Positions 1 to 39,833 of a stretch of 39,833 nt of DNA are shown in pieces. Made by a program: the position numbers and the translations under genes. The DNA comes from Gloeomargarita sp. SKYG116 (lineage in GTDB: Bacteria > Cyanobacteriota > Cyanobacteriia > Gloeomargaritales > Gloeomargaritaceae): contig JANWVM010000020.1 in assembly GCA_025056115.1 (NCBI GenBank), positions 1 to 39,833 on the forward strand, written 5' to 3'. Below the pieces are notes generated by a model that was not told the DNA's origin, searched no databases, and saw only the letters and a program-made list of their open reading frames with translations. Numbering within the stretch: the first letter of the stretch is position 1; each line of letters starts with the position of its first letter.

Positions 1-94
1 CTGACTAGCGAATGTCTCAAACTTGCTTGAAATGACTATATATGTCTCACCTCGAACTCCACCTCCAGAACAGCAGCTTCATATTTCGTAATTC

Positions 95-175
95 CTAGCT
101 GTAGTCATCTAGGCTTGTTGTCTCTCGAGTTGCAGGGTGCAGCCCCGTTGCTGGTTCTTCAGTGGCTTGGCTATG
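95..175 (+). repeat. Dispersed MITE-like repeat, copy A
   Basis: About 81 bases. The left half shares AGTCATCTAGGCTTGT with the other copies, the core is GCAGGGTGCAGCCCCG, and the right end AGTGGCTTGGCTATG is identical to the matching end of copy B at 5449-5528. The right end reversed (CATAGCCAAG) resembles the left end, giving imperfect terminal inverted repeats. It lies entirely between genes. Confidence 0.6.
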
Positions 176-377
176 AAACCACTATCAATTGCCATTTTTT
201 TGTGTGACAATCTGCAGTCTCTGTAGTACACCGCTAAGCAGGAATACCTATCAATTTAACTTTCGTTGCCGTAGCAAAACTTCGTGAGACGGAACACAAA
301 CCTCTGCAGGACGGTTATGAAAGCATAAACTTAAATTTTGTTAAAGGTTGTAAATTTGCTGCAATTAATTCGTCGCT

Positions 378-2675
<2,298 letters not shown>

Positions 2676-2750
2676 TCCTTCCAGCACTCCTTTCACGCTT
2701 TCCTGAAAGGCTGTTTCCTCATCTATGGGAGCAGCCATTTTTCTTATTCT

Positions 2751-2822
2751 TATAACCCAGTCATGGTCGCAGAGCGCAGCCCCGCTCTGGGTTTTCCAAT
2801 TTTCTCCAGTGGTCTAGCTGTA
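2751..2822 (+). repeat. Dispersed MITE-like repeat, copy E
   Basis: The shortest and most divergent copy, about 72 bases. Its core GGTCGCAGAGCGCAGCCCCG matches the family, and the right end AGTGGTCTAGCTGTA resembles AGTGGCTTGGCTATG of copies A and B. The left end (TATAACCCAGTCAT) is only loosely similar. The core forms a perfect hairpin (2770-2789). Confidence 0.45.
2770..2796 (+). terminator. Possible terminator of katG inside repeat E
   Basis: CAGAGCG-CAGCCC-CGCTCTG is a perfect 7-bp GC-rich stem with a 6-base loop, followed by GGGTTTT. It lies about 95 bases after the katG stop. The T-run is short, so termination is plausible but not certain. Confidence 0.35.
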
Positions 2823-2977
2823 CCTGTGGCTAAGCCACCTTGGTTTGTGGCAGGGATGATGGGAGAGACGCGGCCTGTGACTCAGGAATGACACATGTAG
2901 CTAGGCTACACGCTCTGCCACCTCTCTCTGGCTCTATGCCAAGATGGGGATATCCAAGCAGTACTCTGAGTGCCTTC

Positions 2978-3235
2978 ATGCACCGTCGTCTTTATCTGCT
3001 CTTCATAACAAGCAGCCTACTCTTGTCCGCCTTCTTGAATTCACCGGCAACGGCGATGCCCTCAAAACCGGATGTTCTGCGAGCCTGCGCCACCCGTAGA
3101 GTTCGGGATTTGCCTATACCTTTTGCCGATTTGGACCCGAATCATTGGGCTTTCGAAGCCGTTATGACCCTCTACTACTGCGGCGCCTACCGGGGCGGGA
3201 TTCCACGAGAAGTTGCGCCTCAGCCTAGGTCCTAG
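2978..3235 (+). CDS. Small exported protein with one SLH-like motif
   Basis: Predicted 85 residues from the ATG at 2978. I chose this start because it gives a classic signal peptide: a basic n-region (MHRR), a hydrophobic core about residues 5-20, and a likely cleavage after an ATA site around residue 25. The mature part contains FADLDPNHWAFEAV followed by GAYRGG, which matches the first half of an S-layer-homology motif as found in cyanobacterial outer-membrane porins and wall-linked proteins. Only one motif is present and the gene stops soon after it, so this may be a very short wall-associated protein or the remnant of a longer SLH protein. Further upstream in-frame ATGs would add residues that do not resemble a protein N-terminus. 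Confidence 0.55.
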   Translation: MHRRLYLLFITSSLLLSAFLNSPATAMPSKPDVLRACATRRVRDLPIPFADLDPNHWAFEAVMTLYYCGAYRGGIPREVAPQPRS

Positions 3236-3297
3236 ATAAGTCAGTGCAACTCTGCCCGGCCAGACTAGGATAGAGGGGGAGTGGCAGGAGGGTCGGG

Positions 3298-3618
3298 ATG
3301 AAAACGGCTCAGGACTTACGGCAATTGCTCCAGCGTAAGTGGGGCTATGCCTACGATGTACAACTGCGTCGCCTGCGAGACCGCATTTACTTCCAAGTAA
3401 TGTGGCGCTACCTAGAACAAGCTTCGTTTCCCTTGACTGAAGAAGAGTACTTAGCCCATTTGCAGAACGTTTTGTTGTACTTGCACGAATGGCAGGTGGT
3501 GGACCAAGTCTGGCAATGGCTGGAACAAACCCGGGAACGACCTCGCCTAGGACGGGCGGTAAGTCTGCCATTATCGCTGGGGCAACGCGCAACGGAATGG
3601 TTAGGAGAATTGGGATAA
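3298..3618 (+). CDS. DUF3067 family protein
   Basis: Protein of 106 residues belonging to DUF3067, a family of cyanobacteria and plastid-bearing eukaryotes whose function I do not know. The diagnostic region is residues 5-50, with LRQLL..KWGY.YDVQLRR followed by FQVMWRYLEQASFPL. No signal peptide or membrane segment is visible, so it should be cytosolic. A good GGAGG lies about 8 bases before the ATG. The next gene starts on the base right after its stop codon, so the two are surely co-translated in one operon. Confidence 0.85.
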   Translation: MKTAQDLRQLLQRKWGYAYDVQLRRLRDRIYFQVMWRYLEQASFPLTEEEYLAHLQNVLLYLHEWQVVDQVWQWLEQTRERPRLGRAVSLPLSLGQRATEWLGELG

Positions 3619-4878
3619 ATGCCGGCAGCAGATGTTTTGATCCTGACCAATGGGCCTGGTGAGGTAGCAACATGGGTGCGTCCGGTCGTGCAACAATTGC
3701 GGCAAATTTGGGGTGAACGGCTGCGGATTTCGGTCGTGTTATCACCTTGTCCTCACAGTACCGGTTTGGAAACTCGCATTTTAGAACAAATACCTGGCGT
3801 CACCCGCGTACAAGCTGCTCAGCATTTCTGGCCGTTTTTACTTTGGGGACAAACAGTGGATCACTGGGATTGGTTGCCACGAGGCGTCGTCGTATTTTTA
3901 GGGGGCGACCCGTTTTACACGCTGGTGTGCGGCTGGCGCTTGGGTTACCCGACCTTGGCCTATGCCGAAGTACGTGTCCGCTGGCCCCAATGGTTTAGCG
4001 GCTTGGCCTTGGCCAACAAACACCTGCTGACACAAATGTCCCCTCAACACCAACGGCGGGCGCGAGTGGTTGGGGATTTGATGGTCGCAGCGGCAAGCGC
4101 TTGGGAAAAAACGGCTTCCCCCCGACGACAAATTGGCCTTTTACCTGGTTCCAAGACTTACAAGCTGACTCAGGGCGTTCCTTTTTGCTTGACGGTTGCA
4201 GCTTGGCTAAGTGAACGCCATCCAGATGTAGATTTTGTCCTGCCAGTGGCGCCGACCTTGACCCTCAACGATTTGGCCCGTTATGCCGACCCGAGAGTGA
4301 ACCCTTTGATCCAACGCCTGGGCTGGGAAACTGCTGTACTGACACACGACCAGCAAGAACATTACTTTGCCCTGAAAAATGGAACACGAGTGCGCTTAGT
4401 GACTGATTTTCCTGCCTACGAGGTTTTGCAACAGTGTTGTGTATGTGTGACGACGGTGGGCGCCAATACAGCCGAATTGACCGCTCTAGGGGTGCCGATG
4501 ATTGTTTTGTTGTTGACCCATCAACCCTTAGGCGAAGTCGCGCGGGCGTGGGATGGTCTTGCAGGAGTGGCTGCCAGTTTGCCAGGCGTGGGACGGGCGT
4601 TCGCAACGGTGTACGGGCAATGGATGCAACGGCGGTTGGGGCTGCTAGCTTGGCCGAATATTTGGGCAGGACGCATGGTCGTACCGGAGTTAATCGGAGC
4701 CATTGCGCCAGAAACGGTAGGGGAAATGATTAGCCAATACTTGCAGCATCCTGAACAATTGGCACACATCCAGGCAGAATTGCGGCAGGTGCGAGGACCA
4801 CTGGGGGCAGACCAAGCCGTAGCGCAGATGATAACGCAACTTTTGACTGATGGTAGGATAGATAAAGTCAACGAGTAG
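3619..4878 (+). CDS. LpxB-like glycosyltransferase (lipid-A-disaccharide synthase-related)
   Basis: Protein of 419 residues resembling the cyanobacterial family annotated as lipid-A-disaccharide synthase-related. It has the GT-B layout: an N-terminal Rossmann domain opening with DVLILTNGPGEVATWV (residues 5-20), and a C-terminal nucleotide-sugar-binding half with IGLLPGSKTYKL (about 172-183) and TTVGANTAELTALGVPMIV (about 275-293), typical of LpxB and MurG-type donors. The true substrate is unknown: this family is distinct from genuine LpxB, and many cyanobacteria have unusual lipid A. ATG directly follows the DUF3067 stop (TAAATG), with GGAG about 9 bases upstream. Its downstream partner is a small membrane protein. 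Confidence 0.75.
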   Translation: MPAADVLILTNGPGEVATWVRPVVQQLRQIWGERLRISVVLSPCPHSTGLETRILEQIPGVTRVQAAQHFWPFLLWGQTVDHWDWLPRGVVVFLGGDPFYTLVCGWRLGYPTLAYAEVRVRWPQWFSGLALANKHLLTQMSPQHQRRARVVGDLMVAAASAWEKTASPRRQIGLLPGSKTYKLTQGVPFCLTVAAWLSERHPDVDFVLPVAPTLTLNDLARYADPRVNPLIQRLGWETAVLTHDQQEHYFALKNGTRVRLVTDFPAYEVLQQCCVCVTTVGANTAELTALGVPMIVLLLTHQPLGEVARAWDGLAGVAASLPGVGRAFATVYGQWMQRRLGLLAWPNIWAGRMVVPELIGAIAPETVGEMISQYLQHPEQLAHIQAELRQVRGPLGADQAVAQMITQLLTDGRIDKVNE

Positions 4879-4887
4879 GTTACGTTC

Positions 4888-5259
4888 GTGTATTTTTACG
4901 GAGAACCGCCGTACTTATTGCTGGTCATGGGATTGCTGGCCGCTCTTACGTCTGGTAGTGCACTAAATGCGCTTCTCAAGCAATCTATCCAGTCGTGGCA
5001 AGCAAAACATTCGACGCGGACATTGGCCGACTTGCGACAGCAACTGCGGTTACCCGTAGTCGGTATTAACGGGGGCATGACCAGTTTTTTGACGGCTGGG
5101 TTAAATATCTTTGGGTTTCCTTGGCAATGGTCACTGGGTGCAGCAGTGGGTTTGTCTGTATTAACAACCCTGCTGGTTTGGGTGCAATTGAACCGGCTTT
5201 TGGGTGAATTGGAACGGGGGAATAGCGCCGCTTTATCGCTAGACAATCTCTTCTTCTAG
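4888..5259 (+). CDS. Small conserved-type membrane protein
   Basis: Protein of 123 residues starting at GTG, 9 bases after the stop of the LpxB-like gene, so probably the third gene of that operon. Hydrophobic segments lie at about residues 8-27 and, after a polar stretch with TLADLRQQLRLP, at about 63-100; both look membrane-spanning. The C-terminus is polar. I recognise no domain and assign no function. The position suggests a link with the envelope glycosyltransferase, which is inference only. Confidence 0.6.
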   Translation: MYFYGEPPYLLLVMGLLAALTSGSALNALLKQSIQSWQAKHSTRTLADLRQQLRLPVVGINGGMTSFLTAGLNIFGFPWQWSLGAAVGLSVLTTLLVWVQLNRLLGELERGNSAALSLDNLFF

Positions 5260-5681
5260 CAAATGCCATTCTTGATAAAATCTGACTTTGAGATAACAGC
5301 ATCTTCAGCTTGTGATAACGTTTGTAGCCAAGCAACTTTAGGACACCTCTATCAATTGCCAATTCACAGTCGCAGGGAGACCCAACCGCCTCTGCTTTTG
5401 CATGACCTCTGCATTCTCACTAGGAAATTTTCTACCAGCTTGAATCAACATAGCCAAGCCACTAAAAACCTGCAACAGGGCTGCGCCCTGCGACCCAGGA
5501 GACGACAAGCCCAGATGACTTAGCTATAGAGGTAGCCTTTCACTTGTCAGAAAAATTGTTTGAAAAAACCAACAACAGAGGTGTGTTCTGGGAGAGATGC
5601 TCAGGCTGGCATAAAAAAATGTCCGAGAGAGAAATTCCTCCCGAACCAGTGGATGGGCTTAGTGAAAAATTGCACGCTCAT
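5260..5681. other. Intergenic region with repeat copy B
   Basis: Lies between two convergent genes. It holds repeat copy B (5449-5528). I could not support any gene: the open frames here have no protein-like composition or ribosome-binding site. No clear terminator apart from the hairpin in the repeat. Confidence 0.5.
5449..5528 (-). repeat. Dispersed MITE-like repeat, copy B
   Basis: An 80-base copy on the minus strand. Its ends are TATAGCTAAG and, inverted, CATAGCCAAG (8 of 10 identical), the clearest terminal inverted repeats of the family. The core has a perfect CAGGGC-GCA-GCCCTG hairpin, and the inner part AAGTCATCTGGGCTTGTCGT aligns with copies A and D. Confidence 0.65.
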
Positions 5682-6251
5682 TCAGAACATGGCATTGATC
5701 TCAGCGCCACTTCGTTCCATGCGGTTATTGCCAGTCCGGCAATCATCGTTGTGGGGATTGCCATCAATGTAAATGTCAGGGTCGTAAGTAATGGTCACGA
5801 GGTACGTAGGTGGAAACTCCCCCTCGGCAGGCGAAGCACTGTACCAATCGCGCTCAAAAATGACCTGCACTTCCTCACCAGGCGCCAAATTCTGGAAGGG
5901 TCGCTGGGCAACGAGGCGAGGACGACCTCCCGGAACGTGTTCGTAAAGCGCCACGATTTGTTGGTTGGGCGTGGATTGAAACGCCGCTGTGCCTTGGTTG
6001 CGTACAATTCCTGTGACCCGCACTCGCCCCCGAAAACGAGTGGTACGGTGAAGCAAATTAAAGTGAATCGCCTGCACTGCCGGATCGGGACAAGTCAAAT
6101 CACGATGAGGGCGCACACGTCTCAATGGTTCCACTAGACGTGGATCAACGGGTTGTACACCCTCGTTAATGCGGATTTGGGCCAGTGCCGGGCCAACGCT
6201 GGTTGTCAACAGGCTCGTCGCCAATACCATCAAAGACATAAGACGTTGCAT
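5682..6251 (-). CDS. Exported protein with CARDB-like fold
   Basis: Protein of 189 residues with a signal peptide (MQRLMSLMVLATSLL, cleavage likely after PALA near residue 24), so it acts in the periplasm or is secreted. The mature part has the alternating pattern of a beta-sandwich: a segment FRGRVRVTGIVRNQGTAAF (about 73-91), then LAPGEEVQVIFERDW and PTYLVTITYDPDIYIDGN. This resembles CARDB-type adhesion modules, in which RNQGTA and PGE motifs are usual. The function is unknown. The ribosome-binding site is good, with GGGAGG about 9 bases before ATG. It is transcribed away from trpA, with no operon partner. Confidence 0.7.
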   Translation of the reverse strand: MQRLMSLMVLATSLLTTSVGPALAQIRINEGVQPVDPRLVEPLRRVRPHRDLTCPDPAVQAIHFNLLHRTTRFRGRVRVTGIVRNQGTAAFQSTPNQQIVALYEHVPGGRPRLVAQRPFQNLAPGEEVQVIFERDWYSASPAEGEFPPTYLVTITYDPDIYIDGNPHNDDCRTGNNRMERSGAEINAMF

Positions 6252-6426
6252 GGGTTACTCCCTCCCTTAATTGCAGAAACCTAGGAAATTTCATCCTAGT
6301 TATTTTCATCTTCCCTGAGTAAAATTCAACCGACAGTGAGCACTGCAATCGGGTTTCGTTGTTCTAGATCACAAACTCATCTCAACGTGGTTTAATAGGA
6401 ACTCAGCTTATTTTTGTGCCTTCTCG

Positions 6427-7221
6427 ATGCCCATTACTGTCTCGGAGCAATTTCGCCGCCTGAAACAACAATCCCGTTGTGCCCTGATTCCCTTTCTCAC
6501 CGCGGGCGACCCCGATTTGCGCACCACTGCCCAAGCCCTGCAAATGCTTGACCAGGCCGGTGCCGATTTGATTGAATTGGGAGTCCCCTACAGCGATCCA
6601 CTCGCCGATGGACCGGTCATTCAAGCCGCTGCCACCCGCGCTCTCCAAAAAGGCGTGACGCTAGAGAAAGTCCTCGACCTGGTGCATAATCTCTCTGGTC
6701 AGGTTCAGGCGCCAATTATCCTTTTCACTTACTACAACCCCATCCTCAACCGCGGCATCGAGCCATTCCTACAAACGATTAGCCAAGCCGGTGTACGGGG
6801 GTTAGTTGTGCCGGACCTGCCGCTGGAAGAAGCAGACGTGTTGTTAGAGCCTGCCCCCCGCTACGGCATCGAACTCACCTTGCTAGCAGCCCCAACCAGT
6901 CCCCCTGACCGTCTGGCAGCCATCGCGCAACAATCACAGGGTTTTATTTACCTGGTGAGTGTGACAGGCGTAACGGGTATGCGTCAAAAACTATCCCAGA
7001 AAATTCCGGCTCTGCTGACCCAACTGCACCAACTTACTACCAAGCCAATTGGCGTGGGGTTTGGTGTATCCCAACCAGAACAGGCTCAACAAATCCGGGA
7101 TTGGGGCGCTGATGCCGTAATCGTGGGGAGTGCCTTTGTGAAGCGATTGTCTGAAGAAGGCTTGCCATCCGTACAAACCTTTTGTCAACAGTTACGTCAG
7201 GCTTTGGATAGCAAAAATTGA
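6427..7221 (+). CDS. trpA: Tryptophan synthase alpha subunit
   Basis: Protein of 264 residues, the usual length. It cleaves indole-3-glycerol phosphate to indole and glyceraldehyde 3-phosphate and passes indole through a tunnel to TrpB in the cytosolic alpha2beta2 complex, the last step of tryptophan synthesis. Catalytic Glu50 and Asp61 sit in [15 protein letters not shown]. The TIM-barrel phosphate-binding segments GVTGMR and [11 protein letters not shown] are present near residues 181-219. trpB is not in this window, as is common in cyanobacteria where trp genes are scattered. Its 3' end overlaps the convergent glycosyltransferase gene by 25 bases. Confidence 0.97.
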
Positions 7222-8303
7222 TAGACGGCCTCCGTACGGTCCAGCATTTTTTCCACACTGAATTCCTGCAATAAACGCGCATAACCGGCTGCACCAAATT
7301 GGTTGCGTAAATCGGGATTAACCAATAACTGAATCACTGCCTGGGCCAATAACTCAGGGTTGCGGGGCGGCACGAGGAAACCCGTTTGCCCATCTATCAC
7401 AATTTCGGGAATAGCACTGACACAGGTAGCAACAATAGCTCGCTGGGCTGCCATCGCTTCTAGTAACACCAAACCAAAGCCTTCGTATAAAGAAGGATGC
7501 AAAAAGACATCAAATCCGGCCATCCAGCGGGCAGCATCGGGCTGATAACCCAGAAATTGGACGTAGGGCGTGATCTGCAGTCGGGCTGCCAATGCCATCA
7601 GTTTTTGGCGCAGGGGGCCATCGCCAAGAATCACCAAGCGCGCTTGGGGAACCTGCCGGTGAATCAGGGGAAACGCCCGCAGAGCAATGGCATGGGCTTT
7701 CTGCGGTACCAATCGCCCAACCATACCGATGACCAACGCCTCTGGCTCCCAGGGCCAGCGATAAGCGTCTAAAGGCAAGGGCGGCGGCGTGTAGCCGTAG
7801 GGAATCACACTGATTTTATGAGCCGGCACCCCCTGATACCGCATATTAAACGCCTTAAGATGTTCAGAAATTGTAATGACATGATCGATCCAGCGGGTAT
7901 TCCAGGCAATCAATGGGCGCATCGGCCAGCACCGCCGGTACGGATTGTCGTTGTGCCGCGTGCAAATAATTTTGACGTTGCCTGCCCACCGCGCTGCCAA
8001 CGCACCATACAAATCCGCATAGAGTAGATGTGTATGAACAATGTCATAACCGCCCTGGCGAACAATCTGGTAAATTTGGGGTAAGATTTGGGGTTCAAAT
8101 TCAGTGTAAATGCGCCGGTCAATCACGGGGACGCCCTGGGCGATAAGGGCTTTGGTGAGGGCGCTAGGGACTTCGTGGGGTTTGGTAAGGGCTAAGAAGG
8201 TGACATCGTAGCCGCGCTGTCGGAGTCCTGGTAGCAACTGCAGCAGATGTTTTTCCGACCCAGCAATCGGGCCCGCCCGTTGGATGTGCAAAATTTTGAC
8301 CAT
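7197..8303 (-). CDS. Glycosyltransferase family 4 (GT-B)
   Basis: Retaining glycosyltransferase of 368 residues from the ATG at 8303; a GTG three codons earlier is an alternative. The N-terminal domain starts [20 protein letters not shown], with the glycine loop seen in GT4 enzymes. The C-terminal domain has [15 protein letters not shown], then [20 protein letters not shown], containing the E-x7-E motif that contacts the nucleotide-sugar donor, followed by [13 protein letters not shown] and GFLVPP. The acceptor is unknown; polysaccharide or glycolipid synthesis is likely. It overlaps trpA tail to tail by 25 bases and is divergent from cobN with only 35 bases between starts, so the two share a very short promoter region. 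Confidence 0.88.
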
Positions 8304-8338
8304 ATAATGCACGGGGGAGGGGTGTTCCCTAGGGTATT

Positions 8339-10660
8339 ATGCACCGGATTCCTACTCAACCCGGTAGCTGGTCGGCCAGTTCCCCAACCGTTTATCAGAC
8401 ACCGGCGCCTATTGTTTTCTTGACTGCGGCCGACACGGACATTCAAACGCTCGCCCAAGCGGTTGCCCAGTTACCCCCTGATTTCCCAGCGCTACGGGTG
8501 TGTAACTGGCTGCATCTCAGTACGCCCTATAGTATCGACACCTACTTTGACCAAACACTCAGTCAGGCGCAGGTGGTGATTGTGCGGTTACTGGGTGGGT
8601 TAGATTACTGGGCCTATGGAGTGGAACGGTTGCAAGAATTAGCGGCGCAGGTGTGGCTATTGCCAGGTGATGACCAGGAAAATTTGAGCATTTTTGAGCG
8701 CTCCACCGTCCCCCTACACGCGGTGCAATATCTCCACAGGTATTTCCGATGTGGGGGGGTTGCCAACTACCGGCATGCGTTGGAATTTGTCGCCAGTTAC
8801 AGCCTGAATTGGCCAGGTCAACCCCCGCCGCCGCAACCCGTTCCTGAATGGGGCAGTTATGAATGGGGGGGTGAGCAACTCCAGCAGGCGCCAGGAGTGG
8901 GAATCGTGTTTTACCGCGCCCATGTATTAGCGGGAAATACAACAGTGATTGATGAATTTTGTCGAGCGCTGCAAGCGAAAAATCTCCAACCCTGGCCTTA
9001 CTTTGTGCATAGTTTGAGCAATCCTCAGACGCGCCTGGCCGTGCTGAACTTTTATCAAACACATCCGATTGAAGTTTTATGCGTCACAACTGGTTTTTCG
9101 GTGGCCCAGTGGCGGGAGGAAATCCCCGATTTAGACCTATGGGAAAAACTAAATGTCCCGGTTTTACAAATTGTTTTGAGCACTGACGAACGCGAAAGCT
9201 GGCAGCAGGGGATGCGAGGGTTGTCACCCAGAGATTTGGGCATGCAGGTGGCGTTGCCGGAAGTGGATGGCCGGATTATCACACGGGCAATTTCCTTCAA
9301 AACCCCTCTGCAAATTCATCCGCAATTAGAAACCCCAATTTATTACTATCAACCTGATAGCGAGCGGGTGAATTTCATGGCTGAGATGGTGCAGGCCTGG
9401 GTGCGCTTGCGGACCACACCCGTTGCGGAGAAAAAAATTGCGATGGTGCTGGCCAATTACCCGACTGATGACGGGCGTATAGCTAATGGAGTGGGTTTGG
9501 ATACACCGGCTAGTTGTATACAGATCTGGCGCGCTTTGCAAGCGGCGGGTTATCGGGTAGGAACGCCCCTCAACAGTGGGGATGCATTAATTCACACGCT
9601 CACCCGCTGGCGCACCAATGACCCTGCATCTGCGATTCGTCCCTTTCAGGTAGGCGTCCCTCTAGAGCGTTACCGCCAGTGGCTGGAAACCTTACCGCAA
9701 TATGAAGCCATCGTAGCTCGCTGGGGTAGGCCGGAGCAGGTGGCCGAACAAGGAGTTATCCCAGTTTTGGGTCAGTGCTGGGAAAACTTATTCATCGGCA
9801 TTCAACCCAGTCGCGGCTATGACCAGAACCCTTGCTTGAACTACCACTGCCCCGATTTGGAACCAACGCATCACTACCTGGCTTTCTATTACTGGTTGCG
9901 TCACGAATTTCAAGCCCACGCGGTGATTCATTTAGGCAAACATGGCACGGTGGAATGGCTCCCCGGTAAGAGTGTGGCCTTATCTTCCCATTGCTATCCG
10001 GAAATCGCTCTGGGAACCCTACCGAACTTTTATCCCTTTATCGTTAATGATCCTGGCGAAGGAACCCAAGCCAAACGCCGCACTCAGGCCGTGATTATTG
10101 ACCACTTAACTCCCCCGTTAACCCGCGCGGATTTGTACGGGCCGTTGTTACAGCTCGAGCAGTTGGTGGACGAGTATTACCAGGCCGAAGCGCTCGACCC
10201 GGAACGGTTGCCCTACTTAACGCAGCAATTAAAGCAGTTGCTGCACACTGAACATTTAGACCAAGAACTGCGGGTCCAAAGTGAGGACATTGGGGAAATG
10301 ATTACCCAATTAGATGCCTATTTATGCGAGTTAAAAGAGGCCCAGATTCGGGGCGGACTACATGTGTTTGGGGTCTGTCCAACAGGAGAACAACTGCGGG
10401 ATTTGTTAATTGCGATTAGCCGTTATCCAGGGCCAGGGCGCCTGGGACTGACGCAGGCAATTGCTCAAGATTGGGGGTATGATTTTGATCCATTAGAGGT
10501 CACATCCCCAGAATCACCATCAATGGCCACAGAATCAACCCCAGCAACGCCAATTCCGCCAGCACAATCGCCCCGCCAAAACACAACACCGCCCGCAAAC
10601 CCGGCAACTGATGTTCCCGGCCCACACACCGCACTAAATTCACCACCACCCACAGATTAA
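8339..10660 (+). pseudogene. cobN: Cobaltochelatase large subunit CobN, C-terminally truncated
   Basis: The frame encodes 773 residues, of which about 1-720 read as CobN, the large subunit of the ATP-dependent cobaltochelatase of aerobic cobalamin synthesis (the family also includes ChlH). Recognisable parts are AHAVIHLGKHGTVEWLPGKS (about 526-545), FIVNDPGEGTQAKRRTQAVI, and the segment GGLHVFGVCPTGEQLRDLL leading to YDFDPLEV. Family members are about 1,200-1,280 residues, so roughly the last 480-550 residues are missing. After codon 720 the reading frame continues only as the antisense of the convergent yip1 gene (a Pro/Ser/Thr-rich tail), which starts exactly where homology ends. The N-terminal part has no frameshift, so the break may be recent, or the rest may be encoded elsewhere. 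I call it a likely pseudogene. Confidence 0.8.
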
Positions 10661-11027
10661 TTGCCAGTGAAAAGACCAAACCCAGGAGTGGGGAAAAGCG
10701 CAGGATGCCATTTGCTGCACCGGTGAGAATCAAAGGCCACAAACTTTGTGCCACGGCCCCAAACGTATCGGTGACTGAACCCACGCCCCCGAGTAACTGG
10801 GCCACGGTGTGCAACGCGGCGGAGAGCCAAAACCAGCCCAGCGCCAGCCCCAGCCCAAACAGGAAAAACCACCCCAGCCAACCCGTTACGGTGCTCTCAG
10901 TCATGGCCGCTGCATTCAACGACAGCACCAGGCATACCAGCGCCAGACTCGCCACCGCCACTGGCATACTGGGACGTCCCAACTCTGACCGGAACCAGCT
11001 ATTGTACAGCCCTTCAATGAGTCCCAT
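10500..11027 (-). CDS. Yip1-domain membrane protein
   Basis: Protein of 175 residues with about five hydrophobic segments (roughly 22-42, 48-70, 88-107, 112-130 and 146-172). The pattern VGSVTDTFGAVAQSLWPLIL followed by a hydrophobic INLWVVVNLVR resembles bacterial Yip1/YIPF-type proteins of cyanobacteria. It would be an inner or thylakoid membrane protein of unknown role. Its ATG follows the sppA stop after 4 bases, so it is the last gene of asd-sppA-yip1. Its 3' end overlaps the read-through tail of the broken cobN by 161 bases. Confidence 0.7.
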   Translation of the reverse strand: MGLIEGLYNSWFRSELGRPSMPVAVASLALVCLVLSLNAAAMTESTVTGWLGWFFLFGLGLALGWFWLSAALHTVAQLLGGVGSVTDTFGAVAQSLWPLILTGAANGILRFSPLLGLVFSLAINLWVVVNLVRCVGREHQLPGLRAVLCFGGAIVLAELALLGLILWPLMVILGM

Positions 11028-11031
11028 TGCC

Positions 11032-11985
11032 CTACTCCATCAAGGCCAGCGGGATTTTATTCCACTCAACCAGCCGTCGCAATGGTTGATCGGGGAACCC
11101 GTTTGCCCACCGGAAGCTGAAGAATTCCTGCAAGGACTCGCGCCAATCGGGGGCTAGATAATTGCGAATTACTGGGTCTTGGAGGTCGGCTAGTTTTTTC
11201 ACCTGTTCCACTGCGTCGTAGTAATTGCCCAGGGAATCAACCAATTTGGCCTTCAACGCGGCTGAACCAATCAGAATACGCCCGTCGGCGACGCGCTCTA
11301 ATTCTTCACGGTTAATTTTGCCTTTTCGTCCTTCTAAAATGGCGTCCACAAATTGCTGGTAAGACTGGTTGACAAAATCCTTGAGCAGGTCAATTTCGCC
11401 AGGAGTAGTCGGGCGCAACGGAGAAGCAATGTCTTTGAATTTGCCACTTTTGACGGTGACGGTTTGGATGCCCACTTTTTTGAGAAGGTCGGTGAGGTTC
11501 TGGACTTGCACAATCACCCCAATGGAGCCGGTGATGGTTGAGGGATTGGCCACAATATGATCGGCTGCAGCGGCAACATAATACCCCCCCGAAGCAGCTA
11601 CATCAGCCATGGCGGCGACAATTTTGATGTCTCCTTTTTTACGCACCCGCATGAGTTCCCGGTAAATAGCTTGGGAAGCGGCGGCTGACCCGCCCGGACT
11701 GTTGATATTGACCAAAATAGCTTTGACCTTGTCCCGTTCCGCCCGCCGAATTGACCGTAACACGGCTTGCGCGCCGATGGTTGCACCACCCCCCAACGGG
11801 CTGCTTTCACCAGCAAAAGTAATCACACCATTAATAGGGATCAACGCGACATCGGCAGGTCGGCCAGGCGTATCCATGGTGGGAGCGGGTGCTTGCAGGG
11901 GCACATTCCCTAGCCAATTACCAAGGGCGGCAATGATACAAACCACAATCAGTACCAGGGCAATCAACCGGTCTTGACGCCACAT
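11032..11985 (-). CDS. sppA: Signal peptide peptidase SppA
   Basis: Membrane-anchored serine protease of 317 residues that degrades cleaved signal peptides; in cyanobacteria SppA-type proteases have also been linked to phycobilisome turnover and light acclimation. It is the short SppA form (one protease domain). An N-terminal transmembrane anchor lies at residues 7-24. The Ser-Lys dyad fits Ser132 in DVAASGGYYVAAAADHI and Lys184 in KSGKFKDIASP, spaced 52 residues as in Bacillus SppA. NINSPGGS (93-100) and TGSIGVI (152-158) are further family motifs. It lies between asd (40 bases upstream) and yip1 (4 bases downstream). Confidence 0.94.
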   Translation of the reverse strand: MWRQDRLIALVLIVVCIIAALGNWLGNVPLQAPAPTMDTPGRPADVALIPINGVITFAGESSPLGGGATIGAQAVLRSIRRAERDKVKAILVNINSPGGSAAASQAIYRELMRVRKKGDIKIVAAMADVAASGGYYVAAAADHIVANPSTITGSIGVIVQVQNLTDLLKKVGIQTVTVKSGKFKDIASPLRPTTPGEIDLLKDFVNQSYQQFVDAILEGRKGKINREELERVADGRILIGSAALKAKLVDSLGNYYDAVEQVKKLADLQDPVIRNYLAPDWRESLQEFFSFRWANGFPDQPLRRLVEWNKIPLALME

Positions 11986-12025
11986 GGGAAATTCCCGTGC
12001 TTAACCTTGCCCCGATTGTAACTGT

Positions 12026-13036
12026 TCACAGCCAACCTTTTTGCACGAGCAACTCGGCAATTTGCACAGCGTTGAGGGCGGCTCCCTTGCGAATCTGGTC
12101 GCCACACAGCCACAACTCCAGCCCGCATGGGTGAGACAAATCCTGGCGAATCCGCCCGACCAGCACTGCATCTTGACCAGAAGCGTCTATCGGCATGGGG
12201 AAATAAGCCTTTTGCCAATCTTCCACCAGGGCCACCCCCGGACTCTGCTGTAAAATGGCGCGTGCTTGGGCGACTGGCAAGGGCTGCGCAAATTCCAAAT
12301 TTACGGCTTCGGCATGGGCGCGCAACACCGGCACCCGCACACAACTGGCGGTTAGTCGTAAATCGGGAATCCCCATAATCTTGCGGCTTTCGTGGAGCAT
12401 TTTCATTTCTTCCTGGCAATAGCCCTGTTCGTTCCAGGGACTGTTGTGGGGAAAAAGATTAAACGCCAGGGGATAGGGAAACACCTCGGTAGTCAGCGGT
12501 TCGTTGTGCAAAAATTGCCGGGTCTGTTGCAGCAATTCCGCCATTGCCCGCGCGCCGGCGCCACTTGCCGATTGGTAGGTCGCCACCACCACCCGTTGCA
12601 ACGGCTGCACGCGATGCAGGGGATAGATCACCACACATAGCAGAATCGTGGTGCAGTTAGGGTTGGCAATAATCCCCCGGTGCTGGGACAAGGCCTCGGG
12701 ATTCACTTCCGGCACCACCAGCGGCACATCCTCTCGCAACCGGAACGCGCTGGAGTTGTCAATCACCACCGCCCCTTTGGCCACGGCAATAGGCGCCCAC
12801 TCCCGCGACACCGATGCCCCCGCCGACGCCAACACCATATCCAGGCCAGCCAATTCGGTGGCACTCACTGGACGCACGGGCAACATCTCTCCCCCAAACG
12901 GCAACGATTGACCAGCCGACCGGGGCGACGCCAGCAACCGCAACTCGCTCACCGGAAACTGCCGCTCCGCCAACAATTGCCGCATCTCGGTGCCAACCGC
13001 GCCAGTTGCCCCCAAAATTCCTACGCGATACCCCAT
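12026..13036 (-). CDS. asd: Aspartate-semialdehyde dehydrogenase
   Basis: Cytosolic NADPH-dependent enzyme of 336 residues that reduces 4-aspartyl phosphate to aspartate semialdehyde, the branch point to lysine/diaminopimelate, threonine and methionine. The Rossmann motif GILGATGAVG is at residues 6-15. The catalytic Cys128 is in IANPNCTT, and the acid/base His241 in VRVPVLRAHAEA. Length is normal. It heads the minus-strand operon with sppA and yip1 and is divergent from tig with only 56 bases between the two starts, so their promoters overlap. thrB, the next user of this pathway, lies about 11 kb away on the other strand. Confidence 0.97.
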   Translation of the reverse strand: MGYRVGILGATGAVGTEMRQLLAERQFPVSELRLLASPRSAGQSLPFGGEMLPVRPVSATELAGLDMVLASAGASVSREWAPIAVAKGAVVIDNSSAFRLREDVPLVVPEVNPEALSQHRGIIANPNCTTILLCVVIYPLHRVQPLQRVVVATYQSASGAGARAMAELLQQTRQFLHNEPLTTEVFPYPLAFNLFPHNSPWNEQGYCQEEMKMLHESRKIMGIPDLRLTASCVRVPVLRAHAEAVNLEFAQPLPVAQARAILQQSPGVALVEDWQKAYFPMPIDASGQDAVLVGRIRQDLSHPCGLELWLCGDQIRKGAALNAVQIAELLVQKGWL

Positions 13037-13092
13037 CGCCCTGCTTGCAAACGATAACGCTAAGATACTATATGCCCTATGGAGTCGGTGCG

Positions 13093-14484
13093 ATGAAAAT
13101 TACCCAGGAATCTTTACCCAATAGTCAAATCGGTTTACGGGTCGAAGTCCCTGCCGAAGAGGTGGCCAAGCGGCATGAAGCAGTTTTTCGGAAGATGTTG
13201 AAAAGCGTTCGTTTGCCCGGATTTCGCCAGGGTAAAGTCCCGCCCCATTTGCTGCGGCAATACCTGGGAGAAGCGTCTATTCATGCATCCGTGGTGGAGG
13301 AACTGATTCAAACGGCGATGCCCCAGGCGCTGCAAAAGGTTGATGTGCCGACCCTTGGTGAACCAGAATTGCGCGACAACCTGGAAACCTTGGTGCAAAA
13401 TTACCGGCCCAACCAGCCCTTTGTGTTTCAAATTGCGGTGGATGTCTGGCCGGAAGTCACCTTGGGCGATTACCAGCACCTAAAAATCCGCGCCGAAAAA
13501 CATGAATTTGACCCGGAGTCGGTGGAAAAAATCCTGCAATATCACCGGCGGCAACGGGCAACACTTGTCCCTGTGGAACGACCAGCACAACCGGGCGATG
13601 TCGCCATCATTGACATGCAGGCCTACCAGTCCACCGACCAGGGCCGCGGCGAAGCAGTTGGCGACTTGACGGCTACCGATTTAGAGGTGCGCTTGGAACC
13701 AGAAGATAGCCGTTTCTTCCCGGAAGTAATCGAGGCGTTAATCGGGATGCAAGTAGGGGAAACGAAAGAAGTCACTATCACAACCCCTGACGATTTTTGG
13801 GAAGAAGACTTGGCGGGGCAAACCTTTCTTGTGGAGGTAACCCTCAAGGAATTAAAAGAACCGGAATTGCCCGAACTCGATGACATGTTTGCCCAAGCCA
13901 TTAGCGACTGTGAAACGCTGGAGGAATTACGCAATTTCTTGACCGAACGAGAACAAAAACGGGCGGAACAAAGAACCCAACAGAGCATTGAAGAACAATT
14001 GCGGGAAGCGCTGGTTGAAATTACCACCACCGAACTGCCCCACACCCTGGTGGAACGCCAATTGAATGACCTGATCCAAGACTTTGCCCAGGCGCTCATC
14101 CAAGGGGGTATGACAGTCGAACAGGTGCGGGCAGCCCTAGCGCAAGAGGACCAATTGCAGGAACTGGCCAAACAACTGTTGCCCCTTGCCCAGAAGAAAA
14201 CGAAGCAATTTTTGGCCTTGAAAGCGATTGCCGAACGAGAAAACTTAACGCCCACGCCGGAGGCGGTACAGGCCCGGATGACGGAACTGCGGGAGCACTC
14301 GGATTTGGTGCAGGACCTGGATGAGGAACAACTCCGACAAGTCGTGGAATCGTCGCTGCGGATGCAGATGGCCCTGGCGTGGTTGCAGGAACACGCGGAA
14401 ATCACCTTTGTCCCGCCCGGCACCTTGTCGCAACCGGCAGAACCCACTCCAGAGCCGGAACCATCCCCAGCAGCGGAGGCTTGA
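13093..14484 (+). CDS. tig: Trigger factor
   Basis: Ribosome-bound chaperone and peptidyl-prolyl isomerase of 463 residues that meets nascent chains at the tunnel exit. The ribosome-binding signature GFRQGKVPP is at residues 43-51. The FKBP-type PPIase domain is about 150-240 (with GDVAIIDMQAY and GMQVGETKEVTI), followed by a helical C-terminal arm region and an acidic, proline-rich tail. I chose the ATG at 13093 because GGAG lies 8 bases upstream and the sequence from MKITQESLP matches family starts; in-frame extensions upstream lie antisense to asd and look unlike protein. It starts the tig-clpP-clpX operon, a common bacterial arrangement joining nascent-chain folding and proteolysis. Confidence 0.95.
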   Translation: MKITQESLPNSQIGLRVEVPAEEVAKRHEAVFRKMLKSVRLPGFRQGKVPPHLLRQYLGEASIHASVVEELIQTAMPQALQKVDVPTLGEPELRDNLETLVQNYRPNQPFVFQIAVDVWPEVTLGDYQHLKIRAEKHEFDPESVEKILQYHRRQRATLVPVERPAQPGDVAIIDMQAYQSTDQGRGEAVGDLTATDLEVRLEPEDSRFFPEVIEALIGMQVGETKEVTITTPDDFWEEDLAGQTFLVEVTLKELKEPELPELDDMFAQAISDCETLEELRNFLTEREQKRAEQRTQQSIEEQLREALVEITTTELPHTLVERQLNDLIQDFAQALIQGGMTVEQVRAALAQEDQLQELAKQLLPLAQKKTKQFLALKAIAERENLTPTPEAVQARMTELREHSDLVQDLDEEQLRQVVESSLRMQMALAWLQEHAEITFVPPGTLSQPAEPTPEPEPSPAAEA

Positions 14485-14490
14485 GGCATA

Positions 14491-15165
14491 ATGGGAGACG
14501 AGTACCATCGGCGGGTTTGTAGCACGATGATTACGAGTATTGCCAATGTTCCTCTGATTACTAGCTTGATCGGGGAAATGATTCAAGACGCACCTCCCCG
14601 CCCTGAAACAGGGTTTAATGTCCAAGAACGGCTGATGCAAGCGCGGATTTTGGTTTTGGGTACCCAAGTGACGGATGCCGTGGCGAACCAGCTGGTTGCG
14701 AGCTTGTTGTACCTGGATGCCCAAGACCCAACGCAGGACATTAAATTATTCATCAATTCGCCGGGTGGTTCGGTCACTGCAGGCATGGCGATTTATGATA
14801 CGATGCAGCAAGTGCGGGCAGATGTATCGACGATTTGTTTTGGTCTGGCCGCCAGTATGGGTGCTTTTCTGCTGGCTGCTGGCGCTCCAGGTAAACGCTT
14901 CTCCATGCCCAGTTCGCGCATCATGATTCACCAACCGCTGGGGGGCGCCCAGGGGCAGGCCATTGACATTGAAATCCAAGCGCGGGAAATCCTGTACCAC
15001 AAGCGCCGTTTGAACGAATTGCTCGCTCAGCACACTGGCCAGCCCTTTGAGCGAATTGAAGCAGACACCGACCGGGACTTCTTCATGTCCGCCAGTGAAG
15101 CCCGTGACTACGGCCTGATTGACCACATTCTCACCCGTGATACACTCTATCCCGCCGCTGCTTAA
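14491..15165 (+). CDS. clpP: ATP-dependent Clp protease proteolytic subunit
   Basis: Serine protease subunit of the Clp tetradecamer, 224 residues from the first ATG. The catalytic triad is complete: Ser122 in [11 protein letters not shown], His147 in [13 protein letters not shown] and Asp196 in DTDRDFFMS, so this is an active ClpP and not the ClpR variant. The substrate-stabilising glycine loop [10 protein letters not shown] is also present. The gap to tig is 6 bases, with GAGG just before ATG. A second ATG at 14527 (MITSIANVP) would remove 12 residues and is equally possible, although it lacks a ribosome-binding site. It lies before clpX, so the products probably assemble together; cyanobacteria usually have several other clpP/clpR genes elsewhere. 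Confidence 0.95.
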
Positions 15166-15194
15166 ACGCTGTGTTGTTTGCAAGGGGAGGGCTT

Positions 15195-16508
15195 ATGTCC
15201 CGCTATGATGGTCACCTCAAATGTTCCTTCTGCGGCAAGTCCCAGGAACAGGTGCGCAAGCTCATTGCTGGACCGGGGGTGTACATTTGCGATGAGTGCG
15301 TGGAATTGTGCAATGAGATTCTCGAGGAGGAATTATCCGAAGCCCGCAGCATGACGCCGGTTTCCAAACGTAAGCCGGTTGTCACTCGTTCGCCTGTGAC
15401 CACTAGCTGGGAACCCCTGCCCCGCCCCCAGGAAATCAAGCAGTATCTTGACCAGCATGTCATTGGCCAGGAGGAAGCCAAGAAAATCCTGTCCGTAGCA
15501 GTCTATAACCACTACAAGCGCCTGCGGGCCGAGTCCCAAGGGAATGATGACGGGGTAGAGTTGCAGAAATCAAACGTATTGCTGATTGGTCCTACTGGCT
15601 GTGGGAAAACCTTACTGGCGCAAACGCTGGCGAAATTATTGGATGTACCGTTTGCCGTTGCCGACGCCACCACCTTGACCGAAGCGGGGTATGTCGGGGA
15701 AGACGTGGAAAACATTTTGTTGCGCCTATTGCAGGTGGCCGATATGGATGTGGAGCGGGCGCAACAGGGAATTGTTTATATTGACGAGATTGATAAGATT
15801 GCCCGCAAGAGTGAAAACCCCTCGATTACCCGCGATGTGTCTGGCGAAGGCGTGCAGCAGGCCTTGCTGAAAATTTTGGAAGGAACGATTGCCAATGTGC
15901 CCCCGCAAGGTGGTCGTAAACACCCCTACCAAGAGTGCATTCAAATCAACACCAGCAATATCTTGTTTATTTGCGGCGGGGCGTTTGTGGGCTTGGAACG
16001 GGTGATCGAACAGCGCATTGGCCGTAAGACCATGGGATTTTTGCTAGATGAGGCTCCGACCCCCTTGCCAGCTAAAGGTCAACGGACGTCACTCCTGCGG
16101 GAAGTGGAACCAGATGACTTGGTTAAATTCGGCATGATTCCTGAATTTACAGGCCGGATTCCAGTGATTGCTGTGCTCGACCCCCTCGATGAAGAAGCGC
16201 TGGCCGCCATCTTGACCCAGCCTCGCAACGCCATCGTTAAGCAGTATCAAAAACTTATGCGCATGGACAATATCGAATTGGAGTTTGAACCGGAGGCATT
16301 GCAGGCAATTGCGCGGGAGGCCTACCGGCGGAAAACAGGGGCGCGAGCCTTGCGCAGCATTATTGAAGAACTGATGTTAGACATCATGTATGAACTGCCG
16401 TCGCGCCAGGATGTAGCCCATTGCCGGATCACGCGGGAAATGGTGGAAAAACGCTCCAGCGCCGCAGTTTTGATGCATCCCACAGCAGCACGCTCCCGCC
16501 CAGCGTAA
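15195..16508 (+). CDS. clpX: Clp protease ATPase subunit ClpX
   Basis: AAA+ unfoldase of 437 residues that recognises and threads substrates into ClpP. It has the N-terminal zinc-binding domain with Cys10, Cys13, Cys32 and Cys35, Walker A GPTGCGKT (132-139), Walker [12 protein letters not shown], sensor and arginine-finger regions, and the [11 protein letters not shown] motif near the C-terminus. I chose ATG 15195 because a strong AGGGGAGGG lies about 4-9 bases upstream and [15 protein letters not shown] is a typical start; an upstream GTG at 15171 would leave only 5 bases after clpP but adds an atypical N-terminus. Last gene of tig-clpP-clpX. Confidence 0.97.
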
Positions 16509-16968
16509 GTAAAACTTCACCGCTTTTCAAGCAGCTTTTGCCCCAGCTAACCCAACTAGTTCGTTTCTTTCGTCGCAGGGCGCATTGTCCCAATCATCTC
16601 GCTGATGTAGCTGAGCCATCGATGGCTGTCATCCCTTGGGTCGCCGGATTTTCTCCTATCTCTCTGACCAATTGAAGTGGCCTATAGCAGAAAACATTTA
16701 GGTTGTCACCCTTGGGAAGCCATCAACATGGAAATATCTATGGTTCCGTTTGCTGCTTGTGTCAAGCATTCTGTGCTTAGCTATAGCCATAAACTAAAGC
16801 TGAGTCATCTATGCTTGTGCTGTCTCAGGGTCGCAGGGCGCAGCCCCGTCCTTGGTTTTTTGCTCATCTTTCTAGCTGGGGAGTTTTTTAGCTATACCAT
16901 CAGTCCTACTACCCCACTTGCTGACCGGGGTGAATAAGGGACAAAGGATTACTGTAACGACGATGACA
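16509..16968. other. Intergenic region between clpX and tRNA-Arg
   Basis: It contains repeat copy C (16782-16896) and, at 16573-16585, a 13-base match GTCGCAGGGCGCA to the core of the same family, which may be a fragment of another copy or chance. I see no gene and no clear terminator for clpX other than hairpins in the repeat. Confidence 0.5.
16782..16896 (+). repeat. Dispersed MITE-like repeat, copy C
   Basis: About 115 bases, the longest copy. It runs from TATAGCCATAAACT to the inverted TATAGCTAAAAAACT, an imperfect terminal inverted repeat of about 14 bases. Inside are GAGTCATCTATGCTTGT and the core GGTCGCAGGGCGCAGCCCCG followed by TCCTTGGTTTTTT, identical through CCTTGGTTTT to copy D. 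Confidence 0.65.
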
Positions 16969-17041
16969 CGAGCATGGAGGGATTTGAACCCCCGACCACC
17001 AGACCCGGAATCTGGTGCTCTATCCACTGAGCTACATGCCC
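16969..17041 (-). tRNA. tRNA-Arg (anticodon CCG)
   Basis: The minus strand folds into a full cloverleaf of 73 bases. The acceptor arms GGGCATG and CATGCTC pair with one G-U. The D arm contains TAGCTCAGTGGATAGAGCA, and the T arm is TCGGGGGTTCAAATCCC-type. The anticodon stem CCAGA/TCTGG encloses the loop TTCCGGG, giving anticodon CCG (reads CGG, arginine). The discriminator base is G and the CCA end is not encoded. It sits alone, antisense to both flanking genes. Confidence 0.93.
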
Positions 17042-17100
17042 CTGATCTTCCAGTGTAGCAACTCGATGGCTGGGTCAGCGCACTGCTATCATACCAGGTA

Positions 17101-17787
17101 GTGACTGACGTTCGGGTACGGTGCATGCGTGTACGTGTTTGGCGGTCTTGGCTGCAACGGTTGGTGGTGATAGGAGCAATTGTCGGGCTGGTGGTGTTCG
17201 GAGCAGTTAGCTTCTCCCCAGCGCAAACGAAACCCCCAGCCCAAACCCCATCCAATCCCATAGGAGTTGATCCGTTGGATGCCGCGGTGTCTCCCCCGAA
17301 GTTGCTCAGCATGGTCGGCGGCAAGCGGTTGATGGACGAAGCGGCTCAGGCAATTGCCCGTAACGACTACAAGACGGCGATTGCCAAGCTCCAGGACGCG
17401 CGTCAAGTGTTCAACCAGTTGTCCACCTTTCATTCCCAGTTGGTGAGCAGTTTCACCGGGATTGATAACCAGGTGGCGGACAGTCAACGCCGGCGAGCAG
17501 CAGAAGCAGCCGAAATGCGCGACCAGGCGACTTACCAGTTGGCGTTGGTACACCGGGCGCAACAGGAACCGGATTTGGCTGTACCACTGCTGGTGCAAAT
17601 TATTCGCAGTCAGCAGCCGACGCGGGAGTTGGGTCAAAAGGCTTATCAACAGTTGCTAGAAATTGGGTTTGTGGATGTGCCCTTCCCGCGGTTTGGGGAT
17701 ACCGGGCCACGGCCACCGGCTACACCCGCACCCCAGCAACAACAACCTGCCCGTCCAGCCCAACCGACCACACCTGCCCCCCGCTGA
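17101..17787 (+). CDS. Exported or membrane-anchored helical protein with proline-rich tail
   Basis: Up to 228 residues from GTG 17101; an ATG at 17125 (MRVRVWRSW) would give 220 and a more normal signal-peptide n-region. A hydrophobic segment (about LVVIGAIVGLVVFGAV, residues 21-36 of the long form) is followed by SFSPAQ, suggesting a signal peptide or anchor. The middle (about 75-185) is helical and alanine-rich, with TPR-like features (AIARNDYKTAIAKLQDAR). The last 35 residues are Pro/Ala/Gln-rich. I recognise no named family. Its stop codon overlaps the next start (TGATG), so it is translationally coupled to the dCMP deaminase, though no functional link is obvious. Confidence 0.65.
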   Translation: MTDVRVRCMRVRVWRSWLQRLVVIGAIVGLVVFGAVSFSPAQTKPPAQTPSNPIGVDPLDAAVSPPKLLSMVGGKRLMDEAAQAIARNDYKTAIAKLQDARQVFNQLSTFHSQLVSSFTGIDNQVADSQRRRAAEAAEMRDQATYQLALVHRAQQEPDLAVPLLVQIIRSQQPTRELGQKAYQQLLEIGFVDVPFPRFGDTGPRPPATPAPQQQQPARPAQPTTPAPR

Positions 17788-18317
17788 TGCTCGAAGAAGG
17801 CCGCCCCAGTTGGGATGAGTACTTCATGATGCTGGCCAAGCTAGCGGCGACCCGTTCGACTTGCTTAGCGTTGCCGGTTGGGGCGGTCATTGTCAAGCAA
17901 CGGCAGGTGTTGGCAACGGGTTACAACGGCCCCCCCTCCGGGTCTCCCCACTGCACGGCTCAGGGGTTTTGCTACCCAGGGTTAGCCCGTTGTGATACGA
18001 ACCGTGCCTTGCCCTCCCGCGCCATTCACGCTGAAGCCAATGCGATTGCTCAGGCCGCCCGCTACGGGATTGCGACGGAAGGTGCTACCATCTACGTCAC
18101 CTTGGCGCCTTGTTTGGCCTGTTTGAAACTGCTCATTTCGGCAGGCATCCGAGAAGTGGTGTACGAAACCCCGTTTCACGGCGACAACACGGTGCAAGCG
18201 GGATTTATCGCTGAAGGCTTGATCCGGATGCGCCAGGTACAAATTGACCCAGCAGTGACCGCCCGCGCGATTCGCTTTCTACAGGGCGCGACTTCCTTGT
18301 TACCGCAAGAAGTCTAA
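17787..18317 (+). CDS. dCMP deaminase (ComEB-type cytidine/deoxycytidylate deaminase)
   Basis: Zinc enzyme of 176 residues in the deoxycytidylate deaminase family, converting dCMP to dUMP for thymidylate synthesis. The zinc-binding and proton-transfer residues are His81 and Glu83 in AIHAEANAI and Cys109 and Cys112 in APCLACLKLL. The N-terminal PSWDEYFMMLAKLAATRSTC and TGYNGPPSG are characteristic of this family rather than of cytidine or tRNA-adenosine deaminases. Extra cysteine/histidine residues (His55, Cys56, Cys62, Cys69) could bind a second metal, as in related enzymes. The start overlaps the previous stop by one base, and its end overlaps the convergent pilT-like gene by 4 bases. Confidence 0.9.
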   Translation: MLEEGRPSWDEYFMMLAKLAATRSTCLALPVGAVIVKQRQVLATGYNGPPSGSPHCTAQGFCYPGLARCDTNRALPSRAIHAEANAIAQAARYGIATEGATIYVTLAPCLACLKLLISAGIREVVYETPFHGDNTVQAGFIAEGLIRMRQVQIDPAVTARAIRFLQGATSLLPQEV

Positions 18318-19507
18318 AAGCCGGCCTTCCCACGCAGGAGCATGGCCATCTCGTTGGGTTTGGGAGAGGCCTCCAGCGCTGTTTCTTCCGTAATCCGGCC
18401 TTCTTCGTATAGGCGGTAGAGGCACTGGTTCATCGTGCACATGCCGTCGAGGGTGGAACGAGGAATCAGGTTTTCGATTTCGTCCACTTCATCACGGCGG
18501 ATGTAGTCCTTGATGGCGTCGGTGTTGATCATGATTTCGTGAATGGCGGTGCGTTTGCCGTCAGTGGTGCGCACCAGGGACTGGGCGATGACCGCCACCA
18601 GCGTCTCCGCAATTTGTACCCGCATGGGGGGTTGTTCCGACGGCTCGTAGAGATTGAGAATCCGGTCAATCGTTTTCACAGCGCTGTTGGTGTGCAGGGT
18701 ACCGAAGACCAGGTGACCCGTTTGGGCAGCCTTTAACGCAGTATTCACCGTTTCCCGGTCCCGCATTTCACCAATGAGGATGATGTCCGGGTCTTCCCGC
18801 AACGAGGCTTTCAGGGCGTTTTCAAATTTCAGCGTGTGAATCCCCACTTCCCGCTGGCGAATCAACGCCTTTTTACTGAAATGCACAAATTCCACCGGGT
18901 CTTCAATGGAAATAATGTGCTTGGGCAACGTCTGGTTGATGTAGTCCACCATGGCCGCCAGCGTTGTGGATTTCCCCGAACCTGTTGGCCCAGTCACCAG
19001 AATTAACCCCTTTTGGTAATGGCATAAATCCTTGAAAACTGATGGTAATCCCAACTGGTCAATCGTGAGAATTTTTAAGGGAATCAACCGTAGCACTAGC
19101 GCCGGCCCGCGCAGGGAAATAAACAGGTTAATCCGCACCCGGATTTTGTCCTGGAACGTACAAGCACCGTCAAATTCCATATTTCTACGGAAGAGTTCAA
19201 TCTGCTCGGGTTGGAGCATCTCCGCCACCCAGCGGTCGTAGGTTTCCAGGTCCGTTACCGGCAAATCTTCCACAATTTCCATCAATCCCCGTTTGCGGAA
19301 CCGGGGCCGCTCATTCACGCCAATGTGAATATCGGAAGCGCCTTCTTCTTGAGCACGGAATACCAATTCTTCCATCGAGGGAATCCGCGGCCCGCTGCTT
19401 TTGGCAACCGGTGGCGGTGGTGCTTTGGGCGGCGGAGGCGCGACGGGTCGAGGGGGCACCGGTGGGATGGGACCACGGGGTGGTGGCGGAATGGGCGTGG
19501 TGCTCAT
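18314..19507 (-). CDS. PilT-like type IV pilus ATPase
   Basis: Secretion-type ATPase of 397 residues from ATG 19507, which has GAGGTG about 8 bases upstream. Residues 5-40 form a strongly proline-rich extension not seen in standard PilT. The PilT core follows: GASDIHIG (57-64), Walker A GPTGSGKS (173-180), Asp box about 200-206, Walker B DIILIGEMRD (241-250) and the His box TGHLVFGTLHT (263-273). These support an active hexameric ATPase driving pilus retraction or a related movement such as twitching and phototaxis. Cyanobacteria often have more than one PilT; the proline-rich arm and the C-terminus (NEMAMLLRGKAGF) suggest a paralogue rather than the main retraction motor. A prepilin gene lies about 8 kb away. 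Confidence 0.88.
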   Translation of the reverse strand: MSTTPIPPPPRGPIPPVPPRPVAPPPPKAPPPPVAKSSGPRIPSMEELVFRAQEEGASDIHIGVNERPRFRKRGLMEIVEDLPVTDLETYDRWVAEMLQPEQIELFRRNMEFDGACTFQDKIRVRINLFISLRGPALVLRLIPLKILTIDQLGLPSVFKDLCHYQKGLILVTGPTGSGKSTTLAAMVDYINQTLPKHIISIEDPVEFVHFSKKALIRQREVGIHTLKFENALKASLREDPDIILIGEMRDRETVNTALKAAQTGHLVFGTLHTNSAVKTIDRILNLYEPSEQPPMRVQIAETLVAVIAQSLVRTTDGKRTAIHEIMINTDAIKDYIRRDEVDEIENLIPRSTLDGMCTMNQCLYRLYEEGRITEETALEASPKPNEMAMLLRGKAGF

Positions 19508-19629
19508 CGGGTTCACCTCGAATGCGAAAAGCCTATCTTACTGTACCCAGATTGTTCCTTGATTTTAGCCTGACCGGAGGAAATCTCCTAAACTAAAGAG
19601 CAATTTGACCCCTTCTCAGGTACCAGTCC

Positions 19630-21216
19630 GTGCTGAGTAGCATTATTGCCATCATTCTCGTGGGATTTTTGGCCGGGCAAATCGCCCAACGGTTGCGGGT
19701 GCCAGCTTTGGTGGGCATGGTGTTGGCCGGAATGCTGCTGGGGCCGCAAGGAGCAAACGTTCTCAGTCCCGAGCTACTAGCCGGTGCGTCGGATGTGCGG
19801 GTGATAGCCGTGATGGTGATCTTGATGAAAGCGGGCTTGGGACTCGACCGGGAGAAACTGCAACAACAGGGAACGGTGGCGTTACGCCTGGGGTTTTTGC
19901 CGGCGCTGGGGGAAATGTTGGTGGTGGCGATGGCGACAATTCTCTTGTTGCAATGGGACTGGCCGCAGGGTTTATTGCTGGGGTGCGTGTTGGGGGCGGA
20001 ATCGCCAGCGGTGATCGTACCGGGAATGTTGCGGCTGAAGAGCCTGGGATGGGGCGTGGACAAAGGAATCCCAGACGCCATCCTGACCGGGAGTGCGCTT
20101 TCGGATGTGTTGCTGTTGCTGCTGTTTAACCTGCTGATGGGCCTTTTGACGGCGCGAACTGATGCTGGTGGTGTCTGGTGGTTGCCAGTGCAAGTGCTCC
20201 TGCAGATCGGGCTGGGCATTGGGTTGGGTTGGCTAATGGCGCAGGCGCTGGTGTGGCTAATGGTCAAGCAAAACTGGACCCAAAACGCGGTACAGGAGGG
20301 GTTACTGGCAGCGGCGCTGGCCCTGTTGCTGGTGGTGGGAGCGGAGCGATTGCCGTGGTACTCCGGTTATCTGGCGGTGATGGCGACGGGATTTTTTCTG
20401 ATTGAATTGGATGCCCCCCTGGCGCGACGGTTGCGCGGTAGTTTTGATGGTTTGTGGGTGGGCGCGGAATTGTTTTTGTTTGTCCTGCTGGGGGCGAGTA
20501 TTCAATTGCCGGTGCTGGCGGACACCTGGCAGGTTGGGCTGCTCATTTTGGCGCTGGGGACACTAGTGGGCCGCGGTCTCGGCTGGTGGCTGTCTACCTG
20601 GGGCAGCAATTGGAATGGCCGGGAGCGGTTGTTTCTGCTGGCGGGGAATTCCGCGAAGGCGACGGTGCAGGCAGCCATTGGGGCCTTACCCCTAGCGGCG
20701 GGTATTCCAGGGGGCGACCAAATCCTGGCCTTGGCGGCGCTATCCATTTTAGTAACCGCTCCGCTGGGCGCCTGGGCGATTCCTACCTTTGCCCCTCGCT
20801 TGCTCACCCGCGGTACGGTGGACCCCACCAAAGTCAGCGTTGGCCAGCCGGTGGTGCTGTTGGCGGCGGTGGATGTGTCCCCTCTGGCGGTTGCCGTTTT
20901 GACCAAAGCAGCCGAGTTGGCCCGCCGGAGCGATGGCCGAGTCGTGGTAGTGCATGTGGTGCAGGTGGCGGACCCGCAGGGGCTGGCCTGGTTGCGACAG
21001 CAGGTGGAACGCCTACTGGCTGATATTCGCTATGAATTTCTGTGTGTCGAAGGCTCGGTGGTGGAAACCATCCTGCGCATGGCTGCAACAGTCGGGGCAA
21101 CGGAAATTGTGATGGGTAAACGCGGCCAGCGCCCGGAATTGCTCATGGGTTCGGTCTCCCAAGCAGTGTTAGAAAGTAGCCCGCTGCCAGTGGTGGTGGT
21201 GGAAGAGACGCGCTAA
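19630..21216 (+). CDS. Cation/proton antiporter with C-terminal Usp domain
   Basis: Protein of 528 residues starting at GTG. Residues about 1-390 form some twelve transmembrane segments of the Na+(K+)/H+ exchanger type (CPA superfamily). An opening QIAQRLRVPALVGMVLAGMLLGP and ESPAVIVPGML (about 122-132) resemble NhaP/CPA1-like proteins, where acidic residues in the membrane carry ions. Residues about 405-528 are a universal stress protein domain, with VVLLAAVDVSPLA and the nucleotide-binding MGKRGQRPELLMGSVSQAVL near the end, suggesting control by ATP or a cyclic nucleotide. It should maintain pH or sodium balance. The ion specificity is not clear from sequence. It is transcribed convergently with nusB, which it overlaps by 4 bases. 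Confidence 0.85.
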   Translation: MLSSIIAIILVGFLAGQIAQRLRVPALVGMVLAGMLLGPQGANVLSPELLAGASDVRVIAVMVILMKAGLGLDREKLQQQGTVALRLGFLPALGEMLVVAMATILLLQWDWPQGLLLGCVLGAESPAVIVPGMLRLKSLGWGVDKGIPDAILTGSALSDVLLLLLFNLLMGLLTARTDAGGVWWLPVQVLLQIGLGIGLGWLMAQALVWLMVKQNWTQNAVQEGLLAAALALLLVVGAERLPWYSGYLAVMATGFFLIELDAPLARRLRGSFDGLWVGAELFLFVLLGASIQLPVLADTWQVGLLILALGTLVGRGLGWWLSTWGSNWNGRERLFLLAGNSAKATVQAAIGALPLAAGIPGGDQILALAALSILVTAPLGAWAIPTFAPRLLTRGTVDPTKVSVGQPVVLLAAVDVSPLAVAVLTKAAELARRSDGRVVVVHVVQVADPQGLAWLRQQVERLLADIRYEFLCVEGSVVETILRMAATVGATEIVMGKRGQRPELLMGSVSQAVLESSPLPVVVVEETR

Positions 21217-21815
21217 GGTTTCGCGGTCGTTTCCGCCCGGTGAACCAGATAAATCTGCCGCAGGGTGCCATTGATAAACCGGTAACTGTCTTCGCCGCAA
21301 TAGCGCTTGGCCAATTCCACCGCTTCATTCATCACAATCTGCACCGGCGTGCCAAGAAATACCATCTCTGCAGTTGCCAACCGGAGAATATCCCGCTCCA
21401 TCCGGTGCAGTCGCTGGATTTGCCACCCTTTGATCCCCCGCTGCATTAAGTCATCAATCGCTTGCCGGTGCGCATACCAGGTCTGGATGAGTTGCAATGC
21501 AAACTGCTGCACCTCCGCCTGGCCCGCTAGATAGACCCACTCGGGTAAATGAGTAGCCGTCCCCAGATGGTTAATCGCCGTCCGCGTGGCCTCCATCGCT
21601 TCGTGTAGATGGGCCTGGGCGCTGGCCGGATGGAGTTCCAACTGCTCGTACGCCCGTTTCAGGGTGCTGCTGGCCTGCTCGAGGGTGTCTTCCAACTCTT
21701 GGGTCAACGTCCGGATGGCTGCCAGGAGCAGGTCTTCTAGGGCAACCTCCTTGCCAGGGGACATCTGACTCAAGCCCAGCAGGGCCAATTCTCGCGCCAC
21801 GCGCCGGGGTTGCAT
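21213..21815 (-). CDS. nusB: Transcription antitermination factor NusB
   Basis: All-helical RNA-binding protein of 200 residues. With NusE (S10) it binds BoxA in rRNA leaders and supports antitermination and rRNA processing. I chose the ATG at 21815 because MQPRRVARELALLGLSQM matches NusB starts (RR.ARE.AL..L) and because it overlaps the stop of the DUF502 gene by one base (TGATG). The C-terminal NusB half is clear: LERDILRLA-like MERDILRLATAEM, VQIVMNEAVELAKRYCGEDSYRFINGTL. The insertion of about 60 residues between the first and later helices is usual in cyanobacterial NusB. Confidence 0.93.
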   Translation of the reverse strand: MQPRRVARELALLGLSQMSPGKEVALEDLLLAAIRTLTQELEDTLEQASSTLKRAYEQLELHPASAQAHLHEAMEATRTAINHLGTATHLPEWVYLAGQAEVQQFALQLIQTWYAHRQAIDDLMQRGIKGWQIQRLHRMERDILRLATAEMVFLGTPVQIVMNEAVELAKRYCGEDSYRFINGTLRQIYLVHRAETTAKP

Positions 21816-22489
21816 CAGACCCGCTCCGAAGGCAACAGGGATTCGGGACGGCCTGCCACCGTCGGGTTCACAATCCCCCCTGAAACCAGCAACTTGAAGG
21901 CGTCTTCTACGGAAATCGGCAACGGCACAATGTCGCGCTCCGGCACCATCGCGTACCAACCGGTGGCCGGATTCGGGGTTGACGGGATGAATACACTCAC
22001 CAGCGTTTCCTGGCGGGTCACCGGCAACGACCGTTCAATCACTTCTCCTGCCGTCCCTGTTACAAATGCCACCGCCCACACATCCCGCCGTGGGTATTCC
22101 ACCAACACCACCCGGCTGAACTTTTGACTCGAATCCCGCAACAGCGTTTCTAGCAATTGCTTCAGCGTTTTATATACGGAGCCGGCTAGGGGAATTTGCT
22201 GCAAAATCTGCTCCCCCAGATTTAACAACCACCGGCCGACAATATTGCGCGCCATCAGACCAATCAACAAAATCCCGACCAAGGGCACGGTTAACCCCAC
22301 GCACAAGTTCACCAAATCCTGCAACAGGGGCGGTAAACTCAACGGATTCAACTGCTTAGGAATACGGGTCAGCAGCCGGATCACCCAGTTGGCCGTCACA
22401 AACGTAATCCAAATCGTGGTCGCTAGAGGAATGACTACCAGCAAGCCAGCAATCAGGTCATTCTTCAAGTCCTGCCGCCATGTGGACAT
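21815..22489 (-). CDS. DUF502 family membrane protein
   Basis: Protein of 224 residues of the DUF502 family. Two transmembrane segments lie at about residues 12-33 (AGLLVVIPLATTIWITFVTANW) and 58-80. The family signature is present: IPLAGSVYKTLKQLLETL (about 100-117), FSRVVLVEYPRRDVWAVAFVTG and VFIPSTPNPATGWYAMVP. The function is unknown; plant homologues are called COV1-like. It is translationally coupled to nusB, which follows with a one-base overlap. This DUF502-nusB pair looks like an operon. Confidence 0.88.
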   Translation of the reverse strand: MSTWRQDLKNDLIAGLLVVIPLATTIWITFVTANWVIRLLTRIPKQLNPLSLPPLLQDLVNLCVGLTVPLVGILLIGLMARNIVGRWLLNLGEQILQQIPLAGSVYKTLKQLLETLLRDSSQKFSRVVLVEYPRRDVWAVAFVTGTAGEVIERSLPVTRQETLVSVFIPSTPNPATGWYAMVPERDIVPLPISVEDAFKLLVSGGIVNPTVAGRPESLLPSERV

Positions 22490-22539
22490 AGGCCGTTCTG
22501 CTCACCACCTCGTGTTGTTTGAAACTAGCATAATGCGGG

Positions 22540-23505
22540 TCAGTGCAACCGCGACAACACATAGTCTGTTAAATCCCACAGGGACTGCCGGGCCGGTGAC
22601 GGGGGCAAATCGGTCAAGAAAGTGGTCGCCATCTGGGCATACTCTTGGGCCATTTGCCGCGAGCGTTCAATCCCTTGACCCATGCGCACCAGAGCCACCG
22701 CCTGCTCCAAGTCCCCCGGTTCACTGAATTTACGCTCGACCAGTTTGCGCAAAGCGGGTGTCTCCTGCAACGCAAACAGCACCGGCGCTGTGAGATTGCC
22801 CTCTTGCAAATCGGCCCCTGCCGGTTTCCCCAGCACCGCACTCGACGCCGTGAAATCAAAAATGTCATCCACCACCTGAAACGCCAGCCCCAGATAACGC
22901 CCGTACTGATACATCTGTTCACACAACGTTTCTGGACAATTACTCAAAACCGCTGCTGCCTTGCAACTGGCCGCCATCAACGACGCTGTTTTGAGAAACG
23001 TTTTCTCGATATATTCCTCAAATGACAAATCGGGGTCGAAATGGGTCATGCTCTGGCGGATTTCTCCCTCCGCAAAATCCATGATCACCCGCGACAACAG
23101 CTTGACCACCGTGAGATTGTCCAGATTTGCCAGGTACCAGGATGATTGGGCAAACAAGTAATCCCCTGCTAGAATCGCCACCCGGTTGCCAAAGTAAGTA
23201 TGCACCGTCGGGACATTGCGGCGCATGTCGGCTCCGTCCACCACATCATCATGCACCAGGCTGGCGGTGTGGATCATTTCGGTAATTTCGGCTAACCGCC
23301 GGTGCTGCATGGTCACTTCCCCCGCCGTCGCCTTGGCAACTAGCAGCACTAACGCCGGCCGCAGTCGCTTCCCCCCCGCCCCAAACAGGTATTCTGCTGC
23401 CGCTGACAAGATGGGATGACGTCCCCCCACCAACTGGCGCAAATGATCGCTCAACTGCTGTAGGTCGTCTTCAATAGGGGCAAACGGCGCAGTCACAAGG
23501 GTCAT
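22540..23505 (-). CDS. sds: Solanesyl-diphosphate synthase (all-trans polyprenyl synthase)
   Basis: Long-chain trans-prenyltransferase of 321 residues; in cyanobacteria this family makes the C45 side chain of plastoquinone. The first aspartate-rich motif DDVVD is at 86-90 and the second DDIFD at 213-217; both coordinate Mg-diphosphate. GGKRLRP (44-50) binds isopentenyl diphosphate. The length-determining position before the first motif holds small residues (TASLV), consistent with a long product. I chose ATG 23505 (MTLVTAPFAP) because cyanobacterial members begin this way; extra upstream residues to 23586 are not protein-like. Product length cannot be read exactly from the sequence. Confidence 0.9.
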   Translation of the reverse strand: MTLVTAPFAPIEDDLQQLSDHLRQLVGGRHPILSAAAEYLFGAGGKRLRPALVLLVAKATAGEVTMQHRRLAEITEMIHTASLVHDDVVDGADMRRNVPTVHTYFGNRVAILAGDYLFAQSSWYLANLDNLTVVKLLSRVIMDFAEGEIRQSMTHFDPDLSFEEYIEKTFLKTASLMAASCKAAAVLSNCPETLCEQMYQYGRYLGLAFQVVDDIFDFTASSAVLGKPAGADLQEGNLTAPVLFALQETPALRKLVERKFSEPGDLEQAVALVRMGQGIERSRQMAQEYAQMATTFLTDLPPSPARQSLWDLTDYVLSRLH

Positions 23506-23889
23506 GGCGGTTGAGTTACATTTTTTTACATTGTGTATCCCTATTCTAAGGGATGCAACCGCCGGCAAGCCACCGGTACTAGCCACGGGGCCAGAGCAAC
23601 GCTGGGGCTGAGAGATTTACAAAGCCGTTATGTTTTTTTCAGATTTGTGGCCCGTCGTGTTAGATTGGAGAAGGAAAGCAGTGTAATACCGGCTTTTCAG
23701 CAGGTGAGTGTGGCGAACTCTCTCATCCTGAGCGGTAGGGGTTATAAAACCTTGTTTTTAACAGGCTGGGATAAAGGGTGGTGAGGATAAAGTTTACGTT
23801 TTCACCCTACCGGCAGGCGGGTACGTTACAGAGCGTGGTGTGGCAGGAGGTGGTTGTGTTGCGCGGATGGCAGGCAGAGATTGGGGGCA
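23506..23889. other. Intergenic region between sds and the microprotein-thrB unit
   Basis: Divergent promoter region of 384 bases. I see AT-rich runs just upstream of sds and a TATAAA near 23742 before the plus-strand unit. A longer open frame from 23778 in another phase runs across the microprotein but has no ribosome-binding site or protein-like composition. Confidence 0.45.
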
Positions 23890-24000
23890 ATGACGATTTC
23901 TTTACCAGTTGCAATTGTGCTGGCGGCAACAGGTTATGTTGGGGTGATTTACCTGCTGTTGCATCTGTGGGTGCGCTGGCAACGGCGGTTCCAGGGCTGA
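23890..24000 (+). CDS. 36-residue single-pass membrane microprotein
   Basis: ATG 23890 opens a 36-codon frame ending with TGA at 23998-24000, and the thrB ATG follows on the very next base. Residues 5-26 (starting LPVAIVLAATGYVGVIYLLL) form one clear transmembrane helix, followed by a basic tail with WVRWQRRFQG, so the C-terminus should stay on the cytoplasmic side. This architecture is that of the small single-helix subunits found in cyanobacterial photosystem, cytochrome b6f and NDH-1 complexes, but I do not recognise it as any one of them. No strong Shine-Dalgarno sequence is seen. The abutting stop and start codons and the membrane-helix composition are the main evidence that it is real. 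Confidence 0.55.
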   Translation: MTISLPVAIVLAATGYVGVIYLLLHLWVRWQRRFQG

Positions 24001-24876
24001 ATGGGCGTTGAAGTCTGGGTGCCAGCGACGACAGCGAATCTGGGGCCGGGGTTTGATTGCTTGGGGGCGGCGCTGGATTTTGGCAATCGTTTTCGTTTCG
24101 CTTTGCGTGGGGCAGGGGAACCGGTTGAGGTGGTGGGAGCAGACCTACCGGCGGATAACCTGGCGTACCGGGCATTTGCGCTGGTGTATGAGCGATTGGG
24201 CCAGCCGGTGCCTCCTGTGACCTTGACGCTGGAGCTAGAGGTACCCTTGGCGCGGGGGTTGGGCAGTTCGGCGACGGCGATTGTAGCAGGGGTGTTGGCC
24301 GCACACCGTTTGCTAGGGGAACCGCTTCCTGAGACAGAACTGCTGAACTGGGCGGTGGCGCTGGAGGGTCATCCTGATAATGTCGTGCCGGCGTGGCGAG
24401 GTGGCTGTTGTCTGGTCTGCGGCGTGCACGTTTGTTCTATCCCCTGGCACCCTGATATCCTGCCAGTGCTCGCCATTCCGGAATTTACGCTCTCGACTGC
24501 CGCAGCGCGCGCTGTATTGCCGGAGCAAGTGCCCTACCACGATGCGGTAACCAATTTGGGGGCGCTTGGTTGCCTGTTGCAAGGATTAAAGCGGGGCGAC
24601 CCCGCTTTGTTGCGCCAGGGGTTACAGGACCGTTTGCACCAACCCTACCGGCGGCGGTTGATTCCGGGATATGACCAGGTGGAGCAGGCCGCCCTGGCAG
24701 CGGGAGCCTACGGCGTTGTCATCAGCGGGGCTGGGCCAACCCTGTTAGCATTAGCGGCGCCGGCTCAGGCAACAGCAGTGGCAACAGCGATGGCGCAGGC
24801 GTGGCAAGAAGTGGGCGTGCAGGCGACAGCGCGAGTGACGCGGGTCAGCGACAAAGGAGCGCAGGTGAAAAGCTGA
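24001..24876 (+). CDS. thrB: Homoserine kinase
   Basis: GHMP-family kinase of 291 residues that phosphorylates L-homoserine in threonine synthesis. The N-terminal VWVPATTANLGPGFDCLGAAL (5-25) is typical of ThrB, the ATP-binding GHMP loop VPLARGLGSSATA is at 81-93, and EGHPDNVVPA follows at about 123-132. The C-terminal motif GVVISGAGPTLLAL is at about 241-254. The start abuts the stop of the 36-residue microprotein gene and no other start fits. Next downstream is the deacetylase fusion gene after 71 bases. Confidence 0.95.
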   Translation: MGVEVWVPATTANLGPGFDCLGAALDFGNRFRFALRGAGEPVEVVGADLPADNLAYRAFALVYERLGQPVPPVTLTLELEVPLARGLGSSATAIVAGVLAAHRLLGEPLPETELLNWAVALEGHPDNVVPAWRGGCCLVCGVHVCSIPWHPDILPVLAIPEFTLSTAAARAVLPEQVPYHDAVTNLGALGCLLQGLKRGDPALLRQGLQDRLHQPYRRRLIPGYDQVEQAALAAGAYGVVISGAGPTLLALAAPAQATAVATAMAQAWQEVGVQATARVTRVSDKGAQVKS

Positions 24877-24947
24877 GGTTTTGCCGTATAGGGGCGACGG
24901 CGTACAATGGGAGCGGACGGCGTGGTGGTGGGGAGAGTGGCGACGGT

Positions 24948-26696
24948 ATGGTAAAGGTACGCGGGCGGACTCAGCGACGACCTTCCCTGTGGCCAGCCTT
25001 GCTAGCGGGGTTGGGGGTGGGCGTTGTAGCCGGGTTGGCCGTGGTATGGGTGTCTTCACCTGAGTCAATGACGATGCCTTGGCTAGGGCAGGGTCGTTCA
25101 ACAGCTGAGGAAGACTGCCAAGCTGGGACGTTGACCCAGTTATCGCTCCTCACCTGCTGGCATATTCCCGCCACCCAAACCATGACCCAGCAGCGGTGGG
25201 ATGCTGTGAGTTTTGCGGCAGCCATGGGCGACCAACTGATGCCGTTTTTGCGCCAAGAACCCTGGCCCAAACTAGCGGAAGCAGCCAAAGCCGCGCGTGT
25301 CCCTGTCATCATGTACCACGACATCGTGCCGCAAAAACAGGTCTTTTTTGATGTGACGCCGCAGGAATTGGAAGAACATTTCCGTTTGATCAAAGAACAG
25401 GGCTTGACGCCGGTAAGTTTGGATGCCTTAGTGACCCACTTGCGCACGGGGTTGCCCTTGCCCCCCAAACCCATTGTTCTAACTTTCGATGACGGCTATC
25501 GCAGCCACTACGAATACGTTTACCCCCTGTTGCGGAAGTACAACTACCCGGCGGCGTTTTCCATCTATACCCAGGGGGTAGGTACAGGCGGCAACCGACC
25601 CAAAGTAACCTGGGAACAATTGCGGGAAATGGCCCAGAATCCCCTGGTCACCATCACATCCCACAGCGTGACCCATCCCCTGGATTTGCGGCCACTGGAT
25701 GATGCGGCCTTAGAGCGAGAATTGGTGGAATCCAAGCAGGTGCTCGAGCGGGAACTGGGGCGACCCATCCATTACTTTGTTTATCCGGTGGGTCACTACG
25801 ACGAGCGGGTCTGGACAGCCACTCGCAAAGCTGGTTATCTCGCCGCCTTCACCATGCGCAACGGTCCGGAGTTCTATGCGGGTGAATCCCAAGACCTGCT
25901 TGCCATTGAACGGTTCGGCCAATCGCGATTGCGCAGCCTCTTGGAAACGGCATGGGGAGGAGCGCCGGTCGCAGCGCCGTTGGCCGGTGTGGATTTCACA
26001 GCGCCGATTCAGTTGCGACAGACCACGGTGGAAGGGGTGGACCTGGTGCTGGTGAGCGGCGGGCGGCCCATTACCCACCATGCCGATTCCCGTTATCAAG
26101 TGAGCGAATTTTTGCGCCGGGAACCGAGGGCGACGGCGGTGGTAGATGGCGGCTTTTTCTCCCTGGAGTCTTTGAATTCTAATGTGATGATCGGGCCGGT
26201 GCTGGCACAAAACACCCAGCGGTTCATCCCCGGCGGCAACGGCGATATTCCCAAATTGCGGGGGCGGCCCCTGGTGGTCATCACCCCCAAGACGGTGCGG
26301 TTTTTACCCTTTGACCCAGCTCGCCACAACACCTTGGCCGGCGTGCAGGCGGAAGTTCCCGAGGTGACGGATTTATTTGTGGCGTCGGCCTGGTTGGTGA
26401 AAGACGGGCAACCTCGAGACTACGCCAGTTTCGGCAATCTGTACGGGTTTGATGCCTACCGCCACCGGGCCTTCTGGGGCGTGAGTCACAGTGGGCAACC
26501 GATGATTGGGATTTCCAAAAACCGGGTGGATTCGGTGCATTTAGGGCGGGCGTTGGCGCAGGCGGGCTTCCGGGAAGCTGTCATGTTGGATTCGGGAGCG
26601 ACGGCGGCGCTGGCCTACCAGGGACGGATGTACACCGACTACGAACCCCGACCTACTCCCCATGCAGTCTTACTGCTGCCCCCAGGCACACCGTGA
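24948..26696 (+). CDS. Polysaccharide deacetylase fused to phosphodiester glycosidase domain
   Basis: Envelope enzyme of 582 residues from ATG 24948 (GGGAGAG about 12 bases upstream). A basic start and a hydrophobic helix (about 14-36) act as signal anchor. Residues about 115-330 are a NodB-type polysaccharide deacetylase: VIMYHDI, the metal-site TFDDGY (179-184) and HSVTHP with His239 and His243, so the catalytic Asp and His residues are present. Residues about 370-582 resemble the NAGPA/phosphodiester-glycosidase (DUF2233) domain: VDLVLVSGG, ATAVVDGGFFSLE, GRPLVVITP, RVDSVHLGRALAQAGFREAVMLDSGATAAL. The protein probably trims N-acetylated polysaccharide or peptidoglycan in the periplasm. Its stop overlaps the coaX start by 4 bases (GTGA). 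Confidence 0.85.
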   Translation: MVKVRGRTQRRPSLWPALLAGLGVGVVAGLAVVWVSSPESMTMPWLGQGRSTAEEDCQAGTLTQLSLLTCWHIPATQTMTQQRWDAVSFAAAMGDQLMPFLRQEPWPKLAEAAKAARVPVIMYHDIVPQKQVFFDVTPQELEEHFRLIKEQGLTPVSLDALVTHLRTGLPLPPKPIVLTFDDGYRSHYEYVYPLLRKYNYPAAFSIYTQGVGTGGNRPKVTWEQLREMAQNPLVTITSHSVTHPLDLRPLDDAALERELVESKQVLERELGRPIHYFVYPVGHYDERVWTATRKAGYLAAFTMRNGPEFYAGESQDLLAIERFGQSRLRSLLETAWGGAPVAAPLAGVDFTAPIQLRQTTVEGVDLVLVSGGRPITHHADSRYQVSEFLRREPRATAVVDGGFFSLESLNSNVMIGPVLAQNTQRFIPGGNGDIPKLRGRPLVVITPKTVRFLPFDPARHNTLAGVQAEVPEVTDLFVASAWLVKDGQPRDYASFGNLYGFDAYRHRAFWGVSHSGQPMIGISKNRVDSVHLGRALAQAGFREAVMLDSGATAALAYQGRMYTDYEPRPTPHAVLLLPPGTP

Positions 26697-27391
26697 ACGT
26701 TCTCGGTCTGATTGCGGGCAATAGTCGTTATCACTGGGGTTGGTGGCGCGACGGGCAACTCAAACGCACCTGGCGTACCGCTTGGGACAGTCCGACGACG
26801 GTTTGGGTCGAGAAACACTGCCGCTGGCCGTTGTACGTGGTTTCGCCGGTGCCCAGTCAAGCGACCCATTGGCAATGCCATCGCACTGCACGGGTGCTAA
26901 CCTTGCCAGATATTCCTTTGGCCGGGACCTATCCGACGTTGGGAGTGGACCGGGCCTTGGCTGCTTGGGGAGCTGCTCAGATATATGGCCCACCGGTGCT
27001 GGTCATTGACGCAGGGACTGCCCTGACGTTGAATGCGGTGGACCAGCAGGGGGTATTCATGGGCGGGGCAATTCTGCCGGGGTTGGCGCTGCAATGCCGG
27101 AGTTTGCACCAGGGAACCGGGGCTTTGCCGCTAGTCGAGTGGTCAAGGGAACAGCCGCCTTTGTGGGCCAAAGACACAGTTCGAGCAATCCGGAGTGGGA
27201 TTGGGCACACGGTTTTGGCAGGTTTGCACTTTTACTTGGAGCAGTGGACGGGCCGGGTTGTGCTCACGGGCGGCGACGGGGAATGGCTGTGGCAGCAGTT
27301 GCAGTTTCGATGGCCGACCCTCATTTGGGCGCCGGATTTGTTGTTGCAGGCCTTGGGGTGTTGGTTCAAGGACCGGATGTCGCTGACGTGA
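26693..27391 (+). CDS. coaX: Type III pantothenate kinase
   Basis: Enzyme of 232 residues of the ASKHA fold; it phosphorylates pantothenate, the first step of coenzyme A synthesis, and needs a monovalent cation. Motifs: N-terminal GLIAGNSRYHWG (residues 5-16), TYPTLGVDRALAAWGA (79-94) for pantothenate, and VIDAGTALTLNAVD (104-117) with catalytic Asp106, followed by FMGGAILPG. The usual DxGNT start has isoleucine instead of the aspartate here (IAGNS); I believe this is common in cyanobacterial members but cannot confirm it. It starts at GTG overlapping the previous stop, and its 3' end overlaps the convergent prepilin gene by 26 bases. Confidence 0.9.
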   Translation: MNVLGLIAGNSRYHWGWWRDGQLKRTWRTAWDSPTTVWVEKHCRWPLYVVSPVPSQATHWQCHRTARVLTLPDIPLAGTYPTLGVDRALAAWGAAQIYGPPVLVIDAGTALTLNAVDQQGVFMGGAILPGLALQCRSLHQGTGALPLVEWSREQPPLWAKDTVRAIRSGIGHTVLAGLHFYLEQWTGRVVLTGGDGEWLWQQLQFRWPTLIWAPDLLLQALGCWFKDRMSLT

Positions 27392-27956
27392 GGATGTTGG
27401 TGTAATCCGACGGGCAAGCCGGCCACTGGCCATCTCTGTCGCCATTGACCAGGGGGGCTGCAGCTAGACCCGATCCTGCCGTGTGGCTCTCGCACAGAAC
27501 CGGCGCGTCATGAATCCGATAATCCTGTAAACCGTTCGGTAGGGGCACCACGAGCATATCCCGTTCAACGCCAGCCGCGTAGCGTTTGAGAGTGATGTCT
27601 TTGCTATAGGCCATCAAGCGGGCGAAATTTTCGGATACCTCTTCTGCACCCCCGCTACCTACGTAGTTGAAGTGCTTGGTGTCGTTCGGCAAGCCGAGGC
27701 CCAACTCGAAAAACGGAAAGAAGTGACCGTACTCATAGCGATAGAGTTGTTGCGCTTTGATCCAAGCATTGAGGGTCATCTTGGCTTCCGCTTGTTTCGA
27801 TTTGGTAATTTGGGCGAGAAACGAGGGCAGAGCGATGGCCGCCAGAATCCCAATGATCACCACCACCACGAGTAACTCCACCAGGGTGAATCCTCCTGCT
27901 GCCGCCCGCTGATGAAGCCGCCTGACCCAATACCGCCACAACGCCGTGCTAGTCAT
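27366..27956 (-). CDS. Type IV prepilin (PilA-like, pilin G/H type)
   Basis: Prepilin of 196 residues. A basic leader of 22 residues ends in GG, with cleavage before Phe23 by prepilin peptidase, then FTLVELLVVVVIIGILAAIALP, the pilin N-terminal helix with Glu at position +5. The globular part has ITKSKQAEAKMTLNAWIKAQQLYRYE, typical of cyanobacterial general-secretion-like pilins, and two cysteines near the C-terminus (in VLCES and PACPSD) that could form the disulfide loop. It would be a major or minor pilin for motility, adhesion or DNA uptake. The PilT-like ATPase is about 8 kb upstream. No Shine-Dalgarno sequence is apparent. Confidence 0.88.
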   Translation of the reverse strand: MTSTALWRYWVRRLHQRAAAGGFTLVELLVVVVIIGILAAIALPSFLAQITKSKQAEAKMTLNAWIKAQQLYRYEYGHFFPFFELGLGLPNDTKHFNYVGSGGAEEVSENFARLMAYSKDITLKRYAAGVERDMLVVPLPNGLQDYRIHDAPVLCESHTAGSGLAAAPLVNGDRDGQWPACPSDYTNILTSATSGP

Positions 27957-28221
27957 AAAAGTGTGATGGGGATCGCTCCGTGGTTAACGTACCCAAGTGG
28001 TTTATACCTAACAACAAGCTTGGCGATTGAAATTGCTAATACCGTAGGATCACGGAGGTAGCTCCAGGGCAGCCATTCAGACTGGTCATAGCCCCATCTT
28101 GGGTTCTTCCCATCTTCTCTCGGACAAACGCAAGTGGCTGGCCTATAACGATGAGCCGCTGCTACCGAGGCAAGACCGGGATTGGGTATATTAGAAAAAT
28201 GATTGCGCGCCAAAGGGGTCT

Positions 28222-29808
28222 ATGGCCGACCGAATTTTGATTTTCGACACAACCTTGCGGGATGGGGAACAGTGCCCAGGGGCTAGTCTGAACGTTGAAG
28301 AAAAACTCATCATTGCCCGGCAACTGGCACGCCTGGGGGTGGATGTTATTGAGGCAGGGTTTGCCTACGCCAGTCCGGGCGATTTCGAAGCGGTACGAAC
28401 CATTGCTAAGGAAGTGCGCGAGCCAATCATCTGTTCGTTGGCGCGGGCGGTTCCAGCCGACATCGAAGCAGCGGCCAAGGCGCTCGAACCAGCGGAACGT
28501 CCCCGCATTCACACGTTTATCTCCACATCGGATATTCACTTGCAACACCAGTTGCGCAAGAGCCGGGAGGAAGTCCTCGATATTGCCGTAGCCATGGTGC
28601 GCAAGGCCAAAAGTTATGTGGATGACGTGGAATTTTCGCCGATGGATGCGGCCCGCACGGACCCAGAATACCTGTATCAAGTGCTAGCGGCAGTGATTGA
28701 GGCGGGGGCGACGACCGTCAACATCCCCGACACGGTGGGTTATTTGATGCCGGAGGAATTTGGCCAGCTCATCAAAGGCATTAAGGAGAATGTGCCTAAC
28801 ATTGACCGGGCGGTGATTTCCGTGCATGGGCACAACGACCTGGGGGTGGCGACGGCTAACTTCCTGGAGGCGATTAAAAACGGGGCACGCCAGGTGGAAG
28901 TGACGGTTAACGGCATTGGCGAGCGGGCCGGCAACACGGCGCTGGAAGAAATTGTAATGGCGTTGCATGTACGGCGCAGCTATTTTAATCCCTACTTGGG
29001 GCGCCCAGTGGACTCGACGGAACCCCTGACCCGCATTGATACTACCCAAATTTACAAAACGTCACGCCTGGTCTCCCAGTTGACGGGGCTAGTGGTGCAA
29101 CCGAACAAGGCGATTGTGGGGGCGAATGCCTTTGCCCATGAGTCGGGGATTCACCAGGATGGGGTGCTCAAACATCGCCAGACCTACGAGATCATGGACG
29201 CCCGCACCATTGGGTGGCAAGCCAATCAGATTGTGTTGGGGAAACACTCGGGCCGCCATGCCTTTCGCACGCGCTTGCGGGAGTTGGGTTACGAGTTGAA
29301 TGAGCAGGAACTCAACCGGGCCTTTTTGCGCTTCAAGGAACTGGCGGACAAGAAAAAAGAAATCACTGACCGGGATTTAGAAGCCATCGCCAGCGATGAA
29401 ATGCAAACGCCGGTGGTGGTGAATTTCCGGCTAGAGCGGGTGCAAGTCTCCTGCGGCGACCACGAAATTCCCACGGCCACGGTGACGGTGCGGCTACCCA
29501 ATGGTGAAGAACGTACTGATGCAGCAACGGGAACCGGGCCAGTGGACGCAGTGTACAAGGCCATCAACCGGGTGGTGCAGGTGCCCAATCGCCTGGTGGA
29601 ATTTTCAGTGCAGTCGGTGACGGAGGGCATTGACGCGATTGGCGAGGTGACGATTCGTCTAGAGCACAACCAGCGCACCTACAGCGGTCATGCGGCCCAC
29701 ACGGACATTATTGTGGCCTCCGCCCAGGCGTACATGAATGCCCTGAACCGCCTGTACAATGCGCTCCAGCAACCCCCCGCGCCGGTGGTCACCAGTCAAA
29801 CCACGTGA
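28222..29808 (+). CDS. leuA: 2-Isopropylmalate synthase
   Basis: Protein of 528 residues, the usual length. It condenses acetyl-CoA with 2-oxoisovalerate, the first committed step of leucine synthesis. The TIM barrel opens [13 protein letters not shown] (8-20), with Asp and Arg for catalysis, and metal ligands His202 and His204 in SVHGHND. The C-terminal regulatory domain (about 390-510), which binds leucine for feedback inhibition, is present and complete ([37 protein letters not shown]). The ribosome-binding site is AAAGGGG about 6 bases before ATG. It leads an operon with aroH (1-base gap) and rluD (6-base gap). Confidence 0.96.
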
Positions 29809-29809
29809 T

Positions 29810-30196
29810 ATGGCTCAGGCAGGGGATTGGTGCTGGCGAGCATTACGGGGGGCGACGACGGCAGAGGCCAATACGGTGCCGGCCATTCGCGAAGCAGTTT
29901 TGGAACTGCTGGAGACCCTCGAGCGGGAAAACCAGTTGCATCCCCGGCAAATCCTGAGTGTGATGTTTAGCGTAACGCCCGACTTGGATGCAATTTACCC
30001 GGCGACAGTGGCTCGCGAGCGTCCGTACTGGGATGAGGTGGCGATGTTGGATGTGCAGCACATGGCGGTAGTTCACGGTTTGCCCCGCTGTATTCGCTTG
30101 CTGGCCCATGCCCAGTTGCCGGCGACCCAACGGTTGGTGCATCCCTATTTGCGGGGAGCGAAGCAGTTGCGACCGGACTGGAGCTATAGCCATTGA
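29810..30196 (+). CDS. aroH: Monofunctional chorismate mutase AroH
   Basis: Enzyme of 128 residues of the AroH (Bacillus-type trimeric, pseudo-alpha/beta-barrel) class, converting chorismate to prephenate for phenylalanine and tyrosine synthesis. WRALRGATTAEANT (about 8-21) gives the active-site arginine, and ILSVMFSVTPDLDAIYPATVARE (about 48-70) with DVQHM completes the site. I chose ATG 29810 since it lies two bases after the leuA stop and gives the normal length; an upstream in-frame ATG at 29759 falls inside leuA. It is transcribed with leuA, joining branched-chain and aromatic amino-acid synthesis in one unit. Confidence 0.93.
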   Translation: MAQAGDWCWRALRGATTAEANTVPAIREAVLELLETLERENQLHPRQILSVMFSVTPDLDAIYPATVARERPYWDEVAMLDVQHMAVVHGLPRCIRLLAHAQLPATQRLVHPYLRGAKQLRPDWSYSH

Positions 30197-30202
30197 GGCG
30201 CG

Positions 30203-31192
30203 ATGGAGGTGCGGGAGTTTCGGGTGGTGACACCCATCGCCCGGCTGGATCAGGGTTTAGCCCAGCAGTGGTCGGATTTGTCGCGCAGTCGCATCCAAAA
30301 GCTTATCCAGCAGGGGCAGGTCTGGGTGAATCAGCGGGTCCAAACCGACAAAAATCACCCGCTGCGACCCGGCGATTGGGTGCAAATGCACATTCCACCC
30401 CCTGCACCGCTAGAGACGCCGGCGCAACCCCTGCCCCTCGACATCCTCTACGAGGACGACCATTTGCTAATCCTTAACAAACCAGCAGGGCTGGTGGTCC
30501 ATCCCGCGCCTGGGCACTGGGACCAAACCCTGGTGAACGCCCTGCTTGCCCACTGCCCCCACTTTGGGGAAATGGCTGACAAACAGCGCCCAGGGATTGT
30601 CCATCGTTTGGATAAAGACACGACGGGCGTGATGGTTGTGGCCAAAACCGCAGCGGCGCTCCAGCACTTGCAACGGCAAATCCAAGCCCGCCAGATGCAA
30701 CGGGAGTACCTGGGGTTAATTCACGGGCGTTTGCCCACCCCCACCGGCACTGTGACGGCACCCATCGGTCGCCACCCCCGCCACCGGCGGAAAATGGCTG
30801 TTGTACCAACAGGCCGGCCGGCAGTAACCCACTGGCAGGTCTTAGCAACGCAGGGAGACTATAGCTGGGTGCATTTCCGTCTGGAAACCGGCCGAACCCA
30901 CCAGATTCGGGTGCATATGAGTCACCTGGGGCATCCGCTGGTGAATGACCCGCTCTACAGCGCAAACCGTAGATATAGCCGCTATCTCCCCGGTCAAGCC
31001 CTACACGCCTGGCGTTTGGGTTTACACCATCCCCACACGGGCGAGCGTTTGACCATCACGGCTCCCCTCCCTGAATCACTAGGGCAATTGCTGCATCAAC
31101 TGGGGTTCACACATAACCCAACAATGGCGATGGGGGTTCCCCTCGTTCCACCGGCCAATCAGGATTCACCCCGCCAACAATCACCGTTTTGA
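30203..31192 (+). CDS. RluD/RluA-family pseudouridine synthase
   Basis: RNA-modifying enzyme of 329 residues with an N-terminal S4 RNA-binding domain (about 14-65) and the RluA-type catalytic domain. Asp137 in HRLDKDTTGVMVVAK is the catalytic aspartate; GRTHQIRVHMSHLGHPLVNDPLY (about 233-255) and LHAWRL follow. RluD modifies 23S rRNA helix 69, but the precise target is not certain here. The last 28 residues (after about LLHQLGF) look unlike the family, because the frame runs on as antisense of the convergent DUF3531 gene, an 86-base overlap. It is the third gene of leuA-aroH-rluD. Confidence 0.9.
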   Translation: MEVREFRVVTPIARLDQGLAQQWSDLSRSRIQKLIQQGQVWVNQRVQTDKNHPLRPGDWVQMHIPPPAPLETPAQPLPLDILYEDDHLLILNKPAGLVVHPAPGHWDQTLVNALLAHCPHFGEMADKQRPGIVHRLDKDTTGVMVVAKTAAALQHLQRQIQARQMQREYLGLIHGRLPTPTGTVTAPIGRHPRHRRKMAVVPTGRPAVTHWQVLATQGDYSWVHFRLETGRTHQIRVHMSHLGHPLVNDPLYSANRRYSRYLPGQALHAWRLGLHHPHTGERLTITAPLPESLGQLLHQLGFTHNPTMAMGVPLVPPANQDSPRQQSPF

Positions 31193-31559
31193 GGGGGACA
31201 TACTCCCGAGAAAATTGACGCAGCGCATTGATGAGGACATCTAGGGCCAGTCCATCACTGGTGCCTAGGTCAAACCAACAGCGCGCCCAGTTATCTCGAT
31301 ATTCCACATCCCCCATGTTGTGCATCACCGCTTGCATCGCCTTATCCCCGGCTTGGTTGTCGTAGGGGAAAAAGTTGAGGTCGTAGCCCTGTTCCTGCAC
31401 CTGGAGGTTTTCCGCATTGAATCCTCCCAATTTCCCCAGCAGGAACCAGGAGCTGAAAATTTCCTCGAGGTATTGACGCGCCTGGGTGTCCGGTGGCTGG
31501 GCAAATTCCACCCATATCCACAGGTTAAAAACATCCACCTCCCGAAATTGCACCTTCAT
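31107..31559 (-). CDS. DUF3531 family protein
   Basis: Protein of 150 residues of DUF3531, known in cyanobacteria and plants. Typical features are FNLWIWVEF near the start, SSWFLLGKLGGFNAEN (about 36-51), and GDVEYRDNWARCWFDLGTSD (about 83-102), all present. No signal peptide or membrane segment is seen. Its start overlaps the stop of the TPR gene by 4 bases (ATGA), so the two are coupled. It overlaps rluD tail to tail. The function is unknown to me. Confidence 0.85.
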   Translation of the reverse strand: MKVQFREVDVFNLWIWVEFAQPPDTQARQYLEEIFSSWFLLGKLGGFNAENLQVQEQGYDLNFFPYDNQAGDKAMQAVMHNMGDVEYRDNWARCWFDLGTSDGLALDVLINALRQFSREYVPLKTVIVGGVNPDWPVERGEPPSPLLGYV

Positions 31560-32446
31560 TGGGGCGTGGCCACGAGCCGTCGTTGCGCGCGTTCCCGTTC
31601 CCGCTGGATTTGCCGCACCAGGGTGGGGGGCAATTGCGCCTCCATCGCCAGGGCCTGGTCAAACCATTTCACAGCTTCCGCATGGTTTTGTTGACCCGCC
31701 AGGATTTGGGCCTTGAGATAGTGCAATTCGGGATGGTTGGGGGCAGCAGCCAGAGCCTTGTCCACTTCCTGGAGCGCGTCAGCAAATCTCTTCATATCCC
31801 GATAGGCCAACGCCAATCCCCGGTGAACCAAATAGGGCGGCGCACCAGAATTCCGCAGGCGATTCACCGCATCATCCACGCTACTGAAGGGGATATTGAT
31901 AGCAATCAACAAGTCGGCAAAGCCCCGGATGAGATTGAGTTCTGGGTCTGTTGGGTCCACCTGGGCTGCCCGGTCAAAGGCCGCCAATGCCACCCGCACT
32001 TTATCCAGCAATTGCGGCACCACCAGCAACAAATTCTTGCGGTTTTCGGTGGCAATAACGCCCCCTTCGAGAAAATGGGCTACCCCCACGTACAAATGCC
32101 CCCGCAGGGGGTCCGTCCTTTGGAGTTGTTCGGCTGCTTGCATGGTCTGGCGGGCCATTTGCGCCATGGTCGGCAAATCTCCATCCAAATAGGCAATCGC
32201 CGCCTGCAGGGCATAAACCATCGGTTCCGAAGGATTTTGGGCTAGCAGGTCTTTCAAAATCGCCCGCGCCTGGGTGTAGTTGCCGTAGCGAAACACCTGC
32301 TCAAACGCCTGTTCTGCCGGGTCGCTGATGGGACGAGGAGGATTGCGGCGAAACGGGTCGCCTGCCCGAACCGGTAATGCTGTTGTCCAGAGGGTCAACG
32401 CCGTCAGCAGAGCCAACCCCCACTTTTGCAACCTAAATCCGTTCAT
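31556..32446 (-). CDS. Sll0314/Alr1548-type TPR protein, exported
   Basis: Protein of 296 residues with a signal peptide (WGLALLTALTLWTTALPVRA, cleavage near residue 28), so it works in the periplasm or the thylakoid lumen. The mature part is built of tetratricopeptide-like helices: FEQVFRYGNYTQARAILKDLLAQNP (about 49-73) and several at 200-285, such as ALQEVDKALAAAPNHPELHYLKAQILAG. It matches the cyanobacterial Sll0314/Alr1548 TPR family. It is probably a scaffold for assembly of a membrane complex, which is inference. It overlaps DUF3531 by 4 bases and the preceding exported-protein gene by 14 bases, so the three form one minus-strand unit. Confidence 0.8.
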   Translation of the reverse strand: MNGFRLQKWGLALLTALTLWTTALPVRAGDPFRRNPPRPISDPAEQAFEQVFRYGNYTQARAILKDLLAQNPSEPMVYALQAAIAYLDGDLPTMAQMARQTMQAAEQLQRTDPLRGHLYVGVAHFLEGGVIATENRKNLLLVVPQLLDKVRVALAAFDRAAQVDPTDPELNLIRGFADLLIAINIPFSSVDDAVNRLRNSGAPPYLVHRGLALAYRDMKRFADALQEVDKALAAAPNHPELHYLKAQILAGQQNHAEAVKWFDQALAMEAQLPPTLVRQIQRERERAQRRLVATPQ

Positions 32447-32801
32447 TGCTCAGAATGCTCGTCTTGAAGGTTTGTTTATCGACCCGCACCACCGTCCGAA
32501 TGGAATAGCGACCGGCAGCCACCTCCTCCGGCGTTCCCCCCCGAAAGGTGAAAATCCAGGCATCGCCCACATCTTCGTAACGCGCATCCCCGACCGTCCC
32601 TACCGTTCGGTGCATGGCCGCCTCCGTGCGATAGACTTCAATGCCGCCATTGGCCCGCTCGCCCGCCATACGCGCTAGGTTTTGCGCCCGCTTCAGGTTC
32701 ATGATTTCCTGAAAACGATTCGCCTGGGCCGGAGACGGCAATGCTGGAACTACCGTTGCTGTGGCAAGAAACAAACCAACTGCCAAAGGCACTACACGCA
32801 T
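32433..32801 (-). CDS. Small exported protein of unknown function
   Basis: Protein of 122 residues with a signal peptide (VPLAVGLFLATATVVPAL, cleavage likely at AQA near residue 27). The remainder (IMNLKRAQNLARMAGERANGG, then a beta-rich segment DAWIFTFRGGTPEEVAAGRYSIRTVVRVD) is compact and has no cysteine. I recognise no named domain. Its end overlaps the TPR gene start by 14 bases, so it is in the same operon, and both products are exported. Confidence 0.7.
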   Translation of the reverse strand: MRVVPLAVGLFLATATVVPALPSPAQANRFQEIMNLKRAQNLARMAGERANGGIEVYRTEAAMHRTVGTVGDARYEDVGDAWIFTFRGGTPEEVAAGRYSIRTVVRVDKQTFKTSILSNERI

Positions 32802-32832
32802 GATACGCTCTCGACCAACGCTACTCCCTTTG

Positions 32833-33492
32833 TTATGAATCGGTCGGCCCAGGGAAGTTCCTGACCAAGTGCAAGTAGTGACGGGCTGCTTGGGTCAAGG
32901 GGGTTGTCTGGGCATCAATCTGAACCAATTGTAACCCCTGGTGTTGGGTCGTCAAGGCGGCGGTATCACTCTCGGTCCAACGGCCCTGGTACAACACCAA
33001 CCGCCCGCCCGCTTTCACCAAAGGGACGCCGTAGGCCAGGGCTTGGGGGATGGGCGCCACCGCTCGCAGCAGCACCAAATCATACCCTTGCCGGTGGGGA
33101 AACGCAGCCCCCAAAACCTCAGCCCGGCCCGTGACCACCGTGACATTTTTCAGGTCTAAATCGGCCACCAGTCGTTGCAGAAAACGCGTTTTCTTCTGGC
33201 GGGCATCTAGCAACGTCACCTGCCAATGGGGTTGCAACAGCGCCACGACGACCCCTGGAAATCCTGCCCCAGTTCCCACGTCCACGACCCGCCACGCTGC
33301 GCTTTCCCCTAGGTAAGGTTTAATTCCCTGGGCGCTGTCCCACAAGTGCTTTTCCCAAAAGTCCGCCGGCGCTGTGATACGGGTGAGATTCATCTGCTGA
33401 TTGCCCCGTAAGATGGCTTCGTACAAAATCTGCCAGCGCGGGTCAGGATGGGGTTCAGTGCCCGGCCACCTATCCAGGGGACTTGGCATCAT
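32833..33492 (-). CDS. rsmG: 16S rRNA (guanine-N7) methyltransferase RsmG
   Basis: SAM-dependent enzyme of 219 residues that methylates G527 of 16S rRNA. NLTRITAPADFWEKHLWDS (about 35-53) is the RsmG signature, and VVDVGTGAGFPGVVVAL (about 69-85) is the SAM-binding motif I. Length is normal, with a slightly proline-rich start. The start overlaps the stop of the upstream ABC ATPase gene by 4 bases. Confidence 0.94.
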   Translation of the reverse strand: MMPSPLDRWPGTEPHPDPRWQILYEAILRGNQQMNLTRITAPADFWEKHLWDSAQGIKPYLGESAAWRVVDVGTGAGFPGVVVALLQPHWQVTLLDARQKKTRFLQRLVADLDLKNVTVVTGRAEVLGAAFPHRQGYDLVLLRAVAPIPQALAYGVPLVKAGGRLVLYQGRWTESDTAALTTQHQGLQLVQIDAQTTPLTQAARHYLHLVRNFPGPTDS

Positions 33493-34187
33493 GCCATTGC
33501 GTACTGCTTTTGAATGTATGTTTGCAGCTCCATCCCCGTTCCCTGCTGGGTAATACGTCCCTCACTGAGTAACACAGCTCGGTCGCAATAGGCCAATTCT
33601 TCCAAGCGATGCGTTACCCACAGCGCTGTCACCCCCGTCGTCCGTACGAGTTGCTGCACCTGTTGCGCCAGGTCCAGTTGTTGTTCCGGGTCCAAAAACG
33701 CGGTTGGTTCGTCCAGCAGTAGGATGGGCACTTGCCGCGCTAAGGCTCCCGCAATCGCCAGGCGTTGCTTTTGCCCACCACTCAAGCCATAGACTGGCCG
33801 GTTACACAGCTCCCACAAACCCACTAACCGCAACGCCTGTTCCACCCGTTCTGCCCATTGCCAGGGAGGTAAATCCGCCAACCCAAACGCCACATCCGCT
33901 CCCACGCTGGGCATCACCACCTGATGGTCTGGATTTTGTAACACCAACCCTACCGCTCCCGCCAGTTCCACCCGTCCCTGGGCTGGTTCCAGCAATCCCG
34001 CTAGGATTTTCAACAGCGTGGATTTACCGCTGCCATTGGCCCCCAGCAACATCCAAAATTCCCCCTGGGGCACCTGCAAACTGCAATTTTGCAAGGCCGG
34101 TCGTTCCGGTGACCAGGCAAACGAGACGTTTTCTAAGACAATGGCTGCTGTCACCCTTGGTCTAGGTAAGTCTTCAGGGGTTGCCAA
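33489..34187 (-). CDS. ECF/CbiO-type ABC transporter ATP-binding protein
   Basis: ATPase of 232 residues. Walker A GANGSGKST (about 53-61), the Q-loop in GLVLQNPDHQVVMPSVGADVAFGL, signature YGLSGGQKQRLAIA (about 133-146), Walker B PILLLDEPTAFLD (about 152-164) and the H-loop WVTHR. The Q-loop with QNPD.Q followed by VGADVAFG is characteristic of energy-coupling-factor (EcfA/CbiO) ATPases that power vitamin or cobalt/nickel uptake. No EcfT or substrate-binding S component is in this window, so the substrate is unknown. It lies between ndhN and rsmG, overlapping both slightly (ndhN by 37 bases). Confidence 0.88.
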   Translation of the reverse strand: MATPEDLPRPRVTAAIVLENVSFAWSPERPALQNCSLQVPQGEFWMLLGANGSGKSTLLKILAGLLEPAQGRVELAGAVGLVLQNPDHQVVMPSVGADVAFGLADLPPWQWAERVEQALRLVGLWELCNRPVYGLSGGQKQRLAIAGALARQVPILLLDEPTAFLDPEQQLDLAQQVQQLVRTTGVTALWVTHRLEELAYCDRAVLLSEGRITQQGTGMELQTYIQKQYAMA

Positions 34188-34624
34188 CGAAATTCCCGGC
34201 CACTCGCCACCTCTACCACCACCTTACACCGGGGATACTGGGTGGGCACTACCGTCAGATAGCGCAATTCCTGGCGAGACAACACCTTCCCTTCAATCAG
34301 CCACAGCACCACGCCCTTGGCTTGGGGAGGCAGAGCCGCCAGCGCTTGATCCAGCAACGGTGGGAAGTAATAGACATCGCCTACGGCTGCCGTTTGGGCC
34401 AGCGCCTTTCCTAGATGGGCTGGACGCACCCCATGAAACCGGGTCAAAAACGCTTCGAGTTCTCCCATGCCCCGCGCCGTCATGTGCAATGTCCGGTAGC
34501 CAGCCCCCTTTAACCGCCGTTGATAGCGTCCTTCGTGACCTCCCTCTGGTGGCACCCAAACCGCCAAAGCCCCGTGCCGTTCCAAATCCTGTTCAAACTG
34601 ATTGCCGATCACCAGTAACGCCAT
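34151..34624 (-). CDS. ndhN: NAD(P)H-quinone oxidoreductase subunit N
   Basis: Protein of 157 residues matching NdhN, a peripheral subunit of the cyanobacterial/plastid NDH-1 complex that carries electrons from ferredoxin to plastoquinone in cyclic flow and respiration. The family pattern is clear: FEQDLERHGALAVWVPPEGG (about 10-29), EGRYQRRLKGAGY, HGVRPAHLGK (about 64-73), AAVGDVYYFPP and GVVLWLIEGKVLSRQELRYL (about 104-123). It acts in the thylakoid membrane on the cytosolic side. A good GGAGG lies 8 bases before ATG. It is the first gene of the minus-strand run, overlapping the downstream ABC ATPase by 37 bases. Confidence 0.93.
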   Translation of the reverse strand: MALLVIGNQFEQDLERHGALAVWVPPEGGHEGRYQRRLKGAGYRTLHMTARGMGELEAFLTRFHGVRPAHLGKALAQTAAVGDVYYFPPLLDQALAALPPQAKGVVLWLIEGKVLSRQELRYLTVVPTQYPRCKVVVEVASGREFRWQPLKTYLDQG

Positions 34625-34717
34625 ACATTCCCCTCCGGCGGCCTATCCACTAAAACTGTAACAGAGTTTATGCCGGTGTGGGGTGTAAAGTAAGCTCTAG
34701 CACGAGGGGGAATAACG

Positions 34718-35101
34718 ATGAACATCACCGATTTCCGAGCGGCTTGCCAGACCTGGAGCGTCGGCACCCGACCCGTTTTGGAACTAGGCAGTTTAATCCG
34801 TACTGGCGAGGATGCGCGCGCTTTGATGCGAGTGATTGCCGCCTTGTGGTGTCAGACTTTGGAAATGGACGATTCTACTATTACCCGCATGGCATTTATC
34901 TACGATTTGCTGAGCCACTGGGAATCCTGGAGCAAACACCAAGCCCAAGAGTGCGAACAAGTGGTGCAGGGACTCCATCTACAATTGCAGAACATGCGCA
35001 TGCGAGAAAATGCTGATTTACCCTGTTCTCAAGAAACCCTCGACCTGTTAATCCAAGTCCTCGCCAGCGGCATTAGCGCGCACATTGACGACATGGATTA
35101 G
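34718..35101 (+). CDS. Hypothetical helical protein
   Basis: Protein of 127 residues that I do not recognise. It looks all-helical, with Leu/Ile-rich amphipathic stretches (SLIRTGEDARALMRVIAALW, about 25-44; TLDLLIQVLASGISAHIDDMD at the end) and no signal peptide. Two cysteines (10 and 45) and one in LPCSQE are scattered. The ribosome-binding site AGGGGG lies about 9 bases before ATG, so it is probably translated. It is divergent from ndhN (93 bases apart) and stands alone before a region with transposon remains. Confidence 0.6.
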   Translation: MNITDFRAACQTWSVGTRPVLELGSLIRTGEDARALMRVIAALWCQTLEMDDSTITRMAFIYDLLSHWESWSKHQAQECEQVVQGLHLQLQNMRMRENADLPCSQETLDLLIQVLASGISAHIDDMD

Positions 35102-35147
35102 TTTTTCACGGGTGCAGCCTATCTTCCTGAACGCCCAGAAATAGTCA

Positions 35148-35250
35148 TATAGCGAAGTTATCTAGACTTGTCATGGCTTGGGTCGCAGGGCGCAGCCCCG
35201 TCCTTGGTTTTCCCACCATCCCTCCAACAAACCAAAGTCGCTTGACTATA
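35148..35250 (+). repeat. Dispersed MITE-like repeat, copy D
   Basis: About 103 bases from TATAGCGAAG to the inverted end TATAGTCAAG (8 of 10 identical). Inside are AGTTATCTAGACTTGTCAT and the core GGTCGCAGGGCGCAGCCCCG followed by TCCTTGGTTTT, identical there to copy C. Its right half abuts the transposase-like fragment. Confidence 0.65.
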
Positions 35251-35384
35251 ATAGCCACCTCCCAGGCCGCAGTTATTTCCTTTTGGGTCAGACTGGGATT
35301 CGCATCAGCAAACTCGCGAAAACGGACAACATCTGATAACCCCCCATCCAAACAGCTGCCATGGCTTTCTGATGCAGGTCTATG
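35232..35384 (-). pseudogene. Decayed transposase fragment (IS630-like), tentative
   Basis: On the minus strand one frame reads RFREFADANPSLTQKEI..AW, resembling the helix-turn-helix region of IS630-type transposases of cyanobacteria. Just upstream, in another frame, DLHQKAMAAVWMGGYQ resembles the DLRQKAMAAV start of the same proteins. Two frames joined in the right order suggest a frameshifted remnant of about 45 codons. No intact catalytic domain is present. The match is from memory of the family pattern and is weak. Confidence 0.35.
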
Positions 35385-35522
35385 TAAATTATTAGCCTGA
35401 TTCCACCGTCAGACGAAGTGTTTTTAGCTCTACATGCGTGGAACTGGCTGGATGCTCATGATGCGGGATTACGGGCAAAATAGATAGGGGGAGCAACTAC
35501 CAGCTCAATGGGCACCTAATAC

Positions 35523-35948
35523 ATGGAAAACTCTTGGGACCAAAGCTGCGGCTTTGAGGAGATTCCCCATACGGCTGACGTGGCGCTACGGGTCTGGGGA
35601 CAGGACCTAAAGGAACTGTTTGTCAATGCGGCGCGCGGGCTGGCCTGGCTGACGGCAGACCCGGCGTCTATTTGCCCTGAAAAGGAAAAGTCACTAGACC
35701 TGAGCGCGCCCGATGCGGAAACGTTGCTGGTCACCTGGCTGGGGGAACTCATTTACTTAAATGAGCGGGAGGGTTTAGTCTTTACGGAGTTTGACCTGGA
35801 AGAGGTCATGCCCATGCACTTGCGAGGCGTGGTTCGTGGCGGCCGACCGAAGGAAACCCGCCATCTGATCAAGGCTGCTACATTCAGTGGCCTGTCTATC
35901 CGCCCCACTGAGCGTGGGTTGGAGACAACCGTCACGTTTGATGTGTGA
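35523..35948 (+). CDS. Archease
   Basis: Small cytosolic protein of 141 residues that activates the RNA ligase RtcB, promoting its guanylylation and allowing multiple turnover. EIPHTADVALRVWG (about 13-26) carries the conserved aspartate, LLVTWLGELIYL (about 68-79) is the central helix, and IKAATFSGLSI and the C-terminal VTFDV fit the family, whose acidic tail residue binds metal. Length is normal. It lies 47 bases before rtcB on the same strand, as in many genomes, so the two work together. No clear Shine-Dalgarno sequence is seen. Confidence 0.93.
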   Translation: MENSWDQSCGFEEIPHTADVALRVWGQDLKELFVNAARGLAWLTADPASICPEKEKSLDLSAPDAETLLVTWLGELIYLNEREGLVFTEFDLEEVMPMHLRGVVRGGRPKETRHLIKAATFSGLSIRPTERGLETTVTFDV

Positions 35949-35995
35949 TGGTTCCGACGGGGCCTTAGCGCTTTTGGTAAGGAGGTGAAAAAGTC

Positions 35996-37447
35996 ATGGT
36001 GGAGAAGAAAGACTTTCGCCGGCTAGACAAAGCCGTTTGGGAATTGCCGAAAGAAGCGCGCCCAGATATGCGAGTTCCCGCCCGCATCTTCGCCAGTGCG
36101 GAGATGTTGGATGCTGCTTTTCGTGACCGGACGGCGGAGCAGTTGGTCAACACAGCCACTTTGCCCGGTGTCCTCAAATATACGATGGCGATGCCTGATT
36201 TCCATGAGGGCTACGGTTTCCCTATTGGTGGTGTCGCAGCAATGGACGCGAAGACGGGCGTTATCTCCCCTGGCGGAGTTGGCTACGACATTAATTGCGG
36301 TGTCCGCCTGATGGCTTCCCATCTGGAGAAGGAGGAAGTCATGCCTCACCTTCGGGACTTGACCAACGCTCTCTACCGGGCTTGCCCCAGCGGTGTGGGC
36401 GAGTCTGGGCGTATTCGGGTCTCCTCACGCGAACTAGACGAACTGATAGTGGAAGGGTCCCGCTGGGCGCTGAAGCGAGGTCTGGCGCGAGAGGAAGACC
36501 TGGCCCACACCGAAGAGGAAGGTACGCTCCCCGGCGCTGATCCCAGCAAGGTGAGCGCCCGCGCCCGGGAACGGGGTGGCGACCAGATTGGCTCGCTAGG
36601 TGCGGGCAATCATTTTCTAGAGATTGATGTTGTGGAGGAAATTTTTGATCCCGAGGTAGCGAAAGCCTTCGGCCTGCAGGAAAACCAGATTGTGGTTCAG
36701 ATTCACTGTGGTTCTCGCGGCTTCGGCCATCAGATTTGCGACGACTACGTGAAAAGTCTCCAGTCATCTGTCCGCAAGTACGGCATTTCCATTCCCGACC
36801 GGGAACTGGTCTGTGCGCCTATTGACTCTCCAGAGGGTCGGGCCTACTACGGCGCAATGGCTTGTGCGGTCAACTACGCCTTTGTCAACCGTCAAGTATT
36901 AGCCATGGGTGTCCGGGAGGCTTTCCGGGATGTCCTCCAGGGCAAGGTTCGCAACTACGACCTTTACCAGGTGTACGATGTGGCCCACAATATCGCCAAA
37001 TTTGAAGAACACGAGATAGATGGCAAACAGGTGCAGGTCTGCGTCCACCGCAAGGGAGCCACGCGCGCCTTTGGCCCAGGCCGTCCTGAGGTGCCGGAAG
37101 CATACCGAGACGTAGGCCAGCCAGTCCTTGTCCCTGGTTCTATGGGGACGGCGTCCTACGTGCTGGTGGGGACAAAGAAGGCAATGGAACTCTCCTTCGG
37201 CTCTACTTGTCATGGTGCGGGGCGGGTGATGAGCCGGGCTCAGGCGCTGAAGAAAATCTGGGGCCCCGACCTGAAGCAGGAACTGGAAGAACGGGGGTTG
37301 GTCATTCGAGCTGGCAGCACCAAGGGATTGGCGGAGGAGGCGCCAGTGGCCTACAAGGATGTCAGCCAGGTCGTGGAGGTGGTGCAGAGTGCTGGGCTAG
37401 CTCGGAAAGTCGCTCGGTTGCGTCCCTTAGCTGTCATTAAGGGATAG
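35996..37447 (+). CDS. rtcB: tRNA-splicing/RNA-repair ligase RtcB
   Basis: GTP- and Mn-dependent ligase of 483 residues joining RNA 3'-phosphate or 2',3'-cyclic phosphate ends to 5'-OH ends. Metal ligands are seen: Asp98 and Cys101 in [12 protein letters not shown], His206 in GAGNHF, His237 in QIHCGSRG and His331 in [10 protein letters not shown]. His406 in [12 protein letters not shown] is the guanylylated residue. The protein should be active. The ribosome-binding site AAGGAGGTGA is unusually perfect for this window, where most genes have weak ones, which hints at transfer. With archease it forms a two-gene operon. The stop codon lies at most a few bases from the first degenerate CRISPR repeat. 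Confidence 0.96.
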
Positions 37448-37448
37448 T

Positions 37449-37486
37449 TTTTCCTAAATCTATAGATTTCCCCAGCGAGTAGAGAC
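37449..37486 (-). repeat. Terminal degenerate CRISPR repeat
   Basis: TATAGATTTCCCCAGCGAGT is intact but the 3' stem is AGAGAC instead of GGGGAC and the first bases diverge (TTTTTCCTAAATC). It begins within a few bases of the rtcB stop, so it is the leader-distal relic of the array. Confidence 0.8.
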
Positions 37487-37489
37487 GCG

Positions 37490-37532
37490 AAAAAACGGCC
37501 TGAGACTACCTAGGTGTTGGTCTGGGCCGTTT
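37490..37532 (-). terminator. Intrinsic terminator at the distal end of the CRISPR array
   Basis: Read on the minus strand, AAACGGCC (37532-37525) plus AGAC pairs with GTCT plus GGCCGTTT (37500-37493), a 12-bp stem with one small internal bulge and a 13-base loop, followed by six Ts at 37495-37490. The promoter-side arm shares its first bases with the GTTT of the adjacent degenerate repeat. It would stop the pre-crRNA transcript just before rtcB, and may also stop rtcB transcripts from the other side, though less well because only three Ts follow there. Confidence 0.7.
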
Positions 37533-37570
37533 CCAATTTATAGATTTAGATTTCCCCAGCGAGTGGGGAC
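37529..37570 (-). repeat. CRISPR repeat with a 6-base tandem duplication
   Basis: A 42-base copy in which TAGATT is duplicated (TATAGATTTAGATTTCCCC); the rest matches the consensus exactly, including the full stem. It borders the left side of the gene-bearing cassette. Confidence 0.85.
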
Positions 37571-37574
37571 AGAA

Positions 37575-37751
37575 TCACTGCTCGATTCCCAATATGCGGC
37601 GCTGTTCTGGGGTCAACTGATTGAGGTTAATCACATCGCCGGGCAGCTTGCCAGTCTCGATGTTGTAGATGAAGGTGGCCTTGTATCGGTCTACCTTGTA
37701 CTTTTCCATGAGATACCGAATTGCCGCTTCACGGTCTTGAGGCAGAGCCAT
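37575..37751 (-). CDS. 58-residue protein encoded inside the CRISPR array
   Basis: ATG at 37751 is preceded, six bases away, by a perfect AGGAGG (37763-37758), and the frame runs 58 codons to a TGA only 4 bases from the next repeat. The product is charged and protein-like: residues about 4-20 (PQDREAAIRYLMEKYKV) look helical, then DRYKATFIYNIETGKLPGD and a final LTPEQRRILGIEQ. I do not recognise a family; there is no signal peptide, no cysteine and no zinc motif. It lies on the strand inferred for the pre-crRNA, so the array transcript would serve as its mRNA. It could be a small regulator, an inhibitor or an unrelated captured gene; nothing in the sequence decides this. Confidence 0.7.
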   Translation of the reverse strand: MALPQDREAAIRYLMEKYKVDRYKATFIYNIETGKLPGDVINLNQLTPEQRRILGIEQ

Positions 37752-39420
37752 GTTTTTCCTCCTGTACTTCCAACAAGTTTCCAATTTATAGATTTCCCCA
37801 GCGAGTGGGGACGTAGAATTGCAACTGCGTTACCTTTACCAGCATACACGTTTCCAATTTATAGATTTCCCCAGCGAGTGGGGACATCCACGTGTTCTCG
37901 AAGGACGACGTGGAATACGTACGTTTCCAATTTATAGATTTCCCCAGCGAGTGGGGACTGCCAGACATAATCAAGCGCCCGCCGGAGAAACACGAGTTTC
38001 CAATTTATAGATTTCCCCAGCGAGTGGGGACTAAAGTTTGGGCCGGAATTCCCTGAATTCATAAAATATGTTTCCAATTTATAGATTTCCCCAGCGAGTG
38101 GGGACATCACTTTTATAGTTTTTGAATATAATATCATCAAAATTAAGTTTCCAATTTATAGATTTCCCCAGCGAGTGGGGACGAAATGGTTCGTGTTCGA
38201 GGCGGATGAAAGCTTCGCGTTTCCAATTTATAGATTTCCCCAGCGAGTGGGGACATATCAATACCCCCTCTAAGAAGAAGGTGACGAAGAAGTTTCCAAT
38301 TTATAGATTTCCCCAGCGAGTGGGGACACTTAAAGAAATCATTGAATTTGGTGGAGAATATTTGTTTCCAATTTATAGATTTCCCCAGCGAGTGGGGACG
38401 CTTGTTCTTGCGGCGCGGGTGCCACTCCCACCTGGTTTCCAATTTATAGATTTCCCCAGCGAGTGGGGACCAGGACGATTGACCCATATTGCATAAACAC
38501 TGTAAGTTTCCAATTTATAGATTTCCCCAGCGAGTGGGGACCAGCCCTGCCGTTCCGTCCCAGGAGCTAATGGCCATGTTTCCAATTTATAGATTTCCCC
38601 AGCGAGTGGGGACACGGGCTGGGACCGGAGCCACCCCCCGGTCTTTTCTGTTTCCAATTTATAGATTTCCCCAGCGAGTGGGGACAAGTACATCCGGTTC
38701 TATGAATACCAGAGCGACATGTTTCCAATTTATAGATTTCCCCAGCGAGTGGGGACCTGGAGGGGGAACGCGAAGGCATCCCGATCTACAAAAGTTTCCA
38801 ATTTATAGATTTCCCCAGCGAGTGGGGACCATACCGGCCTGCGAGGAGGCCGAGGGGCGGTATGTCGTTTCCAATTTATAGATTTCCCCAGCGAGTGGGG
38901 ACACCCAGCCGGATGGCACGGTGGCTATGCTGTCCAACGTTTCCAATTTATAGATTTCCCCAGCGAGTGGGGACACCGGGCGGGGTTCGCGCACAACGAT
39001 TGCCATTGCGTTTCCAATTTATAGATTTCCCCAGCGAGTGGGGACACGTTGATATTATCCTGCCGGGCGAGTCCGGACTAGGTTTCCAATTTATAGATTT
39101 CCCCAGCGAGTGGGGACTAGGTACCTTCCCGGGTTCTGCGGCGGGTTTTGGTGAGTTTCCAATTTATAGATTTCCCCAGCGAGTGGGGACTGGGAGAAGA
39201 CCCACCAGCGGTTGAACAAAGGGGAAGTTTCCAATTTATAGATTTCCCCAGCGAGTGGGGACCGGGGACAAAATCCAGGTCGGGGAACACGAGTTTGTGT
39301 TTCCAATTTATAGATTTCCCCAGCGAGTGGGGACCTGGGAAACGGTCACCGTGGAGCTGGTCGAAGAGCCGGTTTCCAATTTATAGATTTCCCCAGCGAG
39401 TGGGGACTGGTAAGCAAGAA

Positions 39421-39449
39421 GGAACCCCATAGCGGTATATGGGGGTTCC
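39421..39449 (-). other. Terminator-like hairpin inside the CRISPR array
   Basis: GGAACCCCATA and TATGGGGGTTCC form an 11-bp stem with a single bulged base and the loop GCGGTA. One arm lies in the spacer at 39408-39443 and the other overlaps the beginning of the mutated repeat. On the minus strand it is followed by TTCTTGCTT, a weak T-rich tail. Confidence 0.6.
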
Positions 39450-39479
39450 ATTTTATAGATTTCCCCAGCGAGTGGGGAA
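39444..39479 (-). repeat. Internal mutated CRISPR repeat
   Basis: It differs from consensus at three places: second base T to G, eighth base A to T, and the last base C to A. The hairpin stem TCCCC/GGGGA is intact. The next repeat at 39517-39552 also departs, with its first base T instead of G. All other complete repeats in the right part are consensus, so the changes are local. Confidence 0.85.
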
Positions 39480-39833
39480 GTTATACTTAGTTCACTTGAG
39501 GCTTTTCCTATACCGTTTTTCCAATTTATAGATTTCCCCAGCGAGTGGGGACCTTGGTGGTAGTTCGCCGGGGTCTGGTCGCCCTCTACGTTTCCAATTT
39601 ATAGATTTCCCCAGCGAGTGGGGACTCCAGCAGCTGAAAGAACTCATCAAGCTAGCAAAGAAGTTTCCAATTTATAGATTTCCCCAGCGAGTGGGGACAT
39701 ATATACCGGGAGTTGTTTACGTCCGGCCTGGACGAGTTTCCAATTTATAGATTTCCCCAGCGAGTGGGGACCTGGAGATGAACCCGGAGGGTGTGTCGTA
39801 CACCCAGGTTTCCAATTTATAGATTTCCCCAGC

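Follow-up and report, generated by a model that had tools for sequence, protein, structure and literature searches.

The CRISPR locus and its oversized interval

The window analyzed here is the whole stretch of 39,833 nucleotides of contig JANWVM010000020.1, from the draft assembly of one genome, Gloeomargarita sp. SKYG116 (G000). It ends inside a CRISPR array that continues past the contig end, with the leader outside the window. The following features are relevant:

35996..37447, plus strand: rtcB, the convergent neighbor of the array
about 37450..37486, minus strand: degenerate terminal repeat
37487..37534, minus strand: terminator-like hairpin and U-run in the next interval (fold prediction)
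37529..37570, minus strand: trailer-side variant repeat, 42 nt, with a 6-nt duplication, AAATCTAAATCT
37571..37776, minus strand: 206-nt interval in the position of a spacer, flanked by the array's final regular repeat and the variant trailer-side repeat (sequence and interval measurements)
37575..37751, minus strand: 58-codon gene, stop included, for protein P0001, MALPQDREAAIRYLMEKYKVDRYKATFIYNIETGKLPGDVINLNQLTPEQRRILGIEQ (homology to small phage genes)
37758..37763, minus strand: Shine-Dalgarno sequence AGGAGG, 6 nt ahead of the ATG (sequence)
37777..37812, minus strand: final regular repeat of the array, 36 nt, identical to the consensus, GTCCCCACTCGCTGGGGAAATCTATAAATTGGAAAC
37777..39833, minus strand: CRISPR array with 28 full repeats, a partial repeat where the contig ends, and spacers of 35-41 nt

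On the minus strand, the exact repeat (37812-37777) is followed by 13 nt, the AGGAGG (37763-37758), 6 nt, the ATG at 37751, 58 codons, a stop (37577-37575), 4 nt and the variant repeat (37570-37529). A preliminary description of this DNA had reported a gene with this layout in a 206-base segment occupying the place of a spacer, and the sequence confirms both points. It had also called the gene embedded in the array; the gene does lie within the array, but at its leader-distal end rather than in the middle. The interval (37571-37776) is the leader-distal one, ahead of the trailer repeat and terminator. The 42-nt interval that comes next (37528-37487) is terminator-like, the hairpin at 37487-37534 having a predicted energy of -16.8 kcal/mol (z -3.1) and being followed by a U-run, and the fold of the 206-nt interval with its flanking repeats is unremarkable (z -0.9).

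By position, between two repeats, the interval fits a CRISPR spacer; by length, which is set by the integrase, it does not. The 27 regular spacers in the window measure 35-41 nt (mean 36.6), as against 206 nt, and none of the roughly 130 array intervals in four other genomes of the genus (G001, G002, G004 and G005; 34-42 nt) exceeds 42 nt.

The orientation of the array was taken from relatives with the same repeat, in which leaders stand upstream of GTCCCCACT...GGAAAC (GTCCCC...); in two of these (G002 and G005) cas2, and cas1, lie ahead of the array leader. The minus strand is therefore the pre-crRNA strand and the 206-nt interval is leader-distal, which bears out the earlier assignment of the gene to the pre-crRNA strand and establishes its position and strand. 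A III-B cmr operon and cas1-cas2 adjoin the arrays of relatives carrying nearly the same repeat, and the window's own genome encodes an intact Cas10b. The same genome holds another Cas10-like frame of type III, which is shorter, at 502 aa (C208 4259-5464). Convincing phage matches were not found for the other spacers of the array.

Several further observations concern the repeats. Recognizable copies of GTCCCCACTCGCTGGGGAAATCTATAAATTGGAAAC number 29 in the genome, 28 of them in the window. Solitary copies outside arrays were seen at L044 (G000 C192:51128-51163), L050, L051 (G003), L052 (G002) and L053 (G005); L044 corresponds to the site of a three-repeat array in G001, and L053 has leader-like sequence upstream. 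The rtcB counterpart in the nearest relative, G001, is 93% identical and is followed by just one shrunken repeat. In G005 (L048 3544-4078), the last repeat of an array directly abuts a 5'-truncated coding frame whose similarity to immunity proteins of the SMI1/KNR4 (SUKH-1) kind is weak, the E of 0.008 falling short of the Pfam cut-off. Within the window's own array, in the region 39409-39480, a spacer contains an internal inverted repeat (CCCCATATACC...TATGGGG) beside a changed repeat (39444-39479, three mismatches), and the next repeat, at 39517, deviates too; this hairpin might stop or divert transcription.

P0001 is a real gene with phage homologs

We considered whether the 58-codon frame might be a chance reading frame in non-coding array DNA. 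Under lenient rules such open frames do occur at the per-cent level: 56 of 20,000 shuffles of the segment held one, and 0.8% of random 206-nt windows of viral DNA held the complete unit. Under strict rules (AGGAGG and an ATG-initiated ORF of at least 50 codons), the counts fell to 0 of 20,000 shuffles and 0.02% of viral windows. However, P0001 is significantly homologous to phage proteins across most of its length. Homology decides the matter, and the frame is therefore a real gene; a chance origin seems next to impossible, the homology already refuting it. The shuffles, the viral-window rates and the genuine homologs all support the original view that the arrangement is not accidental.

The homologs emerged stepwise. 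A first tblastn search gave one marginal match, on a 106-kb Tenderia plasmid (E = 0.01), and a degenerate DNA scan of IMG/VR built from the shared motif yielded six small viral proteins. A profile made from seven phage proteins (six from the viral contigs and one from Chromatiales, with P0001 left out) gave P0001 a score of 44.3 bits in a search of 14,073 frames (E = 7e-12), and 2,000 shuffled versions that kept the seven motif residues reached at most 29.4 bits. Conversely, phmmer with P0001 alone against 14,318 viral frames gave 19 matches (best E = 7e-5), every one directly behind a gene for a MuF-HExxH protein. Identity between P0001 and known members is 23-36%. With 58 aa and its own start and stop, P0001 resembles the stand-alone genes of this family (about 50-70 aa), and its sequence fits the profile of the small proteins behind MuF-HExxH. 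Its position does not fit, as the gene sits in a CRISPR array rather than directly after a MuF-HExxH gene, and a search of its own genome found no MuF-HExxH domain.

The predicted structure of P0001 (mean pLDDT 88) has helices at residues 7-18, 22-33 and 48-53, the third being short. Fold searches gave no convincing structural neighbor, sequence searches of the PDB gave nothing usable, and P0001 falls in no family of Pfam, NCBIfam, PADLOC or PHROGs. Weak matches in S-CAM7 and in helicase and kinase frames of cyanobacteria lay inside long unrelated proteins and were set aside as chance.

The protein was compared with cyanobacteria as well as phages, as the preliminary description had proposed; the homologs were those of phages, and no further copy turned up in 390 cyanobacterial genomes or in its own genus. 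A search for the cassette in close relatives likewise found no carrier. Judged by these comparisons, it is no house gene of cyanobacteria. The concern had been raised that homologs might exist only as fragments of longer genes, but many stand alone, against one in-frame case (L141). In that case, a frame of 1007 codons (4246-7269) carries a P0001-family domain in frame at its end. By eye the long frame is possibly a restriction-enzyme-like protein, and the arrangement is either a fusion or an overlapping start.

The family lies behind MuF-HExxH head genes

The link of this family to phage head genes is established by gene order. On all seven contigs, the six viral ones and the one from Chromatiales, the small gene lies immediately 3' of a MuF-HExxH gene and usually overlaps its stop. 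The upstream gene has about 510-610 codons (226 in one truncated copy), beginning as a MuF-type head-morphogenesis protein and ending in an HExxH domain, with portal genes upstream of it where checked. In an independent collection of 80 viral contigs gathered through the MuF C-terminal motif, HExxH was present in 79 and a P0001-family gene lay directly downstream in 30; other contigs have other small ORFs behind MuF-HExxH. The single cyanobacterial MuF-HExxH found (G232) is followed by an unrelated small ORF. Some members of the family are not next to a MuF gene at all, namely those on the Tenderia plasmid and at L141 and L138. As a side product, the roughly 80 viral MuF-HExxH genes with their varied small ORFs (L161-L235) could be used directly to study pairs of MuF toxins and immunity proteins.

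Polymorphic toxins of the MuF type in temperate phages are the subject of Jamet et al. (2017, PMC5576092), who propose immunity genes for them and give metallopeptidase domains in 20% of MuF toxins. The hypothesis we put forward is that the P0001 family comprises immunity proteins of MuF toxins.

A probable capture from a phage genome

The interval is probably DNA captured from the genome of a tailed phage, with one intact head-module gene in it. The captured piece may contain a complete small gene by chance, or may have been retained for it. The piece would have taken a spacer's position in a type III-B array, at the end far from the leader. It may have come in as an oversized prespacer, or repeats may have recombined, one of them perhaps carried by a phage. 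From the polarity of the array, we infer that the gene would be transcribed in sense within the pre-crRNA; cuts at the flanking repeats would then release about 240 nt of RNA, in which a strong ribosome-binding site precedes the full reading frame. Having the same sense as phage mRNA, the interval should be useless as a guide against it, and would therefore be either a silent relic or the source of a weakly translated phage protein. The idea of a captured cargo gene had been among those first offered, and it gains support from the homologs, small genes that stand alone in phage head modules. For two other ideas, a regulator acting on the array or on Cas proteins and a CRISPR inhibitor, we found no support.

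Some findings speak against capture. P0001 is only distantly similar to known members, at the identities given above, and a closely related donor phage was not found in the collections searched. The phage genes overlap the muf stop and lack an AGGAGG, and the 25 nt upstream differ here. Finally, judging by the viral-window rates, a random fragment is unlikely to hold a whole gene that fills the interval so exactly.

The interval could instead be an ordinary immune memory, an overly long yet working anti-phage spacer, as its phage-like content and the repeats on both sides would suggest. However, 206 nt stands against 35-41 nt in the window and at most 42 nt in relatives, and near-identical DNA that could serve as a protospacer was not found in the collections searched, which held homologous genes only. 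DNA matches to Klebsiella phages covered only 43 nt and were dismissed as chance. A type III crRNA has to be antisense to the mRNA that it targets. The associated system is III-B, and a crRNA from this interval would match phage mRNA in sense; as a type III guide against phage mRNA the interval should therefore be useless. We regard an ordinary memory as very unlikely.

The neat placement of the gene between repeats would be accounted for if a phage-borne mini-array, or a solitary repeat beside the gene, had recombined with the host array and imported the gene. The trailer-side repeat deviates from consensus by its 6-nt duplication, and solitary repeats are known in phages (PMC10651486). Against this, nothing repeat-like was present in the viral homolog loci examined, although these belong to distant phages of other hosts. 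Such an import seems distinctly improbable.

Whether the gene has a present function is a related matter. The host may keep the gene and translate it from the pre-crRNA because the product is protective, most plausibly by giving immunity to the HExxH domain of MuF proteins that related phages inject. The intact start and stop, the perfect Shine-Dalgarno sequence, the exact fit of the gene to its interval, its place at the oldest array end in sense with the transcript, and the location of the family directly behind MuF-HExxH genes are all consistent with this, as is the share of metallopeptidase domains among MuF toxins in Jamet et al. (2017, PMC5576092). On the other hand, the case is known from one genome, the family gene is present in just 30 of 80 MuF contigs, the small ORF behind the cyanobacterial MuF-HExxH is unrelated, and members occur away from MuF. 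Such domestication is unlikely, and a present function of any kind is possible at a similarly low level; a captured relic without present function appears considerably likelier than a domesticated gene. Both domestication and import with a phage-borne repeat are sub-cases of phage capture, and our confidence in them partly overlaps with that in capture itself.

Implications

CRISPR memories are kept short and uniform in length. Here a complete phage gene, start signals included, sits where a spacer would be, which shows that arrays can accommodate protein-coding cargo and makes one ask whether a pre-crRNA can double as an mRNA. That one transcript might yield both crRNAs and a protein is possible and compatible with the sequence. 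It is a doubtful further step that the array serves as a carrier, its pre-crRNA also being an mRNA and the phage-derived protein being protective, for example against an injected MuF metallopeptidase. In addition, an unnamed small protein family tied to phage MuF-HExxH head proteins supplies concrete candidates for the proposed MuF toxin/immunity pairs.

Relation to known systems

No precedent for genes within CRISPR arrays or for oversized spacers was found in the literature searched. The interval shares with CRISPR spacers its place between two repeats and its phage-like content, but differs in its 206 nt (versus 35-41), in holding a complete sense gene and in the lack of a protospacer in the collections. 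Like anti-CRISPR proteins, P0001 is a very small phage protein; no relation to a known anti-CRISPR family turned up in PADLOC, Pfam, NCBIfam or PHROGs, no link by context was seen, and its homologs belong to head modules. Phage RNA anti-CRISPRs and solitary repeats (PMC10651486) also link phage genes with CRISPR repeats, whereas here both repeats and gene are in a host array. There is also a likeness to the small genes behind MuF head genes (proposed immunity genes; Jamet et al. 2017, PMC5576092). The P0001 gene stands apart from these in lying alone in a CRISPR array, without muf, and in having its own AGGAGG where the phage genes overlap the muf stop codon; it has the same size and two-helix core, shares the motif A-x-F-x3-I-E-x-G-x3-G-D, and scores significantly against their profile.
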